From positions 21,533 through 85,532 of the forward strand of contig CALVWQ010000005.1 in assembly GCA_944367535.1 (NCBI GenBank): a DNA stretch of 64,000 nucleotides. Direction: 5' to 3'. This DNA is from an uncultured Clostridia bacterium. Its GTDB lineage: Bacteria > Bacillota > Clostridia > Christensenellales > Borkfalkiaceae. Shown here piece by piece: positions 1-64,000 of this stretch. Each line of letters opens with the position of its first letter. Positions within the stretch are counted from its first letter, which is position 1. The notes beneath the pieces are model-generated. The model was given only the letters and a program-made list of their open reading frames with translations. It was not told where the DNA came from and made no database searches. A program made the position numbers and the translations under genes.

Positions 1-911
1 TTTACGGAAACAGGTGAAATCCTTGCGCATACGGAATCCGCGGGAACGGGCGAAAAAAAGAAATTTCCGCCGACGGGGCGAGCCTTTACCACGGGAACGA
101 ATTTTCCGTCGCTTTTTCCGAAATCGAAATAATCGCCGTTAAAAAGCGCGGAACGCATTGCTTTTTCTCTTGCAAGCGAGGTACAATCCGAAAAAACGCG
201 TTCTTCCCCGTCCGCATAAGTTATTTTCAACTCGAAAACGACCTTTCTTTCTCCGAATGAGACGAAAGGCTCTTCTTTTTTGTCCTCGTTTTTGTAATAT
301 CCGTCGCCGAGAAGCACCGAAAGCGAGTTTTCGCCCTTTTTAAGAAGCTTTCCGCAATTGAAAATGTATGCGGCGACTCTGTGAAAATCGCTCTGCGGTA
401 TAGAAGAATTTTTTGTTATATCGCGCTGCTCGTAATCGGTGAAAAGCGGTTTGAAATATCCGTCGTCCGTTCTTTTACCGTTGATTTTCGATTCAAAAAA
501 TCCGAGCCCGCAAATGAAAAGCCGAGCGGCAACGGGGCGTTTTTTCAACGAAAACGATTTATAAATTTCGATAACGTTTTCCGTATCGAACGGCGCGCCT
601 ATCCACTCGCCTTTTTCGGGGATAAAAGCCGTTTTGAATTTCGCCCGCGCAAAACCTGCTTTTTTCCCCCTATAAAACGCAGTAACACTCCATAAATACT
701 CCGCATCATGCCGCAAACAGGATAAATCGACGCGTTGCGGCAAAAATCTTTCCGAAACGATTTTACGCTCTTCTATAACGCGGTCCCTATCAAAAATACG
801 GAACAAAAACGCGTCCGCCTTTCCGTCTGACGCTTCCGCGGTAAAAAGCACGGCGTTTCCGAAAACGTTATCGGGATTATTAAGATAATTGCACAAAAGT
901 TTAAGTCGCAC
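1..911 (-). CDS. GH78 alpha-L-rhamnosidase, N-terminal part (runs off left edge)
   Basis: Translating the minus strand from a GTG at 911 gives an open frame of about 303 codons to the window edge. Residues 1-95 look like the fibronectin-type domain at the front of GH78 enzymes (LWSVTAFY, then KFKTAFIP). From residue 103 it reads GEWIGAPFD, KRPVAARLFICGLGFFES, INGKRTDDGYF, FTDYEQRD and GENSLSVLLGDGYYKN, the hallmark order of the Bac_rhamnosid_N domain. The catalytic (alpha/alpha)6 barrel lies outside the window. I chose GTG because AGGA sits six bases upstream and an in-frame TAA lies just before it. No signal peptide is seen, so it is probably cytoplasmic and acts on imported rhamnosides. It is divergent from the AraC gene at 1106. 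Family assignment is fairly firm; exact substrate is not. Confidence 0.8.
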   Translation of the reverse strand, partial: MRLKLLCNYLNNPDNVFGNAVLFTAEASDGKADAFLFRIFDRDRVIEERKIVSERFLPQRVDLSCLRHDAEYLWSVTAFYRGKKAGFARAKFKTAFIPEKGEWIGAPFDTENVIEIYKSFSLKKRPVAARLFICGLGFFESKINGKRTDDGYFKPLFTDYEQRDITKNSSIPQSDFHRVAAYIFNCGKLLKKGENSLSVLLGDGYYKNEDKKEEPFVSFGERKVVFELKITYADGEERVFSDCTSLAREKAMRSALFNGDYFDFGKSDGKFVPVVKARPVGGNFFFSPVPADSVCARISPVSV

Positions 912-984
912 GGTCGTTCCTATTTTCGCTTACGCTTGCCGCTCATTTTTTTTACGAGCCGCGTCCGTTTTTATTTTCTCGATT

Positions 985-1021
985 ATAGTATATACGAGTT
1001 CGCCGCGCGGCTCTATACTAT
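985..1021. promoter_or_regulatory. Imperfect inverted repeat between divergent genes
   Basis: The arms ATAGTATATACGAG (985-998) and CTCTATACTAT (1011-1021) are inverted relatives separated by a GC-rich centre containing CCGCGCGG. It lies between the GH78 start and the AraC promoter, so it may be the operator of the AraC-type regulator. This is inference from position and symmetry only. Confidence 0.35.
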
Positions 1022-1070
1022 TTTTGACCAAATACTTACTCCGTATTGATATCTTATTTCTGATTTAGGC

Positions 1071-1099
1071 TTGACAAATAGCGCGGGATATATTATATT
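1071..1099 (+). promoter_or_regulatory. Sigma-A promoter of the AraC gene; predicted start at the ATG
   Basis: TTGACA at 1071-1076 and TATATT at 1094-1099 are separated by 17 bp. The ATG follows the -10 box after six bases, so the expected +1 falls on or next to the A of the start codon. No Shine-Dalgarno sequence is visible upstream of the ATG. The mRNA is therefore likely leaderless. Confidence 0.65.
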
Positions 1100-1105
1100 T
1101 AAGAT

Positions 1106-1960
1106 ATGAAAACACCGCTTTGCCATTTAAACGACTGGCTGACTACTCCTGAATTTCCGTTTTACTCTAAATTGACTTCGAGCGCGGACGACGTTCTGCA
1201 CGACCACACCTTTTTCGAGATATTTTATATGCTTGACGGGGATATTTATCACGAGCTTAACGGCAATATTCAGCTTCTGCATCAGGGGGACCTTTTGTTT
1301 TTATTGCCCGAGGACAGACATATTTTTCTGCGCGACGAAAAAAATCGCTGTCGGCACAGAGACGTTATTCTGCGTAAGGAATTTTTTAAGTCTATTTGCG
1401 ATTTTCTGAACGCGGATTTATACAAGGCTTTCGTCTCATCCCAAACATGCAAAAAGTTTTCGCTTTCGGAAGAAAAAATCGCCGAATTCGAGAAAAGTTT
1501 TCTTAACGTCACAAAGGCTTCCGCGCTGAAAAACAATGCGAACATCGCGCTTTCGTTCGCAAAGGTGCTATGCGCGGAGCTTCTCGGAATGCTACTGCCC
1601 CATGGCGGCAACGACGAAAAAGAAGAGCCCGACTGGCTGACTTCATTAATCAACAGATTGAGCGACCCCGCCTACGTTTCGAGAAGTTGGGAAGAAATTC
1701 TTTCGCCGTTTTTCTATTCACGCGAACATATTTGCAGGGTTTTTAAGGCGAAAACCGGCAAAACGCCCACGGAATATCTCAACGAACAGAGAATGATTTT
1801 GGCTATCGACCGCCTTACCCATTCGCGGGACACGGTTCTTTCGGTGTGTATGGGCTTAGGCTTTTCCTCGGTCGCGTATTTCAACTCGTTATTTAAGAAC
1901 AAATACGGTTTATCACCCTCCGCGTTCAGAAAAAAAATTCAATCGGGCGACAAAATCTGA
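1106..1960 (+). CDS. AraC-family transcriptional regulator with cupin sensor domain
   Basis: This 284-residue protein has an N-terminal cupin-like ligand pocket (HDHTFFEIFYMLDGD near residues 33-47, then LLHQGDLLFLLP) and a C-terminal double helix-turn-helix from about residue 185. The HTH shows the family signatures FYSREHICRVFKAKTGKTP and GLGFSSVAYFNSLFKNKYGLSPSAFRK. Such proteins usually bind a sugar and activate or repress adjacent carbohydrate genes. It faces the GH78 gene and marks the distal end of the polysaccharide locus. The first methionine is the only one upstream of the cupin motif. The start has no ribosome-binding site and sits at the predicted transcription start. Confidence 0.88.
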   Translation: MKTPLCHLNDWLTTPEFPFYSKLTSSADDVLHDHTFFEIFYMLDGDIYHELNGNIQLLHQGDLLFLLPEDRHIFLRDEKNRCRHRDVILRKEFFKSICDFLNADLYKAFVSSQTCKKFSLSEEKIAEFEKSFLNVTKASALKNNANIALSFAKVLCAELLGMLLPHGGNDEKEEPDWLTSLINRLSDPAYVSRSWEEILSPFFYSREHICRVFKAKTGKTPTEYLNEQRMILAIDRLTHSRDTVLSVCMGLGFSSVAYFNSLFKNKYGLSPSAFRKKIQSGDKI

Positions 1961-2078
1961 CGCGGAGAATTTTTATTTATAACACACTGCTTATATAATA
2001 TTGAAATACGGAGATTCAAGTCCGTACAGAATTAAAAAGCATCTACAAAATCAGCCTTTTATTTTTTGCGTTTCAATT

Positions 2079-2110
2079 AAAAACCGAGCAACGAAAAAAT
2101 CGCTGCTCGG
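2079..2110 (-). terminator. Possible terminator downstream of the glycosidase-like gene
   Basis: The 7-bp arms CCGAGCA (2084-2090) and TGCTCGG (2104-2110) form a hairpin. Read on the minus strand it is followed by TTTTT, about 60 bp after the stop of the gene ending at 2170. It could also end the AraC transcript, though the plus-strand T tract is weaker. Confidence 0.4.
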
Positions 2111-2169
2111 CAAACGGTTTTGTTATAAAGACTTTTAATATCAAATCGCAAAACCCGCCGCGTTTTGAG

Positions 2170-4320
2170 TTATCGGACGCTTTCAAGCGTCTTTTTAAGA
2201 CTGTTTAAGTTAAGCAACTTTTCCAGAAGGTTGGCGGGCGCATAATAGTAATGATTAGTCATTTCAAAACCGATTTTCGCGTCCTGCGCCATAAGTGCGT
2301 AAAGACCGACCGCGTTTTCGTATTCTGCGTTGATAATCTCCGAAAGCCTTCTTTCGTTCGCTTTTACGTCCTTTTTTAACTTTACGAATTCCGCGTGCAA
2401 AAACGCGCTGTTAAGGTGAAGATAACTTGCTTTCGCCATTCTTACGTATTCCGAAAAAAGCGCGTTTCCTTCCGCTTTTTCCAAAATTTCAAGGCCCTTT
2501 TCCCATCCCTCGCAAAGTTTACGGTATTGATTTATATAGACATCCAAACCGTACGGCGCAGACCAGACTTCGTAGTCGTCAAAGGAAAAACATACCATGG
2601 TGGATTTTTTTCCGTCTTCTTTAAGCGACCACAAGTTTGCCGCGCCAAGCGTTTGCGCGCCCTCGTAAAGGCTGTTCACGCTAAACGGATATTCGCGGAA
2701 CGCTTTGCAGAACAATTCCGAAGCGGCTGCGACCGAATCCGCCGCTTTTCCGTATTGTTTGCGGTAGAAGCTTCTGCAATCGAAGTCGCCGATTTTGCAG
2801 GCGTCGGAACACGCGGTAAGCGCGCCGCCCGTATACCCACCGAGACTCCAACCGAGCATAACGCCCGATACACCGAGTTTTTTCACGTTCTCGATATGTT
2901 CCGTCATCAGCTCGAACACGGGAAGATACGGCACGGCGGAACATTCCCAACTGTTATTGACCTGCACCTTCGCCCAGATTCTGTGCCCCGCTTTCTTTGC
3001 CCTTTCAAGACAGGCGACGGTGTATTCGCCGGGACCTACCACCGAAATGGAATAATCTATGATTCGCGAAGTCACTCCGCCGCGGGTAAATTCTTTATCG
3101 AATTCGCTCACACTCAAAACGTCAGCGTAGGGATCGAGCAAATCTATACAAGAAAACGTGTCATCCATAGACCAGCCCATATATTCCGCCCAACCCCAGA
3201 TATTAGAAATATACGCCGTTTCGGGGTTTGCGTCTTTAACCGCTTTGCACATCACGTTGTTTATCTCGGCAACGACTTCGTAAGGTTTTCTCTTTGCGCA
3301 GACGGGACAATCCGTATGCCCCGTAACGCCGTTCCAACTCCTCGAATAGCAATGAGTGGGATTTTCGCTCATCGTTATAGTGAAAATACCTTTAAGAAGC
3401 GGCGCGCTCTCTACCACAGATTTAACCGCGTCGTAAACATATTTTCTCACCTTTTCGGAAGAAGTGCAAAGACAATATTCGTCGTCGGAAATCTTTTGCC
3501 CTTTCATTTCGGGATACTTATCAAAAAAAGATGCGGGCAAACTTCTCGGTTCGTTAAGATAAAGGTATATTCCCACCCCGTATTTTGCTGCGCGTTCGGT
3601 AAGTTTTTTTAGATTCTTTATTCTGATTTCGTAGTCCGAAGAAAAACTTTCGACAAACGGAAACGCCGCAAGGTTTCTTAAAGTTTCGTGCAGCCACAAT
3701 CCGTTTACGCCCGTTTTTTTCAGGCGTTTTAAATATTCTTCGGAATAATCCGCAAGCTCGTCGTCTAAAAGCACGCCCGTATACCGCGCGCAGTAGTTAG
3801 AAATAAACCTGTCCTTCACGACGTATTCGCCCTCAGAAAACCCCGTTCCTTCTTCCTCGGGTTCTTCTCCCGCATAAAAATCGAACGGCATAACTTTGGG
3901 TTTCACATACGTTTCGTCAACGATTTTTTTAATCTCCGCAAGTCTTGCTTCGTTCGATTTGGGATTGCCGTAAACGGGCGTTTCGATTTTCGGTTTTTCG
4001 CCGAGTTTAACGTACAAAAAATCGTAGTCGGACAAAATCGCCTCTAATTCTTTTCCCGTAACACCGATAAAACGCGCTATCGCGTCGTTGGAAAGCAAAT
4101 CCCAGTTATTTCTTATAATGGTTACGAATCCCTTTTTTTGCCACGCGGAATTAAATTCAAATTTATCGAGTCCGGTCGCCCTCGCAAAACTTTCCACCTC
4201 TTCTTCCGTGGCGGAAATCGCTTCCGCAATTTTAGAACTTTCTACGTAAGAATAGTTCCTGAAAATAACCTTTTCCCATGCGTACATATAGTTTTCGTTT
4301 GCGTCTTTAATCATTATCAT
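2170..4320 (-). CDS. Unassigned TIM-barrel glycosidase-like protein, 716 aa
   Basis: I do not recognise a precise family. The middle third reads like a glycoside hydrolase barrel of the GH20/GH10-related type: GVNGLWLHETLRNLAAFPF, a YLNEPRSLP strand, GIFTITMSENPTHC, TDCPVCAKR, a WGWAEYMGW segment and GVMLGWSLGGYTGG. The N-terminal 120 residues contain helical segments that resemble HTH or helical-bundle repeats. There is no signal peptide, so action on imported oligosaccharides in the cytoplasm is likely. CPVC could bind metal. ATG at 4320 is preceded by AAAAGGA; a second ATG at 4314 is equally possible. It lies just downstream of a broken glycosidase remnant and is the last minus-strand gene of the main polysaccharide cluster. 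Confidence 0.6.
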   Translation of the reverse strand: MIMIKDANENYMYAWEKVIFRNYSYVESSKIAEAISATEEEVESFARATGLDKFEFNSAWQKKGFVTIIRNNWDLLSNDAIARFIGVTGKELEAILSDYDFLYVKLGEKPKIETPVYGNPKSNEARLAEIKKIVDETYVKPKVMPFDFYAGEEPEEEGTGFSEGEYVVKDRFISNYCARYTGVLLDDELADYSEEYLKRLKKTGVNGLWLHETLRNLAAFPFVESFSSDYEIRIKNLKKLTERAAKYGVGIYLYLNEPRSLPASFFDKYPEMKGQKISDDEYCLCTSSEKVRKYVYDAVKSVVESAPLLKGIFTITMSENPTHCYSRSWNGVTGHTDCPVCAKRKPYEVVAEINNVMCKAVKDANPETAYISNIWGWAEYMGWSMDDTFSCIDLLDPYADVLSVSEFDKEFTRGGVTSRIIDYSISVVGPGEYTVACLERAKKAGHRIWAKVQVNNSWECSAVPYLPVFELMTEHIENVKKLGVSGVMLGWSLGGYTGGALTACSDACKIGDFDCRSFYRKQYGKAADSVAAASELFCKAFREYPFSVNSLYEGAQTLGAANLWSLKEDGKKSTMVCFSFDDYEVWSAPYGLDVYINQYRKLCEGWEKGLEILEKAEGNALFSEYVRMAKASYLHLNSAFLHAEFVKLKKDVKANERRLSEIINAEYENAVGLYALMAQDAKIGFEMTNHYYYAPANLLEKLLNLNSLKKTLESVR

Positions 4321-4329
4321 GCGTTCCTT

Positions 4330-4640
4330 TTATTTTTTCACCTTGAAAAGCGCGCTTCCGTGCGGAGGGAAAAACCGCCGAAATCCCGCCCGAACAAACC
4401 TTTTCTCCCGTCCAGATATTCTCGTACTCTCTTTCGCCGAAAAGACCTATGTCAGCGCTTTTAAACGAAATTTTCTTTTCCGTTTCGGTCGCGTTGAAAA
4501 TCCCTACCGTTTTATACCCGTCGTCCGCACAGAACGCCTCTTCCGAAAGAATAATTTTTTTATAAATTCGCTCATAATCACCAGTAAAATTTTGGCGTCG
4601 CCGCTTGTTACGATTATTCCGTACCCCCGCCTGCAACGCC
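4330..4640 (-). pseudogene. Frameshifted C-terminal remnant of a glycosidase
   Basis: On the minus strand one frame gives a typical C-terminal beta-sandwich of GH27/GH36-like enzymes: LSEEAFCADDGYKTVGIFN, then ADIGLFGEREYENIWTGEKV. Before it the coherent protein (GYGIIVTSGDAKILL) is in another frame, with the switch near a run of seven A at 4555-4561. After it the expected ending PHGSALFKVKK and a TAA at 4330-4332 are in a third frame, implying a second frameshift in the TTTTTCCCT tract. The catalytic domain is absent. This is a decayed gene between the esterase and the 716-residue protein. Confidence 0.6.
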
Positions 4641-4686
4641 GATTAAAGTACAAATTAAATATTTCCAAAAGTCAACTGCAATTCGC

Positions 4687-7600
4687 CTATATTATTTCGG
4701 TAAATACGGAACTTACCTGCGAGTTCACCCCGCCGATCGAAAACTCTACGTTGACGTAATACCCCTTTACGTCTTCGGGGATACTGCCGGTAAGCCTTCC
4801 GTCCTCCGTAACCGTAACGGCGGTCGAAGAAGTCTGCCACGTTTGGGTAAGAAAAGGATATGCGTTACCCCAACCGAATTTATCGAACACGGTATAGGTC
4901 ATTTTTTCGGTAATATAATATACGGTTGCACCCGTAACGACAGCCCCTTCCGGAACGACGAGCGCGCAGTTTATCTCTCTGCCGCTCGGCTGATTGCCAA
5001 ACCTGACGAACCCCGCGCCGCCCTTTACCACGGAATCCGCAAACACCGCGCTGTATTCGTTTTCGTAATAGAACACGGAACCGTGACTGTGCGACCAATT
5101 TCCGAGCATAACCAAAACGTCTTTTTCGTTGTTGCGCACCGAATGAACGTAAGAGTTTACGTACGCGGGCACGGCGAAGTTGTTGTCGTCGTTATAAGCC
5201 CACCACATTACGGGGTTTTTAAAGTTATCGAGTCTGTCTTCCGCTGCCCACAAAGCATGGACGTATTCGTTGCCGAACTTATCGAAAGAATGCATTTCTC
5301 CGCCGAGGTACGCCGTTCCGTACACGGGCACGGCAAACGCGTATCTCGTGTCGTAGCCTATCGCCAAAGACGCAGTGACTCCGCCCCACGATACGCCCGT
5401 AATGCCTATTTTTTCGCTGTCGACTCTTTCGTCCGCGCGAAGAATATTGTGCGCGTATTCCACGCAGGTAAGCCCGTATATTGCCCAATGCTTATCTATT
5501 TCCGCGTAACTTACGGGGAACTCGCGACGGAGAGAATCCACGTACCCGTCTTCCTGAAAATCTGGATTAGAACCTAACCCGTAAACGAAATTGTCGTTGT
5601 CGCTTTCGTTTATGCATACGGTCCCTTTTTTGGGAAAACAACCCGTCGTTTCCATCGCTATCGCGGCGTAACCTCTGTCGTTCCACGCCTTAACCCATTG
5701 CAGGTAAGGGTGTCCGCCCCCGCCGTGGACGAGAACCATAGCCGGCACGGGCGAATCTTTGCTTGCGCCGAGGGGAAAACCGATGTAGGCAAATACCTTC
5801 GTCCTGCCGTTCCCGAAAGAGATTCCGTCGTAAGTAATCGCCTTTATATGCTCGTACCCCGCGAGAGAAGAAGGGCTGTATTCCGTTTCCTCTTTCGTTT
5901 CGACTTTTTTATAAAGCGCGGCGTCTAAAATATTTTCGATCTGTCTTTTCTGCTGTACGATCGTCTTTTGCTCTTCAAACAAGTTTCCGTAAACGTTGTC
6001 GGTCAAAACTATGCTGTCTAAAGTGTAATAAATATACTCCTCGCCCGCATTTCCGCCAAAAGTCACGCTCGACAATTCGGTTACGCCTTCGGGAATCACC
6101 CACGCCAGATAGCCTTCAAATCCCGCAAAAACGGAATCGGCGGTTTTTCCTTCTTTGTCGGTAATTACGGGTCTGATATCAAAGTCTGATTCGTTAATCC
6201 CTGTCAAAGAAAAATCTAATACGCTTAACCCGGAATTTCTTATGAAGATTCTTAAATAAGCCTTGCCCGACCTGTCGGTTTTACCGAAATTCACGGTGAC
6301 GGAATGTTTTTTTCCTGCGGACAACGGCGTTACTCGTAATCCGTTGCCAATATCGGAGGCAACCTTTTCCGTCGATACGCGCACTTCACCCGTAAAGGCG
6401 TAGTCGGGCGCGTATTCGTCAAAGTCTTCGAGCGTTATATCCCCCGAAGCTTTGGCAAGAATCCCTTTTAAGAGTTGCCTTTCCCGTTCGGTACACTCGC
6501 CGCTTTCCAGCGCACGCTCAGCCACGTAAGAAACGCTTCTCGTTACGGCGGCGGAATAACTTACGACTTCGATATCAGAATTCAATCTCTTATAAACCAC
6601 GTAAGCTCTCGCCGTTATGTCTTCGTTATATCTCGATTCTGGTATTTTGGTTAAAACTCCGGTAAAGCAACGCGTTGCGCTCGCTTCGTCACCGTAATAA
6701 TAATTTTTTGCGGGGATATCCAGAACATCCGCAGTAAATAAAGTCAATTCTTCGTTTAACAAACGCTGCGGCATTATCAAGGTTCCTTCGCGAACGATTT
6801 CGATTTTATCGTTTTTGCTTACAACCGTCTGAAATCGCATTCCCATCTCTCCGCAAAGCCTTATAGATGCGCCCGTCATTTCAAAATCGACCTTATACTC
6901 GACGGGATTTTCGCCGCAGAACTCAACGTTATCGATGCTGGTCGTTGCCGTAGAAGACTCCAACGCAAGATAGATATATTCCGTCCCGTCCGTTTTGTAT
7001 CCGTCAAAAACCTTGTCGGTATAAAGCGCGGCGCCGTCTATCGCGTAAGAAATTACTCCGTCTTTTACCTTTATAACGAGGTTGTGTTCCTGCCCGTCGC
7101 AAAAATTCACGTCGGCGGAAGCCTGCCACGTTGTCTGCGAAAGCGAGCCGCGATAAACGTAAGTGCTTTTATTTGTCGGGTTAAACACCAGCGAATAGTC
7201 TACATCGTGATTCGCGGCGTTTACGTCCTTTAAGAACCCTACGAGGAAATACGCGTCGTTTTGCACGCAGAAATCGAGAGATATATATTTCTCTCCCGCG
7301 GTGGGAACGGCGATATTAAGCGCGGTTTTTGCCCACGAGTCAGAACAGAATTTCCCTTCTTTAACGCTCCACTCTTTACTCGCGCCGAGTGCTTTCACAA
7401 AGTAATCTTTATCGTTTTCTATTTCAAAGGTAATCGACTGCGAGCCCGCTATCTCTACCGAAGGAGCGAGTTTAGAGAATTTTACGTTATCGATGCTGGT
7501 CGTTACCGTAGTAGACTCCAACGCAAGATAGATATATTCCGTCCCGTCCGTTTTGTATCCGTCAAAAACCTTGTCGGTATAAAGCGCGGCGCCGTCTATC

Positions 7601-8109
7601 GCGTAAGAAATTACTCCGTCTTTTACCTTTATAACGAGGTTGTGTTCCCGTCCGTCGCAAAAATTCACGGCGGCGGAAGCCTGCCACGTTGTCTGCGAAA
7701 GCGAGCCGCGATAAACGTAAGTGCTTTTATTTGACGGGTTAAACACCAGCGAATAGTCCACTCCGTGATTCGCGGCGTTTACGTCCTTTAAGAACCCTAC
7801 GACGAAATACGCGTCGTTTTGCACGCAGAAATCGAAAGATATATATTTCTCCCCCGCGGTGGGAACGGCGATATTAAGCGCGGTTTTTGCCCACGAGTCA
7901 GAATAGAATTTCCCTTCTTTAACGCTCCACTCTTTACTCGCGCCGAGTGCTTTCACAAAGTAATCTTTATCGTTTTCGATTTCAAAGGTAATTACCTTTT
8001 CACCGAAAGCTTCTGCGGCTTCGGTCTTTGCGGACAAACAGAAAAACAGCGACAAAGATAAAAACAACAAGCAAAACAATATGCCGGAAAGTATCTTTTT
8101 CGTTTTCAT
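4687..8109 (-). CDS. Secreted multidomain esterase (alpha/beta hydrolase) with duplicated beta-sandwich module
   Basis: The protein has 1140 residues. Residues 1-32 form a signal peptide (KK, then a leucine/phenylalanine core, then AEAAEA). Two nearly identical beta-sandwich modules follow (about 40-215 and 226-400). At 413-555 comes a domain starting GASIR with GMRF and RSVSYVAERAL, shared with the 1559-residue protein of this locus. A further beta-rich domain follows, and the C-terminal third is an alpha/beta hydrolase: oxyanion motif VLVHGGGGHP, nucleophile motif GVSWGG with Ser907, a DDNNF segment and catalytic histidine candidates His1007/His1009. It resembles acetyl-xylan-esterase/acyl-peptidase-type hydrolases, so removal of acetyl groups from extracellular glycan is likely. 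Start: ATG at 8109 preceded by GGAGAAGGATATGAT. Confidence 0.75.
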   Translation of the reverse strand: MKTKKILSGILFCLLFLSLSLFFCLSAKTEAAEAFGEKVITFEIENDKDYFVKALGASKEWSVKEGKFYSDSWAKTALNIAVPTAGEKYISFDFCVQNDAYFVVGFLKDVNAANHGVDYSLVFNPSNKSTYVYRGSLSQTTWQASAAVNFCDGREHNLVIKVKDGVISYAIDGAALYTDKVFDGYKTDGTEYIYLALESTTVTTSIDNVKFSKLAPSVEIAGSQSITFEIENDKDYFVKALGASKEWSVKEGKFCSDSWAKTALNIAVPTAGEKYISLDFCVQNDAYFLVGFLKDVNAANHDVDYSLVFNPTNKSTYVYRGSLSQTTWQASADVNFCDGQEHNLVIKVKDGVISYAIDGAALYTDKVFDGYKTDGTEYIYLALESSTATTSIDNVEFCGENPVEYKVDFEMTGASIRLCGEMGMRFQTVVSKNDKIEIVREGTLIMPQRLLNEELTLFTADVLDIPAKNYYYGDEASATRCFTGVLTKIPESRYNEDITARAYVVYKRLNSDIEVVSYSAAVTRSVSYVAERALESGECTERERQLLKGILAKASGDITLEDFDEYAPDYAFTGEVRVSTEKVASDIGNGLRVTPLSAGKKHSVTVNFGKTDRSGKAYLRIFIRNSGLSVLDFSLTGINESDFDIRPVITDKEGKTADSVFAGFEGYLAWVIPEGVTELSSVTFGGNAGEEYIYYTLDSIVLTDNVYGNLFEEQKTIVQQKRQIENILDAALYKKVETKEETEYSPSSLAGYEHIKAITYDGISFGNGRTKVFAYIGFPLGASKDSPVPAMVLVHGGGGHPYLQWVKAWNDRGYAAIAMETTGCFPKKGTVCINESDNDNFVYGLGSNPDFQEDGYVDSLRREFPVSYAEIDKHWAIYGLTCVEYAHNILRADERVDSEKIGITGVSWGGVTASLAIGYDTRYAFAVPVYGTAYLGGEMHSFDKFGNEYVHALWAAEDRLDNFKNPVMWWAYNDDNNFAVPAYVNSYVHSVRNNEKDVLVMLGNWSHSHGSVFYYENEYSAVFADSVVKGGAGFVRFGNQPSGREINCALVVPEGAVVTGATVYYITEKMTYTVFDKFGWGNAYPFLTQTWQTSSTAVTVTEDGRLTGSIPEDVKGYYVNVEFSIGGVNSQVSSVFTEII
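6930..7992 (-). repeat. Tandem 558-bp in-frame duplication inside the esterase gene
   Basis: The segments 6930-7434 and 7488-7992 are nearly identical, offset by 558 bp (186 codons). Scattered single-base differences change only a few residues (for example FYSD versus FCSD, NPSN versus NPTN). The low divergence at both synonymous and nonsynonymous sites indicates a recent duplication. Confidence 0.9.
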
Positions 8110-8127
8110 ATCATATCCTTCTCCTGC

Positions 8128-8241
8128 TTACAACCACTTATATTCGCCGTCATTATCAATTCCGGCAGACGCTTCCAGCAAATTTACGGCAATCGGCAAT
8201 TCGATAATGTCAATTGTTATTCTTTCATAACGTTTTTTCAC
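8128..8241 (-). CDS. 37-residue acidic-tailed peptide, family shared with 10940-11068
   Basis: A GTG at 8241 opens a 37-codon frame ending TAA at 8128. The peptide begins KKRYERITIDIIELP, contains ASAGIDNDGEY and ends KWL. AAGGTTAGG lies upstream of the GTG. It fills the gap between the oxidoreductase and the secreted esterase. It shares layout with the 42-residue peptide at 10940-11068: KKxY start, an II pair near residue 13, an AI/AV hydrophobic stretch, G-x-D, and an acidic Tyr/Trp C-terminus. No signal peptide is seen. Function unknown; the pairing with large secreted proteins is the only clue. Confidence 0.5.
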   Translation of the reverse strand: MKKRYERITIDIIELPIAVNLLEASAGIDNDGEYKWL

Positions 8242-8283
8242 AACTAAACCTAACCTTGTAATATTATTCCGTATAAAAATGCT

Positions 8284-9555
8284 CTATATACTGTCCACTT
8301 TTACCACGGTCATATTTTCCCGTGCTTCGTCCGCCGCGTAAACGCAAAGATGCCCGTTCACGGAATCCGCTATAGAAGTATACGCGGGCGATGGTTTTTT
8401 ACCCTGAACCATTTTCAAAAAGTCGTCTACGAGCCTGCCGTCGCCACCCATATGTCCGAAGTTGACGCCGTCTTCGCCGCTTAAATCGAAAACTTGCTCG
8501 GTACAGTAATTCGTTTCCTCGAATTTTCTCAGAACTATTCTGCTGTCCTCGAACGTTCCCTCTATTTCGCCCGCCGTGCCGACTATGTGAATATCGCGCT
8601 TGGGCTTCATCGCGCCGAGCATCAGCGCGAGAGAAGCGGTGCTTCCGTTGGCAAACTGAATTATCAGCATCTGATTGTCTACCATATCTTTGTCCGTTTT
8701 ATACGCGCAAACACCGTGAACGTTGTCAGTTTTAAGCGATTTAATGCGTTCCTCGATGGTAATCTCATCGTAAGGCTTATCTATCGTTTCAAACGCATAA
8801 TAACTGAAAAGGGTGCTTTTTATATAATCGCGATAAGCCGACCATTGACAGGTTTCTTGGTGAGGACAGCCGTCCATGCAGCGCAAAGGCGCGTCTTCGG
8901 GCGCTTTTTCGGGAGCAAGAAAGTTTCTCGACCCGAACGAAGAAACGTACGCGGGTTTCGTTGCGTTATTAAGCCAGCAAAGATAGTCGAGGTCGTGACA
9001 ACACTTTGCCATTAAAAGCGTAGAACCGTCCGTTTTGCTGTTCCTCCACTTGCCCCTAATAAACGCGCTCGAAGCGTGAATAACGCCCACGTTTTCGCTC
9101 GCCTCAATCGTCATAATCTCGCCGACCTCGCCGTCGTCGATAAGCTTTTTGATATTTGAATAGAAAGGCGTATACCGTAAAAGGTGACAAATCATAAGAA
9201 CTACGTGGTTTCTCTCTGCCGTTTCTTTAAGTTTTAACAATTCTGTTTTATCCGAGGTAACGGGCTTTTCCAAAAGAACGTGATAGCCGTGTTCGAGGAG
9301 AGGCATCGTCGTCTGATAATGGAACTGATCCATCGTTCCGTTAATGGCGCAATCCGCGATTTTACCCGCAGCCATGGCTTCATCCACCGACTTAAAACAC
9401 ATTTCTTCTTTAATATTAAACCTTTCTTTCGCAAGGTTTCTTCTGAAGTCGTTGGGTTCGACGACCGCCGATATCTCCACACCGTCCGTTTCCGCCGCAA
9501 ATCCAGAATACAGTTGACATCTGAAACCATAAGACACAAGTAATACTTTTAACAT
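8284..9555 (-). CDS. Gfo/Idh/MocA-family NAD(P)-dependent oxidoreductase
   Basis: The protein has 423 residues. The N-terminus KVLLVSYGFRCQLYSGFA is a degenerate Rossmann glycine motif. EKPVT (around residue 97) is the conserved catalytic/cofactor lysine motif of the family, and MAKCCHDLDYLCWL holds the HD pair of the C-terminal alpha/beta domain. A cysteine-rich insertion CMDGCPHQETC lies near the middle. These enzymes oxidise or epimerise sugars, often helping glycosidases with redox mechanisms. It lies 39 bp downstream of the GH4 gene, consistent with catabolism of the released sugar. Start ATG at 9555 has AAGGAG seven bases upstream. Confidence 0.85.
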   Translation of the reverse strand: MLKVLLVSYGFRCQLYSGFAAETDGVEISAVVEPNDFRRNLAKERFNIKEEMCFKSVDEAMAAGKIADCAINGTMDQFHYQTTMPLLEHGYHVLLEKPVTSDKTELLKLKETAERNHVVLMICHLLRYTPFYSNIKKLIDDGEVGEIMTIEASENVGVIHASSAFIRGKWRNSKTDGSTLLMAKCCHDLDYLCWLNNATKPAYVSSFGSRNFLAPEKAPEDAPLRCMDGCPHQETCQWSAYRDYIKSTLFSYYAFETIDKPYDEITIEERIKSLKTDNVHGVCAYKTDKDMVDNQMLIIQFANGSTASLALMLGAMKPKRDIHIVGTAGEIEGTFEDSRIVLRKFEETNYCTEQVFDLSGEDGVNFGHMGGDGRLVDDFLKMVQGKKPSPAYTSIADSVNGHLCVYAADEARENMTVVKVDSI

Positions 9556-9594
9556 TTTTTCTCCTTATTGCTCGATTGAAAGTTAATTTTTGTT

Positions 9595-10914
9595 TTATTC
9601 ATAATCGGGAATCCATTTCCCGTGTGCTTCAAAAAGTTCGTCGCAAAGCGATTTTATTTCGTCTAAATTAAGTTCCGCCGCCGTGTGCGGGTCTAAATAC
9701 GCCGCCATGTATACAAGTTCCTTTTTGCGCTCTCTCGCCGCAAGAATAGTCATATTCTGCACGTTGACGTTAGTTCTGTTAAGCGCGGCAAGCTGCTCCG
9801 GAAGCTCGCCGAAAACGCAAGGCGTAACGCCGCTTTTGTCTACCAGACACTTAACTTCCACGCACGCGTTTTGTGGCAGGTTCGTTATCAGCCCCGCGTT
9901 AAGAACATTGGCGTTTATCTCGTACGGTTTGCCCGTTACGACTGCTTCTATTATGCGGGAAGCGTATTCCCGACTGCGTTTATGCTCTATCTCTTCCGAC
10001 AACACTTTTCCGCGCATTTCTTCCCATTCGCGTATCTGCTTTATGCAACGGCGCGGATATTCGTCGAGAGGTATGTTATATTTTTCTATAAGCTCCGGAT
10101 ATTTCGATTTTATGTAATAAGGCGAATATTCCGAGGTATGCTCGCTGGATTCCGTGTTGTAGTACCCGAATCTTTTCATTATATCGAGCCTTATGCGGTC
10201 GTTTTTCGTGCTGTCCCGATATTCTTCAAGCTCCGCCCTTCTCTTTATTTCGGGATAAAGATCGTTGCCCGCCTCGTCACGAATTTCGGTAAGCCACGCC
10301 TGATGATTTATTCCCGCTATTTCGTACTTTGCCCCCGCGATTTTATCCTTCATTCCGAGTTCGGTCAGAAGGTCGGGAACGCAAACCTGCACGCTGTGAC
10401 AAAGTCCCGCCGTTTTCACGCCGAGATATCTTTGCGCATACCCCGAAATCATAGCCATAGGATTAGAATAATTCAGAAACAGCGCGTCGGGACAAACTTC
10501 GCGCATATCTTCGGCAATGTCTTCTATGACCGGAATAGTCCTGATCGCCCTGAAAATTCCGCCTATGCCCAGCGTATCGCCTATCGTCTGACGGAGTCCG
10601 TATTTTTTAGGAATTTCAAAGTCCGTCACCGTACACGGCTCGTACCCTCCTACCTGTATCGCGTTGATTACGAAGTCGGAAGAAGCAAGTGCGGCTTTTC
10701 TGTCCGAATAAGCCCTGATTGTCGCTTTGCCGTTATACTTTTTGTTTATGTTTTCCAGCATCAGGCGCGAGTCGTTAAGTCGCTTTTCGTCTATATCGTA
10801 AAGGGATATTTCAAACTTGCCGAGTTTTTCCGTCAAGATGCAGTCGCCGAGTACGTTTTTTGCAAACACGGTACTGCCCGCGCCTATGAGAGTTATTTTA
10901 GTCATTTTATTCAA
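9595..10914 (-). CDS. GH4 glycosidase, alpha-galactosidase or alpha-galacturonidase type
   Basis: This 439-residue cytoplasmic protein has the GH4 architecture: NAD-binding ITLIGAGSTVFAKN at the N-terminus, DTLGIGGIFRAIR, NYSNPMAM, and the metal/specificity motif CHSVQ at Cys172-His173. GH4 enzymes use NAD+, Mn2+ and an elimination-type mechanism. CHSV is known from MelA alpha-galactosidases, but the adjacent LplABC-type transporter recalls the Bacillus lpl operon, where LplD is an alpha-galacturonidase, so either substrate is possible. AAAAGG stands six bases before a TTG at 10914 and 15 bases before the ATG at 10905, so the TTG start is favoured. It follows the 42-residue peptide gene. Confidence 0.85.
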   Translation of the reverse strand: MNKMTKITLIGAGSTVFAKNVLGDCILTEKLGKFEISLYDIDEKRLNDSRLMLENINKKYNGKATIRAYSDRKAALASSDFVINAIQVGGYEPCTVTDFEIPKKYGLRQTIGDTLGIGGIFRAIRTIPVIEDIAEDMREVCPDALFLNYSNPMAMISGYAQRYLGVKTAGLCHSVQVCVPDLLTELGMKDKIAGAKYEIAGINHQAWLTEIRDEAGNDLYPEIKRRAELEEYRDSTKNDRIRLDIMKRFGYYNTESSEHTSEYSPYYIKSKYPELIEKYNIPLDEYPRRCIKQIREWEEMRGKVLSEEIEHKRSREYASRIIEAVVTGKPYEINANVLNAGLITNLPQNACVEVKCLVDKSGVTPCVFGELPEQLAALNRTNVNVQNMTILAARERKKELVYMAAYLDPHTAAELNLDEIKSLCDELFEAHGKWIPDYE

Positions 10915-10939
10915 GTTACACCTTTTCTATCTTCATTTT

Positions 10940-11068
10940 TTACCAGTCGTAAATATAATCGTCCTCTTTATCGAAACCTATCGTTCCGGGCGCACTCATT
11001 ACTATCGCATCCGATTCAAAATCGTTTATTATTTCTGCATAAGGTGCGTTATACTTTTTCTTTTCCAT
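10940..11068 (-). CDS. 42-residue acidic peptide with aromatic tail
   Basis: An ATG at 11068 with a perfect AGGAGG eight bases upstream opens 42 codons ending TAA at 10940. The peptide begins MEKKKYNAPYAEIINDF, contains DAIVMSAPGTIGF and ends KEDDYIYDW. It is too short for usual length cut-offs but has one of the best ribosome-binding sites in the locus. It lies between the 1559-residue secreted protein and the GH4 gene. Its plan matches the 37-residue peptide at 8128-8241. No leader peptide or double-glycine site is obvious. Possible roles are a partner of the surface proteins, a regulatory peptide or a modified-peptide precursor; none can be proved here. Confidence 0.7.
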   Translation of the reverse strand: MEKKKYNAPYAEIINDFESDAIVMSAPGTIGFDKEDDYIYDW

Positions 11069-11103
11069 AATGATTCCTCCTTTTCGGAACTTTTGCCCGC
11101 TCT

Positions 11104-14100
11104 TTAAGCGTTAGCCAAAGCATTTATTTCGGCAAGAATTTCTTCCGTAAACGCGGAATACCCGTTTCCCGTTTGGGTGGCGTACAAGTCTGTTCTGACC
11201 GCGCAAACGTTTTCGAGCGCGGCTTTCGCTACGTCTGAAACGGAACGCTCGTTATCCGTAACTCCGGCGTATAAAGTTTTTTCCGTTTCGTCCGCATAAG
11301 TTATCGTCATAAATCCGCGCGCCGCGAATTTTACCGCAGCGTTCGCAACGCCTACCACCGCGGCGTTAAAGGTCAAAAACTTCCCGTCTTTTGAGCAAAC
11401 CGTTTTATACAATGCTTTCAGGTTGCGCGATTCGAGATTTTCGAGCGTAAGAAGGCTTAAATCCGTTTTTCCTTCAACCGCTATATCGGCAGAGTGCGCG
11501 AGAATCGTACCGAGGCGTAAGTTTTCTTCGCCGATAACGCTCACGGCGTTTTCGTCGATAAAGTTCGTAAATCTTATACCTTTCGGCGAATTGATTCTTA
11601 TCGAAGCGCCGTTGAAAGTCGTAAACCTTGCAAAAACCGCAGTCACGCTTTTACCCGCGAGCGTATCCGCCGCATAACCTGCGGGATAAAGTTCTCCGTC
11701 TATCTTATACCCCACGAAAACGTGTCCGCTCTTAAAGAGTTCGGGCAACGCGCCCGTAATCGCGCTTTCGCTTTTTATAGCGACGTCTCCGTAATTGTCG
11801 TATATAATTACCGAATTCTTTGCAAATTTCGCTATGGCAACGTTCGTTCCGTCAACGGTATCGCCGGCGGCATAGTGCGTTCCGCCTATATCGTAACCGA
11901 TAAAAGTACAGCCCTCTTTTCTGATTGCGGGAAGAACGCCGTTCTCTTTGCACGCTTTAATCGTATAAAGCGTAGTGCCGTCTTCCTCTCGTATCGTGAG
12001 CGTATTTACGTAATAACCGGAGAAATCCGCGCTTTTCGGGAAATAATACCCGAAAGTAAACCCGTTATAATTTTTGATTTCCGACGGAGTGCCGTCGTAA
12101 TTTTTACCGTTGTAACCGGCTTTCAGGATTGCGGCGAGCGCGTCTTTCTTTTTCCATACGAGCGAATATTCCGCAAGCGTTTCACCGTTCGCCGTAACCT
12201 TACCTCCGTAATTTTCCAGCGATCTCCCGCACCAAGTCTCCTTTACGGCATAGAATATAAGGGTAATTTTATCGCCTTCGTTCACGTTAAACTTACCGAG
12301 AGAGTTGAACTTAAACTCTTCGTTCGCGACAAAGGAAGCAAATTCCCCACCCGAAGGATATATCTTTCTCGTAGTTCCGTCCGTCGCTTTCGTTAAATAA
12401 AGACCGATAAAGTAGTCTTCGTCCGCTACGAAAGAAGCTCCGTCCGCAAACTCAAAAATTCCCGTTTTATCCACGTCGAGAGTAACGGCCTTGATTGCCC
12501 AACCCGTACCTATTCTCTGTCCGTGCGGCTGCCAGTACAAGTCTTTTCTGTCGTCGTAAATAGTTCCGTCATCGGCCGTAGTCGCGTAAGGCTTAATATC
12601 GGGGAGAAGATATATTTCTCTCTCGTCCGTTTCGGGCTTTTCCGCACCGCAGAACGCCGATTCGTCAAGTTCGACCGTAAACTGATTTACGCTTCTGAAC
12701 AGTTTTCCCTCCGAGGGCGAGTAGTAGTTGACGCTTACGGTTTTGCCGTCCGCCGCGAAACGCATAAACGCCATAACGCCCGTCTGACGACTGCCCGTAA
12801 ATTCCATTGCGGAAGAATCTATCATAAATGTTAAAACCTTGCTACCGTCCGCACGTACGAATTCGTTACGTATTATATCCACGCCGTCGGCGTGACCGCA
12901 TAGCACCATAACCACGTTAGGGCAAACGTTTACGAGTTTCTCCCATATCTTCGCGCCGCTGTTGTTCGTTGCGGGGTTGCCCATATTAGAAGAGTTAAGC
13001 TCCGCCTTCCTCGTCATATAGACGTGGGTGGATATTATAACCCGCGTATCCGCGTTTGCGTCTATAACGTTTTTAGCCCACACCAAATCCTCGTCCGTCG
13101 GTTCAAGGTCAAGAACGACGAGCATATATTTTATTCCGCCGACTTCAAAACGATAGTACGCGTTACGCATCTCGTTTAGTCTTCCGTCCGCAATTGCCCC
13201 GTATTTTTCCGCAGAATAAGCGGAATCCCATTTTGCAAGTCTTTCTGCGGTGAAACCGCCGTCGTGGTTGCCGCGGTTAATCGCGAAACGCACTCCGCCT
13301 TCGGTGAGATAATCCATATAGGACAGCCCTTTTTCAAGCTCTCTTACCCCTTTGGTTTCCCACTCGGGATAATTCATAAAGTCGGTAAGGTCGCCCATAT
13401 GCGCAACGAGCTGCAGGTTCAACATATTCTTGTTTTCCACAAGCCAACGCGCGTTTTTGTAGAGAAGGTTATCTTCGTCTATATAATCCTCGTTGTAAAT
13501 TACGTTACCGTTTCTGTCCTTCGCTGTAGACAAAAGCATTTGCGTATCGCCCATAACGGCAAGTGTGAATTCACCGTCTTTTGCGGCGAGTTCTTCTTTA
13601 TCTATACTCCTCCACCCGAAAGCGTCCTTTGCGTTTTCGCCCGCGTAGTCGTAATAATCGCCCTTTTCTCCGCTGATAAAGTCTACCGCACCCAGAGTCC
13701 CGCCTCTCTTTCCGCCGTTCGCGATATCCTTTATTTCGGCTGCGGTAAGAATATCAGAATAAACTCTTGCCTGTGCGATATATCCGTTAAAATCAGGCGT
13801 AAAACTCAATGCGAGTATTTCTTCGTCGGTATAATCGCTGCCTATCATAACCGGCTTTGAAAAACTTATATCCGCCAAAGCCTTACCTGATATCCCCGTT
13901 TTTTTTGCCGCAAGTTCGCCGTTGACGTAGCAGGAAATTTCACCCGCCGCCGCGTTCACCGTAAACGCTACGTTAAGCCATCTGCCCGTTCTCACGTCAA
14001 CGTTCTTAACGATAAAAACCGCCTTTTCCGTTCTCGAAACGCGCCATTCTAATTTCGGATTGCCGTTCGTGGTCACTTCCATGGAAAAAACGTTGTCCGC

Positions 14101-15783
14101 ATCGTATAAAGACGAACCGAACATATCCCTGCGCATATTGCCTATAATCGTACCGATATGCACGTTATCGCCTATGTTTCTGCTCGTTTTTATCCACGCG
14201 GCAATCGTCTTCGGAGAAGCCTCGAAAACTTTTCCGAATGCGACGCCGTCGTTACCCGTAAAGTCTTTTCCGTCGGAATATAGCGAAGAACCGAAGCTCA
14301 AACCATTAAATGCTTCTTCCGCCGCGGTAAGCGTGTCGATGTTAGTTACTTTAACCTGCTCCGAGGAGGAAAGTTTTTCGTACTGCGCTCTTGCGAACGC
14401 TATCTGTTTTTCGCTGCCGACGGTCACGTTGCCGATACGTTCGATAGCGGTTATAACTCTGTTTGCCGAGTTTGCAACGCGAGGAATATACGCGCCGTAA
14501 ACGAACGGATCTCCAAACGAGAACGTTCCCTCGTTTGCAGAAGAATCCGCCGCAAAATAGTATACATCGAGCCACGCCGCCTTTTCGAGATTGAAAGCGT
14601 TGGCGTCGTCGGTGAATTTATCGTAATCGGCGTTGTTGGCATCCCAGTCGAGAATTTCAAAAGACTCTATCGGAATAATAACGTTTCCTATAAAGTTTGC
14701 GGGAACTTTTGCATAGCCTTTATTTAAGTTAAAAGTTTGTTTCATCAAGCCGGAAACTACGCTTCCGTCTTCGCTTTCGAGATAGTATTCGAGTTTTTCC
14801 GCCGCCGTCCACCATCTGCCATGATCGGCAACTGCCGCCGAAGCGCCCTCTTTTAGATCCGCACAAACACCCGTAGAAAACGCCGTTTCGTTCCTTACGG
14901 GAATCGCTACGTATTCCGCTCCGACGATATTATATCCCGCCGACCAGAAAGTATCGCGCTCCGCCATTCTTGTAGTTTTAAGCTCCTCGTTCGTAATTCT
15001 GAATTTGGAAACGGGGTTGTTCGCGTTAAGATTCGTAAATTTATCGAGTTTGGTAAAATTCGCGTCCGAAACGAAAAGCGCGTCCTCGTTTACCTCTCTG
15101 TATACTCTGAAATTTTCTATATACGAGCCCTGCATCGCGCGAAACGCCACACGGAAATTTTGAGGTACGGCATATTCCGTTTGAGAGTTGTCCGTGCTTT
15201 CAAGCACCGTGTCGTCGATTATAAAGGTAGCCTTTCCTTCTCTTATAGCGACTACCACCTTATGAGGCGCGTCGACCGCGATATTCTGCTTTACGTTGCC
15301 TACCCACGCCTCCGCGCCTACGTTGTTCGCAAAGTACGAAGAGGTCGCGCCAACTCTCATTTTAATGCCGATGGCTTCTATACCGGCTACGTTATGCGTG
15401 GTAACGTCTTTATCCGCAAGCACGAAATCGAAAAAGTCGTTCGCGTTCGCTTCGTCCATATATCCGCTGCTGCTCGAACCGTACATATCGAATTCCACGT
15501 AGGTAACGTAAGCGTCTTTGAAAGAAGAAATATCGAACGAATCCTTCGTAACCATCGTCGAGTAGTTTTTGGCGTGGAATTTTCCGTCGGAAATCGTCCA
15601 CGCGCCGTTACCGCTCTCGTAAATGAAGTTGTTTGCATCGGAAGGGCTGTTAAAGTCCACCGATATACCGAACTCCCCTTCCGCTTCGACGAGCGTTTTG
15701 GTAAACGCGAATATTATCGCCGCCATAAAGCACAGAACCGCCGCAACCAAAAGCGCGGTTATAGTTTTAATTTTTTTCGTCAT
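11104..15783 (-). CDS. Secreted 1559-aa LamG / calcineurin-like phosphoesterase protein
   Basis: After a signal peptide (KTITALLVAAVLCFMAAI) come a beta-sandwich module of the type repeated elsewhere in this locus, a helical FIVAR-like spacer, and a LamG domain (about 500-700, ending VYSDILTAAEIKDI). The metallophosphatase domain carries GDTQ (745-748), GDLTD (797-801), GNHDGG (838-843), STHVYMT and GHADG (963-967), the full metal-binding set. Two InlB-like repeats follow (GCTFIGYDIGGTHYAAGDTV and the like). Residues 1392-1559 are the GASIR domain also present in the esterase. No sortase signal is seen. ATG at 15783 overlaps the end of the upstream gene by 17 bp and has AAGGAGG upstream, suggesting translational coupling. 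Likely a cell-surface or released phosphoesterase/binding protein. Confidence 0.75.
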   Translation of the reverse strand: MTKKIKTITALLVAAVLCFMAAIIFAFTKTLVEAEGEFGISVDFNSPSDANNFIYESGNGAWTISDGKFHAKNYSTMVTKDSFDISSFKDAYVTYVEFDMYGSSSSGYMDEANANDFFDFVLADKDVTTHNVAGIEAIGIKMRVGATSSYFANNVGAEAWVGNVKQNIAVDAPHKVVVAIREGKATFIIDDTVLESTDNSQTEYAVPQNFRVAFRAMQGSYIENFRVYREVNEDALFVSDANFTKLDKFTNLNANNPVSKFRITNEELKTTRMAERDTFWSAGYNIVGAEYVAIPVRNETAFSTGVCADLKEGASAAVADHGRWWTAAEKLEYYLESEDGSVVSGLMKQTFNLNKGYAKVPANFIGNVIIPIESFEILDWDANNADYDKFTDDANAFNLEKAAWLDVYYFAADSSANEGTFSFGDPFVYGAYIPRVANSANRVITAIERIGNVTVGSEKQIAFARAQYEKLSSSEQVKVTNIDTLTAAEEAFNGLSFGSSLYSDGKDFTGNDGVAFGKVFEASPKTIAAWIKTSRNIGDNVHIGTIIGNMRRDMFGSSLYDADNVFSMEVTTNGNPKLEWRVSRTEKAVFIVKNVDVRTGRWLNVAFTVNAAAGEISCYVNGELAAKKTGISGKALADISFSKPVMIGSDYTDEEILALSFTPDFNGYIAQARVYSDILTAAEIKDIANGGKRGGTLGAVDFISGEKGDYYDYAGENAKDAFGWRSIDKEELAAKDGEFTLAVMGDTQMLLSTAKDRNGNVIYNEDYIDEDNLLYKNARWLVENKNMLNLQLVAHMGDLTDFMNYPEWETKGVRELEKGLSYMDYLTEGGVRFAINRGNHDGGFTAERLAKWDSAYSAEKYGAIADGRLNEMRNAYYRFEVGGIKYMLVVLDLEPTDEDLVWAKNVIDANADTRVIISTHVYMTRKAELNSSNMGNPATNNSGAKIWEKLVNVCPNVVMVLCGHADGVDIIRNEFVRADGSKVLTFMIDSSAMEFTGSRQTGVMAFMRFAADGKTVSVNYYSPSEGKLFRSVNQFTVELDESAFCGAEKPETDEREIYLLPDIKPYATTADDGTIYDDRKDLYWQPHGQRIGTGWAIKAVTLDVDKTGIFEFADGASFVADEDYFIGLYLTKATDGTTRKIYPSGGEFASFVANEEFKFNSLGKFNVNEGDKITLIFYAVKETWCGRSLENYGGKVTANGETLAEYSLVWKKKDALAAILKAGYNGKNYDGTPSEIKNYNGFTFGYYFPKSADFSGYYVNTLTIREEDGTTLYTIKACKENGVLPAIRKEGCTFIGYDIGGTHYAAGDTVDGTNVAIAKFAKNSVIIYDNYGDVAIKSESAITGALPELFKSGHVFVGYKIDGELYPAGYAADTLAGKSVTAVFARFTTFNGASIRINSPKGIRFTNFIDENAVSVIGEENLRLGTILAHSADIAVEGKTDLSLLTLENLESRNLKALYKTVCSKDGKFLTFNAAVVGVANAAVKFAARGFMTITYADETEKTLYAGVTDNERSVSDVAKAALENVCAVRTDLYATQTGNGYSAFTEEILAEINALANA

Positions 15784-17821
15784 TTTTCATCCTCCTTACT
15801 GTTTTTTTGGTTATAACGACAATCGTTACGAACGCAGCAGCAAACACCGCCGTCAACGCCCCTAATATTATCGCGATAACAACCTTCGTGCGGTCGGGCG
15901 TTTCCTTTGCCGATCCCGCAAGTTCTTCCGGCAGCTTCGGCTCGTTGCCGATCGTCACGCCGCCGTAGGATATATCTCCTCTTCCGTCGGGAAATTTAAG
16001 CGACTCGGCTTTATTATTTATTGAAAGCGATTGTATCTTCGTATCCGTCGAAGTCGATTGTACGGTAAGATATCCCGCCTCCGCGTTTACGGCGACGTTC
16101 TTAAAAATAACTTCGTTATCTATCGCTACCGAAACACGACCGTCCTTGATTACGATTTTGACCGAATGTATTTGTCCGTCGAAAAAGTTCCTGACGGAAC
16201 TGTCCACTGTCGTTTCAAACGGGTTACCGAACCAGTAACTTATGTTAAACTGCACGCTCTGCGGTTTATACAAGTGCAACGTTACGCCCGAACTCGGTAC
16301 TACTCCCCCGCTCGACTTTTCTTTCACCAGCCCTACGTTAAACTGAGAGCCGTTTCCGTCCTCTTTTGCGGAGAAATCGAATTTTATAGTCTTTTCTCCG
16401 CCGAGCGGAATTATTTCGGAGTATTGCGCGGTTGCCCACGGGCTTGCGGGAGAAAAAGCCCCGTCCTTCGCAATCCAGCCGCCGTTGCCGCACGCAACGA
16501 ACCCGTTATCGTCCCGAAATTCCGTTTCAAACTCTTCGAAATCCGCGTACGGAGCGGGAGCGGTATAGGCTACGTCGCTTTCACTTACGGTAAAGTTGTC
16601 TATGCAACTCATCGTTTCGGTACTCTGAAACGCGAGATAAACCTCTTTTTCGCTTACGGGAATATCGAATTCCGTTCTGCCGTCCGCGAAGGTAATAATA
16701 GTTCCGTCAATATAATACGAAACTTTTCCCTCGCCTACTTTGATTTTAAGATTATGTTCTTTGCCGTCGTCCCAGGAAAAAAAACAGTCCGCAAGCCACT
16801 TGTTGCGAGAAAGACTTTCGTTGGCGGTGATAACGGGCGTTTCTCCGGAATAGTATGCGTGTATTCCGAATCCGTCCTGCGAATCGAAGTCGGGCAAAAA
16901 CGCCACATTGAACTGTGATTCGGCTTTATTTTTATTGTTTATCGCCGCAAAGAAATCAAAGGCGATATAGGTGGTCTTTTCAAGGTTTATCGGCTGAATG
17001 GTTTTAACCGTCGCCCACGACGCCGCAGGATAAAATTTCCCGCCGTCCGCGCGCCAGCCCGCAGATTCAAATTCGGGCTCAAAATACTGATTAGGCGCAA
17101 CATCCGAAAAGTCTACGAACAGCTCCGTGTACTCGTTACTCGGCTGAACGGGCGCAACGTACGGTATATCCGTTGCGGATACGATAAAGTTGTCTATATA
17201 ACTCCTTTCGCTCGCCGCGCGGAATACTATTTCCGCTTTACCCGAAAGCGTTTCTATATCGAGAGGAAAACTCGTAACCGCCCCGCCGTTAAAAGCAAGC
17301 GGCGTTTCGCTTCCGTCCATATAGAACGAGATAAAAGAATCGGCGATTTTGATTTTAAGATTATGCGCTCTGCCGTCTGCAAAGTTCCCCATGTAATCGC
17401 CTAGCCACTCGTTTTGGTCAAGGTTTTTGTTCACGGTAAACACCCCGCCAACATTCGAATACAGGTGCGCGCCTATTCCGCGCCACGAAGTATTGAGATT
17501 TTCGGTAAAAAATACGTCGAACGGAAAAGCGTCCGTGCAAAAATCGAAAGATATAAACCGCGTTGCGCCGAGATCGATTGTGTTTTTTGTTTTGGTTATC
17601 GCGCCGCTTTGCTTCGGACGATAAACTCCGTTCTCGGCTATCCAGCCGCCGAACGAATGCTCCGCAAACGCTCCGCCGTCGTTCTCGTCGAAGTCGAGGC
17701 GTAACTCGACAATACTTTCCGCAAAAACCGTTCTTAAGCCCGTAAACGCCGCAAAAAACAACGCCGCCGCAAGCAAAACGAAAAGTATTGCGCCCGCCCA
17801 TTTTCTGTTTACTCCCGTCAT
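15767..17821 (-). CDS. Membrane-anchored protein with three beta-sandwich modules
   Basis: I place the start at ATG 17821 (684 residues) because GGAGGGAGGA lies just upstream; the open frame continues further but without a ribosome site. A signal peptide or anchor (WAGAILFVLLAAALFFAAF) is followed by three tandem modules of about 180-200 residues. Each has a GGW-x-A-x-x-G-x-F/Y strand, an H-N/S-L/V-K-I-K/V strand, a YxDG/IDN turn and a closing SxIDNFxVS-like strand. A C-terminal hydrophobic helix (VVIAIILGALTAVFAAAFVTIVVI) followed by KKTVRR anchors it in the membrane. The modules resemble 3-keto-disaccharide-hydrolase or LamG-like folds and probably bind glycan. It lies just downstream of the solute-binding protein gene. 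Confidence 0.65.
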   Translation of the reverse strand: MTGVNRKWAGAILFVLLAAALFFAAFTGLRTVFAESIVELRLDFDENDGGAFAEHSFGGWIAENGVYRPKQSGAITKTKNTIDLGATRFISFDFCTDAFPFDVFFTENLNTSWRGIGAHLYSNVGGVFTVNKNLDQNEWLGDYMGNFADGRAHNLKIKIADSFISFYMDGSETPLAFNGGAVTSFPLDIETLSGKAEIVFRAASERSYIDNFIVSATDIPYVAPVQPSNEYTELFVDFSDVAPNQYFEPEFESAGWRADGGKFYPAASWATVKTIQPINLEKTTYIAFDFFAAINNKNKAESQFNVAFLPDFDSQDGFGIHAYYSGETPVITANESLSRNKWLADCFFSWDDGKEHNLKIKVGEGKVSYYIDGTIITFADGRTEFDIPVSEKEVYLAFQSTETMSCIDNFTVSESDVAYTAPAPYADFEEFETEFRDDNGFVACGNGGWIAKDGAFSPASPWATAQYSEIIPLGGEKTIKFDFSAKEDGNGSQFNVGLVKEKSSGGVVPSSGVTLHLYKPQSVQFNISYWFGNPFETTVDSSVRNFFDGQIHSVKIVIKDGRVSVAIDNEVIFKNVAVNAEAGYLTVQSTSTDTKIQSLSINNKAESLKFPDGRGDISYGGVTIGNEPKLPEELAGSAKETPDRTKVVIAIILGALTAVFAAAFVTIVVITKKTVRRMKNDEKN

Positions 17822-17843
17822 TCTGTCCTCCCTCCTGTCAAGC

Positions 17844-19403
17844 TTATTTTTCGGCGAGGAATTCGTCGAATTTCGCCTGTTTTTCCGCAAGTATTTTGTC
17901 AAGACCGTTGGTTTTTAATTTTTCGTTAAGACCGTTGACAAACTCTTCTGCGGTAATTCCGCTGCGGAACGTACCGTTCAGAAGTTGTTTTATTGCAATA
18001 TCTATTTCTCTGCCGCAATCGGACTGATATTTCGCAACCGATTTGCTCGGAACGAACGCAAAGCCGTTACCGACGGATACGAACGCCTCTCTGTTGATTT
18101 TTCTTATCTGTTCCGCCATATCCGCCGGCTGATAAATTTTTCTGTAAGCGTTGAACATCGTGGGAAAAGCCCAGTCCGAATAAATACTGTAACCGTTTCC
18201 GGGAATGTACTCTATATAATCGTACTCTTCCATAACGCCTTCTGCGTTTTCCATTTCGCCCTTCGTCCAGTTGTATTCCGCCCTTTCTTCGCCCATCGCA
18301 AGAAGGTTGTAAAGAGTTTTATCCGTATACAAAAGGTTTAAAAGTTTAAGGCATTTATCCGTGTTTTTACTGTTTACGCTTATCGCCGTAACCGAAGAGG
18401 TAACGTTGTTTGTAGTAAGCATAGGCGTCCCGAAACGGAACAACTCGAACTCTCTGCCTACCTGCGTATATAAATCCGATTCGCACCCCGGCTGATACGT
18501 TCCCGTAAGCCTTACGCGCTGATTTTCGGTTATATCCACCGTTTTTCCGTCCGGAATATATCCTTTTTCGTGCATGGACATGCAGAACGTCACAAACTCT
18601 TTGAACTCTTCCGTTTCGTACTGATTTATAACCGCAGAAACATTTTCTTTCGCGCGGGCGCGAATAACGCCGGGGTATGCGGAAGACGTGCCGAGACTGT
18701 CGAAAGAATAGTTCTGCATAAAGATATCGTCGTAAGCGTTTCCGAGAATAAGCGTGCTTTGCGGAACTTTGCCGTTCGGCGAAATTTCGGGGTTGCCCTT
18801 TATATATTCCATCGCTTTATTGATGACCTCTATATAAGTAACGCCGTTTTCGTCTATGTTTTTCTGCGAAAGGTCGTATCCGCCGTCACGCAGAGCCTTT
18901 ACCACCTCTTTGTCTATCGCAACGCCCGTACTCCGCGCAAAAATCTGTTCGTTTACCACGCCGTAAATTTTGCCGTTTACCTTTGCTGCCTGCCACACGT
19001 CCGCCGAAAGCGAATTGTAAATATCGGGTGCGTATTTCGGCAGATCGTCCGTTATATCCTTAAAATACCCCTCACTCGCGCGGAGAGAATACGGATTGCC
19101 GGTTAACAGCGAACCGATATAACACATATCGAAATACTCGTTGGTATTAAGCATTAATCCGAGTTTTGTAGAATATTCGGTATACGGAAGATAGTTAAGC
19201 TCCACGTGAAAACCGAGTTTTTCGTAAACGTACTCGTCAACTTTGTTTTTTATGCGAACCGCCCCGTCAAGGCTGCCGCCGCCCGTATATACTATATACC
19301 GCACGGTATCGGAAGAACCGCTCCCGCCGGAACAAGCCGCCATTCCGAGCACCCCGCTCGCCGCAATAAGTCCGGCGATAATCACCGCAGCTAATCTTTT
19401 CAT
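17844..19403 (-). CDS. Extracellular sugar-binding lipoprotein of an ABC importer
   Basis: This 519-residue protein starts with a lipoprotein signal peptide; the lipobox GMAAC puts the lipidated Cys at position 24. The body resembles the LplA/family-1 extracellular solute-binding proteins that feed CUT1-type permeases: YLPYTEYSTKLGLMLNTNEYFD near the front and a TDKTLYNLLAMGEE segment later. Length matches LplA-like oligosaccharide binders. It is 59 bp downstream of two permease genes, completing an importer apart from the ATPase. Start ATG 19403 follows AGGAGG. Substrate is inferred from neighbours to be a pectin- or galactan-derived oligosaccharide. Confidence 0.88.
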   Translation of the reverse strand: MKRLAAVIIAGLIAASGVLGMAACSGGSGSSDTVRYIVYTGGGSLDGAVRIKNKVDEYVYEKLGFHVELNYLPYTEYSTKLGLMLNTNEYFDMCYIGSLLTGNPYSLRASEGYFKDITDDLPKYAPDIYNSLSADVWQAAKVNGKIYGVVNEQIFARSTGVAIDKEVVKALRDGGYDLSQKNIDENGVTYIEVINKAMEYIKGNPEISPNGKVPQSTLILGNAYDDIFMQNYSFDSLGTSSAYPGVIRARAKENVSAVINQYETEEFKEFVTFCMSMHEKGYIPDGKTVDITENQRVRLTGTYQPGCESDLYTQVGREFELFRFGTPMLTTNNVTSSVTAISVNSKNTDKCLKLLNLLYTDKTLYNLLAMGEERAEYNWTKGEMENAEGVMEEYDYIEYIPGNGYSIYSDWAFPTMFNAYRKIYQPADMAEQIRKINREAFVSVGNGFAFVPSKSVAKYQSDCGREIDIAIKQLLNGTFRSGITAEEFVNGLNEKLKTNGLDKILAEKQAKFDEFLAEK

Positions 19404-19462
19404 TGTAGTATCCTCCTGAAATGTGTTTGTATCGGGAATTTTTCCCGTAATTTTTTGTTGTA

Positions 19463-20344
19463 TCAGCCCTTAACCGCCCCGACGGTCATTCCTTTTACGA
19501 TATACTTCTGAAGAGCCATAAACACGCCCATTATGGGGAGTGTTCCGAGTATACATGTCGCCATAACTATAGAATCGGAACTTTGATTTCCCGCAAGCTG
19601 ACCAAGGTTTTTCTTCCATTCCTGCGCCTGCTGAACGAGGTTTATCATAAGCATCTGTACGTTCCACATACGATTGTCGTCTACGTAAAGATACGCCGTC
19701 CCCCAATCATTCCAGTAAGACAAAGCAACGAGAATAGAACAGGTTGCGAGCGCGGGAAGAGAAAGCGGCACGGTAATCGTTAAAAATTCGCGAAACGCGG
19801 AACAGCCGTCCATCTTTGCGCTTTCGCCTATTTCTTTGGGGATATCGGAAAAAAACGTGCGTAAAAGGATAATATAAAAAGTCATTCCGATTTGCGGAAT
19901 TATCATAACCGCAAAGGTGTTCTTCCATTTAAGGTACTGCGTTATAAGGATATAGGTCGGCACCATTCCCGGCGAAAAAAGCATGGTTATCAAAAGCATT
20001 ATCGTCACCGCGTTTTTAAACTTAAAATGCGGTTTTGATAAGGGATACGCAATCAACGCCGTTAAAAACACGTTAATAAGAGTTCCTCCGCCCGTCACCA
20101 CGATACTTACCCCGTAAGCGCGTAACAGCGGATTTACGTTGGCAAACACCACTTTATACGCGTTAATGCTCCAGTCTTTTACGAACAGAGTATAACCGTA
20201 ATTTTGCAAGGCTTCGTCCGAAGAAAAAGACGCCGAAATCATTATCACGAGAGGAACAAGACAAAACAGCGCGAAAAGAACCATCCATAAAACATTGAAA
20301 AAATCGAAGGCAAAAGACGCGCCTATTTTATTTTTGCTTTTCAT
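19463..20344 (-). CDS. Carbohydrate ABC transporter permease (LplC/YtcP type)
   Basis: This 293-residue protein has six predicted membrane helices. The EAA-type cytoplasmic loop (GESAKMDGCSAFREFLTITVPLSLPALAT) contacts the ATPase, and the C-terminus KYIVKGMTVGAVKG is characteristic of this permease subfamily. It pairs with the permease gene 14 bp upstream. No ATP-binding subunit is encoded nearby, consistent with systems that share one MsmX/UgpC-like ATPase. Minus-strand ATG at 20344. Confidence 0.92.
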   Translation of the reverse strand: MKSKNKIGASFAFDFFNVLWMVLFALFCLVPLVIMISASFSSDEALQNYGYTLFVKDWSINAYKVVFANVNPLLRAYGVSIVVTGGGTLINVFLTALIAYPLSKPHFKFKNAVTIMLLITMLFSPGMVPTYILITQYLKWKNTFAVMIIPQIGMTFYIILLRTFFSDIPKEIGESAKMDGCSAFREFLTITVPLSLPALATCSILVALSYWNDWGTAYLYVDDNRMWNVQMLMINLVQQAQEWKKNLGQLAGNQSSDSIVMATCILGTLPIMGVFMALQKYIVKGMTVGAVKG

Positions 20345-20358
20345 TCTCTTTCGCCCCC

Positions 20359-21309
20359 TTAAATAAACGCCGAATCTTTGTCTATTTTTTTGACTATTTT
20401 GTTAGACAGCAGCAACACCACCATACCCACGACTGACTGAACCAAACCTATCGCAGTACCCGCGCTGTAATCCGTTTCCCTTATTGAAAGTTGATAAATA
20501 TAGGTATCAAGCACTTCTGTAGTTTCCAAAAGCGCACGATCCGAATCGTTTTTAGGGATAAACCAGAACAAGCCGAAGTCCGAACGGAATATTCCGCCGA
20601 GCGACATAATAAGAAGTATTGCGATGATTTTTCTTAAATGCGGCAAAGATATATACCACATTCTCTGTCCTCTGTTCGCGCCGTCGAGTTCCGCCGCCTC
20701 GAAAAGTTCGGTGTCCATTCCGCTCAAACTCGCGTAGTCCATAATAAGCGCGTAGCCCTGGCCTTTCCAAATATTGCAGATAAGCAAAATCCACGGCCAT
20801 GCGTGCGCGTTGGAAGCGTCGTAAAACTTTATCGTTTCGAGATTCAGGCTCGAAAGCACGGAGTTTATCAATCCGTTAGAACCGAGTATCCCCTCCACGC
20901 AATACTGCGCCACCGTCCACGAAATAAGGTAAGGTATAAAGTATATCGTCTGAAAAAACTTGGTCGCAAACCTGTTTTTCATTTCGAACATAAGCATTGC
21001 CATGAGCGCGGTGGTCGGCGTTCCCACGATAATGAACAAAAAGTTGAGCGCAATCGTGTTGCGAATAACGTGCCAGATTATTTCCGTTCTGAAAAAATAT
21101 TCAAAATTCTTAAACCATACCCATTCGCTGCCGAATATGCCCTGAAAACCTTTATAGTTTTCAAACGCCATAACGATCCATAAGAGGGGCAGTATTGAAA
21201 ATATAAGAGTTTTTATTACGACGGGCAAACACATAAGAACGTAGGAAACGTTTTCTTTTGCGTAAAGATCCCTCGTCTTTTTCTCTTTCGGCGCTGTTTT
21301 TTTCGTCAT
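20359..21309 (-). CDS. Carbohydrate ABC transporter permease (LplB/YteP type)
   Basis: This 316-residue integral membrane protein has about six helices. It shows the LplB-type start (SYVLMCLPVVIKTLIFSILPLLWIVMAFENYK) and the cytoplasmic coupling loop FEAAELDGANRGQRMWYISLPHLRKI. It is the first permease of the importer, 27 bp downstream of the beta-helix gene and 14 bp before the second permease, so the three are almost certainly cotranscribed. AAGGAGACAAA precedes the ATG at 21309. Confidence 0.92.
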   Translation of the reverse strand: MTKKTAPKEKKTRDLYAKENVSYVLMCLPVVIKTLIFSILPLLWIVMAFENYKGFQGIFGSEWVWFKNFEYFFRTEIIWHVIRNTIALNFLFIIVGTPTTALMAMLMFEMKNRFATKFFQTIYFIPYLISWTVAQYCVEGILGSNGLINSVLSSLNLETIKFYDASNAHAWPWILLICNIWKGQGYALIMDYASLSGMDTELFEAAELDGANRGQRMWYISLPHLRKIIAILLIMSLGGIFRSDFGLFWFIPKNDSDRALLETTEVLDTYIYQLSIRETDYSAGTAIGLVQSVVGMVVLLLSNKIVKKIDKDSAFI

Positions 21310-21336
21310 TTTGTCTCCTTAAACCGTCTCAATCTT

Positions 21337-24195
21337 TTACGCTTTCGGCGGAACGAGCATAACGTCCGCTATGCAAAGGAAGTGGTCCGCAGGGGTAGAT
21401 TCCGTCTTTTTCACCTTTACGGAATATATAAACCGTCCTTCTGCTTCCGTCCCCGCAAGGTCTATAACGAATATTCCGTTCGCGGAATAGTTATCTTCTT
21501 CGGTAACGTTTTTAACGACTATTTCTTCAAATTCCGTCGCGGACTTTTTAACCGTTACGATTACGGTAAGATTTTTTCTGCTCTCCGCGTCGCCGCCGCC
21601 GTCGTTACGCGCGCCGAGTATTATTTTTTCTATTTTTTTGCCTTCGACCGTTATTTCCACCCATGGATCGGAATCGTTCACCGCGTCGCTCGCCCAGATA
21701 GATGCGGTGTTACCGTCGAGTACGTTGGAAGCGGAAAACGCACCGAGAGTACTGCTCGCTTTAACCTTACTCTTATGTACGGCGATTCTTTGCGTCTGCA
21801 AGTCCCTGACTATTCCGGAAAGCCCGCCCCATTTTTCAAACTGCCCGCTCATACAGAATTTTCTGTCTACGTTAAGCGTCGCTACGACTGCGTTTGAAAC
21901 GTTCCCTTCCGCGTCCGTTACGAAAACTTCTCCCGAACGATAATCGGAGGTTCTGAATCTTATGCAGGTATCCGTCCATTCGATAATGTCTTTCGCCGCG
22001 AGTTGAACTTTTTTACCGTTTTTATCGGTGAGTATAAGCGCTGCTGTTTTTTTGGTTTTCAATCCGTTGCCGTATACTGCGGAAACCGTTGCGCTTTCCG
22101 TGTGCGCTCCCCATAGCAAGAACCCTTCGGGAATAAGCGTAAACCCTTCCTCTTTAACGCCGGAAGCCTCGTATACCTCTTGCTTTTTATTTTCGGGCGC
22201 GTCGTTTATAACGTAATAAAAAAGGTCTTTGCCGTTTTCGTCTTTCAAAGGTTTCTTTCTTGCGTTCACCGTCTGATACGCCTGATCGAGAGTGTCTTTT
22301 GCAACGTAGTTGTTTTCCACAACGAAGCCCGTGCCGTCGCCGACCGCGCCGCCGCTCGTATTATCAAGGTAAATTCCACAACAAGCATAGTATTTACCGG
22401 AAGAATCTCCCACGTCGTCGGGATAGGTATATACCGAACTGTAATTTTCGCCGATGTAGTTGTCGTGTATGCGCGCGCCTTGCTGAACGCCGACGGTATA
22501 TATCGCGCCGCCGTCCGCAAGAAGATTCATCACGCCCGTTATTCTGTTATGTCCTATCTCGATCCCCTTACAAAAATCGTAAGCGGTGGCGGTGGTATCC
22601 CAGCCCCAACCGGAACTTATCGCTGTATAACGAACGTTGTTTATCGTATTGTAATTTATTTTACTGTTCACGGAATAGGTGTATATAACCGCGCACGAGC
22701 CGTATTCCTGCCAGCCTATATCGGTCATATAATTGTTTTCCGTATATACGTTTACATTAAATTCTCTTTCGTCGTCGTGCGGGACCACCCACGTTTTGTT
22801 ACCGTTTTCGTCCTCGCTGTACATTCCCGTAACGGTAGGTCCTACCAACACGCCGTTACCGCCAACTCCGCGGAAAAGATTTTTTTCTATTATTATATCC
22901 TTAACGCCCGAAACGCAGTCTATCGCGCCGCCGCCGAGACAATAGAAGATATTACCCGAAAAGCGCACGTTTTTCGCGTCGGATACCGCAATCGCGGCAA
23001 TAGGTCTCGCATCGTTCGGACCGCCCGAAAAACGTTGAATAAAGGGATTGTCGTTTCTGTTCCCCTGCCCACCGATTTTGCCGTCTACGTAAGTATTCGC
23101 GGTGTACGCAAAGTTTACGCCTTCAAAAATAACGTTCTCTATTTTCTCCTCTTTTTCCCCGCTTGCGGTAACAAGCACTTCCGAATACGGTATTCTTATT
23201 ATCGAATTTTCAAGCGTTTCGAGTACCCGCGGGAGATAATAAACGGTCTTTTCGCCTTCGTCGTAGTACCATTCGCCTTCCGTACTTAAAAACGCCTTTG
23301 AGTTTTCAAAGTGGAACGCGCAACGCGAGGTTTCGTTTATTCTTAATCCCTCTCTTGCAAAAACGCGCGAGTCTTCGCCCTTTATGCGTACTCTGCCGAG
23401 CGTTCTTTCCGCACCGCCTGCCGATAACTCGAGTCTGACCTTTTCCGTTCGGAGCGATTCTACGCGCAAATACGACTCCGCCCACATAACGTTAACCGTC
23501 ATAATCGCGTCCTTAAAATCGTTTTCGGTAAACTGCGCTATCGCGTCGCCGTCGATAAGAATATCCTTATACACCTGATCGGTGGTCATTGCGCGAAATT
23601 CTTCTCCCGCGTCCGGAAAGCGCGCGCGTACAGCGTAATTTTCACCAACGTATAATTGATTGATCTTTTTGTCACAAGGAATTTTCCATACCCTGCCGAG
23701 TTTTGCGTCGTTCATTTCGGTAATCGTTGCGGGATCCACGCGTTTAGCTCCGCTTATCGTAGCCCCGTTAGGAGTTTCCGAGCGGATATAAAGTTTTCCG
23801 CCCGCCGTATCCTCTGCGGTAAGCTCCATCGGCTTATCGAAATAATATTCACCGTCTGCAAGAATTATCGCCGCGTCTCCCGAACCGCCGTTACCGAAGA
23901 AATTTCTTACTAATATCTGCGCCCTTTTTAAGGTACGCACCGCATTTCCCTTGCTTTCGCCGCCGTTTGAATCGTCCCCGTCCGGCGATACGAATACGCC
24001 GAATTTTACCTCCGCATCGGAGTACGGCACGTTTATGCGAGAAGAAAAAACCGCCGCACTGCTTGCGGAAGCAGCTATCAAAGACTCGTCTAATTTCAAA
24101 GTTTTGTCGTTTAACGCCAAAACGCTCGTCACGGCGGTCGCCGCAAGAGCGGTAAGCGTGAGTATCGCCGTGAAAGGCTTCCAGAATTTCTTCAT
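21337..24195 (-). CDS. Secreted right-handed beta-helix protein with C-terminal F5/8-type domain
   Basis: With the start at ATG 24195 (GGAG eight bases upstream; a GTG at 24204 is less likely) the protein has 952 residues. A signal peptide (ILTLTALAATAVTSVLA) is followed by FVSPDGDDSNGG, TLKRAQILVR and DGEYYFDKPMELTAED, the usual entry of GH120/GH141-like and related beta-helix carbohydrate enzymes. The helix runs through repeated turns such as GGGAIDC, IIIEKNLFRGVGGNGV and ADGGAIYTVG. The last 150 residues look like a discoidin/CBM32-like sandwich (ASNVLDGNTASIWASD). It is likely an extracellular glycosidase or lyase opening the polymer for import. It is first in the importer operon, with its own promoter. 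Confidence 0.8.
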   Translation of the reverse strand: MKKFWKPFTAILTLTALAATAVTSVLALNDKTLKLDESLIAASASSAAVFSSRINVPYSDAEVKFGVFVSPDGDDSNGGESKGNAVRTLKRAQILVRNFFGNGGSGDAAIILADGEYYFDKPMELTAEDTAGGKLYIRSETPNGATISGAKRVDPATITEMNDAKLGRVWKIPCDKKINQLYVGENYAVRARFPDAGEEFRAMTTDQVYKDILIDGDAIAQFTENDFKDAIMTVNVMWAESYLRVESLRTEKVRLELSAGGAERTLGRVRIKGEDSRVFAREGLRINETSRCAFHFENSKAFLSTEGEWYYDEGEKTVYYLPRVLETLENSIIRIPYSEVLVTASGEKEEKIENVIFEGVNFAYTANTYVDGKIGGQGNRNDNPFIQRFSGGPNDARPIAAIAVSDAKNVRFSGNIFYCLGGGAIDCVSGVKDIIIEKNLFRGVGGNGVLVGPTVTGMYSEDENGNKTWVVPHDDEREFNVNVYTENNYMTDIGWQEYGSCAVIYTYSVNSKINYNTINNVRYTAISSGWGWDTTATAYDFCKGIEIGHNRITGVMNLLADGGAIYTVGVQQGARIHDNYIGENYSSVYTYPDDVGDSSGKYYACCGIYLDNTSGGAVGDGTGFVVENNYVAKDTLDQAYQTVNARKKPLKDENGKDLFYYVINDAPENKKQEVYEASGVKEEGFTLIPEGFLLWGAHTESATVSAVYGNGLKTKKTAALILTDKNGKKVQLAAKDIIEWTDTCIRFRTSDYRSGEVFVTDAEGNVSNAVVATLNVDRKFCMSGQFEKWGGLSGIVRDLQTQRIAVHKSKVKASSTLGAFSASNVLDGNTASIWASDAVNDSDPWVEITVEGKKIEKIILGARNDGGGDAESRKNLTVIVTVKKSATEFEEIVVKNVTEEDNYSANGIFVIDLAGTEAEGRFIYSVKVKKTESTPADHFLCIADVMLVPPKA

Positions 24196-24227
24196 CAATC
24201 CCACTCCGAGTTTTTATTTTCGTATAA

Positions 24228-24256
24228 ATTTTAACACCGAAAAATGTGTATGGCAA
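24228..24256 (-). promoter_or_regulatory. Promoter of the polysaccharide-utilisation operon
   Basis: On the minus strand TTGCCA (24256-24251) and TAAAAT (24233-24228) are separated by 17 bp. The predicted start is about 27 bases before the ATG at 24195, leaving room for the ribosome site. Confidence 0.6.
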
Positions 24257-24633
24257 TAGCTAAACATTGCATAAAATTGTTGATTTGTTGCGCAAAACTC
24301 GTACCGCGTTCCCAGAAAAGTAAGATAAACTCTATCGGAACGAATTTTTTTGTAAAAAAATAAAAATCACCCGAAAAATTCTGAAAGTTTTCACTTTTTT
24401 TCAGGGAGATTTAAATAAAACCTATTATATTGCTTTTTTTAATCTTGTTTATCGTTTTTGTCGTGCTTTTTTGCTTATTAGTCGTATTTCGGGGGAAAAA
24501 CCTTGTCTTTATCATACCGATTCGGCAATAACCGACAATGTTTAATCCGATAACCCGCACGAAATCTTCTTAAACATTTTTGCAACGAATACGCAATTTT
24601 TTTCCTGCACAATCGCCGAATCCGGTATAGTTT
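24257..24633. other. AT-rich intergenic stretch without a recognised gene
   Basis: The sequence is rich in T/A tracts. It contains a weak hairpin on the minus strand around 24388-24412 (CTGAAA/TTTCAG) followed by T-rich sequence, a possible terminator for the AraC gene. I see no supported open frame or RNA. Confidence 0.4.
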
Positions 24634-25503
24634 TTATAATGTTTTCGCCTTTTTATCGTAGGACTGCCCGCCCGTAAAGTTTTTTCGGAAATTTTTTGGA
24701 GTTTCCAGAAAAAAAGACTTGAATTGTCTACAAAAGTGCGGATAATCGGGCATGCCCACGCGGTTTGCCACCTCGTATACGGGCAAATCCGTGTTGCACA
24801 AAAGATTCGCCGCCATATCCATTCTGAGATTCTGAACGTACTGCCACACCGAAACGTTCAATTCCTCCTTAAACAACCGAAACAAATTCGAGCGGTGCAT
24901 GTTAACGTATTTCGCCACGTTTTCTACTTCCAGCTCCTCAAAGTAGTGTTCTTTAATATAGTCGATAGCCTTATTAAGCACGGCTTTACGCTCGTTTTCC
25001 TCCGCGTAAACGGCACACCCGCCGTTTTTTATCAGTTCCGCGAACAAAAGGTATAGTTCGCCTATCAGCTGATAATTGCCTCCGCCCGATTTATTCAGTT
25101 CGTCGTCCTTTATTTTTACCATTGAATTCATAATCCTGCGGATTCTCGCGTAATTTTCGGGCGTAACGACGTAGCCGTCCTCCCATGCGACCGAACCGAC
25201 CAGCTCTTCCGCAAGTATACCGTTAAACGCCACGAATTCGTATTCCCAAGGCGTTCTCTCGTCGGCGCGATAGTACGTTTCCTCGTTGGGACGAATAATA
25301 AAACCCTGATTTTTAGATAACTCAAAACTTTTTCCGTCAACGTAGTAAACTCCCTTACCGCTTTTTATAAAATGGAAAAGGTAATATCCGCGCTTTGCCG
25401 GCCCGAACTCTCCGCAAGCATTCACCTGATGCGAACCGTAGTGGCAAACGTATAGCTCGTTATTAACCTTATTTTTGGGAAAAACCAGTTTCGCGTATTT
25501 CAT
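24634..25503 (-). CDS. AraC-family regulator at the head of the polysaccharide locus
   Basis: About 289 residues. The N-terminal half is an AraC_binding cupin (CHYGSHQVNACGEFGPAKRGYYLFHFIKSGKGVYYVDGK; residues 21-60). The C-terminal half has two HTH units: VENVAKYVNMHRSNLFRLFKEELNVS and VANRVGMPDYPHFCRQFKSFFLETPKNFRK. Two ATG codons are adjacent; GGAGG is three bases before the first (25506) and six before the second (25503), so 25503 is preferred. It lies immediately upstream, same strand, of the beta-helix/importer operon and is its most likely sugar-responsive activator. Confidence 0.88.
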   Translation of the reverse strand: MKYAKLVFPKNKVNNELYVCHYGSHQVNACGEFGPAKRGYYLFHFIKSGKGVYYVDGKSFELSKNQGFIIRPNEETYYRADERTPWEYEFVAFNGILAEELVGSVAWEDGYVVTPENYARIRRIMNSMVKIKDDELNKSGGGNYQLIGELYLLFAELIKNGGCAVYAEENERKAVLNKAIDYIKEHYFEELEVENVAKYVNMHRSNLFRLFKEELNVSVWQYVQNLRMDMAANLLCNTDLPVYEVANRVGMPDYPHFCRQFKSFFLETPKNFRKNFTGGQSYDKKAKTL

Positions 25504-25562
25504 CATAGACCTCCGTTATATTTTATGATATCATGTTGTAACGATAAAGTAAAGCGTACCCA

Positions 25563-25866
25563 GGAATTTATTCCGATAACTTGTGGGATTACAATACGTA
25601 TGAGACAAAAGCAATAAAAAAAGATAGCGAAAAGATGCTTTATCCCGGTCAAAGAGTTCAAATCGACGTTAAAATCGTACCTAAATCTTGTATAGTTCCG
25701 AACGCCGACGGATTACAAGAACGTTTCTTTCAATATACGGCTATTGACGAATAGTCAAGATTTCGGTTAATTATGGCTTTTAAGGAACAGTCTACTTATT
25801 CGTCTGTTCAGTTTCTTAACACCCTGATTCAAGCGTTTCCTTTTATAATTCTTCATTCATCACCAC
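25563..25866 (+). pseudogene. IS481/IS3-like transposase remnant with amber codon
   Basis: On the plus strand the frame from about 25578 reads LWDYNTYETKAIKKD, YPGQRVQIDVKIVPKSC, RFFQYTAIDE and then a TAG. It resumes as SRFRLIMAFKEQSTYSSVQFL, the usual continuation (DEYSRFR) of the rve integrase core. So the stop replaces a tyrosine in the catalytic domain. Later sequence drifts into another frame and both ends of the element are missing. It is a decayed insertion-sequence fragment. Confidence 0.75.
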
Positions 25867-25984
25867 CTTTGTTAAGAATAAAAAATTGCCGGAACTTCTC
25901 CCGACAATCGCATACAAAAAGGAAGTCGGACGTTTTATCCGGCTTCCTTTTCATTTTTTATGTAACTGTATATTTTAGCAAATT

Positions 25985-26836
25985 TTAATATTTTTCTCCG
26001 TCGCTGTTCGTTTTCACTTCAAGCGCGGGCTTGTCGTTTGCATTAAGCGGAGAAATTACCGATTGTCCCAACTGACTTTCGATGTCCGTTCTTGCATTTT
26101 CTGCTACTTTTCCGCCGCGTTTCGCAATTGTCTTGCTTTCTGCAAACGTATCGGGCTGTTCCCGTTTCGATATCGCCGTCGTCGTAACCTCCGCAAGCAT
26201 ATTCAGAACGAGTTCGATATTCGTCATATTATCGCGCAGATTTTCTTTTTTCAGCCCTTTGAGTTCTTTATATTCTTTAACGGATAATCCGCTCCACGCC
26301 TTTGTCATTTCGTTCGTTAAAATCGCGTAATCTTTTTCCTGCTCTATTCCGCGTTCTTTCCACTCGTCGGTCAGTTCTTTATGCATTTCTATCGTTTGAA
26401 GCCGTTGATTGATCCACCCCTCCGTATAACCTTTGGCACGGTAAAAATCCGCGCCGCGAAGTATCGCCTTTTCGGGATCGACTATTTCGTCAAGCCGTTC
26501 GCTTCCAACCTGCGCCAGCCACATTTTGAACGGTTCAGCTTTCGGCGACGGAATCGACTGCACAAGCCGCAAAACGCCCTTCGTATCAAGGCAATCGGTT
26601 TCTCGCATTTTACCGTCGGAAGCCTGCATTTTCAATCCGTGACAATTTGTCACGACTTCACTTCCTTCGTTTTTTAAGCGCTGTTTCAGTTTGCGCCAGT
26701 ATGCGCCAGGATCTTTACTTGCCGAATCCGCCAGAACGTTGCATATGTCTACGACGGAAAAATACCATTCTTCTTCGTCTGCGTTCCATAAAGTCCGCAC
26801 CTGCTTATTTTCAAACACTTTAATTTTGTTTTGCAT
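25985..26836 (-). CDS. Bro-N domain protein, DinD/antirepressor-like
   Basis: This 283-residue protein begins with a Bro-N domain (KQVRTLWNADEEEWYFSVVDICNVLADS, residues 11-38) and continues with QSIPSPKAEPFKMWLAQVGSERLDEI, YTEGWINQRLQTIEMHKELTDEWKERG and GLKKENLRDNMTNIELVLNMLAE. This arrangement is common to proteins annotated as DNA-damage-inducible protein D or phage antirepressors. A DNA-binding or regulatory role is likely but unproven. It lies in a mobile/defence-like island with transposase fragments on both sides. AGGAGG precedes the ATG. Confidence 0.82.
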   Translation of the reverse strand: MQNKIKVFENKQVRTLWNADEEEWYFSVVDICNVLADSASKDPGAYWRKLKQRLKNEGSEVVTNCHGLKMQASDGKMRETDCLDTKGVLRLVQSIPSPKAEPFKMWLAQVGSERLDEIVDPEKAILRGADFYRAKGYTEGWINQRLQTIEMHKELTDEWKERGIEQEKDYAILTNEMTKAWSGLSVKEYKELKGLKKENLRDNMTNIELVLNMLAEVTTTAISKREQPDTFAESKTIAKRGGKVAENARTDIESQLGQSVISPLNANDKPALEVKTNSDGEKY

Positions 26837-26921
26837 TTTAATGTTCCTCCTGACTGCAAAAAAGTTTTACACCTATCAAGCGAATAAAACGCCGAAAATA
26901 TTCCGGAATATAAAAAATTTT

Positions 26922-29672
26922 TTAAATTATTTTTTCTTGCGGAATTTTCACTTCGATATCCGCTCCCGTCAATACGGCAATTATTTTTTCTTTGCACTCA
27001 ATAGTGGTCGTCGGAAGGCGTAAAATCTTAATTCCAGCCGCCGTCAGCAAACGGTCTTTTCTCTTGTCGCGCGCGGTCTGCACATCTTCCTTATGTTGAC
27101 TTCCGTCAACCTCTACCACCATTTCGATTTCCTTGTTCAATTTATTGTATATAAGAAAATCGCAATGAGTATTTATATTGGAAACAAATTTTATATCTTC
27201 TGCATCGCTGAGCGAAGCGGTTTTTATAACGTATTTCAAAGGGTAATTGAATTTGTACCCGAGCGTTCCGTATTCCCCGCTTCGGCAAATCTCGTCTATC
27301 ACCGTCGCAATTATATTTTCGCTTGCAAAAGAAGATATATTCAAAAGTTCTTTCTTTGTTTTTTCAAGTATAGGCGCGTAATCGTCATACATCAAATCAA
27401 ATACAGAAAATACATTTGTTTTAAATTTTTTCGTTTCGCTACAATAATATTCGTAATATTTGGATAAATCTCTCAGTATAGAACCTTCTTGCCCGAGCAC
27501 TTCTTCGCTCGCAAGAATATACAGTCTCTTTTTCGCCCGCGATATTGCGACGTTTATAAGATTAGGATTGTTCAAAAAATCAATCTGTTCTTCGTCTTCA
27601 TAAAATTTAATTTTATTAGCGACCGTAGACAATACAATATAATCCTTCTCTTTTCCTTGAAATTTATGTATTGTATCGATTACATAGCCGCCATCGCCGA
27701 ATCGTTCATTCAATAATGCAATCTGATTATTATATGGAGCGATAATTCCGGTTTTATCCGCGGGTAATTCTTTTATAATCTCTTTTTCGATAATATCGAC
27801 TTCCCTCTCGTTGGACCTGCTCCTCTCAAAGTGGGAGCCGTGAGTAATAATCGTTACGCCGTTTCCTTCGATATGCGGTATGCGAATTACCAGTTCGCCG
27901 TTATAGAATCTTTTATTGCAAAAACCTATAATCTGAGGATCGCACCTATAATGTTCGTTCAACAACGTCGAAATGATCTTTTTCTCTTTCTTCAACACAC
28001 AATGTAATACACTGTTTTTAGCGTAATCAAAGTATTCAGGTAACTTGTATTCAGCAAAAATATTGTTTAACGTAGTAAGTAATTGAGATTTTACAACATG
28101 CGGCAACTGTTTTTCGTCGCCTACGAGGACAACCCTTTTCGCCACAGAAAAGGCTATTACTGCACTGATCAGATCTACCTGGCTCGATTCGTCTATAATC
28201 ACGCAATCATACAGAAAATTATCACCGGTACAACTCCTTAATGCGTGAGTTGTGCTATACACGATTGGATACCTTTTTATAAAATCGTTAAAATGAAATT
28301 TATAATCTTTTATCGAAAATGTATGTTCACAAAAGCTTTCGTATCTTTCCCGTAAACAGGACAAAAAGATCTTCATGGATAAATCTTTTTGCGCTTTAAG
28401 CAGTTCGCTTAAATTGTTTGTATCAACAAATTCTTGTTTTTTCTCCTTTTCGTTGTTAAGTTCCGAAATCTTGACGTCATAGTATTTATTTTTCAGATAC
28501 TCTATGGAATCTTCTCTGTTTTTTGCAATTTCCTTTACTTTTATTATACCGAATCTGAATAAAAATCGCACTCTGTTAAAAAAGCTCGTTATCTTGTTTT
28601 CGGGCAATGTTTCAAGAACAGACGCCAGTTCCAAAAGTTTTGCGCCGGTATATTTTTTCTTTGTCAACTCTTGCGGAACGATTCTATTTTTTATACGATA
28701 TTCGGCATCGTTTATTTCTTTTTCAACTTCATACTCGGAGACAGATTGAACGATTCTTGCAATATCCAAGCTATATTTCAGATAAGTTTCCGCACCCCCG
28801 CTTGCTTCTTTCAATAAACGTTCGCTATTCGTTTTATCGATTTTCTCAATCTGTCTGATATTGTCATGTGGCGATTCAAAAAACTTTTTTACGTTTTCCG
28901 AATTCCCTAAAAAAGCGTTTAAATAACCAAAGCCGGTCGATTCAAATTTATCTTTAACGTTTCTCGTAGCTTCGTTATTCCCCGAGACAACGGCAACGCT
29001 GCCGCCCCTCGCAACGTAATTCGCCACGATGTTGCGAATCGTTTCTGTTTTTCCCGTCCCAGGAGGACCTTGTATTACGGACAAATCCTCTTGCAAAGCC
29101 CTTTTCACCGCAACCCGCTGAGATGAATTCGTATCGAACGGAAAAATGATTATCTTCTTATTATCTCGCCTGCCAAGTTTTCCTTGCAAAAATTTTCCGA
29201 GAACGGAATCATCTAAGACAGTTAATTTTTCTAACTGCTTCAGTAAAAAATTTTGTCCGTCTTCCGTCGGCATCAATACCGCAACCGCCTTCAAATACTC
29301 TATAAAATTTTTTATTTCTCTCTTTTCGGTAATATCGCTGACGATTTTTATGCGATTTTTCTCGACTAACCTTGTATATCCCGAACTGTAAAACAATTTA
29401 AAGTAAGAATTAAACTGAATTACTTCGCGCAAACCGTATACAGGCACTTTATCGCAATAAATGATTTTCCCGACTATATTCACAGTCAGCGGTTTATTTA
29501 TAATCCTGAGGTCATCCCAACTTTTCCAATAGAAAGTATCATTGCCCGAATATTTAATTCTGCAAGCATTTCCGCTACCGTCAAACCATTGAACGCGTTT
29601 CGTAATATCTTCCCATTCTTCTGTTTTCGGATTAAACTGAATAATCAGTACTTGCCTTTCGTCAATATTCAT
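26922..29672 (-). CDS. SF1 helicase fused to a C-terminal PD-(D/E)xK-like nuclease (DUF2726 type)
   Basis: The protein has 916 residues. Helicase motifs are all present: Walker A GPPGTGKT (202-209), Walker B-type DESSQ (494-498), VGDEKQLPHV, IHKFQGKEKDYIVLSTV and VAISRAKKRLYIL, as in the AAA_11/AAA_12 (UPF1/Dna2-like) group. A helical insertion occupies about 280-440. After about residue 790 comes a nuclease-like domain: HCDFLIYNK with Asp838, then VVEVDGSQH with Glu854-Asp856, followed by RDKRKDRLLTAAGIKILRL, typical of DUF2726/DUF559 endonuclease-like folds. Helicase-nuclease fusions of this sort are frequent in phage-defence islands, and the neighbours here fit that. Not matched by me to a named defence family. 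Confidence 0.8.
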   Translation of the reverse strand: MNIDERQVLIIQFNPKTEEWEDITKRVQWFDGSGNACRIKYSGNDTFYWKSWDDLRIINKPLTVNIVGKIIYCDKVPVYGLREVIQFNSYFKLFYSSGYTRLVEKNRIKIVSDITEKREIKNFIEYLKAVAVLMPTEDGQNFLLKQLEKLTVLDDSVLGKFLQGKLGRRDNKKIIIFPFDTNSSQRVAVKRALQEDLSVIQGPPGTGKTETIRNIVANYVARGGSVAVVSGNNEATRNVKDKFESTGFGYLNAFLGNSENVKKFFESPHDNIRQIEKIDKTNSERLLKEASGGAETYLKYSLDIARIVQSVSEYEVEKEINDAEYRIKNRIVPQELTKKKYTGAKLLELASVLETLPENKITSFFNRVRFLFRFGIIKVKEIAKNREDSIEYLKNKYYDVKISELNNEKEKKQEFVDTNNLSELLKAQKDLSMKIFLSCLRERYESFCEHTFSIKDYKFHFNDFIKRYPIVYSTTHALRSCTGDNFLYDCVIIDESSQVDLISAVIAFSVAKRVVLVGDEKQLPHVVKSQLLTTLNNIFAEYKLPEYFDYAKNSVLHCVLKKEKKIISTLLNEHYRCDPQIIGFCNKRFYNGELVIRIPHIEGNGVTIITHGSHFERSRSNEREVDIIEKEIIKELPADKTGIIAPYNNQIALLNERFGDGGYVIDTIHKFQGKEKDYIVLSTVANKIKFYEDEEQIDFLNNPNLINVAISRAKKRLYILASEEVLGQEGSILRDLSKYYEYYCSETKKFKTNVFSVFDLMYDDYAPILEKTKKELLNISSFASENIIATVIDEICRSGEYGTLGYKFNYPLKYVIKTASLSDAEDIKFVSNINTHCDFLIYNKLNKEIEMVVEVDGSQHKEDVQTARDKRKDRLLTAAGIKILRLPTTTIECKEKIIAVLTGADIEVKIPQEKII

Positions 29673-29741
29673 CGTTATCCCCCGATGCGTAAAATTGCTT
29701 AATCATTTATTGTTATCCATAATTTCCCTTTTATATTTCAT

Positions 29742-29894
29742 CTATTTTTTCTTGCGGAATTCCGGGTTGGAAAATTTTGGTATCGGACCGTCTCCGAATA
29801 TATCCCGAAGTTGTTCTTCTGTCGGGCGCGTGTCGTTTTCGTCCGCCGCCTGTTTTTCTTTATTCAGTTTATGTGCTTTCGGAATATCCGCCAT
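29742..29894 (-). CDS. Hypothetical 50-residue hydrophilic protein
   Basis: An ATG at 29894 opens 50 codons ending TAG at 29742: MADIPKAHKLNKEKQ, then TRPTEEQLRDIFGDGPIPKF and FRKKK at the end. Charged, no membrane segment. Codon use matches the neighbours and the frame is clean, but the ribosome site is weak. It sits between the HsdR remnant and the helicase gene. I do not recognise it. Confidence 0.4.
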   Translation of the reverse strand: MADIPKAHKLNKEKQAADENDTRPTEEQLRDIFGDGPIPKFSNPEFRKKK

Positions 29895-29934
29895 TGTTTA
29901 ACCGCGCTTTTCCCACTGACAAACTTGCTTATTC

Positions 29935-30420
29935 TCACACGCCGAAGAAACGGTCGAAAAACGCTTTCAATTTTTCAATAATCGTCTGCTTTTTCTTTTC
30001 GCGATTGGTGTTTCCGAACCTTGAAATCGGCGGCATTAGTTTATCGATATCCGTTCCCGTCGTGCGCATTTCCCCGTCCGCAATCGCGTTATCCACAAAC
30101 TTTTTCGTTTCGTCCGCTTTCAGTTTTTCTTCGGTAATAATTTCGTTTAATTGCTTTTCTTTTTCCGCCGCTATGTAGGAATGCCATTCCGCCATAACAT
30201 CGTCAACGTCGTTGATCCCGTCGATAAAGTTTTCGATCAAAGCCTTTTTACTGCGCAGTTCGGGGCTTGCGTCGATAGATTTTTGTATCGTAATCAGCGT
30301 TTCTTTATCGTTGCAATGCGAATCGTGATATTTCGTAACGAGTATCAGAATATAATCGATATTTATTTCAATCTGCTTTTGTATAATTCCGCACTTTCCT
30401 ACTCTTTCTTTATATCAGCC
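29935..30420 (-). pseudogene. C-terminal remnant of type I restriction subunit HsdR
   Basis: The minus strand encodes the typical HsdR tail: INIDYILILVTKYHDSHC, ITIQKSIDASPELRSKKALIENFIDGIN, TEEKLKADETKKFV, TTGTDIDKLMPPISRFG and KKQTIIEKLKAFFDRFFGV followed by TGA at 29935. Further upstream ESAELYKSRLK lies in another frame and a TAG precedes it, so there is at least one frameshift and one stop. No methylase (HsdM), specificity (HsdS) or motor domain is nearby. An ATG inside the tail could yield a 101-residue fragment from 30240, but this is most likely non-functional. Confidence 0.75.
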
Positions 30421-30520
30421 ATTTCGCTTTTCTCCTGTATACTTTTTCGTTTTATCCATTTTATCATACAAAACATGACAACTACGGTCATAATTAAAAA
30501 ATTTTTCTTAAATTCGGCAA

Positions 30521-30733
30521 TTATTTTTCGTCGTCCACGATTTCGACGATATCATCAAGCGTACAGCCAAGTGCCGTACAGATTTTTATAAGCACGTCGG
30601 AATTTACCGAAACGCCGTCCTTTTTCATTTTTGCAAGCGTTGCGGGGCTTACCTTTGCGAGCGCGGCGAGTTCCTTGCTCTTCATCTCCCTGTCTATCAG
30701 TAATTTGAATAATTTTTTATAACTTGCTGCCAT
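30521..30733 (-). CDS. XRE-family helix-turn-helix protein, 70 aa
   Basis: Start at ATG 30733, preceded by GAGGTG; an upstream in-frame ATG at 30745 lacks a ribosome site. The protein is a single HTH: YKKLFKLLIDREMKSKELA, LAKVSPATLAKMKKDG and ICTALGCTLDDIVEIVDDE, the HTH_26/Cro-CI type found in small prophage or toxin-antitoxin regulators. No partner gene is directly adjacent, so its target is unknown. It lies between the HsdR remnant and a hairpin cluster. Confidence 0.82.
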   Translation of the reverse strand: MAASYKKLFKLLIDREMKSKELAALAKVSPATLAKMKKDGVSVNSDVLIKICTALGCTLDDIVEIVDDEK

Positions 30734-30825
30734 AATACACCTCATTGACTACTTTATTCGATTATAACATAAATAAAAATGCTTGCCGGCATGGGCATTT
30801 TTATGATTGCTTTCAATCTCGCAGC

Positions 30826-30877
30826 CGCGCCGAAGGCGCGGGGGAAAGCGAAAGCTTTCGTTTTGCAGAATGCAAAA
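30826..30877. repeat. Row of three short perfect hairpins, two with GAA loops
   Basis: CGCGCC-GAA-GGCGCG at 30826-30840, the 12-bp palindrome CGAAAGCTTTCG at 30849-30860, and TTTTGCA-GAA-TGCAAAA at 30861-30877 stand almost back to back. The surrounding 30746-31090 contains no supported intact gene. Confidence 0.6.
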
Positions 30878-30955
30878 CTCTGCGTTCATTATACCATATT
30901 CCGGCATATTCAGCAATAGGAACTTGAAATAAATTCAAAGAAGTTTTAATTTCTT

Positions 30956-31090
30956 TCACTTTTTTCTATCGCCTATAATTTTATTTTCGTCCAGCCCAAG
31001 CGATTTCAGCCACATTTCCTTTTCCGTCTGAATCACGGAATACATCACCTTATCGCTCTCGCAACAATCCAACAAAAAATTGTAATTTTT
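30956..31090 (-). pseudogene. Unidentified protein C-terminus fused in frame behind istA fragment
   Basis: Reading past the TAG at 31091-31093 in the same frame gives YNFLLDCCESDKVMYSVIQ, then TEKEMWLKSLGLDENKIIGD and a TGA at 30956-30958. The sequence looks protein-coding but not IS21-like, and has no start. It is probably the tail of a gene interrupted by the IS21 rearrangement. Confidence 0.4.
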
Positions 31091-31507
31091 CTATTTTGTT
31101 CTGATTTTATCTTCCGGATCGTCAACCTGTATTTTCGGTCGGCAGTAATCGTTATACGAAGTCAGAAAAACTTTCCAACTGTATGCCGCAAGATTCTGCT
31201 TTGCCGCTCGTTTGCAGTATCTACGCCAACAAAGCCTGATTGACGAACATTGCTTAACCATCTGAAACTCTTCCCATTTAAAGTCAGGGATTAGATAACC
31301 TTTATCTTTTTTTACACGTTCGGGAAATAGTAAAATTCGAAGCTCTTCCTCGCTCATTCTTTGAATATCAGCAAATATAGTTTCGATTTTATTAAACCTA
31401 TTTAAGACTTCCCACACAACAGTTCGAGAGCAACCGCAAAGCGTTGCAATTTGGCTATTATTGTTGCCTTTTTGATAGTATTCGATAATTAACTTATATT
31501 TTACCAT
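31091..31507 (-). pseudogene. Truncated IS21-family transposase IstA (N-terminal part)
   Basis: The 138-residue frame starts with the IstA-type HTH: KLIIEYYQKGNNNSQIATLCGCSRTVVWEVLNR, then MSEEELRILLFPERV, and IPDFKWEEFQM followed by SIRLCWRRYCKRAAK and WKVFLTSYNDYC, the usual order before the integrase core. Everything after about residue 120 is replaced by unrelated sequence, and istB is missing, so the element cannot transpose by itself. GGAGTGTTTTT precedes the ATG. Confidence 0.75.
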
Positions 31508-31564
31508 AAAAACACTCCTTTTTATCGCCCTCTTTTACCTATATTCGTAGATACGGGAAAGTGT

Positions 31565-31601
31565 TCATTTTTATTGGCCACCCCCGATTTTGAGGTCATT
31601 T
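31565..31601. repeat. Probable IS21 terminal end
   Basis: Upstream of istA, read on the minus strand, TGACCTCAAAATCGGGGGTG then GCCAATAAAAATGAACA resembles the conserved ends of IS21 elements. The matching right end was not found, consistent with truncation. Confidence 0.4.
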
Positions 31602-31628
31602 TTTTGGTTTTTGCGAGACTTGGAGGAG

Positions 31629-31670
31629 ACAAAAAACAGCCACTCTTTCACAAGAATGGCTGTTTTTTGT
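31629..31670. terminator. Bidirectional intrinsic terminator after ppdK
   Basis: A perfect 14-bp stem (31629-31642 with 31657-31670) has A-rich and T-rich ends, so it works in both directions. It lies 43 bp past the ppdK stop. Confidence 0.8.
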
Positions 31671-31712
31671 CTGTTTTATTGTAAATTATACCTTTTTAAC
31701 CCTGTTTTTGGC

Positions 31713-34361
31713 TTATTTTGTCGCCCTCGGATTACGGATATTAGCCTGAGCGGCGGCGAGGCGAGCAATCGGAACTCTGAAAGGAGAACAGGACACATAA
31801 TCGAGACCTATTTCGTTACAGAACTCTATACTCGAAGGGTCTCCGCCATGTTCGCCGCAAATTCCGCAATGCAGGTCTTTTCTGACCGAATGACCGAGCT
31901 CCACCGCCATCTTCATAAGTTTACCGACTCCGACGGTATCGAGTCTTGCAAACGGGTCGGATTCATAAATTTTTGCGCCGTAATATGAAGGCAGGAACTT
32001 ACTCGCGTCGTCACGCGAAAATCCGAAAGTCATCTGCGTGAGGTCATTTGTTCCGAAACAGAAGAAATCCGCTTCTTTCGCTATTTCGTCGGCAGTAAGC
32101 GCCGCCCTAGGTATTTCAATCATGGTACCCACTTCGTATTTAAGATCTATTCCCGCTTCTTTGATTACTTTATCGGCGGTTTCAACCACTGTCTTTTTAC
32201 AGAACGCGAGTTCCTTTATCTCCCCGACGAGCGGAATCATTATTTCGGGAACGACATTCCAATCGGGATGACGTTTTTTAACCGCTATCGCCGCTTTTAT
32301 GACCGCTCTGGTCTGCATTACCGCGATTTCGGGATAAGTTACCGTAAGACGGCAACCGCGGTGTCCCATCATCGGGTTAAATTCGTGCAGAGATTCGCAG
32401 AGGAGTTTAATTTCGGAAGTAGTCTTGCCCTTTGCCTCGGCAAGCGCCTCGATATCCGAATTTATCGTAGGAACGAATTCGTGAAGCGGCGGATCAAGGA
32501 ATCTTATCGTAACGGGCTGACCTTTCAAAGCCTCCATGAGTCCCTCGAAGTCTGCCTGCTGCATAGGTTCAATCTTATCGAGAGCCGCGACTCTTTCTTC
32601 TTCGGTTTCGGAACAAATCATTTCGCGGAATTTATCTATACGTCCCGCGCCGAAGAACATGTGTTCGGTACGGCAAAGACCTATACCCTGCGCCCCGAGA
32701 TTTGCCGCTCTTTCAGCGTCCTCGGGCGTATCCGCATTAGCACGGACGCCGAGTTTCTTATATTTATCAGAGAGAGCCATGATTCTGCCGAAATATCCGC
32801 TGTTGGGGTCTACGGGTACGGTCTTTATCACCGTATCGTAAATTTTACCGGTGGAGCCGTCGAGCGAAAGTCCGTCGCCCTCTTTAAAAATCTTTCCGCC
32901 GAGTTCGAAATATTTTTCTTCCTCGTGCATCTTTATGTCTCCGCAGCCCGAAACGCAGCACGTTCCCATACCGCGTGCGACGACCGCCGCGTGAGAAGTC
33001 TGTCCGCCACGCACGGTAAGTATGCCTTGCGCGTATTTCATGCCCTCTATATCCTCGGGCGAAGTTTCGAGACGTACAAGAATAACTTTCTTGCCGGCCT
33101 TGCCTTCAATTACGGCATCTTCGGGAGTAAACACTATGGTTCCCGCAGCCGCACCGGGAGAAGCCGCTATACCTTTGCCGACAACGTTTTCCTTATCCGC
33201 CTTTTTAAGCGCGGCCGTGTCGAAAGTGGGATGCAGGAGCATGTCGAGCGTCTTTGCGTCTATCTGTAAAAGCGCTTCTTCTTCACTTATCATTCCTTCG
33301 TCAATGAGGTCGCAAGCAATACGAATAGCCGCCGCAGCGGTACGTTTGCCGTTTCTCGTCTGCAACATGTAGAGTTTGCCTTTTTCTATGGTGAACTCCA
33401 TATCCTGCATGTCTCTGTAATGGTCTTCGAGCGTCTTGCATATTCCGAGGAACTGCTTATATACGTCGGGAAGAACTTCCGCCATCTGCGATATGGGCAT
33501 AGGCGTGCGGACGCCCGCGACGACGTCCTCGCCCTGCGCGTTCATAAGGAATTCTCCCATGAGTCCCTTTTCGCCGGTAGCGGGATTACGCGTGAATGCC
33601 ACGCCCGTACCGCAGTCGTTGCCCATGTTGCCGAACGCCATCATCTGAACGTTGACAGCGGTGCCCCAACTGTACGGAATATCGTGGTCCATTCTGTAAA
33701 TATTGGCGCGGGGGTTGTCCCACGAACGGAAAACCGCCTTTATTGCCTCGAAAAGCTGTTCTTTGGGGTCGCTCGGGAAATCCTTGCCGAGCGCGTCTTT
33801 ATATTTTGCTTTAAATTGGTTTGCCAGATTTTTAAGGTCTTCCGCCGTCAGGTCTACGTCGTAGACGACGCCCTTTTCCTCTTTCAGTTTGTCTATAAGC
33901 GTCTCGAACTCTTTCTTTGAAACCTCCATAACGACGTCGGAGAACATCTGAATAAATCTTCTGTAACAGTCCCACGCCCATCTGGGATTGCCAGACTTCG
34001 CCGCGAGAACCTCCACGACTTCTTCGTTAAGTCCGAGATTCAGTATGGTATCCATCATGCCCGGCATACTCGCCCTCGCGCCCGAACGCACCGATACGAG
34101 TAAGGGATTTTCCTTGTCGCCGAATTTTTTACCCGCTATCTTTTCAAGTTTTTCGACGTTGGCCATTATTTCCGCCCTGATTTGGTCGTTAATCTGTCTG
34201 CCGTCCTCGTAATACTTGGTGCACGCCTCGGTGGAAATGGTAAAGCCCTGCGGAACGGGAAGACCTATATTGGTCATTTCCGCAAGGTTCGCGCCCTTGC
34301 CGCCGAGTATCTCGCGCATATTGGCATTGCCCTCGCTGAATAAGTAAACGTACTTCTTCAT
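31713..34361 (-). CDS. ppdK: Pyruvate, phosphate dikinase
   Basis: The 882-residue length is standard for PPDK, which interconverts ATP + phosphate + pyruvate with AMP + PPi + phosphoenolpyruvate. Seen: N-terminal ATP-grasp domain (LFSEGNANMREILGGKGANLAEM and SVRSGARASMPGMMDT), the phosphohistidine domain with TSHAAVVARGMG, and the C-terminal PEP/pyruvate barrel with MFFGAGRI, EIMIPLVGE and the CGICGEHGGDP loop. The gene is alone, with its own promoter and a terminator. In anaerobes it usually serves PPi-linked glycolysis. AGGAGG-like GGAGGACA precedes the ATG at 34361. Confidence 0.97.
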   Translation of the reverse strand: MKKYVYLFSEGNANMREILGGKGANLAEMTNIGLPVPQGFTISTEACTKYYEDGRQINDQIRAEIMANVEKLEKIAGKKFGDKENPLLVSVRSGARASMPGMMDTILNLGLNEEVVEVLAAKSGNPRWAWDCYRRFIQMFSDVVMEVSKKEFETLIDKLKEEKGVVYDVDLTAEDLKNLANQFKAKYKDALGKDFPSDPKEQLFEAIKAVFRSWDNPRANIYRMDHDIPYSWGTAVNVQMMAFGNMGNDCGTGVAFTRNPATGEKGLMGEFLMNAQGEDVVAGVRTPMPISQMAEVLPDVYKQFLGICKTLEDHYRDMQDMEFTIEKGKLYMLQTRNGKRTAAAAIRIACDLIDEGMISEEEALLQIDAKTLDMLLHPTFDTAALKKADKENVVGKGIAASPGAAAGTIVFTPEDAVIEGKAGKKVILVRLETSPEDIEGMKYAQGILTVRGGQTSHAAVVARGMGTCCVSGCGDIKMHEEEKYFELGGKIFKEGDGLSLDGSTGKIYDTVIKTVPVDPNSGYFGRIMALSDKYKKLGVRANADTPEDAERAANLGAQGIGLCRTEHMFFGAGRIDKFREMICSETEEERVAALDKIEPMQQADFEGLMEALKGQPVTIRFLDPPLHEFVPTINSDIEALAEAKGKTTSEIKLLCESLHEFNPMMGHRGCRLTVTYPEIAVMQTRAVIKAAIAVKKRHPDWNVVPEIMIPLVGEIKELAFCKKTVVETADKVIKEAGIDLKYEVGTMIEIPRAALTADEIAKEADFFCFGTNDLTQMTFGFSRDDASKFLPSYYGAKIYESDPFARLDTVGVGKLMKMAVELGHSVRKDLHCGICGEHGGDPSSIEFCNEIGLDYVSCSPFRVPIARLAAAQANIRNPRATK

Positions 34362-34431
34362 TTATTGTCCTCCAAAAATTTATATAAAGTAAGAATTTAT
34401 GCTTTCGCGCCCGCGCCGTGCGGGCTATACT

Positions 34432-34460
34432 ATTTTACACTAAAATTATTTTTTTTTCAA
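34432..34460 (-). promoter_or_regulatory. ppdK promoter
   Basis: TTGAAA (34460-34455) and TAAAAT (34437-34432) on the minus strand, 17 bp apart, about 70 bp before the ppdK ATG. The 5' leader contains a GC-rich hairpin (CCCGC..GCGGG near 34410-34425). Confidence 0.65.
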
Positions 34461-34603
34461 CAAATATGGGCGGATATTTTGATATTTTATATCCGTTTTA
34501 TGTAAAATAAAGGTAAATTTAATTTTTTATATTCCGCGTTTACCGCTCGGAATTTATGGATATAAATTTAAATCATATAAACACTTAAAACAAAAAAATA
34601 CTT

Positions 34604-35320
34604 TTATTCCCAAATTTTTATCAGTTCTTTAAGAGATTTTATATTTTCTTCTGCTTTTACGGAAATATAGAAATCTAAAAGTTTCAGCGGCTTTAAGGCG
34701 TTTTCTCCATCGGGCGGCTCTCCACCGTCGGCTTTTTTAAGATAAAGAAATGTCGAAAGATTTATCTCTCTTCCCTCGCCGTTAAAGCATTTTTCACATA
34801 TAAACGTGCCGCGCGCGTAATCGAAAAACACTCGGTTTATAAAGCGACTGCCGCACTCCGCACAATCGCCGAATCCCAGCCCGTATCCAGAAAGTTTCAA
34901 TGCAGAAAGCAAAAAACATGCTAAAATTCCGCCCGGGTCCAATTTACCGTAAGAAATACTTTTTAGCGAATTAAGCAAAAGCACAAACATTTCGGAAGAA
35001 ATAATACCCTCTTTGACGAATTTTCTGACAAATTCCAACATGGCGCCCGCAGCAAAGAATCTTCTTATGTCCTCGCGCACCGTATAAAAACTGTCGATAA
35101 GGCTCGCCCCCGTAACCGTGCGCATACCGCCTTTCGATGCGAACACATATTCGGCAAAACAAAAAGGCTCGGATGCGAATTTCAATTTCGCGCCGGCCTT
35201 TTTTACCCCCTTGATTTTTGCGGAAACTACCCCCTGTTCAAGTGTAAAAATGCTGAGTATTTTGTCATTTTCCCCGTAGTTCGTGCCGCCGAGGACTATT
35301 CCGCTTGTTTTTTCTTCCAT
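34604..35320 (-). CDS. recO: DNA repair protein RecO
   Basis: 238 residues, matching RecO. The N-terminal OB-fold reads GIVLGGTNYGENDKILSIFTLEQG; the C-terminal zinc site is CAECGSRF plus FICEKC. RecO loads RecA at gaps with RecR. It is the last gene of the conserved block yqfC-yqfD-pgpH-ybeY-era-yqzL-recO, a typical Bacillota order. Overlap with neighbours is absent; 56 bp separate it from yqzL. Confidence 0.93.
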   Translation of the reverse strand: MEEKTSGIVLGGTNYGENDKILSIFTLEQGVVSAKIKGVKKAGAKLKFASEPFCFAEYVFASKGGMRTVTGASLIDSFYTVREDIRRFFAAGAMLEFVRKFVKEGIISSEMFVLLLNSLKSISYGKLDPGGILACFLLSALKLSGYGLGFGDCAECGSRFINRVFFDYARGTFICEKCFNGEGREINLSTFLYLKKADGGEPPDGENALKPLKLLDFYISVKAEENIKSLKELIKIWE

Positions 35321-35376
35321 TCCGAAAAGTGTTTCCCGCGTTTTGATTTTATGTTGTCCGCAAATTTATTTGCGGT

Positions 35377-35493
35377 TTATTTTTCTATGAGTTTCTTGTA
35401 TAAAAGATAATACGATACTTTGCCCGTTTTTTCAAAAAGCTCCCAAGCCGAATCGGCAGGCTTTCTGAAATCGAATCCGTCGTTTCTTCCCAT
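35377..35493 (-). CDS. yqzL: YqzL-family small protein
   Basis: A 38-residue frame from ATG 35493 to TAA 35377, with GGGGGAG upstream. It reads MGRNDGFDFRKPADSAW then ELFEKTGKVSYYLLYKKL. The W-x-L/F-F-x-x-T-G-x-x-x-x-YLL-x-K pattern and the location between era and recO match YqzL, a short conserved protein of unknown function in sporulating Bacillota. A perfect hairpin CCGCAAA/TTTGCGG (35358-35375) lies directly after its stop. Confidence 0.8.
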   Translation of the reverse strand: MGRNDGFDFRKPADSAWELFEKTGKVSYYLLYKKLIEK

Positions 35494-35541
35494 ACGCTCC
35501 CCCTTTACGACAGTATGGGAAAATAAAAATTTTTTATGCGT

Positions 35542-36426
35542 TCAGTCCTCGATGCCGTAACCGTTCTCCCGCAAAAGATACGGCCGCGAGCGCCAATCCT
35601 CTTTGACTTTCACGTATGTAGTGAGAAAAACTTTTTTCCCGAGAAATTTTTCCATATCCTGCCGCGCATACGACGCGGTTTCCTTTATCGCCGCTCCCTG
35701 TTTGCCTATAAGTATAGATTTATGATTACTCTTTTCGCATATTATGTCGATACTTATGTCGTAAACTTCGCCGTCTTTACGCAGTGCAAAATTATTGACT
35801 ATAACCGCAACGCCGTGCGGCACTTCTTTTTCAAACTTCAAAAGAATTTTTTCGCGCATGATTTCGGCTATCATAAATTTTTCGGAACGGTCGGAAATAA
35901 TATCCTCCTCAAATAGTTTGTCGCCCTCGGGAAGCAGGTTTTCGATGACTTTAAGAAGTTCTTTTATGTTCTTTCTCTTTCTTGCCGATACGGGGACGAC
36001 TTCCGCGCCGAGTTCCGACAAGTCTTTGAGTTCGGAAACGAGAAGGCTTCGGGGCATTATATCGATTTTGGTAAGCACAATCAATGCGGGGATTTTCTTT
36101 GAGAGAAATTTTGCCGCGAGAGCCTTGTCCGTTTCGCCCAGCCCGTCATGAGCGTCTATGACGAACATGATGAGGTCGACGTCATCCGCACTTTCCTCGG
36201 CGGTTTTCTGCATATATGAATTGAGAAGGTTGTCTGCCTTATATAGCCCCGGCGTATCGACGAAAGCCGCCTGCATTGTCGGCGTGGTGAGTACGCCCGT
36301 TATTCTGTCCCGAGTGGTCTGAGGCTTTGGCGAGACTATCGCGACTTTCTCGCCGACAAGCACGTTGACGAGGGTGGATTTACCCGCATTTGCTCTGCCT
36401 ATAACGGCAACGTATCCGCTTTTCAT
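35542..36426 (-). CDS. era: GTPase Era
   Basis: 294 residues. G1 motif GRANAGKST (10-18), G3 DTPG, G4 TKID and a C-terminal KH domain with GKQGAAIKE. Era binds the 3' end of 16S rRNA and is needed for 30S assembly. The ATG overlaps the ybeY stop by four bases (ATGA), indicating translational coupling, and fits the shared role in ribosome maturation. Confidence 0.97.
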   Translation of the reverse strand: MKSGYVAVIGRANAGKSTLVNVLVGEKVAIVSPKPQTTRDRITGVLTTPTMQAAFVDTPGLYKADNLLNSYMQKTAEESADDVDLIMFVIDAHDGLGETDKALAAKFLSKKIPALIVLTKIDIMPRSLLVSELKDLSELGAEVVPVSARKRKNIKELLKVIENLLPEGDKLFEEDIISDRSEKFMIAEIMREKILLKFEKEVPHGVAVIVNNFALRKDGEVYDISIDIICEKSNHKSILIGKQGAAIKETASYARQDMEKFLGKKVFLTTYVKVKEDWRSRPYLLRENGYGIED

Positions 36427-36890
36427 TCTTCCATTCCGAGAAGGCTTACTATCGCCTTCTCTTTTTCCCGCATTTCTTTTTTATCCTCGTCGGTCATGTG
36501 GTCGTAACCGAAAAGATGCAAGAGCCCGTGTATGATAAGATAATCTCTTTCACGTTCTTCGCTGTGCCCGAGTTCTTTCGCCTGTTCGCGAATCTTATCC
36601 TCACAAAGTACTATCGAGCCGATAAAAATATATCTTCCTTCCAGTTCTGTAACACAGCGCTCGGGATCTATAATCTCGCCGCGTACCCCTTCTAAACTCG
36701 GAAAAGACAGCACGTCGGTAACGCTGTCCACTCCGCGCTCTTTCTTGTTGAGAATATGAATTCCCTCTTCCGTCTCGAACACGAGTTCGGCTTTAAAACG
36801 CGCTTTCTGACCGAGAACCGTGTATACTGCCTTGGCGAGTTTTTTCAGTTTCAATTTTTTTTGCAGACTCTCTATTACGAGTTTACCCAT
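36423..36890 (-). CDS. ybeY: rRNA maturation endoribonuclease YbeY
   Basis: 155 residues. The zinc-binding signature HGLLHLFGYDHM is present near residue 120, and KERGVDSVTDVLSFP is the conserved central motif. YbeY takes part in 16S rRNA 3'-end processing and 70S quality control. It overlaps pgpH by one base and era by four, so the three genes are tightly coupled. Confidence 0.96.
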   Translation of the reverse strand: MGKLVIESLQKKLKLKKLAKAVYTVLGQKARFKAELVFETEEGIHILNKKERGVDSVTDVLSFPSLEGVRGEIIDPERCVTELEGRYIFIGSIVLCEDKIREQAKELGHSEERERDYLIIHGLLHLFGYDHMTDEDKKEMREKEKAIVSLLGMEE

Positions 36891-38383
36891 CAGTTTTTTT
36901 CCTTTTGTTCGTCTTTTACGTCTTCCGCACCCTCGAAACTAATCTTGGGATATTCTATACGGCTGTGATATACGCCCGTCAGGCTGTTCACGACCGTGTT
37001 TATTATGATGTTAAGTTCTTTCAAAGTTATTTCGCACTCGTCGAACTGTCCCCACGCCATTCTGTCGCCGACTATCTTCTTGACGACCTTGTAAACGTTT
37101 TCGCGCGAGCGGTCCGAAAGGGCGCGCGCAGCCGCCTCGCACCCGTCGGCTATCATTATAATCGCGGCGATTTTGGTCTGCGGCTTGGGACCGGGATAAC
37201 AGTATTGAGAAATAGGCACTTCTCCATCCGTAAACTTCTGCGCCTTACCGTAAAAATAAAGTATGGGCAATGTACCGTGATGCTGCGCACATACGTCCGC
37301 TATAATCTGCGGCAGGCGGTTTTTCATGACAAGTTGATAACCGTCCGTCGCGTGCGCCTTTATTATATTTGCGGAAAGTTCGGGTGTCAAATCGTCGTGC
37401 GGATTGGTGCCATCGGCTTGATTTTCTTTGAAAAACTCGGGTCGGCGCAATTTTCCTATGTCGTGATAATACGCGCACGTTCTCGCCAAAAGCGCATCCT
37501 CCTCTATGGCCGTAGCGCAAGCCTCAGCTATGTTAGAAACCACTATCGCGTGATTGAACGTGCCGGGAGCCTGCGATATAAGTTTTCTTATGAACTTGGA
37601 TTTATGGTCGGTAAGTTCCGCGTATTTAAAAAACGACGCTTTCTTAAAAAGTGCCTCGAAAACGGGCAGAAGCGCCGTAAAAAGAAGCGCGGCGAGCGGT
37701 CCTGACAGCGCGGAACAGACGAGAGATATCAGCAGGCTGTCCCCCGACCCCAAATCTACCATGGGAAGCGCGACGCATACCGCCGCAGGCAGAGAAATAA
37801 CAAAACTCAGCAAAAGCAGTCTTAATCTCGAATATACGTCTTTAAGAAAATATATCGCTATCGCACCCGAAGATATGCCCATCGCGAAGAAAAGCACCGC
37901 CGAATAATCCGAAAAGGCGACGTTCGCGCCCGAAAACGAATCGAACAGAAATAAAATTATACAGAAAATAAAGTTTAAAAAAACTGCCGTGCGAGTATTT
38001 GTGAGGAACAGCACAAGAAGTGCCGCAAGCGACAGCGGACGAAGATAAATATTTACGTATTTACCGCACGCATAACATACTACTACCGCTATTTCCAGTA
38101 TCAGAAACAGCATCTCGGAATTTGCCGCGCCCCTTAAAAAATTCCTGTCCTCAAAATAAAAATATATAAAAGTTACCACCACGAAGAGGACGAGAAGCAT
38201 AAGAAAATTAGTAAAGGTATTGGGATTGGCAAAATAGTTCTTAAAACCGTCAGCCCCGTAATTTATTCTTATTATCCCCAAAAAAAGCATGGCGAGAAGA
38301 ATAATATTTACAACATAAACGACAGAAACGGAAATTATGTCGTGTTTGCTCCATGAAAGCAATTTGAGAGATTTTTTTTCCAT
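36890..38383 (-). CDS. pgpH: 7TM-HD phosphodiesterase (PgpH/YqfF family), short form
   Basis: 497 residues: seven membrane helices in the first 250 residues, then a cytoplasmic HD domain with HAIVVSNIAEACA, CAYYHDIGKLRRPEFF and TDGYQL. Family members hydrolyse cyclic di-AMP. Typical PgpH proteins are near 700 residues because of a large extracellular 7TMR-HDED domain between the first and second helices; here that domain is absent and helix 2 follows after a short loop. The gene overlaps ybeY by one base, as in other Bacillota. Confidence 0.88.
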   Translation of the reverse strand: MEKKSLKLLSWSKHDIISVSVVYVVNIILLAMLFLGIIRINYGADGFKNYFANPNTFTNFLMLLVLFVVVTFIYFYFEDRNFLRGAANSEMLFLILEIAVVVCYACGKYVNIYLRPLSLAALLVLFLTNTRTAVFLNFIFCIILFLFDSFSGANVAFSDYSAVLFFAMGISSGAIAIYFLKDVYSRLRLLLLSFVISLPAAVCVALPMVDLGSGDSLLISLVCSALSGPLAALLFTALLPVFEALFKKASFFKYAELTDHKSKFIRKLISQAPGTFNHAIVVSNIAEACATAIEEDALLARTCAYYHDIGKLRRPEFFKENQADGTNPHDDLTPELSANIIKAHATDGYQLVMKNRLPQIIADVCAQHHGTLPILYFYGKAQKFTDGEVPISQYCYPGPKPQTKIAAIIMIADGCEAAARALSDRSRENVYKVVKKIVGDRMAWGQFDECEITLKELNIIINTVVNSLTGVYHSRIEYPKISFEGAEDVKDEQKEKN

Positions 38384-38401
38384 AAGTAAAAATCCTTTTG
38401 T

Positions 38402-39331
38402 TCAGCCGGCGAACAGCACCCTCGAAAAAACGAGCGTAACCGTGTAAACGAACCTGCCCTCTTCGCAGGTCTTTTCCACATGCGCCTCGGCGTCCTTTTC
38501 CCCCGTCTGTTCTTCCGCAAAAATTATGGCAAGCGATTCTTCGCCGTCGTTATCCGAAACGTATGTAAAAATCTGTTCCGCGCTCACCGTAACATACGCT
38601 ATAACGCCGACGTTTACGGGCACGTCCTTTACGACGACCGTACCGTCGACAAGCACATCTCCCGCCGCCACCCGATCTCCCTCTTTGACGAGAGCCGTGC
38701 CGCGGTATATTTTTATATCGGTCACCGTCCCCGCAACGTCGGAGACAAGGCGTTCACTGTTACCTGAAAGTACCTTACCGCCCTCTTCGGACAGCGCGGA
38801 TTCGATAACGAGAATATTGCCCGAGCGCTGACACTCGACGAAAGAAAGTCGCGGATTGTCGGCAAGAAGCCCGTCAGATAGCGACGTCAAGTCTATATCT
38901 GAAAATCGGGAAAACTGCGTAACGCCCTTTTCTTTAAGGTAATTTTCCATTTCCCGCTTTAAAACGCTTCCGCTTCCCGAGAAGGAAAAGGAAAAGATAA
39001 AGTCGCACGAAAAGAATGCGAGAACGAGAAAAAGCGCCGCCCCGACAAGCAATCCTAAATTTCTGAAAAAAAACAGTACGGGATACGCTTTGCCGCCGTC
39101 TTTGATTTTTCTTATATCAGTATAGCACAATTCTTTCGCAATTGCAAAAAAATTTCGGTTCTGTGCGAAATTAACGGTAACGGTATGGGTTTTTTCGCCC
39201 GTTTTACGCACGTCGTATACCGTTATGCCGCGGTTTTTCAAGGCGTTCAGCAGCGCGCCGAAATTAAGACCTTTTATTTCATAGGTTGAATAAAGGTCTA
39301 AATTCTTGAAATCGTGTCGATTTTTCCGCAC
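38402..39331 (-). CDS. yqfD: Sporulation protein YqfD
   Basis: I place the start at GTG 39331 (309 residues), inside the end of yqfC, because homology-like sequence (STYEIKGLNFGALLNALKNRGI) begins shortly after it and no ATG is available nearby; the frame is open further upstream but that is yqfC sequence. One membrane helix (NLGLLVGAALFLVLAFFSC) is followed by an extracytoplasmic part with LKEKGVTQFSR and VKEGDRVAAGDVLVDG. YqfD is a stage-IV mother-cell protein of endospore formers. Overlap with yqfC is 34 bp. Confidence 0.85.
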   Translation of the reverse strand: MRKNRHDFKNLDLYSTYEIKGLNFGALLNALKNRGITVYDVRKTGEKTHTVTVNFAQNRNFFAIAKELCYTDIRKIKDGGKAYPVLFFFRNLGLLVGAALFLVLAFFSCDFIFSFSFSGSGSVLKREMENYLKEKGVTQFSRFSDIDLTSLSDGLLADNPRLSFVECQRSGNILVIESALSEEGGKVLSGNSERLVSDVAGTVTDIKIYRGTALVKEGDRVAAGDVLVDGTVVVKDVPVNVGVIAYVTVSAEQIFTYVSDNDGEESLAIIFAEEQTGEKDAEAHVEKTCEEGRFVYTVTLVFSRVLFAG

Positions 39332-39558
39332 ACTACCAGGTCCCCCGCACAGTATTTTTTTACAAACAGCCCTTCGCCCGCAATGGTAAGCCCGCCCTTT
39401 TTCAGGCGCAATTCTATTTTGTCGGGAGAATAACTCTTTATCGACCCGACATTTTGAAGATATATTGCGCAATCGCCGTACATAACTGCCTTAAACAGCG
39501 GTTCGGCGGGCATTTCTCCGAGTTTAAAACTCTGCAATATGTTATCAATAAAACCCAT
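39298..39558 (-). CDS. yqfC: Sporulation protein YqfC
   Basis: 86 residues, typical size. It shows MYGDCAIYLQNVGSIKSY and IELRLKKGGLTIAGEGLFVKKY, the conserved core of the YabP/YqfC family needed during sporulation. First gene of the block. The ribosome site is weak (GGTGG before the ATG). Confidence 0.88.
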   Translation of the reverse strand: MGFIDNILQSFKLGEMPAEPLFKAVMYGDCAIYLQNVGSIKSYSPDKIELRLKKGGLTIAGEGLFVKKYCAGDLVVCGKIDTISRI

Positions 39559-39905
39559 TACGCCACCCGTAATTACAGTTTATGCTTAATACGTCCTTAA
39601 AATACCTTTTTTTCGCCGATGCGGGAAAATAGATATGCCGCAACCGTCAAAAGCGGTGACATAGATATTATATCAATTAAATAAATTTTTTAAAAAAGGC
39701 AAAAAGGGCGGATTTTAATAGACGTTCGGCTCTTTAATTAAATAAAAATTTCCGCGCGGCTTGCTGCCGCGCGGAATAAATAATAATTATAATTTTTCAA
39801 AACAAAATCTTACAATAATTCCATAAAATTTTTTTTTACATAAATTTTAAGGGTTTATCGCCGATTGCGTTTCTTATATCGGTTTTTTTATAGTAGTTTA
39901 TTTTA
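39559..39905. other. Intergenic stretch with terminator and yqfC upstream region
   Basis: No gene is seen. It contains the terminator described at 39752-39774 and AT-rich upstream sequence of yqfC, including TATAAT-like and ATATCTAT elements on the minus strand. I cannot decide between a vegetative and a sporulation sigma factor. Confidence 0.4.
39752..39774 (-). terminator. Terminator of the aconitase-like gene
   Basis: CCGCGCGGC and GCCGCGCGG form a 9-bp GC stem with a 5-base loop. On the minus strand it is followed by AAATTTTTATTT, about 130 bp past the stop at 39906. Confidence 0.7.
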
Positions 39906-42080
39906 TCAGTTATTCTTCTTATAATAATTTATCAGACAGCCCTTGACTATAATATCTCTTTCCGCGAAAGTCAGAGGGTCGAGTTTCAGCGTTATCCTGC
40001 GCGGTTTGTCGCCGAGCACCTCCGCTTCGAATTCTCTGTGCCCGTCGAGTATGCCCTTTCTTACGTCCTTAATATAAATATATTCACCGATATTAAAGTC
40101 GTTTCTGTCTGAAATAAAGGGAATCATACCCCAGTTTATGAGATTACTGCGATAACGTTTAGTCGCGTATTCCGCAGCTATGTTCGCCACGCCGCCGAGC
40201 ACTCTCTGACAGGACGCCGCCTGTTCTCTTGCAGAACCGTCGCCCGGTTTCACCGCACATACGACGCTGCCGTAAGTGGTATTTTCCGCGTCGATTCCGA
40301 GATTTTCGGGGATGCTCTCCGCTTTTATAGACTTTGCTCTCGCCACATACTGTGGGTCTTTTCTCGACAGTGCGAACTCGGCGAGTTTAAGAGGATTAGA
40401 CCTGTACGACGAAGTTTCGCCGGACGGAATTAATTCGTCGGTCGTGGTTACGGGGTCTTTCAGCACCGACGCCACTTTAAGAAGAAGATTATCCTTTAAT
40501 GCCTCCATCTGCGGCCAGTCGGCGATATTCGGCCCGTAAACCAGGTCTTTGTCGGACGAAGGTTTGCCCGTGCCGTCAAACACTCTCGCCCTGTAAATCC
40601 TGTCGTCGAATTTATATTTTTTCGGGCGTTCGGTGTATTCTACGTCCATGGCGGAAGTTATGGCACCGCCTGCGCGCGCGGTCGCGGCTATGCTCCTCGC
40701 GTCCATGAGCGCTACCGCGGCAAGTTGACCGTTTGCGGGCTTACTGCCCTCTCTGCTCTCGAAATTTCTCGTCGTATGCCTGACAGAAAGACCGTTATTC
40801 TGCGGCACGTCGCCCGCGCCGAAACACGGACCGCAGAAGGCCGTCTTTACGACCGCGCCGTCAACCATGAGCCGCGAAACGTACCCGTTTTCTACGAGCG
40901 CTTTATACACGGGCTGACTGGACGGATACACGTCAAGCGTAAAATCGTTGTTCGATATCGGATTGTCGCCGATAATTTCCGCGGCGGCGGCGATGTTTTC
41001 GTACATTCCGCCCGCGCAGCCCGCTATGACGCCCTGCTCCACATACACCTTTCCGTCTTTAATCTTGTCGGTTAATCTGAATTCGCCTTTGCCCTCGGGA
41101 AGCAGTTTTTTCCCCGCCTCCTCGCACTGCGACAAAAGTTCGTAAGGACGGGACAGGAAATCACGTATCGTGTAAGCGTTGGAGGGGTGAAACGGCAGGG
41201 CAATCATGGGCTCGACTTTGCCGAGGTCTATGACTATCCCCCTGTCGTAATATGCGCCTTCTTCGGGCTCCAATTTCTTATATGCATCCTCCCTGCCGTG
41301 AGCGCGGTAATATTCGCGCGTCTTTTCGTCGGTAATCCAAACCGAAGAAAGGCAGGTGGTTTCTGTGGTCATGACGTCTATTCCGTTCCTGAAATCCATG
41401 CTGAGGTTCTTTATGCCTTTTCCGACAAATTCCAGAATCTTATTTTTGACAAAGCCCTTTTTAAACGTCTCGCGGATAAGCGCGAGTGCGACGTCCTGCG
41501 GTCCAACGCCGCGGCGCAGTCTGCCTTTTAAGCACACCGCCACAATTTCAGGAAAGTCTATGTCGTAAGTCTTGTCGAGAAGTTGCTTTACAAGTTCGGG
41601 TCCGCCCTCTCCCACGGCGAGCGTACCGAGTGCGCCGTAACGCGTATGAGAGTCAGAACCGAGTATCATAGCCCCCGCAAAAGCGCGCATTTCGCGCATG
41701 TATTGGTGAATTACCGCAAGGTGCGGCGGGACGTAAGCTCCGCCGTATTTTTTCGCCGCCGAAAGCCCGAACACATGGTCGTCCTCGTTTATTGTTCCGC
41801 CCACCGCGCACAGCGAATTATGGCAGTTGGTAAGAGTATACGGAAGAGGAAATTCTTTGAGTCCGGACGCTTTCGCCGTCTGTATAATCCCCACATACGT
41901 TATGTCGTGCGACGTGATTTCGTCGAACTTTATTTTGAGTTTTTCGGGATTGTCGCTTACGTTGTGCGCCTCCAATATCTTATATGCCATGCTTCCCTTA
42001 CGGGCAGCGGCATCTGCGGCAGCGCACTTTATAAGTTTGCCGTCAAAGTATTTCACTCCGTAATTTTTAAGTTTAATCAT
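39906..42080 (-). CDS. Aconitase-superfamily hydratase (YbhJ-like)
   Basis: Start at ATG 42080 (724 residues), AAAGG eight bases upstream; the frame also allows GTG 42089. The fold is that of aconitase: LGSDSHTRYGALGTLAVGEGG in domain 1, VIAGCAGGMYENIAAA and FCGPCFGAGDVPQNNG with Cys ligands for a [4Fe-4S] cluster, and a C-terminal swivel domain with KRYRSNLINWGMIPF. Length and sequence order fit the uncharacterised YbhJ group rather than AcnA/AcnB or LeuC. The gene stands alone, so the substrate cannot be inferred from neighbours. Confidence 0.8.
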   Translation of the reverse strand: MIKLKNYGVKYFDGKLIKCAAADAAARKGSMAYKILEAHNVSDNPEKLKIKFDEITSHDITYVGIIQTAKASGLKEFPLPYTLTNCHNSLCAVGGTINEDDHVFGLSAAKKYGGAYVPPHLAVIHQYMREMRAFAGAMILGSDSHTRYGALGTLAVGEGGPELVKQLLDKTYDIDFPEIVAVCLKGRLRRGVGPQDVALALIRETFKKGFVKNKILEFVGKGIKNLSMDFRNGIDVMTTETTCLSSVWITDEKTREYYRAHGREDAYKKLEPEEGAYYDRGIVIDLGKVEPMIALPFHPSNAYTIRDFLSRPYELLSQCEEAGKKLLPEGKGEFRLTDKIKDGKVYVEQGVIAGCAGGMYENIAAAAEIIGDNPISNNDFTLDVYPSSQPVYKALVENGYVSRLMVDGAVVKTAFCGPCFGAGDVPQNNGLSVRHTTRNFESREGSKPANGQLAAVALMDARSIAATARAGGAITSAMDVEYTERPKKYKFDDRIYRARVFDGTGKPSSDKDLVYGPNIADWPQMEALKDNLLLKVASVLKDPVTTTDELIPSGETSSYRSNPLKLAEFALSRKDPQYVARAKSIKAESIPENLGIDAENTTYGSVVCAVKPGDGSAREQAASCQRVLGGVANIAAEYATKRYRSNLINWGMIPFISDRNDFNIGEYIYIKDVRKGILDGHREFEAEVLGDKPRRITLKLDPLTFAERDIIVKGCLINYYKKNN

Positions 42081-42196
42081 ACAAAACACCTTTCGTTTTT
42101 TTGCGTTTTCCGCATTTATTGTAATTTTATCATAATGCCCGCAGCAAACGCAAGCGAAAAGATTACCAAATAAGTCAAAAAAATTAAAATTACGCC

Positions 42197-42225
42197 TTGC
42201 TTTTTACGCCGCGTTGTTATACAAT
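42197..42225 (+). promoter_or_regulatory. Promoter overlapping the start of the PH-like gene
   Basis: TTGCTT (42197-42202) and TACAAT (42220-42225) are 17 bp apart. The ATG lies six bases after the -10 box, exactly as at 1099-1106, so the mRNA probably starts at the ATG. No ribosome-binding site is present. Confidence 0.55.
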
Positions 42226-42231
42226 ATCAGT

Positions 42232-42690
42232 ATGAAAGTTTTTAAATTCATGTACAGCAAACTCGTAATAACTCTGCTTATACTTGTCATACCGCTCGCC
42301 GCGGCGGGACTGGGTTGGAACATTTACAACCTCATAACATTTATCGGGGACGGTATTTTGCGTGTCGTTACATATTCTCTTACCGTCGCGATTACCGCAG
42401 CACTGCTCGTATTTATAATCAGCGTACTAGCTTACGGAAGATATGTCATAAAAGACGGAAAACTTTACTGCTATTTCGGATTTATACGGACAAAGACGGA
42501 TATAAGCGAAATAGTGAGAATTACTCACTTCATTAAAAGCGATAAACTCGTCATTTATTTAAAAAAAGCGGAATATTCGGTCATTGTCATATCTCCCGAA
42601 GAATACGGTGCCTTTATAAACGAACTTAAAAACAATAACGACAAAATTCTCGTGGACACCGAAACAGAAGAAGATGGCTGCAAGAAGTAA
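42232..42690 (+). CDS. Small membrane protein with PH-like domain
   Basis: 152 residues from ATG 42232. Two membrane helices (KLVITLLILVIPLAAAGLGW and YSLTVAITAALLVFIISVL) are followed by a cytoplasmic or external beta domain: YVIKDGKLYCYFGFIRTK, ISEIVRITHFIKSDKLVIYL and ISPEEYGAFI, which fits the bacterial PH-like (bPH) families. The acidic tail is DTETEEDG. Function unknown; such proteins often sense envelope stress. It stands just upstream of the M-box but has its own promoter. Confidence 0.65.
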   Translation: MKVFKFMYSKLVITLLILVIPLAAAGLGWNIYNLITFIGDGILRVVTYSLTVAITAALLVFIISVLAYGRYVIKDGKLYCYFGFIRTKTDISEIVRITHFIKSDKLVIYLKKAEYSVIVISPEEYGAFINELKNNNDKILVDTETEEDGCKK

Positions 42691-42763
42691 TTTTACCGCA
42701 AGAGGCTTAATGTTTACCTTTTGCCCCGAACAAAAATAATTGCCCGCTTCATATAATTTATTG

Positions 42764-42793
42764 TTGACAAAACAAAAAGTTTTGTGATAAAAT
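42764..42793 (+). promoter_or_regulatory. Promoter of the M-box/mgtE transcript
   Basis: TTGACA (42764-42769) and TAAAAT (42788-42793) with an 18-bp spacer. Predicted start near 42800, just before the riboswitch. Confidence 0.7.
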
Positions 42794-42810
42794 CAAGATA
42801 ATCTTTATAT

Positions 42811-42957
42811 ACTCCGGTAGGTAAGGCTACCATAGGGATACGGACTGATGCCGCGAAGTAGTGGAGACACTATGAGAAGGTTAACAGACTACGTCGAAAG
42901 CAAGGCGTAATCTAACGCAGTTACACAGCCCTACGGTGCTAAAGCCAGAATGGTTAC
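42811..42957 (+). ncRNA. M-box (ykoK leader) magnesium riboswitch
   Basis: The leader has the M-box landmarks in order: GGTAGGTAAGGCTACC, GGACTGATGCC, GTTAACAG and, near the 3' end, CTACGGTGCTAAAGCC. Mg2+ binding compacts this RNA and lets the downstream terminator form, switching off the magnesium transporter gene that follows. Identified by recognition of conserved motifs and by position before mgtE. Confidence 0.88.
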
Positions 42958-42991
42958 ACGCGCAAAAGCGCGCTATAAGTCATGGTTTTTT

Positions 42992-43017
42992 ACCCGCCGT
43001 TTCACGGCGGGTTTTTT
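42992..43017 (+). terminator. Riboswitch-controlled terminator before mgtE
   Basis: ACCCGCCG, loop TTTCA, CGGCGGGT and then T6. It stands 22 bp before the mgtE ATG and after the M-box, so it is the expression platform. Confidence 0.88.
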
Positions 43018-43038
43018 ATCGGAAAAGGAGGGCGGATT

Positions 43039-44415
43039 ATGGAAGAAGAAATGGAAATTATTTTTCAAAAACTTACCGAATGTTTCGAAAAACGCAGATT
43101 CGCGGACCTCAGAATAACTCTTCTTGACATGAAGCCGGCAGACATCGCGCACTATATGGAAAACAACTTACAACAAACGGAAAGGCTTATGTTTTTCAGA
43201 CTGTTGCCGAAAGAACTTGCTTCGGACGTGTTCAGCGAATTCGAATCGGATACGCAGGAGGACCTGATTCGCGCGTTCACCGACAAGGAATTAAAAGCCG
43301 TCGTCGACGACATGTTCATGGACGACACCGTCGACATGATAGAAGAGATGCCCGCCAACGTCGTTAAAAGAATACTCAAAAACTCCGATCCCGAAAACCG
43401 CAAACAGATAAACGAACTGCTCGAATACCCGGAAGATTCCGCAGGCTCCATCATGACCACGGAATATGTCTCTTTTTCGGCAAAAATGAATGTAGAACAG
43501 GCTTTTGACAAAATCCGGAGAACGGGTCTCGACAAGGAAACCGTTTATACTTGTTATGTAACAGACGGCAGAAAAAAACTTATCGGCGTAATTACCGTCA
43601 AAAAACTGCTATTATCCGACAAAAACGACCTCGTGGAAAATCTCATGGACACGAACATCATCACCGCCGAGACCACTGACGACAAAGAACAGGTCGCAAT
43701 GAAGTTTTCGCGTTACGACTTCCTCGCCTTGCCCGTAGTCGACAAAGAGGGCTGCCTTGTGGGAATCGTAACGGTAGACGACGCGGTCGACGTCTTGCAG
43801 GACGAAGCGACCGAAGACATTCAGAAAATGGCCGCAATTTTGCCGAGCGAAAAACCTTACCTCAAACAGAGCGTTTTCAGCATCTGGAAAGCGCGCATAC
43901 CCTGGCTGTTGCTCCTCATGATTTCTGCGACGTTTACGAGCATGATTCTTTCGGGATATGAAAAGGAACTTTCGGCGCTTGTCAGCGGGGCGACGCTTTA
44001 TGCGTTCGTGCCGATGCTGATGGACACCGCGGGCAATGCCGGAGGTCAGAGTTCCGTTACCGTTATACGTGCGCTCGCGCTCGGAGACGTCGAATTCAAA
44101 GACATGCTGAAAATTTTATGGAAAGAACTCCGCGCGGCTTTTTTGCTCGCGCTCACCGTCTCCATCGTATGTTTTGCAAAGCTGATGCTAATAGACAGAT
44201 TATATAACGATGTAACAGCCAAAATCGCGCTCATAGTTTCGGGAGTACTGTTCATTACGATAATACTTGCAAAACTCGTAGGCTGCATACTCCCCTTGCT
44301 TGCAAAGAAAATCAAACTCGACCCCGCCGTCGTCGCAAGTCCTTTTATAACCACTATCGTGGACGCGCTTTCTTTGATAATATACTGCTCAATCGCCATT
44401 GCACTGCTCGCATAA
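43039..44415 (+). CDS. mgtE: Magnesium transporter MgtE
   Basis: 458 residues from ATG 43039, AAAGGAGG upstream; an in-frame ATG at 42982 lies within the terminator and is discarded. N domain with helical repeats (FFRLLPKELASDVFSEFES), two CBS domains (about 135-255: SIMTTEYVSF, LPVVDKEGCLVGIVTVDDAVD) and a C-terminal five-helix channel with PMLMDTAGNAGGQSS, the conserved Mg2+ pore signature. It imports or gates Mg2+; the M-box represses it when Mg2+ is plentiful. A terminator follows. Confidence 0.97.
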   Translation: MEEEMEIIFQKLTECFEKRRFADLRITLLDMKPADIAHYMENNLQQTERLMFFRLLPKELASDVFSEFESDTQEDLIRAFTDKELKAVVDDMFMDDTVDMIEEMPANVVKRILKNSDPENRKQINELLEYPEDSAGSIMTTEYVSFSAKMNVEQAFDKIRRTGLDKETVYTCYVTDGRKKLIGVITVKKLLLSDKNDLVENLMDTNIITAETTDDKEQVAMKFSRYDFLALPVVDKEGCLVGIVTVDDAVDVLQDEATEDIQKMAAILPSEKPYLKQSVFSIWKARIPWLLLLMISATFTSMILSGYEKELSALVSGATLYAFVPMLMDTAGNAGGQSSVTVIRALALGDVEFKDMLKILWKELRAAFLLALTVSIVCFAKLMLIDRLYNDVTAKIALIVSGVLFITIILAKLVGCILPLLAKKIKLDPAVVASPFITTIVDALSLIIYCSIAIALLA

Positions 44416-44457
44416 AAAGGATTGAAAAGTCATAAAGGCACGGAAAATCAATAAAAT

Positions 44458-44513
44458 ACTCCTCCCGCCGTCTGACACGCAACAGTCGGCGGGAGGAGTT
44501 GTTTTTATTTTTC
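44458..44513 (+). terminator. mgtE terminator
   Basis: A 13-bp GC-rich stem (44458-44470 with 44487-44499) followed by TTGTTTTTATTTTT. Confidence 0.9.
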
Positions 44514-44640
44514 TATCCTTATATTTTCCCCTTTAATCTCGAAGTCAGTTAATCTATCGATTTTTTCAAATTATATCCAACAATTTTATTATATAAATGA
44601 ATGTAATCTTTTTTATCTCTCTTACTTATCGGAAAAATTT

Positions 44641-46197
44641 TCAGATTATGATTTTATAAGAATATTGCATCGACGATGAATCGGTGTATCTAACCAAGGT
44701 ACAGTCGCCGTAAGTGCTGAAAGTCGCCTTTGCCGTCGAAGTGAAGAGCACTCGTTCCCTGCCCGTAAGGAAACTGTAAACTCCGTCCGTCAACGTATAA
44801 TATCCGTATGAGTCATAACTGTCATAACCGACTATTTCGCTTTCCGAACCGTCATAAATATAATATTTTGTTTCTCTGTCGCCGCCTAAATCTACAATCT
44901 TTCTCAAAATTACGTAATCGCCGAAATTTTCAACGACTGCGGCATCATTATCGGCAAGGTTATATAACTGTTCGGTAAGGTCGGCGTTATATATGAATCC
45001 TCCGATTTCGGTAAGGCCGCCCGTAACGCTCGCGGAATTTGTTTTAGAAATAACATTGCCTTCATTATCGATAATATATGCGTAACCCAGATTGTCGGTA
45101 AAAGTCCACCTGTTTTCGCCGATATTTAGAATATAATTGCCTTTTGCGGGCCCAAAAACAGCTTCGGCGTCAAGACGACACACGCCCTTCCCGTCGTTAC
45201 CGAGCACGATTAAACTCTTGTGATCCAATAATCTTTCGTTTTCGATTGCGTATACGTAAGCAACGTTTTCCGCCTTATCGGTATATGTCTTGCCGAAATC
45301 GGAAACCGTAAACTTATTGAGACACGTGTCAATGATGAAATTGAGGTCCAATTCCCTTATTTCGGGTTCATCTTCCGATTGACCGATATCCCATATATAC
45401 GATTTCAGACTGTATTTAGTCCCACGTTTATCAATATAATCATACCCCGATTCCGCAGGGGGCTCGGTTATGATTTCCTGAACAAGGACATTACCGTCGC
45501 CTAATATAAACCATCCTATATTTGCGTATGACGCGAATTCGAGTTTCTTGTAATTATCGTAACTGGAAAAATTCCTTTCATACGCTTTCAGGTTTTTATC
45601 GGAATAATCGTAAATGTATTTATCTGACACCGTGCCGTCGGGAATTACCGCGTCGTCGGACACCGAATAAGGATTGGCGGTGATTTTTCCGGACGCTTCC
45701 GCAAAGAAAATGCTGCCCGAAACATCGATTATCTGCTCTTTAACCGAAAGCGAGGCCAAACCCGTTGTACGGAAAAATTCGTTACCCAAATCGTCATAGT
45801 ATATTTTTTCCCGAGAATCCGAAGACTCCGACTCGGCAGTTATTATATACCTTTCTTCTCCGCCCGAAGCATATCTGTTATAATAGAACGACCACGACAT
45901 TCCGCCGGTTTCGGCAAACGTGCGGAGAACGCCGCTTTTATAAAAATACAACCCCGTCGTCATATTACCCGATTCCGTTTTTGAAAAACGCAGACTGTTC
46001 CCCAAATTCCCCGTAAAACCATATCCTTGAAGTTCGGGCAAATCGACCGTTTCTTTAACGTTCTTATTTACAACAAGATATTCCGCAAGATTTTCCGGTA
46101 ATTTAAGTTTTGATACTACTCCGCCCGAATTACAAGCCGTAAAAAGCATTACTGCGGACAAAAGCGCGGCAACAAAAAGCAAACCCGTCTTTTTCAT
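44641..46197 (-). CDS. Lipoprotein of unknown function, paralogue A
   Basis: 518 residues from ATG 46197 (GGGAGG nine bases upstream; GTG 46206 abuts the ribosome site). A lipoprotein signal peptide ends in LFTAC. The rest is beta-rich, with repeated Y-D-x-x-G-N or YxIYD turns (YYDDLGNEF, YIIDNEGNVIS) reminiscent of propeller-like strands. DKAENVAYVYAIENERLLDHK recurs almost unchanged in the next gene (DKAENMAIIYAIEDKRINENK), so the two arose by duplication. No known family is recognised. Located 15 bp downstream of its paralogue and probably cotranscribed. Confidence 0.6.
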   Translation of the reverse strand: MKKTGLLFVAALLSAVMLFTACNSGGVVSKLKLPENLAEYLVVNKNVKETVDLPELQGYGFTGNLGNSLRFSKTESGNMTTGLYFYKSGVLRTFAETGGMSWSFYYNRYASGGEERYIITAESESSDSREKIYYDDLGNEFFRTTGLASLSVKEQIIDVSGSIFFAEASGKITANPYSVSDDAVIPDGTVSDKYIYDYSDKNLKAYERNFSSYDNYKKLEFASYANIGWFILGDGNVLVQEIITEPPAESGYDYIDKRGTKYSLKSYIWDIGQSEDEPEIRELDLNFIIDTCLNKFTVSDFGKTYTDKAENVAYVYAIENERLLDHKSLIVLGNDGKGVCRLDAEAVFGPAKGNYILNIGENRWTFTDNLGYAYIIDNEGNVISKTNSASVTGGLTEIGGFIYNADLTEQLYNLADNDAAVVENFGDYVILRKIVDLGGDRETKYYIYDGSESEIVGYDSYDSYGYYTLTDGVYSFLTGRERVLFTSTAKATFSTYGDCTLVRYTDSSSMQYSYKIII

Positions 46198-46212
46198 ATC
46201 TTTCACCCTCCC

Positions 46213-48084
46213 TTATTCAATCTCGGCAGACTCGACAACGGTATATGTCTTATAAGCATATATCAAACTATCCTGAGCGTCTTTTTTGGAATAACATAAT
46301 ACATAATTATCGGAGACGGAATAGCAATTTACAAAATCGCTATCTTGAACGTCTAAAATAAGGTCTCCCTTCACACCGTAATATGCCTTACGGTAACTTC
46401 CCGTTTCGTCGCGATATTCTATTGCGAAAACGACGCCGTCATAATCCGCCACTCTCATATCTGGCGATGTTTTCAGCAGCTCGCCGTCCGAACCGTAAAG
46501 CCTGTACTCCGTTTCCGCACCTTCGGTATTGACGGTTATAAAGCCGCAGGCTTCGCTGCCGAAAGTTATGACTCCGCCGTACACCGAATCGCAGTCTATC
46601 GAAGCGCTGCCTCCGGAATTTATGAGTTTAAATTCGTATCCCCCGCCCGAATTTGAGATTTTTGCTATAAATGCTCCGTTTATAGTTATTATCTCTGTAT
46701 TGTTTTCTTCGGCGGAATAATCATAAATCACATTGAAATCATTATCGTAAATACGGCAATTCTCGCTTGAATAACAGATGTCGAAGTTATATCGTAAATT
46801 TTCGTATATGTTCTTTTCAAAAGATGCCAAAATATTGCAGGAGGCATCCACAATATAAACATTGCCGTTCTCGGTTTCTATACTATATTTCCCTGACCCC
46901 ACGGGCGAAGGTATGTCGTTCTGAGTCGGAATAAATCCGTCCAGGCGCGCTTTGAGATCGAAATTATTATCCATGATTACATAAATCTTTTTGTTCTCGT
47001 TTATTCTCTTGTCTTCGATAGCATAAATTATCGCCATGTTTTCCGCCTTATCGGTCAAAACGTTCTGACCATTTAACAATTCTGCGTAAAACGTTCTGCT
47101 GTAAGAAGAACCGATAATAAACGAGACACCGGATTTTTTGAATTTCATCTTATTAAGGTCGAGTTTACCCGTATAGAGTTTATATTTGGTTTCGCCGTCG
47201 ATATAATCGTAATCGTTCGTTTCTCCGCCGACCGCAACGCTGTATTGCATGGCGAAAGAATTGTCGTTAAGCACAAAATACTTAAAATTCACCGCTTCGG
47301 ACGGCACAATATAATATCCTCTTAAACTATAATCGGAATTATAAGAACAAATATAATATACCGAATCGACATTAATCACTTTGATGTATATACCATTTAA
47401 GGAAATCAAATTTTCTTCACGGGAATACAAGGGATTATAATCGGTCATTTCGGCGAGCGTTCCGTCGGAAGCGGCACGATACACTCTGTTGCCTATAAAT
47501 ACAGTGTCTTCGTCGGTACTGTATATGCCGTAAAGGGACTTTCCGATTTCCTCCTCGCTGTAAGAGACTAATTCGTTGCCGTTTACATCATAGTATTTAT
47601 AACATAAAGAATTCGTGCCGTCCTGTGCAATCCCGTACACTTCCGCGACGACGGCAAAACCTTCAATGCTGATAAAGCTATTATTCAAAAAATATTCATA
47701 AACGATAACATCCGTGTCCCCATAATACTCTCCCGTATCGGCCGACTCGTCGAATTGTAGTTCGGGGAGCATAACGGACAAACCTTTTAATACAGAATAA
47801 ACGCTGCGTTTCTGCTTGACCGTAGTGCCGTTTTCGGCATACTCCTCCTTACTCATTACCAAATATTTGTTTGATTGTAGAACCGATTCTATTTCCCAAC
47901 CGTCGTACTCTGAAAGGTCATTCGCTTCGTAGTCATAAGCGTTGTTATGAAAAATACGGTTGATGTATTCGTCTATGCTCTTGGCGTTTTTGACATTTAC
48001 CGATGTACCGCATGCGGACAGCCCGACTGCAAACATTAAGACGCCGGTAAGTGTCAATATTGTAAGAAAAATTTTTCTTGCCAT
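46213..48084 (-). CDS. Lipoprotein of unknown function, paralogue B
   Basis: 623 residues from ATG 48084, where GGGAGG is well placed; the frame opens 24 codons earlier without a ribosome site. Lipobox LSAC at the end of a signal peptide (FLTILTLTGVLMFAVG). The body is beta-rich with repeated strands like DGELL, YDANGNEL-type turns and Y-rich segments. Together with the downstream paralogue it forms a two-gene surface lipoprotein operon driven by a strong promoter. Possible role: cell-envelope sensor or binding protein; nothing in the sequence identifies a ligand. Confidence 0.6.
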   Translation of the reverse strand: MARKIFLTILTLTGVLMFAVGLSACGTSVNVKNAKSIDEYINRIFHNNAYDYEANDLSEYDGWEIESVLQSNKYLVMSKEEYAENGTTVKQKRSVYSVLKGLSVMLPELQFDESADTGEYYGDTDVIVYEYFLNNSFISIEGFAVVAEVYGIAQDGTNSLCYKYYDVNGNELVSYSEEEIGKSLYGIYSTDEDTVFIGNRVYRAASDGTLAEMTDYNPLYSREENLISLNGIYIKVINVDSVYYICSYNSDYSLRGYYIVPSEAVNFKYFVLNDNSFAMQYSVAVGGETNDYDYIDGETKYKLYTGKLDLNKMKFKKSGVSFIIGSSYSRTFYAELLNGQNVLTDKAENMAIIYAIEDKRINENKKIYVIMDNNFDLKARLDGFIPTQNDIPSPVGSGKYSIETENGNVYIVDASCNILASFEKNIYENLRYNFDICYSSENCRIYDNDFNVIYDYSAEENNTEIITINGAFIAKISNSGGGYEFKLINSGGSASIDCDSVYGGVITFGSEACGFITVNTEGAETEYRLYGSDGELLKTSPDMRVADYDGVVFAIEYRDETGSYRKAYYGVKGDLILDVQDSDFVNCYSVSDNYVLCYSKKDAQDSLIYAYKTYTVVESAEIE

Positions 48085-48146
48085 GTTTAGCCTCCCAGTT
48101 TTATTGCGATAACCCCAGAAGCCGGCAAATCGCTTTTTATAATTAT

Positions 48147-48175
48147 AATATAACATTTACGTATCAATATGTCAA
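48147..48175 (-). promoter_or_regulatory. Promoter of the lipoprotein pair
   Basis: TTGACA (48175-48170) and TATATT (48152-48147), 17 bp apart, 63 bp before the ATG at 48084. A near-consensus sigma-A promoter. Confidence 0.75.
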
Positions 48176-48274
48176 TATCCGATTTAAAAAAATACGGAAA
48201 AACATGGATTTTTCCGTAAGTAAGCCCTCAATTGTCCGATAAACCGATCGTTATATATCGTGACATAAAATTTA

Positions 48275-48877
48275 CTAATCTTCTTTTTTAAGTTTTGTTT
48301 CCAGAAGGTCTTTTATCTGACCCAAAAGTCCCTCGACGGAATTCTTTTCCGCAGCAGCTTTCTCGGCTTTAATGCGCTCTTCCTCCGCCGCTTTCGCAGC
48401 TGCCGCCTTCTCGGCAAAATAACTGTTTACCGCCTGTTTGTCTTTTATATCGATGCCATGCTCGGCGAGTTCTTTCTTTTCCGCTTTCCCGAGCCTCATC
48501 TTTTTGAGTTCGGACCTTATTTCCTCGTTTTTCGCTTTTACCCTGTTAATTGTTCTAACAATCAGGAAAAGAACCAACGCTATAATAAGAAAGTTGATTA
48601 CCGCGTTTATGAAAGCGCCCCAATCTATATATATGGAATTAGCGAGATCAACCGACCCGTCTTCAAGTCTGGCGACATGAAGAAAGGTATATACTTCGCT
48701 TAGAGAATCCGCTCCTAAAACAAGCGATAAAAGCCAGTTTATAACAGGCTTGAAAATGCTATTGCCGAGTGTATTCACTATTGCCGTAAACGCTCCGCCC
48801 ACTATGACGCCGACCGCCATATCTACCACGTTGCCGCGCGATATAAAGGTCTTGAACTCCGCAAAAAACTTCTTCAT
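48275..48877 (-). CDS. mscL: Large-conductance mechanosensitive channel MscL
   Basis: 200 residues. N-terminal amphipathic helix and first membrane helix (FAEFKTFISRGNVVDMAVGVIVGGAF), a periplasmic-type loop and second helix (FINAVINFLIIALVLFLIV) define MscL, which opens under hypo-osmotic shock. Most MscL proteins have 130-150 residues; this one carries a longer C-terminal extension, rich in A, E and K (EKAAAAKAAEEERIKAEKAA), likely a coiled coil. The start overlaps the stop of a 34-residue ORF by four bases. Confidence 0.95.
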   Translation of the reverse strand: MKKFFAEFKTFISRGNVVDMAVGVIVGGAFTAIVNTLGNSIFKPVINWLLSLVLGADSLSEVYTFLHVARLEDGSVDLANSIYIDWGAFINAVINFLIIALVLFLIVRTINRVKAKNEEIRSELKKMRLGKAEKKELAEHGIDIKDKQAVNSYFAEKAAAAKAAEEERIKAEKAAAEKNSVEGLLGQIKDLLETKLKKED

Positions 48878-48978
48878 CTTTTACCCTTCTTCTTCAATTT
48901 TATCAGTTTCGTTACGATTTTTTTACATTCGGCGGGGCCAGCCGCGGCGAGCCGCTCTAATAGTTTTTTTTCATTCAT
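48874..48978 (-). CDS. 34-residue basic peptide coupled to uppP and mscL
   Basis: ATG 48978 overlaps the uppP TGA by one base, and the TGA at 48874-48876 overlaps the mscL ATG (ATGA). The peptide reads MNEKKLLERLAAAGPAECKK then IVTKLIKLKKKGKR: an amphipathic, strongly basic helix. Such perfect stop/start junctions on both sides suggest it is translated, at least to pass ribosomes on to mscL. Function unknown. Confidence 0.5.
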   Translation of the reverse strand: MNEKKLLERLAAAGPAECKKIVTKLIKLKKKGKR

Positions 48979-49766
48979 CATACTTTAAAACACGCCATGG
49001 ATATGACAGACGCCGCCGCCATTAAGAGCAGATAAAGAGAAAACCATTTATAGTTTGCCTTTTTAATGACTTTGAGCATCAGCTTTATGGCGAGATAGCC
49101 CGTTAAAGCTGCGGTCGCCACACCGAACAGTATGGGCAATATCTCAATATTCAATCCCTCTTTTATCGATTTATATCCCGACACGAGCGCCGCTCCGAGT
49201 ATTACGGGAATACTCATTAAAAAAGCGAAGTTGGCATTTTCGCCGCGTTCCACTCCCGCATAACATCCCGCCGATATGACTGTCCCGCTGCGCGAAAGAC
49301 CGGGGACTATCGCCACGCTCTGTGCGACGCCCATTGCAATTGCGCTTTTATAAGAAAGAGGAAGCGCGCGATCGTATTTTTTCTGAACTATTTCCGAGAC
49401 GAAAAGCTCTACGGCGGTGAGAAAGAATGTTCCGCCGAGAAGGCATGCGGCGAGCAAATCCTTACCGTAAAACGCCTCCTCCACTATGTCGCCGAGCAAA
49501 AAACCGGTAAGCGCGGCGGGTACGGACGCTATCACGAGAAACAGCAGTTTATCGAGAGGTTTCCTGAACAAACCGATTATCTCTTTGAAAAATACTATAC
49601 AAACGGGAATAAGCGTACCTATATGCAGCATAATGTCGAAAAAAAGGCTGCCCTCGGCAACTCCGAGCCAGCGCTGCATTATAATGAGATGTCCGCTCGA
49701 CGACACGGGAAGAAACTCCGCCAGTCCCTGTACCGCCCCGAGAATTATTGCCTGCCAAATTTCCAT
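48978..49766 (-). CDS. uppP: Undecaprenyl-diphosphatase UppP (BacA)
   Basis: 262 residues, membrane protein. Signatures: GAVQGLAEFLPVSSSGHLII and VPGLSRSGTVISAGCYAGV, the two catalytic regions of BacA-type phosphatases that recycle undecaprenyl diphosphate for cell-wall synthesis. At the head of uppP-peptide-mscL. Some bacitracin tolerance is expected from its activity. Confidence 0.96.
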   Translation of the reverse strand: MEIWQAIILGAVQGLAEFLPVSSSGHLIIMQRWLGVAEGSLFFDIMLHIGTLIPVCIVFFKEIIGLFRKPLDKLLFLVIASVPAALTGFLLGDIVEEAFYGKDLLAACLLGGTFFLTAVELFVSEIVQKKYDRALPLSYKSAIAMGVAQSVAIVPGLSRSGTVISAGCYAGVERGENANFAFLMSIPVILGAALVSGYKSIKEGLNIEILPILFGVATAALTGYLAIKLMLKVIKKANYKWFSLYLLLMAAASVISMACFKV

Positions 49767-49812
49767 AATAAACCTTCCTTGAATTAAATATTTTTCCGTT
49801 ATGAGCGGTAAC

Positions 49813-50718
49813 TCATTGTTCTTTTTTTTCGGTTGCGGGAGAAATCAATTTTAGAAATTCCTTTACGGCAAAAGTCAGCGTTTCGTTTTTAGGAAGACAC
49901 AGCCCTATCGCACGCGACGGCAATGCGGGCACGGTTACAATTTCCCTTAACGCTCCGCTTTCGAGTTCGTGCCGCACAAATTCGCGCGGAATACACGCTA
50001 TGCCTATCCCCGATTTTGCAAGTTCCACCATGAGTTCAAGACTCGCAAGTTCTATCTCGGGATGAAGATGAATGCCCTGTGAATGGGCAAAAGAAACTAT
50101 CGCCTGTCGCGTTGCGGTTGAAAGTTCCAGCATTAAAAGAGGATAATCCTGCAATCTCTTTAAATCGACCACACCTTCCGTGAGTTCGTAAAACCTTTCT
50201 CCTGCCACAAAAGTGTCATGAAGTTGCATCACGCTGTTAACGAGGTTTATTTCACTGTCGTCAATAGGAAGATTGACAAAACCTATATCGCCCTTCTTGT
50301 TCTTCAAAAGTTCTATCGTATCGCCCGATGTGCCGTTTTGCAAGATAAGATTAACATCGGGATATTTTTCGTGGTATTCTTTTATGTAAGGAAGAAGAAA
50401 ATGCGTGGCAACGGTATCGGAAGCACATATTCTCACCACTCCCGTCGCGGTATCTTTTAGTTCGGCATACCTGTTTTCCACTTCTTCAAAAAGTTTAAGC
50501 GCCTGCTCCACGAGCGGGAAAATCTGCTTTCCTCCCGTCTCGGAAAGTTCCATGCCCTTATGCGTGCGGATGAAAAGCGAACCGCCCAATTGCGTTTCAA
50601 GCTGTTTTATCGCCTGCGAAACGGCGGGCTGCGAAATATACAGTTCTTCCGCCGCCTTGGTAAGGCTGCCGCATTTGGCTACGGTATAAAATGCCTTATA
50701 GAGTTCGAGGTTTGCCAT
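49813..50718 (-). CDS. LysR-family transcriptional regulator
   Basis: 301 residues. N-terminal winged HTH: LELYKAFYTVAKCGSLTKAAEELYISQPAVSQAIKQLETQLG, then a type-2 periplasmic-binding-like effector domain (TGVVRICASDTVATHFLLPYI, GIGIACIPREFV). It belongs to the CysL/CbbR-like group. It lies between mnmE and uppP on the same strand, so the target is not evident. GAAAGGGGAAAAAT precedes the ATG. Confidence 0.92.
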   Translation of the reverse strand: MANLELYKAFYTVAKCGSLTKAAEELYISQPAVSQAIKQLETQLGGSLFIRTHKGMELSETGGKQIFPLVEQALKLFEEVENRYAELKDTATGVVRICASDTVATHFLLPYIKEYHEKYPDVNLILQNGTSGDTIELLKNKKGDIGFVNLPIDDSEINLVNSVMQLHDTFVAGERFYELTEGVVDLKRLQDYPLLMLELSTATRQAIVSFAHSQGIHLHPEIELASLELMVELAKSGIGIACIPREFVRHELESGALREIVTVPALPSRAIGLCLPKNETLTFAVKEFLKLISPATEKKEQ

Positions 50719-50733
50719 ATTTTTCCCCTTTCT

Positions 50734-52071
50734 TTATTTTCCCACGCAGAAGCGCGAAAAAATATCGTCAATTATATCTTCCGAAGCGGTCTTGCCCGAA
50801 ATCTCCCCGAGCGCGTCCCACCCTGATTTTATATCCGTCGCGACGAGGTCAAGCGGCAAAGTTTTTACGCCCGCCTGTGCCTCTTCAAGACTTTTCTCGG
50901 CACGAATCAGCGCCCTATAATGTCTTTCTTCGCACAGATAATCTCCGTTAAGGTCTGTTTCCGAGCCGACCGCGCGTTCATAAAGCGCGTCTTTCACCGC
51001 ATCTATGTTCTCACCGGTCAGCGCCGAAACATACACGTCCGCCCTTTCGTCCGTTACGCTGTTTTTATCGGACTTGTTGATGACGGTTATAACGTTTTTA
51101 TCTTTAATAAGTTTTTTTATTTTTCTGTCCTCTTCGGTGATATCCGAGGCGTCCATGACGAACAGCAGAACGTCGCTTTCTTCCAGCACGCGGCGGGAAA
51201 GAGCAACGCCCATGTTTTCAATTTTATCCTCACTTTCTCTTATCCCCGCAGTGTCCGAGAAAAGAAACCTCACACCTTTTATGTCCGCATTCCCTTCGAC
51301 AACGTCCCGCGTTGTTCCCGCGACGTCCGAAACAATAGCCCGTTCAAAATGCAAAAGCGCATTTAAAAGAGAACTTTTACCCGTGTTAGGCTTTCCTACA
51401 ATACCTACCTTGACCCCGTTCTTCACGCGGCTGCCCGCAGCAAATGTCGATATTAAAGAGCGGGTCTTGTCGATAACCTCTTCAACAGCCTTGCAGACTT
51501 TTTCTCGCGAAGTCTCTTCGAGGCCCTCCTCGGGAAAATCCATGTCAGCGTCTATCTGCGAAAGAGCGGCGGTAAGCACTTCCTGCATATTCTCCACTTC
51601 TCGCGTCAATTTTTCTCTGTACAAAGAATACCCCGCCCTGACTCCTCCCGCGGACTCGCTGTTTATCATGTCTATAAGCCCTTCCGCCGAGGCGAGAGAA
51701 AGTTTTCCGTTAAGAAAAGCGCGGCGTGTGAATTCGCCGTTCTCGGCAAGTCTTGCGCCAAGCGAAAGTATCTTTTTTAAAACGCCTTTCGTTATGGCCG
51801 TGCCGCCATGCGTGTGAAATTCAACAGTGTTTTCACCCGTAAAAGAAGCGGGTGCACGGAAAAAAACGCACATTCCGTAATCGGAAAATCCGTCCGCTAA
51901 AATTTCGCCCGCATACATTCTGTTGGGTTCGAAATCACGCACTGCTTTTTTTGTCGACGGAACAAACATCTTTTCGGCTATGTCGAGAGGATTGTCTCCG
52001 CTTATTCTTATGACCGCCACTCCCGCCGCGCCGAGCGCGGTGGATATAGCGGCTATGTTATCGTTTCTCAT
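50734..52071 (-). CDS. mnmE: tRNA modification GTPase MnmE
   Basis: 445 residues. N-terminal tetrahydrofolate-binding domain (IAAISTALGAAGVAVIRISG, VEFHTHGGTAITKGVL), G domain with GKPNTGKSS, DVAGTTRD and DTAGI, and the C-terminal CVGK whose cysteine is required for modification. With MnmG it forms cmnm5U34 in tRNA. MnmG is not in the window. The ribosome site is weak. Confidence 0.97.
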   Translation of the reverse strand: MRNDNIAAISTALGAAGVAVIRISGDNPLDIAEKMFVPSTKKAVRDFEPNRMYAGEILADGFSDYGMCVFFRAPASFTGENTVEFHTHGGTAITKGVLKKILSLGARLAENGEFTRRAFLNGKLSLASAEGLIDMINSESAGGVRAGYSLYREKLTREVENMQEVLTAALSQIDADMDFPEEGLEETSREKVCKAVEEVIDKTRSLISTFAAGSRVKNGVKVGIVGKPNTGKSSLLNALLHFERAIVSDVAGTTRDVVEGNADIKGVRFLFSDTAGIRESEDKIENMGVALSRRVLEESDVLLFVMDASDITEEDRKIKKLIKDKNVITVINKSDKNSVTDERADVYVSALTGENIDAVKDALYERAVGSETDLNGDYLCEERHYRALIRAEKSLEEAQAGVKTLPLDLVATDIKSGWDALGEISGKTASEDIIDDIFSRFCVGK

Positions 52072-52207
52072 TTTACTTTTTTCCGACTGCTGACCGGTTT
52101 TTATTCAGGTAGTTTTTATATACAGAAAGTGTGTTTATTATCTGTATAATCTCTATATAAGATACTCAATCTCAATAGTTATTATAATATGTTTATCTAT
52201 ACAATTC

Positions 52208-52235
52208 TGCCGCGCTAAAAGTAATACGCGCGGCA
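52208..52235. repeat. Intergenic hairpin
   Basis: TGCCGCGC and GCGCGGCA pair with a 12-base loop. It lies about 70 bp past the stop at 52307, but on the minus strand no T tract follows; on the plus strand AATTTTAT follows, with no plus-strand gene before it. Role uncertain. Confidence 0.5.
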
Positions 52236-52306
52236 ATTTTATAAAACTCTTTTAAGTTATATTTTAGCATGATTTTATAGATATTTAATGAAAAATAAAT
52301 CGATAC

Positions 52307-53149
52307 TTATTCTTTCTTATCGTCGTCAAACTCGGAAAACGGGTCTCCGGGGTCTTTTTCGCCTCGTTCCGCAAATTCCGAAAAGGGAGTTTCGGGCGGC
52401 TTAGGCGCGTTCGGATCGGGATTGCGACCGTAATACGGATTCCCGTAAGGTCCGCCGTAATACATGTTTCCGTAACGCGAGCGCAAATAATCGGAATATT
52501 TTATAGGCTCTTTTTTGCGTATTGCAAATACGAAAGGTCCGAAAAGTCCCAAAAACGAGAATACCGCGGCAAGTATATAGTGCTGTGGCCAATATCTCTT
52601 GAAAAGATTTATATACATTGCGATGGTTATAACCAAAACAAGCAATGAAAAAACATTTGAAACAATATAAATTCCCACCATTATCGGCGACGCGGTCGAA
52701 GGGAACGGATTGATAAAATTACTGCCCGTTTCCAGACCTATCATCGCCCCCGCATTTACCAAAGTAACGGTACCGCCTTGCATATAATAACCTATTATGG
52801 GATACCACTTTATGAAATCATAAGTAAAAGAAAGCGCACCCCCTATTGCAAAGACAAGCCCGAACCACAGCGCGCATTTCTTCATGGAAATTCCGAAAAC
52901 AAGCGTGTCTTCCACCACCCTGCATGCTACATACAGCCATAAAAGAGGTATCCATGCCATGGCGGCGAATTTAAGTCCCTTGCGTTTTGCCAGCGTATAC
53001 ACTCCAATTGAACGCAGAGCGTAAAAAGCGAGAATTACCGACACCGTTATGACGGCAAAGATTATGACCAGCGTATTGGAAACCTGAACCGTGGCCGCTT
53101 GATTGTCAATCATAAATTTAATACTGACAGTACCTAATTTTAAAGGCAT
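52307..53149 (-). CDS. Hypothetical multi-pass membrane protein with PFSEF-repeat tail
   Basis: 280 residues with about five membrane helices (NTLVIIFAVITVSVILAFYALRS, FAAMAWIPLLWLYVACRVV, and others) and a cytoplasmic tail rich in G, Y, N and P (YGNMYYGGPYGNPYYGR). The last 30 residues contain PFSEF twice, in acidic surroundings. The WIPLLW and FGxxxxF motifs occur in many uncharacterised Clostridia proteins. No enzymatic motif is seen. Same strand as proS (33 bp away) and mnmE. Confidence 0.6.
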   Translation of the reverse strand: MPLKLGTVSIKFMIDNQAATVQVSNTLVIIFAVITVSVILAFYALRSIGVYTLAKRKGLKFAAMAWIPLLWLYVACRVVEDTLVFGISMKKCALWFGLVFAIGGALSFTYDFIKWYPIIGYYMQGGTVTLVNAGAMIGLETGSNFINPFPSTASPIMVGIYIVSNVFSLLVLVITIAMYINLFKRYWPQHYILAAVFSFLGLFGPFVFAIRKKEPIKYSDYLRSRYGNMYYGGPYGNPYYGRNPDPNAPKPPETPFSEFAERGEKDPGDPFSEFDDDKKE

Positions 53150-53181
53150 AAATCACTCCTTTACGCCATATAATCGGGCGC

Positions 53182-54612
53182 TCAGTACGCCCTCGCGAAA
53201 ATGACGTTATGTTTTGCGGGTTTTCCGCATATTGCGCAGCGATCGGGTATACCCTCCTCGTCACACATGACTCGCGCCGTGGCGGCGGCGTATTCTTTTA
53301 CTTTATCTTCACACTCACGGCAGCCGCACCAGCCGGCCTTAACGAAATTTTTCCCATCTACGCCTTTAAGTATACCGTCGAGACTGTCTGCGTGCACGAT
53401 TTTTTTGTCGCGACGCTCGCGCGAGAGAGTCAGCATGTCTTTCTGAACCGTTTCGAGAAGAGATACCACTCTATTTAAGAGTTCGCCGAAGGGTACGGTG
53501 CTCTTTTCGAGAGTATCGCGGCGCATTATCACCGCATGACCCGCTTCGAGGTCACGAGGACCTATTTCCACCCTCAGCGGAACGCCTTTCATTTCCCATT
53601 CGTTGAATTTACGTCCCGGGCTCATGTCGCGCATATCGGTATTTGCGCGTATTCCCGCGGCGACGAGCATATCTTCTATCTCTTTCGCCTTCTCGTTCAC
53701 GCCGCCTTTATGCGCGGCAACGGGAATAATTATTACCTGAACGGGTGCGACTTTCGGCGGCAGCACCAGCCCGCGCTGGTCGCCGTGAGCCATTATTATA
53801 GCGCCTATAAGCCTCGTCGAGACTCCCCAGCTGGTAGAATATCCGTATTTGAGTTTTCCGTCTTTATCCAAAAATTTTATATCGAAAGCCTTGGAAAAGT
53901 TCTGTCCGAAATAATGCGACGTACCGGCCTGCAAACTCTTGCCGTCCAACATCATAGCCTCCATTCCGAAGGTTGCGAGCCCGCCCGCGAATTTTTCCTT
54001 TTCGGTCTTTCTGCCCGTTATTACGGGTATGGCGAGCGTTTCTTCCGCGAAGTCCTTATATACGCCGAGCATACGGAGCGTTTCTTCCATAGCCTCCTCT
54101 TCGGTGGCGTGAACGGTATGCCCCTCCTGCCAGAGAAATTCGCTCGTCCTCAAAAACGGACGGGTGGTTTTTTCCCAGCGCACAACGTTTGCCCACTGAT
54201 TTATGAGTATCGGCAAATCTCTGTACGAAGAAAGCCACTTTGCATACATATGTCCTATTATCGTCTCGCTCGTGGGGCGCACGATGAGAGGCTCTGCGAG
54301 TTTTTCGCCGCCCGCATGCGTAACCACCGCAACTTCGGGCGCAAACCCCTCCACGTGTTCCGCTTCCTTTTTAAGAAAACTTTCGGGTATGAACATGGGA
54401 AAATACGCGTTCTTCACCCCCGTTTTCCTGAACCTTTCGTCGAGGTCTTTTTGAATATTTTCCCAAATGGCATATCCGTAAGGCCTTATGACCATCGTGC
54501 CCTTTACGGGTCCGTAGTCAACGAGTTCCGTCTTTATTACGACGTCGGTATACCACTGCGCGAAATTTTCGTTTATGTCCGCTACTTCTTTGACGAATTG
54601 TTTTTCTTCCAT
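53182..54612 (-). CDS. proS: Prolyl-tRNA synthetase (type 3, archaeal/eukaryote-like)
   Basis: 476 residues from ATG 54612 (GGAG six to seven bases upstream; seven extra codons in the frame lack support). Class II motifs: motif 2-like LRTSEFLWQEGHTVHATEEEA, LIVRPTSETIIGHM, and VIIIPVAAHKGG in the anticodon-binding region. The C-terminal zinc-binding domain has GWCGCREC and DRCAICGKPAKHN. It lacks the bacterial editing insertion, the form common in many Clostridia. Divergent from tkt. Confidence 0.96.
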   Translation of the reverse strand: MEEKQFVKEVADINENFAQWYTDVVIKTELVDYGPVKGTMVIRPYGYAIWENIQKDLDERFRKTGVKNAYFPMFIPESFLKKEAEHVEGFAPEVAVVTHAGGEKLAEPLIVRPTSETIIGHMYAKWLSSYRDLPILINQWANVVRWEKTTRPFLRTSEFLWQEGHTVHATEEEAMEETLRMLGVYKDFAEETLAIPVITGRKTEKEKFAGGLATFGMEAMMLDGKSLQAGTSHYFGQNFSKAFDIKFLDKDGKLKYGYSTSWGVSTRLIGAIIMAHGDQRGLVLPPKVAPVQVIIIPVAAHKGGVNEKAKEIEDMLVAAGIRANTDMRDMSPGRKFNEWEMKGVPLRVEIGPRDLEAGHAVIMRRDTLEKSTVPFGELLNRVVSLLETVQKDMLTLSRERRDKKIVHADSLDGILKGVDGKNFVKAGWCGCRECEDKVKEYAAATARVMCDEEGIPDRCAICGKPAKHNVIFARAY

Positions 54613-54665
54613 ATCAATCTCCGTGCATAACAAGCCACTATATAATATATATTAACTGCTTTATA

Positions 54666-54694
54666 ATTAAAGCACAGGGAAGTGATTATGTCAA
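54666..54694 (-). promoter_or_regulatory. proS promoter
   Basis: TTGACA (54694-54689) and TTTAAT (54671-54666), 17-bp spacer, about 54 bp before the ATG. Confidence 0.65.
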
Positions 54695-54745
54695 GTTATT
54701 TAGTATTTTTTTATTTCAATTTACACAAAAAGACTTGAAAAAGGC

Positions 54746-54774
54746 TTGAAAATAACGATTATTTGCTATATAAT
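54746..54774 (+). promoter_or_regulatory. tkt promoter
   Basis: TTGAAA (54746-54751) and a perfect TATAAT (54769-54774), 17-bp spacer. It leaves a leader of about 105 bases before the ATG at 54889, longer than needed for the ribosome site. Confidence 0.75.
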
Positions 54775-54888
54775 ATAAATATCGCGGCGAAACGTGTCGC
54801 GGCGGGCAACTAAAAGGCTGACCGAAAGAAACTCTACTCAGACCGAATCTGATTAAACCGCCGCAACGAACGCAACATGGAGGAAATT

Positions 54889-56862
54889 ATGGAAGACATC
54901 AGACAACTTACAATCAATGCAGTCAGGGTTCTCTCGGCGGAAGCCATACAGAAAGCCAATTCCGGCCATCCCGGAATGCCGCTCGGCGCCGCTCCGATAG
55001 GATATGCGGCATTCACCAACATGACTTTCAATCCGAAAGACACTTCTTTCGACAATCGTGACAGATTCGTCCTTTCGGCGGGACATGCCTCGATGCTCGA
55101 TTATTCTCTTTATTATCTTTTCGGATTCGGACTTACCAAAGAAGATTTAATGAACTTCCGCCAACTCGGCGCGCGTACGGCGGGACATCCCGAATACGGA
55201 GTATGCCCGGGCGTCGAAACGAGCACCGGTCCGCTCGGACAGGGAATCGCAAACGCAGTCGGCATGGCAATAGCCGAGAATTATCTCGCGGAAAAGTTTA
55301 ACAAAGACGGATTTCCGGTCGTTGACCATTACACCTATGCCATTTGCGGCGACGGCTGCATGCAGGAGGGCATAGAAAATGAAGCGGCGTCTCTCGCGGG
55401 CGCGCTCGGACTCGGAAAACTCATAGTTTTTTACGACGACAATGACATAACAATAGAGGGCAGCACCGATATAACCTTTACGGAAGATGTAGGAAAACGC
55501 CACGAAGCTCTCGGCTGGCAGGTCATAAAAGTAAAGGACGCCAACGACGTCGCAGCTCTCAACCGCGCCATAAAGAAAGCGAAAGCCGAAACGCTCAAAC
55601 CCTCTCTCATAATTGTCAAATCGGTCATTGGATACGGTTCTCCCCTCGCGGGAAAAGCGAGCTGCCACGGCGCGCCGCTCGGCGAGGACAACCTCGCCGC
55701 GCTCAAAAAAGAACTCGGTTGGGATTACGCTCCGTTCGAAGTGCCCGAAGAAGTATTTAAGCATTGCAAGAAATTCGCAGGTAAGGGCAGACGTGCCGAA
55801 AAGGCATGGAAGGAAATGTTTAAGGCGTATTCGGAAAAATACCCGGAACTCGCCAAAGAATATATCGCGTGGAAGAAAAGAGAACTTCCCGACCTCAAAA
55901 ATATCGACGAACTCTGGCAGTTTGAAAAAGACGATGCTTCGAGAGGTTACGGTGCGACCGTTTTAAACAAACTCGCAAATTATATACCCTTCCTTATCGG
56001 CGGAAGCGCAGACCTCGCGCCCGCAAACAAGTCCAACATAAAATCGCGCGGCAATTACGAAGCCGGCGACAAGAGCGGCTCGAATATGCATTTCGGCATA
56101 CGCGAACACGCCATGGCGGCAATCTGCAACGGCATATATCTGCACGGAGGTCTGCTCCCCTATTGCGCCACTTTCGCGGTATTCTCAGATTATATGAAAA
56201 ACGCAATGCGTATGTCGGCTTTAATGGAAATTCCGGTAACATATATACTTACTCATGACTCGATAGGCGTCGGCGAAGACGGTCCTACTCATCAGCCGAT
56301 AGAGCACCTCGCGGGACTTCGCGCAATGCCGCACATGAGAGTATACAGACCCGCCGACGGCAGAGAAACCGCTGCCGCTTGGATTTCCGCGGTTACGGGC
56401 ACAGATCCCTCCTGCCTGTTCCTGTCCCGTCAGACACTTCCCATGCTCGAAGGCACGGGCAAAGACGCCTTCAAGGGCGGATATATACTTGCGGACAGCG
56501 CAAAAAAGACGCCCGACGTCATCCTTATCGCTACGGGCAGCGAAGTGAATCTCGCAGTATCGGCAAAAGCCGAGCTTATAAAAGAGGGAATCGACGCGAG
56601 AGTCGTATCAATGCCCTGCCTTGAAGACTTTGAGGCTCAATCCGCCAAATATAAAGAGAGCGTTCTCCCCTCCGCCGTGCGTGCGAGAGTGGCGGTAGAA
56701 GCGGGCTCGCCCATGTGTTGGTATAAATACGTCGGTCTTGACGGAAAGGTTTTAGGCATGGATACTTTCGGGGCCTCTGCACCTGCCAAGAAACTGTTTG
56801 AAAAATTCGGTTTCACGGTAGATAACGTCGTTGCCGCCGCAAAAGAAGTCTGCGGAAAATAA
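54889..56862 (+). CDS. tkt: Transketolase
   Basis: 657 residues from ATG 54889; the upstream ATG at 54877 is part of the GGAGG ribosome site, so the shorter form is chosen. TPP-binding [25 protein letters not shown], the [16 protein letters not shown] start, [14 protein letters not shown] and [26 protein letters not shown] are all typical. It moves two-carbon units in the non-oxidative pentose phosphate pathway. Single gene with strong promoter and terminator. Confidence 0.97.
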
Positions 56863-56921
56863 AAGAGAGCAATCCTTAAAAGTTTTCTGAACCTATATTT
56901 TTAGAAAAAAATATTTTATGA

Positions 56922-56962
56922 AAAGAGACCACCTTCGGATTTTTCCGAAGGTGTTCTCTTTA
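56922..56962 (+). terminator. tkt terminator, bidirectional
   Basis: CACCTTCGGA/TCCGAAGGTG stem, extended by AGAGA/TCTCT, with A-rich sequence before and TTTATTTA after. It can also serve the converging zinc-ribbon gene. Confidence 0.85.
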
Positions 56963-57001
56963 TTTACTTACTATCAAATTTAAATATTAAATCACAGTTT
57001 T

Positions 57002-57325
57002 TTATAAAGTAAGATAACTCGCCGCAGTGCCGTAAGTCGCCGCTACGCATGTAACGAAAACTATCGCAATTACATAGACAATGACGCCGAGTATTACGCT
57101 TACTAGCGCGCCCTTTCCCGCACTTCTCGCCCTCATCGGATATTCGTTTTTCCACACGAGATAAAGTATAAGTCCTACAATCGGTATAAAAAATCCCAAT
57201 ACTGCCCAGCCGAATCCGGAAGAATCTTCTGCTGCCGGTGCATTTCTGTTTCCCGTAGCACACCCGCATTTGGGACAAATCATCGCGTCATCCCTTATCT
57301 CGTTCCCACACTTTTTACAATACAT
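57002..57325 (-). CDS. Zinc-ribbon membrane protein
   Basis: 107 residues. MYCKKCGNEIRDDAMICPKCG is a classical zinc ribbon (two CxxC). After a short linker come two membrane helices (WAVLGFFIPIVGLILYLVW and ALVSVILGVIVYVIAIVFV). This layout is common in Bacillota as small envelope proteins without known function. The gene is divergent from an XRE regulator; a perfect palindrome covers its predicted transcription start, so repression by that regulator is likely. AGGAGG precedes the ATG. Confidence 0.85.
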   Translation of the reverse strand: MYCKKCGNEIRDDAMICPKCGCATGNRNAPAAEDSSGFGWAVLGFFIPIVGLILYLVWKNEYPMRARSAGKGALVSVILGVIVYVIAIVFVTCVAATYGTAASYLTL

Positions 57326-57340
57326 CTTTTATCCTCCTGT

Positions 57341-57371
57341 ATATAAATATCCCAATTTGGGATATTTATAT
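57341..57371. promoter_or_regulatory. Perfect 31-bp palindromic operator
   Basis: Arms ATATAAATATCCCAA (57341-57355) and TTGGGATATTTATAT (57357-57371) are exact inverted copies around one T. It covers the predicted start site of the zinc-ribbon gene and faces the adjacent XRE regulator gene. Confidence 0.75.
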
Positions 57372-57398
57372 TATACCGCATCGGTATAATGAAGTCAA
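57370..57398 (-). promoter_or_regulatory. Promoter of the zinc-ribbon gene with second palindrome
   Basis: On the minus strand TTGACT (57398-57393) and TATAAT (57375-57370) are 17 bp apart. The -10 is one arm of another inverted repeat, ATTATACCG-CAT-CGGTATAAT (57370-57390), whose other arm offers a TATAAT on the plus strand for the regulator gene. Confidence 0.7.
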
Positions 57399-57431
57399 GA
57401 AAAAACAATAAAATTTTAGAGGATTAACCGG

Positions 57432-57635
57432 ATGAGACTAAAAGAACTGAGAAAAAAGAAAAAAATATCGCAATTAAAACTCGCGATGGATTTAAACCTT
57501 AATCAAAACAGTATATCTCGCTACGAAAACGGTGAAAGAGAGGCGGACTATGCGACTCTTATCGCTTTTGCAGACTATTTTAACGTTTCCATCGATTATT
57601 TGCTTGAAAGAACCGACAATCCGAAGATGAGCTGA
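57432..57635 (+). CDS. XRE-family transcriptional regulator, 67 aa
   Basis: Single HTH_3 domain: LKELRKKKKISQLKLAMDLNL, NQNSISRYENGEREADYATL and FADYFNVSIDYLLERTDNP. GAGG stands ten bases before the ATG. No sensor domain; it probably acts as dimer on the symmetric palindrome 60 bp upstream, controlling itself and the divergent zinc-ribbon gene. Confidence 0.92.
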   Translation: MRLKELRKKKKISQLKLAMDLNLNQNSISRYENGEREADYATLIAFADYFNVSIDYLLERTDNPKMS

Positions 57636-57698
57636 GCACAAGTATTATGCGGGCTTGCCGACTTACAATACAACATTGAATTTTATATATAAATATTA

Positions 57699-57739
57699 AA
57701 ATTTCCAGCCCCGCCGGAATTCGGCGGGGCTGGAAATTT
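57699..57739. terminator. Strong bidirectional terminator
   Basis: An 18-bp perfect stem (57699-57716 with 57722-57739) with a 5-base loop lies between the convergent XRE gene and the 75-residue gene. Both ends are T/A-rich. Confidence 0.9.
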
Positions 57740-57797
57740 CTTTATATATTATTATAACTTTTTCATAAACACTAAAACTTAAAAAACATAACGAAAG

Positions 57798-58025
57798 TTA
57801 AGCTTTTGTCGCGGCAGCTTCACTTTTCGCGCTCTTTCTGCCTTTTGGTGCGGTCTTTTTTACGGCAGGTTTGCCGTTAAACGCCTTATACGCTTTATCG
57901 CAGGGATTTTCGAGTGACTTATCGCACTTTACGCAATATTCGAAAGTGCCGCAGGCGTCAGCACCCATCTCCACACTCTTTTCCCATTTGATCACATCCA
58001 ATTCTTTCTGTTTTTTTGTCAACAT
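57798..58025 (-). CDS. Small cysteine-containing basic-tailed protein
   Basis: 75 residues from ATG 58025 (GGAG upstream; the ATG at 58052 would precede the predicted transcription start). The core is VIKWEKSVEMGADACGTFEYC then VKCDKSLENPCDKAY: four cysteines (CGTFEYC, CVKC, NPC) that could bind metal. The tail is rich in K, A and P (VKKTAPKGRKSAKSEAAATK), like nucleoid proteins. Function unknown. Confidence 0.65.
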   Translation of the reverse strand: MLTKKQKELDVIKWEKSVEMGADACGTFEYCVKCDKSLENPCDKAYKAFNGKPAVKKTAPKGRKSAKSEAAATKA

Positions 58026-58054
58026 ATTTTTTTCTCCGATATATTTTTTCATAA

Positions 58055-58083
58055 ATTTTATCAGAATTTTATCGTTTTGTCAA
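58055..58083 (-). promoter_or_regulatory. Promoter of the small cysteine protein gene
   Basis: TTGACA (58083-58078) and TAAAAT (58060-58055), 17 bp apart. Start expected near 58048, which decides the gene start at 58025. Confidence 0.7.
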
Positions 58084-58139
58084 CAAACCTGAGGCTCGTA
58101 ACGGATTTTCGACAAACTAAGTGCCGTTTCGACCGATTC

Positions 58140-60020
58140 TTACGCAAGTCCCTCCTCGGCTGTTTTAAGATTCATATCGTTGAGACATTTAAGTTCGTAG
58201 AATTTTCCCTTTTTATTCATGAGTTCTTCGTATGTGCCCGTTTCCACGGCTATGCCGTTTTCCATAAATACAATCCTGTCGGCATCGCGGATAGTTGAAA
58301 GCCTGTGCGCAACTATAAAAGTAGTCCTGCCGCGAATAGAAGACGATATGGCTTTCTGAACGTGATATTCGGATATATTGTCAAGCGCACTCGTCGCCTC
58401 GTCGAGAATAAGTATCCGCGGGTTGCGGATAAGGGCGCGCGCTATGGTTATTCGCTGTTTCTGACCGCCCGAGAGTTTGTCGCCGTGCTCGCCGACGTCG
58501 GTATCGAGCCCTTGCGGCAAGTCCTTGACGAATTCGTTAAGGTTTGCCATTTCCACCGCCTTATTGAATTCTTCTTCCGAATAGCCTGACAAGCCGTACG
58601 TTATATTTTCCCTTATAGAACCGGCAAAGAGTATGCTGTTCTGCGGCACGACGGAGATAAAGTGCCGATATTCCGATAAGTTAAGGTCTTTTATGGACTT
58701 GCCGTCGATAAGAAGATCGCCTTCGGTCGGGAGTAACAGCCCAATAATAAGATTCATTATGGTCGATTTGCCGGAGCCCGACGGTCCAACTATCGCTATA
58801 CATTCGCCGGGATTCACCTTAAGGTTGAAATGCTGAACGACGTATTGAGTGGTATTGGGATATTTATAGCAAACGTCTTTAAACTCTACTTTTCCCTCTA
58901 TCGCGGGAATATCCGCTTTACCTATATTTATTTCGACATCTTTGGCGTTCATGATCTCCGAGACGGAATTTAAGGCCTCGAAGCCGCTGCCGAGTTGCGG
59001 AACCAGGTTGACAAGTCCCGACACGTAGGCGCTTATCGAAGTAAACATGGACTGATACAGCACTATATCGCCCACTCCTATAATTTTATTTAAAGCAAGT
59101 ATCGAACAGAATACAAGACAAGTCGCCGAAAGCAATGTATTCACAACCCAAGCCCATGCACCGAAGTGCGCCGTGGTCTTATCCATTTTAAGTCCGGAAC
59201 CGGTGAGTTGACGAATGGACTTTTCCACGGACATTATCTCTTTGCTCTCAAGTCCGTGTGCTTTTGTTACCGCCATCATTTCGAGCATGGTTGAAAGACG
59301 CATGCTCATACCCTCGGTTTTAAGCCTGTAATCGCGGTTGCGCATCATTACTTTTTTCCTGAAAGCGAAAGAGATTCCCACGTTACATGGTATTACCAAA
59401 AGGAAAAAGAGCGCGACGAGTCCGTTTTTATAGACCGAAATTCCCGCTGAAATAATAACGCTTAATATGTTCGGTATTATGCTGAATGCTATAAGATTAA
59501 AAAGCGTGTCGACGGAATCGGTGTCTTTAAGGAATTTAGATTGGATTTTACCCGTCTGCATATCCTTATGATAAGTTATCGAAAGACTTTGCAGCTTCCT
59601 TATGACCGAACATTTGATACCTGCACTCGTGGAACGCAGCATCTTACTTACAATGCGCCAACGCCAGACGGTGGTCGGGACGTTCTGAATTATAAGTAAA
59701 GCGAGTACGACCGAATCGATAATTATCCTGCGCCATACTGCCGCTGTAATCCCGGCTGCGGAATTTACAGCCTCGGTCGTTACATTTATTATATCCGCAG
59801 TAATCAGCGGCATTGCCCAAGTCGGCGCCGCCTGCAATATGTATACGAAAGTGGACAAAATCAGCGGCCATGCGTTCATTTTGACTATCTTTTGCAGAAA
59901 ACGACTCTTGGGCCTTCCTTTTTTGTCTGCACTTTCCGCGAAAAGATAATCGTAGTCGGGAATTACGTTATCGCTCCTTTTTAAACTTCGGGGCTTTTTA
60001 GGTTTCTCGGCAATCTCCAT
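58140..60020 (-). CDS. ABC exporter, fused permease and ATPase
   Basis: 626 residues. Six-helix type-1 exporter membrane domain (about 50-350) with TGKIQSKFLKDTDSVDTLFN, then an ATPase: Walker A GPSGSGKST, signature LSGGQKQR, Walker B ILILDEATSALD and switch His in VAHRLST. It acts as a homo- or heterodimer; no second half is adjacent, so a homodimer is likely. Substrate (lipid, peptide or drug) cannot be told. Upstream there is a promoter and a leader hairpin. Confidence 0.95.
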   Translation of the reverse strand: MEIAEKPKKPRSLKRSDNVIPDYDYLFAESADKKGRPKSRFLQKIVKMNAWPLILSTFVYILQAAPTWAMPLITADIINVTTEAVNSAAGITAAVWRRIIIDSVVLALLIIQNVPTTVWRWRIVSKMLRSTSAGIKCSVIRKLQSLSITYHKDMQTGKIQSKFLKDTDSVDTLFNLIAFSIIPNILSVIISAGISVYKNGLVALFFLLVIPCNVGISFAFRKKVMMRNRDYRLKTEGMSMRLSTMLEMMAVTKAHGLESKEIMSVEKSIRQLTGSGLKMDKTTAHFGAWAWVVNTLLSATCLVFCSILALNKIIGVGDIVLYQSMFTSISAYVSGLVNLVPQLGSGFEALNSVSEIMNAKDVEINIGKADIPAIEGKVEFKDVCYKYPNTTQYVVQHFNLKVNPGECIAIVGPSGSGKSTIMNLIIGLLLPTEGDLLIDGKSIKDLNLSEYRHFISVVPQNSILFAGSIRENITYGLSGYSEEEFNKAVEMANLNEFVKDLPQGLDTDVGEHGDKLSGGQKQRITIARALIRNPRILILDEATSALDNISEYHVQKAISSSIRGRTTFIVAHRLSTIRDADRIVFMENGIAVETGTYEELMNKKGKFYELKCLNDMNLKTAEEGLA

Positions 60021-60047
60021 AAACTGTTACCCTCTCGATAATGACAA

Positions 60048-60118
60048 AGGCTTTAACTTTTATCAAGTCAAAGCCTCTAATTCGCAATCAGTTTACCATA
60101 TAGTCAAGGTTAAGTCAA
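60048..60118 (-). promoter_or_regulatory. Promoter and leader hairpin of the ABC exporter
   Basis: TTGACT (60118-60113) and TAAACT (60095-60090), 17-bp spacer. The leader contains a 12-bp stem AGGCTTTGACTT/AAGTTAAAGCCT (60076-60065 with 60059-60048, one G-U), ending 28 bases before the ATG. It could act as attenuator or stabiliser. Confidence 0.55.
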
Positions 60119-60168
60119 TAGTTTTTTGAAAAAAGTTTTTAAAATTTTACATCGTCCGCACACGCGTC

Positions 60169-60648
60169 TTAATGTTCTGACTTCCGCAGGAAATTTCCGT
60201 CTGTCAGATAATCATAAAGGCCGCGCGTCCCGGCGACAATATCGGTAAAAGTCTTTTCAAAATCGCCCGTCCACCAAGGGTCGGCGACATCTCTTTTTAA
60301 TGGCGTATAATCCAGCATAAGAGAAATTTTACCGTCGGGGTCGCCGCCGAAAATTTTCAGCATGTCGCGGCGGTTCATCTCGTCCATACCTATTATATAA
60401 TCGTAATTATAGTAGTCCGTCTTTTTCAATCTGACGCTTCTTTTATCACTGCAATCTATACCAAGGCGTGCGAGTATTTTAACCGTACCGCGATGAACGG
60501 GATTCCCCGTTTCTTCTCCGCTCGTAGCCGCTGAGGCGATGAAGAATTGGTCTTGTTTTCCTTTTTCGGCAACAAAATCTTTCATGAGATACTCCGCCAT
60601 AGGAGAGCGGCAAATATTGCCGTAACACACAAACAGAATTTTAATCAT
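60169..60648 (-). CDS. Low-molecular-weight protein-tyrosine phosphatase
   Basis: 159 residues. The P-loop VCYGNICRSPMAEYL holds the catalytic Cys and Arg (CxxxxxR-S), and DPWW near residue 132 has the general acid Asp. Such enzymes act on phosphotyrosine proteins, in bacteria often polysaccharide-export kinases, or on arsenate if paired with thioredoxin. No kinase is nearby. 27 bp downstream of the CvpA-like gene. Confidence 0.95.
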   Translation of the reverse strand: MIKILFVCYGNICRSPMAEYLMKDFVAEKGKQDQFFIASAATSGEETGNPVHRGTVKILARLGIDCSDKRSVRLKKTDYYNYDYIIGMDEMNRRDMLKIFGGDPDGKISLMLDYTPLKRDVADPWWTGDFEKTFTDIVAGTRGLYDYLTDGNFLRKSEH

Positions 60649-60675
60649 TTTTTTGCGGTAATTTTAATTTCTACT

Positions 60676-61947
60676 TCATGCGGCAACCGTATTTTCCGCG
60701 GCCGTGCCCGCCGTTACTGACGCACCCGGGGTTTTCTCTTCCGTACCTTCCGTAATGTCCGAATTATTCCCTGACGAAGCGGATATACCGAGCAGAACTC
60801 TTATTTTATCTTTATATTCGTCGGTCGCGGATGATGACTCTATCGCCTGTTCGAATCTTTCTTTATCTTCGGCCTTTACCGTAACAAGCGATGACGTACC
60901 TAGCGAATCTATTATTATTTCGTTTTCGGCAAGCCCGCTCACTATGGTTGCAATGCTTTGGTCGCTTACCGGCTCGGTAATATTCTCGTCGGTATATTTT
61001 TCCATTTCCACAACAGCATCACCCGCAGCCGTGAAATTAACAGACTTAAAGTCAAAATCTTCGGGCAGAATGAAATCCTGTCCGCCAAGAGACGCGGAGG
61101 CCTCTTTTAAAACATCATTTAAAATTTGAGCAGAATCATCATCGAGGTCGTTTTTTATTGCATCGATTTTTCTGAAACTTTTAGCTATCGACTGTGCATT
61201 TTCCGAATTTATCCCGTTTGTGGTATCCAGCAACTGCGAAATATCCTTTATTTCGTTGCTCATATTCACCGCGGCAACTATTGCATTAGTCGCTCCTCCC
61301 AGGCTGACGGTTTTATCGCCTTCGGTCATAGTCGTCATCATCTTAAACAGAGGCGCACCCGCTGAAATATAAAACTTTCCGAGCGGCGAAGCGGTATATT
61401 CCGAAATTTTCAAATCGTATTCCATTTTTATGACTTTCTGTCCGTCCACTTCGAGGTTTGCGATTTTATCATATTCGACCACCAATCCCGTAAGAGGAAA
61501 ACAGATGACGTATGCGACAAACGCACCTTGCAAAAGTCCGAATATAAAGCCCAAAAACCTGCGTTTTTTAAGCGGATGTCTTTTAAGAAAGAGTTTTAAA
61601 AACGGGAATATTATCATCCAAGACACAATCTGAAAAACCAAAAAACACACGAGAAACAGCACGACTCCGATAATTATCCTAACAAGCGAATCTACGAGCG
61701 ACGCAATGGACGACGGCAAATCCGCAGAAGAAAGACTTGACGAAATCATTTGTTCGAGAGTCTGACCGTTTATGTCAATTCCCATGACTGTATCCGTCAG
61801 GGCGGCGCGGACAAACCACGCGCCGACAGCGCACAGTACTATTAGAAAAAATCTTAATAACGAACGCGAAAAACCGCGCGCGATTCCGAGAATTATTCCT
61901 AACAGCACGCACGCGGCGGTTATTGCGAGAATGACGATACTTACCAT
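60676..61947 (-). CDS. CvpA-family membrane protein with long C-terminal domain
   Basis: 423 residues from ATG 61947 (AAGGG ten bases upstream; an in-frame TTG at 61995 is unlikely). Four membrane helices in the first 170 residues with GIARGFSRSLLRF and GFIFGLLQGAFVAYVI fit the CvpA/colicin-V-production family. The remaining 250 residues are extracytoplasmic or cytoplasmic, helical and acidic, ending in a low-complexity T/A/G tail (ASVTAGTAAENTVAA). CvpA proteins affect envelope integrity; exact role unknown. Promoter at 62019-62047. Confidence 0.75.
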   Translation of the reverse strand: MVSIVILAITAACVLLGIILGIARGFSRSLLRFFLIVLCAVGAWFVRAALTDTVMGIDINGQTLEQMISSSLSSADLPSSIASLVDSLVRIIIGVVLFLVCFLVFQIVSWMIIFPFLKLFLKRHPLKKRRFLGFIFGLLQGAFVAYVICFPLTGLVVEYDKIANLEVDGQKVIKMEYDLKISEYTASPLGKFYISAGAPLFKMMTTMTEGDKTVSLGGATNAIVAAVNMSNEIKDISQLLDTTNGINSENAQSIAKSFRKIDAIKNDLDDDSAQILNDVLKEASASLGGQDFILPEDFDFKSVNFTAAGDAVVEMEKYTDENITEPVSDQSIATIVSGLAENEIIIDSLGTSSLVTVKAEDKERFEQAIESSSATDEYKDKIRVLLGISASSGNNSDITEGTEEKTPGASVTAGTAAENTVAA

Positions 61948-62018
61948 ATAAACTTTACCCTTACTGTTTATTTCATTAAAAAAGGTAACGGTCAACAGAT
62001 CGTTATCATTGTATGTTT

Positions 62019-62047
62019 ATTATAAATATTCCTGCCACAAAAGTCAA
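62019..62047 (-). promoter_or_regulatory. Promoter of the CvpA-like gene
   Basis: TTGACT (62047-62042) and TATAAT (62024-62019), 17-bp spacer, giving a leader of about 65 bases. Confidence 0.7.
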
Positions 62048-62095
62048 GAATTTAAAGTACGTGATACCGTATTTCCAATCTTTAACAACACAAAC

Positions 62096-62129
62096 TTTGT
62101 GGCGGGACACTTAAATATCCCGCCACAAA
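62096..62129. terminator. Strong hairpin, possible terminator after the 355-residue gene
   Basis: TTTGTGGCGGGA (62096-62107) and TCCCGCCACAAA (62118-62129) form a perfect 12-bp stem. The minus-strand trailer GTTTGTGTTG is only partly T-rich. Confidence 0.5.
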
Positions 62130-62262
62130 CAAAAAGATATCAGACTTTTGACAATCAATCTCATTTTCTTTTCCCGTCAGCCACAATTCAAAAGCATCAA
62201 CTATTTTATATTTGTAAATATAAAATCTGATAATTAAAATATATTCAACAAATAATATATGT

Positions 62263-63330
62263 TTATATCCCCACTATATCCGCCAATCTTTGCGAGAGTC
62301 TGTTACACACCGATATCTTTTCGCGGGATTCACGCGCGTTGATTTTTTCGACTATAAGCATATATTCCGCGTCCGAACGAAGGTCGTTTATCTGTTTCAG
62401 ACAATCATCGAGCACCTCTTTCATACTGTCTTCCGAAACAACTTTCAACGCATGCTGAATAATCGTTGCTTTAACGGCGAAAATCATACTCAGGTCTTTT
62501 GCGGATACTTTGCGAAACACCTTTTTGATATCGTTTATCTTACATGCTTTTATTATTTCGGCAGTCATATAACCGGTACCGAGCAAAAGTACCGAGGCAA
62601 TAGCGGCGGCAGAAGTAACTTTTAACATCCCCGGCCCTATTACATATTCTGCGGCATGTCCTAACTGCGCAAGGCAACTCGTTACTATCGCTGACGACGA
62701 GGCGCCTAACGCAAGCCCCACCGGCAGAGCGGCAACAGATACCGCGGCAAATATTCCCATACCTATCATTATGCCTTTTTCTATATCGTTCATGGGGCGT
62801 TTAAAAATAGCCACGTAATTATCGCTGAGGTCTTGCTCGATATTTTTTAATTTACTGCGGTCATTAAACAGAAGCGAAGATACTTCTTCGAGTGTTTTGT
62901 CTCTGTCATTGAATTTTACGTCTTTGCTCAAAATAACTCTTATACCGAAATACAGCTTACGCAGGCCGTATTTATCGTCGGCAAAATATTCTTCGAGCGC
63001 TTTTCCTAAAACGACATCGTTTTCGCCCGCGCTTATATCTGCGCCGTCACGCGCGGCGGCTCCTTTAAAAAGCTCCGTCTCTTCCAAAATTACCTTTTTG
63101 ACTTCGCTCAGTTTGTTCGTGGTCTTTTTCCTCGCCGCATTCAAGACTTTTTTGTTCCAGAGGTTACTTATTACACCCTTTTTACTATCGGAAGAAAACG
63201 GTTGATTTTTAATCATTTCTGCCTCAACCATCGATAAATCCTTTTTAAGCCTGAAATAATTCACCGCGGCAAATAAATCTTTTTCCTTTTTTTCGGCAGT
63301 GATTTCCGCCACTTTTATTGCTTCCGCCAT
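62263..63330 (-). CDS. Hypothetical protein with central membrane hairpin, 355 aa
   Basis: Not recognised. Residues 1-185 are charged and helical (EKKEKDLFAAVNYFRLKKD, KTTNKLSEVKKVILEE). Two hydrophobic helices follow (IMIGMGIFAAVSVAALPVGLALGASSSA and MLKVTSAAAIASVLLLGTGYM), then a helical C-terminal region (AVKATIIQHALKVVSEDSMKEVLDDC). The ATG overlaps the upstream HTH gene by 16 bp with AAAGGAG inside that gene, so translation is coupled. It could be a membrane effector controlled by the HTH protein. Confidence 0.6.
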   Translation of the reverse strand: MAEAIKVAEITAEKKEKDLFAAVNYFRLKKDLSMVEAEMIKNQPFSSDSKKGVISNLWNKKVLNAARKKTTNKLSEVKKVILEETELFKGAAARDGADISAGENDVVLGKALEEYFADDKYGLRKLYFGIRVILSKDVKFNDRDKTLEEVSSLLFNDRSKLKNIEQDLSDNYVAIFKRPMNDIEKGIMIGMGIFAAVSVAALPVGLALGASSSAIVTSCLAQLGHAAEYVIGPGMLKVTSAAAIASVLLLGTGYMTAEIIKACKINDIKKVFRKVSAKDLSMIFAVKATIIQHALKVVSEDSMKEVLDDCLKQINDLRSDAEYMLIVEKINARESREKISVCNRLSQRLADIVGI

Positions 63331-63641
63331 TTTTTAATCTCCTTTACCAAATATTCTTTAAGTTGCTGTAAATTGATTTTATCTTTATTGTTAGTTATAA
63401 GCCCCACTATTTCCGCCAATTCTCCGTTTCCGAATTGCGTAGCAAGAAAATTTTCCTCGCAATAAGCGTACACCTCGCTTCTGTTGGCGCCTTCCGAAAT
63501 AAGCCTGAACACCTCCCGAAAATCTTTCGGCACCTCCGCAATATTTCCGCTCTCGTAATCCGATATGTATTTATATACCGTAGGGCGACTCTTGCCTGTC
63601 AGTCGGGAAAGTTGGGTTACACTGAAAGTTTCTGTTATCAT
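63315..63641 (-). CDS. Helix-turn-helix regulator coupled to membrane protein
   Basis: 108 residues from ATG 63641 with a strong AAAGGAGG. N-terminal HTH: FSVTQLSRLTGKSRPTVYKYISDYESG, similar to recombinase/TetR-like HTHs but with no catalytic part. The rest is helical (FREVFRLISEGANRSEVYAYCEENF). It is the first gene of a two-gene operon with the 355-residue protein and stands beside a region full of TTTAC/GTAAA motifs that may be its binding sites. Confidence 0.65.
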   Translation of the reverse strand: MITETFSVTQLSRLTGKSRPTVYKYISDYESGNIAEVPKDFREVFRLISEGANRSEVYAYCEENFLATQFGNGELAEIVGLITNNKDKINLQQLKEYLVKEIKKWRKQ

Positions 63642-63659
63642 AGCCCCTCCTTTTACTGT

Positions 63660-63688
63660 ATTATACAATATATGTAAAATATTGTAAA
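63660..63688 (-). promoter_or_regulatory. Promoter of the HTH/membrane-protein operon
   Basis: TTTACA (63688-63683) and TATAAT (63665-63660), 17-bp spacer. Several further GTAAA/TTTAC motifs overlap or flank the -35 region. Confidence 0.7.
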
Positions 63689-63749
63689 CTATTTTTACAC
63701 ATTTTTACAAAAAATTTTGTCTGTAATGTGAGTTTAAACAACTGAAAAG

Positions 63750-63833
63750 CGGATTTTCCTATCGAAAAATATGCAATTTACTTTTACAGCGCGGGTTTTC
63801 TGACCGAAAAAGATGTAATTTACCTTTACTGCA
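63750..63833. repeat. Two imperfect 42-bp direct repeats
   Basis: Copies at 63750-63791 and 63792-63833 share CGGxTTTTC, CGAAAAA, ATG, AATTTAC, TTTAC and GC in the same spacing. Each holds two TTTAC motifs. They lie between the 5S terminator and the HTH operon promoter. Confidence 0.6.
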
Positions 63834-63857
63834 ATGAAAAGAAAAAAGATTTTATAC

Positions 63858-63900
63858 AAAAAAAAGACGTGCGATACTTAATTACGTATCACACGTCTTT
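63858..63900 (-). terminator. Terminator of the rRNA operon
   Basis: A 15-bp stem (63886-63900 with 63863-63877, one G-U on the transcript) is followed on the minus strand by T8. It lies directly after the 5S gene. Confidence 0.88.
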
Positions 63901-63902
63901 AT

Positions 63903-64000
63903 TGGATGCAGCAACTACCTATCTTCCCGTGCCGTCTCCGGCAAAGTATTTTCGGCGCAAGTGAGCTTAACTTCTGTGTTCGGGATGGGAACAGGTGGGA
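63903..64000 (-). rRNA. rrf: 5S ribosomal RNA, 3' part (runs off right edge)
   Basis: The reverse complement contains CCTGTTCCCATCCCGAACAC, then AGAAGTTAAGC, GCGCCGA and, near the end, GATAGGTAGTTGCTGC, the conserved 5S landmarks. About 15-20 bases of the 5' end are outside the window. 23S and 16S genes are presumably further right. The exact 3' end is estimated. Confidence 0.93.

Follow-up and report, generated by a model that had tools for sequence, protein, structure and literature searches.

Linear polyphosphorylated peptides (LPPs) are represented by the LppA-K-B-S-D-N system of Paenibacillus alginolyticus (Popov et al., Nat Commun 2026, PMC13381572). In this route, a discrete RRE binds the YxxP leader of the precursor, an HprK-like kinase phosphorylates serine, which in LppA is Ser3, and a signal-peptidase-like enzyme cuts the leader; polyphosphorylation of the Ser and the dependence of leader cleavage on the RRE are features of this type. 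The published leader motif reads YxxPxVLxHQxIxFETxxS, with a Tyr-Ser spacing of 19, and one to three precursors lie inside each cluster, in Bacilli and often in capsule loci (PMC13381572). Location within the cluster is how precursors were found in that study and is not stated there as a requirement. LPPs are described as restricted to Bacillota, and their biological role is stated as unknown by the naming paper (PMC13381572).

Two small genes in the window, i.e. the whole stretch of 64,000 nucleotides analysed here, probably encode precursors of an LPP-type RiPP system that acts in trans, with cores predicted to pair with neighbouring secreted proteins. The system shares with LPPs a discrete RRE in which the YxxP-holding Asn and Asp are present, an HprK-like kinase, an archaeal-type signal peptidase, and a precursor with a conserved YxxP leader, a conserved Ser and a variable C-terminus; an MsbA-like exporter and an NTP transferase are present in some genera only, and no lasso protease was found. 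In contrast to the published clusters, the precursors are scattered and far from the enzymes. The window pair lies in a glycan-utilisation operon, and in the home family most precursors are paired with a secreted protein that contains an unnamed domain. The leader consensus is KKxYxxPxIxV..DVIxxS, the Tyr-Ser spacing is mostly 20, and the enzyme genes are dispersed in the own genus. Since the window peptides lie on another contig than the enzymes, the system is filed as a variant working like LPP and not as a strict member. The scattered precursors and the recurrent pairing with domain proteins go beyond the published account. Paeninodin-type lasso peptides (as described in PMC13381572) share the YxxP/WxxP leader logic, the RRE, the HprK-like kinase and the nucleotidyltransferase, but instead of a B2 protease, absent over the cut-off from 40 genomes, a signal-peptidase-like enzyme is found here.

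Peptides A and B and their operon

The host operon (2170-24204, minus strand), inferred from strand and spacing, is devoted to glycan utilisation (sugar uptake). Its genes encode a GH141-like secreted protein, two ABC permeases, a solute-binding protein, a 711-aa LamG-like protein, a 1559-aa protein, peptide A, GH4, Gfo/Idh/MocA, peptide B, a 1140-aa protein, and ORFs of 109 and 716 aa. The preliminary description had placed two minus-strand frames in the only sizeable gaps of this operon. Their coordinates are exact, and the gaps measure 174 nt and 189 nt, all other junctions being at most 59 nt.

Peptide A (10940-11068, minus strand; 42 aa, MEKKKYNAPYAEIINDFESDAIVMSAPGTIGFDKEDDYIYDW) looks like an LPP-type precursor. 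It has an ATG start, an intact YxxP leader and, as previously reported, a perfect Shine-Dalgarno sequence AGGAGG (11076-11081, minus strand). Ser25 (codon 10994-10996, minus strand), at position 20 from Tyr, is the predicted phosphate acceptor equivalent to LppA Ser3, judging from the family count and PMC13381572. Peptide A thus follows the LPP precursor plan (YxxP, Ser at 20). Peptide B (8128-8241, minus strand; 37 aa, GTG start) looks like a divergent precursor of this type, in which Ile replaces the Pro of YxxP. It keeps KKxY and Ser25 (codon 8167-8169, minus strand), a predicted phosphate acceptor on the same grounds, at position 21 from Tyr. Its ribosome-site region contains only AAGG/AGG, further upstream, and no clear Shine-Dalgarno sequence. 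Peptide B is the weaker member of the pair.

The plan proposed earlier for both peptides holds for KKxY, II, the hydrophobic stretch and the acidic aromatic tail; its "ending in Tyr/Trp" is loose because the tails finish WL and DW. Giant secreted neighbours had been claimed as well and are found: peptide A starts 35 nt past the gene of the 1559-aa protein (11104-15783, minus strand; LamG-like, metallophosphatase-like), its upstream neighbour, and peptide B ends 18 nt before the gene of the 1140-aa protein (4687-8109, minus strand; weak LamG and S9-like matches), its downstream neighbour. Neither peptide has a match to a family of Pfam, NCBIfam or PHROGs.

A family of precursor-like peptides

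On sequence grounds, both small ORFs belong to one large, overlooked peptide family. An HMM was built from 124 peptides, none of them from this genome, although its members had been gathered with a profile that included both window peptides, so that independence is not total. It finds peptide A at E 5.4e-5 and peptide B at E 0.014 (Z=10000), ranking them first and second among the 1212 small-ORF candidates of the window; third place goes to a candidate with E 15, and among 20 block-shuffled windows no match is better than E 0.69. A pattern search in 201 relatives gave 56 rows, of which ten or more are ordinary proteins, vs 6 for the reversed pattern. On inspection by eye, ten rows (L021-L026, L039, L049) were judged to be larger ordinary proteins or a zinc-ribbon-like ORF and were excluded from the family. 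A single-sequence search with peptide A over the 201 genomes returned mostly noise, and an early five-sequence profile did better. Profile matches occur in 80 of the 201 genomes of the same bacterial family, with up to 12 per genome. The homologues are thus there, and not in the frameshifted form that the preliminary description had considered; its expected Ka/Ks below 1 is borne out by a dN/dS of 0.15 over 14 peptide pairs, each sequence used once, which shows purifying selection.

Ser lies 18-21 residues after Tyr in all 62 scored peptides (3 of 65 were left unscored), mostly at 20; only 39 have the Pro of YxxP, and 23 lack it, as does peptide B. The Pro count and the spacing are reckoned against the LPP-type reading. 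The motif is kept in distant gut bacteria. Peptide pattern and PqqD are present in three Bacteroidales records, vs the Bacillota-only claim of PMC13381572, and the peptide profile does not find the solved LppA, the only PDB leader found being TfuA (E 0.27); both observations are likewise counted against that reading.

Probable maturation enzymes encoded elsewhere

The distribution of the peptides follows that of a discrete RRE. Among 201 genomes of the same family, 73 have both, 7 the peptide only, 11 the RRE only (no peptide match at E 0.01) and 110 neither, five genomes with only weak RRE matches, nearly all in long frames, being scored as absent. The RRE is also found in 47 of 50 named peptide-bearing genomes. 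The seven peptide-bearing genomes without RRE, which are 80-93% complete, the three named ones and the eleven RRE genomes without a peptide match are points against the LPP-type reading. In hand-chosen sets of 20 genomes each, PqqD (PF05402) occurs in 20/20 peptide-rich vs 2/20 peptide-less genomes, one of the latter two matches being weak and in a long frame. The peptidase is detected at E<=2e-35 in 20/20 peptide-rich vs 1/20 peptide-less genomes; three more peptide-less genomes have weak matches near 1e-8.

Recognition and catalytic residues are kept. The RRE profile matches the LppB structure 9x8z (E 4.8e-5), and Asn35 (71/72) and Asp72 (67/72) correspond to LppB N33 and D70. The kinase P-loop GxGK is present in 56/56 sequences, and the Ser, His and Asp of the peptidase are conserved in 45/45. 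The peptidase shows a weak sigpep_I_arch match below the cut-off, and NCBIfam ScmC, HprK_rel_A, PqqD_rel_X and lasso_PqqD match the kinase or RRE, all below their curated cut-offs.

In the own genome, the RRE is a small protein on another contig (G000:C8:68835-69041), the HprK-like kinase is encoded next to the RRE gene (L306:7083-7811), and the signal-peptidase-like enzyme is encoded on another contig than the window (G000:C2:79548-79982). Genes for the RRE-kinase pair, for the peptidase and for the precursors lie apart from one another in the own genus. On visual inspection of its gene lists, neither an MsbA-like exporter nor an NTP transferase was recognised next to RRE or peptidase; dispersal and missing partners also weigh against the LPP-type reading. 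Elsewhere, Pfam assigns an ABC exporter in loci L319, L341, L392 and L394 and NTP_transf_5 in L322, L326, L337, L339 and L345. Genes are linked in some genomes: the order is peptide-kinase-RRE-peptidase in L327 and L328 and peptide-RRE-nucleotidyltransferase in L326. Among named genomes, the 30 best-scoring RRE loci have within about 3 kb a peptidase in 24, a kinase in 24, both in 22 and a peptide in 6. Only in these six and in L326, L327 and L328 does the precursor lie inside the enzyme cluster.

The idea of a modified-peptide substrate, one of several raised initially, is thus supported by the co-occurrence of the family with the RRE, the HprK-like kinase and the signal-peptidase-like enzyme. 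The family is probably matured by one shared enzyme set encoded elsewhere in the genome. Owing to this trans layout, mining for precursors beside enzymes would miss many such peptides in gut Clostridia.

Genetic pairing with an unnamed secreted domain

Both giant window proteins carry the same extracellular domain of about 140 residues (GASIR..GIRF..RSxxxVA). It spans residues 1391-1525 of the 1559-aa protein (11209-11613, minus strand), where it was also fold-modelled, and, as the same type, residues 412-536 of the 1140-aa protein (6502-6876, minus strand). Pfam and NCBIfam offer no name for the domain, and the PDB contains no relative by sequence (best E 0.37). Fold comparison gave no significant match (best E 0.016), with immunoglobulin-like folds at TM <0.4.

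Of 40 held-out peptides, 25 adjoin a domain protein in complete genes and 32 when truncated genes are counted, using a domain profile iterated on the same stretches (matches rose from 45 to 49). The other eight comprise three at contig ends (L148, L168, L170), one without a partner (L156), one with E 0.004 only (L142), one with the domain two genes away (L143), one with another domain (L153) and one without a match (L171). Reciprocally, 17 of 20 domain genes have a peptide at most 80 nt away. These places were hand-picked, spaced down the domain list outside earlier stretches, and four belong to the own genome; several neighbouring peptides had already appeared in the profile list, and the limit for a match was E 0.5 (one stands at 0.3). 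The peptide gene lies upstream of genes with an N-terminal domain and mostly downstream if the domain is central or C-terminal (p=2e-5). Outside the home family, only 15 of 80 loci from more distant gut bacteria show the domain next to the peptide, which is counted against the LPP-type reading. Of the suggestion that the family works with extracellular glycan proteins, the genetic linkage to domain proteins in the home family stands, and the mature peptide may also work physically with the secreted protein or on glycans. The pairing with a large secreted protein is a clue to the role of such modified peptides.

Proposed pathway and alternative readings

In the proposed pathway, the leader would correspond to the conserved N-terminal half (KKxYxxPxIxI...) and would be captured by the single small RRE. 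The HprK-like kinase beside the RRE gene is predicted to phosphorylate the conserved Ser, and the signal-peptidase-like enzyme would remove the leader shortly before this residue. An exporter may then release the acidic, aromatic core. Each core would be co-produced with the adjacent giant protein and may act outside the cell with the unnamed domain.

Among other explanations, it is improbable that peptide A works as a precursor while peptide B is either decaying or an unrelated ORF. The GTG start, the lack of a clear Shine-Dalgarno sequence, the Ile for Pro and the modest E value speak for decay; against it, peptide B ranks second in the window, retains KKxY and Ser, and lies directly before a gene that encodes the partner domain, and Pro is dispensed with by many family members. 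Somewhat less probable still is a cytosolic chaperone or pilot that stays inside and assists export of the neighbouring domain, the enzymes co-occurring for other reasons. Such a role would fit the ATGA overlaps and narrow spacing between peptide and secreted genes and the way the gene side follows the domain side, and a crude hydropathy rule detects no signal-like stretch in the peptides. This explanation leaves unaccounted for the matching distribution of RRE, kinase and peptidase, the peptides within RRE operons and the conserved YxxP and Ser, and most partners in named loci are without the domain.

A lasso or other cyclised RiPP, or a double-glycine bacteriocin, is very unlikely. The leader resembles lasso YxxPxL leaders, and among solved RREs the closest are of the lasso type, but the B2 leader protease PF13471 is over the cut-off in 0/40 genomes (one sub-threshold match contains stops), and the C39 peptidase expected for double-glycine export occurs in 0/20 peptide-rich and 4/20 peptide-less genomes. 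Hardly credible is a regulatory or translational-coupling ORF of irrelevant sequence: the tight spacing to the next gene would suit it, yet the low dN/dS contradicts it and the motif retained in distant gut bacteria speaks against it, and nothing was found in support of the regulator suggested at the outset.

For an LPP-type system acting in trans, the recurrent partner protein offers a direct handle on the biological role of LPPs. Tentatively, gut Clostridia may use the LPP machinery for shared, genome-wide maturation, with each secreted domain protein having a phosphopeptide partner of its own, peptide and domain forming one mobile cassette and the domain capturing the mature peptide outside the cell as ligand, anchor or tag. 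If so, LPPs would be parts of surface protein complexes and not free natural products.

A comparison of peptide cores with the C-termini of neighbouring proteins gave 6 pairs scoring at least 32, vs 0.8 expected, of 368, a small excess.

Probable precursor peptides of the host operon

The two small ORFs, peptide A (window 10940-11068, minus strand, 42 aa) and peptide B (window 8128-8241, minus strand, 37 aa), are probably variant precursors of the linear polyphosphorylated peptide (LPP) type that act in trans. The preliminary description had singled out both frames as related small peptides, and was right that they are something real. Peptide A has an ATG start and a perfect AGGAGG, and peptide B has a GTG start and a poor ribosome site. 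Their host operon lies on contig C5 of the 1.9 Mb genome G000 and extends from 24204 to 2170 on the minus strand. It encodes, in this order, a GH141-like secreted protein, two ABC permeases, a solute-binding protein, a 711-aa LamG-like protein, a 1559-aa secreted protein, peptide A, a GH4 enzyme, a Gfo/Idh/MocA protein, peptide B, a 1140-aa secreted protein and two further ORFs. Upstream of the operon (window 25985-29672, minus strand), a BRO-N protein and an AAA/helicase protein with DUF2726 are encoded in what is possibly a mobile insertion. An M-box magnesium riboswitch (RF00380, 81.9 bits) is located at 42806-42960 on the plus strand, ahead of a 477-aa ORF.

Popov et al. 2026 (PMC13381572) define LPPs by the gene set seen here together with a YxxP leader, phosphorylation of Ser3 and SpI-like cleavage. 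The paper states the role of LPPs as unknown, and its main text does not contain the word Clostridia. The LPP system is the one published account that fits the peptides, RiPP recognition element (RRE), kinase and peptidase described here. In the literature covered, mostly articles available without subscription and other than preprints, no prior account of scattered precursors or of peptide-domain pairing was found beyond PMC13381572.

Peptide family

A DNA pattern of SD, ATG and KKxYxxP gives 56 rows in 201 genomes of the same bacterial family ("home family") versus 6 for the reversed pattern; the 56 include two sites counted twice and at least 10 ordinary proteins. An alignment of 28 peptides matches 80 of the 201 genomes, with up to 12 peptide places per genome and 11 in G000. 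The consensus of 124 peptides reads MKKtYetPeievilfeeeDVIttSgg..., followed by an acidic tail that often contains Trp. A serine lies 18 to 21 residues C-terminal of the Tyr, mostly 20, in all 62 peptides scored (3 of 65 were left unscored), and dN/dS is 0.15 over 14 close pairs in which each sequence was used once. In named genomes, a stricter pattern yields at least 119 stretches. The 80 loci listed are mostly from gut Clostridia, with some Bacilli and three Bacteroidales records.

Recognition element and predicted maturation enzymes

The RRE is a discrete PqqD-like protein (PF05402), present once in each of 20 peptide-rich genomes and in 2 of 20 peptide-less ones. Across the 201 genomes, 73 have both peptide and RRE, 7 the peptide only, 11 the RRE only and 110 neither, where five genomes with only weak RRE matches, nearly all in long frames, were scored as lacking it. 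Because the genomes are related, the Fisher p of 3e-34 cannot be read as a true probability. Within genus g16 alone, three of seven genomes carry both and four carry neither. PqqD is also found in 47 of 50 named peptide-bearing genomes.

Genes around the RRE encode an HprK-like kinase and a signal-peptidase-like protein; some genera add an ABC exporter and NTP_transf_5. Peptide and RRE share an operon in loci L326, L327 and L328, and among the 30 best-scoring named RRE loci, 6 have a peptide within about 3 kb. Contig C8 of G000 (L306) encodes the kinase-RRE pair, and contig C2 the peptidase. Genus g2 has its RRE gene without adjacent kinase or peptidase (L321, L324, L338), the genes for kinase, peptidase and exporter being clustered elsewhere (L393-L395); the pathway is thus split differently between genera. 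Among solved structures, the RRE profile finds lasso RREs as well as LppB (9x8z, E 4.8e-5). The equivalents of LppB N33 and D70 are kept in 71 and 67 of 72 RREs, respectively, the peptidase Ser, His and Asp are conserved in 45 of 45, and the kinase P-loop is conserved.

In the proposed pathway, the RRE would hand the leader to kinase and peptidase. Close analogy with a tested system, together with residue conservation, makes this delivery probable. The acidic core would carry phosphate on the conserved Ser; it would then be exported and, as gene order suggests, may work outside the cell with the product of the gene next to its own.

Partner domain in the home family

Most of these LPP-like peptides in the home family are encoded beside a secreted protein that carries one unnamed domain. 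Across 20 stretches that hold 22 peptides, nearly every neighbour is large and begins with a signal-like N-terminus, and many share this domain of about 140 residues (GASIR...GIRF...ARAY...RSxxxVA). Both giant window proteins contain it, at residues 412-536 of 1140 and 1391-1525 of 1559. Among 40 held-out random peptides, 25 have the domain in a complete same-strand neighbour within 150 nt, and 32 adjoin it once seven neighbours truncated by contig ends are added. Conversely, a peptide lies within 80 nt at 17 of 20 hand-picked domain places, where the acceptance limit for peptides was E 0.5 and one stood at E 0.3. Peptide and domain also co-occur across the 201 genomes: 72 have both, 8 the peptide only, 11 the domain only and 110 neither.

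The side of the peptide follows the domain position (p=2e-5, 64 peptides). The domain protein is downstream of 35 peptides (median domain position 0.16 of protein length) and upstream of 14 (median 0.82); for 17, neither side has the domain in a complete gene. The rule fails for peptide B, whose domain protein lies downstream with the domain at 0.41, for L093, for two neighbours in the L090 array, and for 3 of 10 central or C-terminal cases among the 20 domain places. At L086, on contig C23 of G000, the unit of peptide and partner has recently been duplicated in tandem: two identical peptides, 2.4 kb from each other, both lie 3 nt before a very similar domain protein of about 700 aa. A fold model of the domain (pLDDT 76, pTM 0.71) shows a largely beta structure and two C-terminal helices; comparison with solved structures found no clear relative, which leaves no basis for proposing a binding site.

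Other partner proteins

Among the named loci listed, 67 of 81 peptides have a long ORF no more than 45 nt away, and 60 begin just after one, versus 22 of 400 random ATGs. By a crude hydropathy rule, 37 of 40 complete upstream ORFs there have a signal-like N-terminus. The unnamed domain was matched beside the peptide in only 15 of the 80 loci listed, the partner often being another protein. A recurrent terminal or internal stretch, ..LYNYGAAAKxxF / MLxYGAAAQxYF, replaces the GASIR/GIRF domain at L179, L195, L196, L197, L202, L219 and L244, and at L087 and L153. In the Bacteroidales members L198 and L253, the peptide comes after a protein that ends in a putative type IX secretion C-terminal domain, and both genomes have a PqqD gene. 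L225, L042 and L195 each have a peptide core very similar to the C-terminal tail of a neighbouring protein, for example ...GDGSVNLPGMDF (core) versus ...EDGGVDLPGMDF (tail). Such likeness is rare, yet above that of shuffled pairs.
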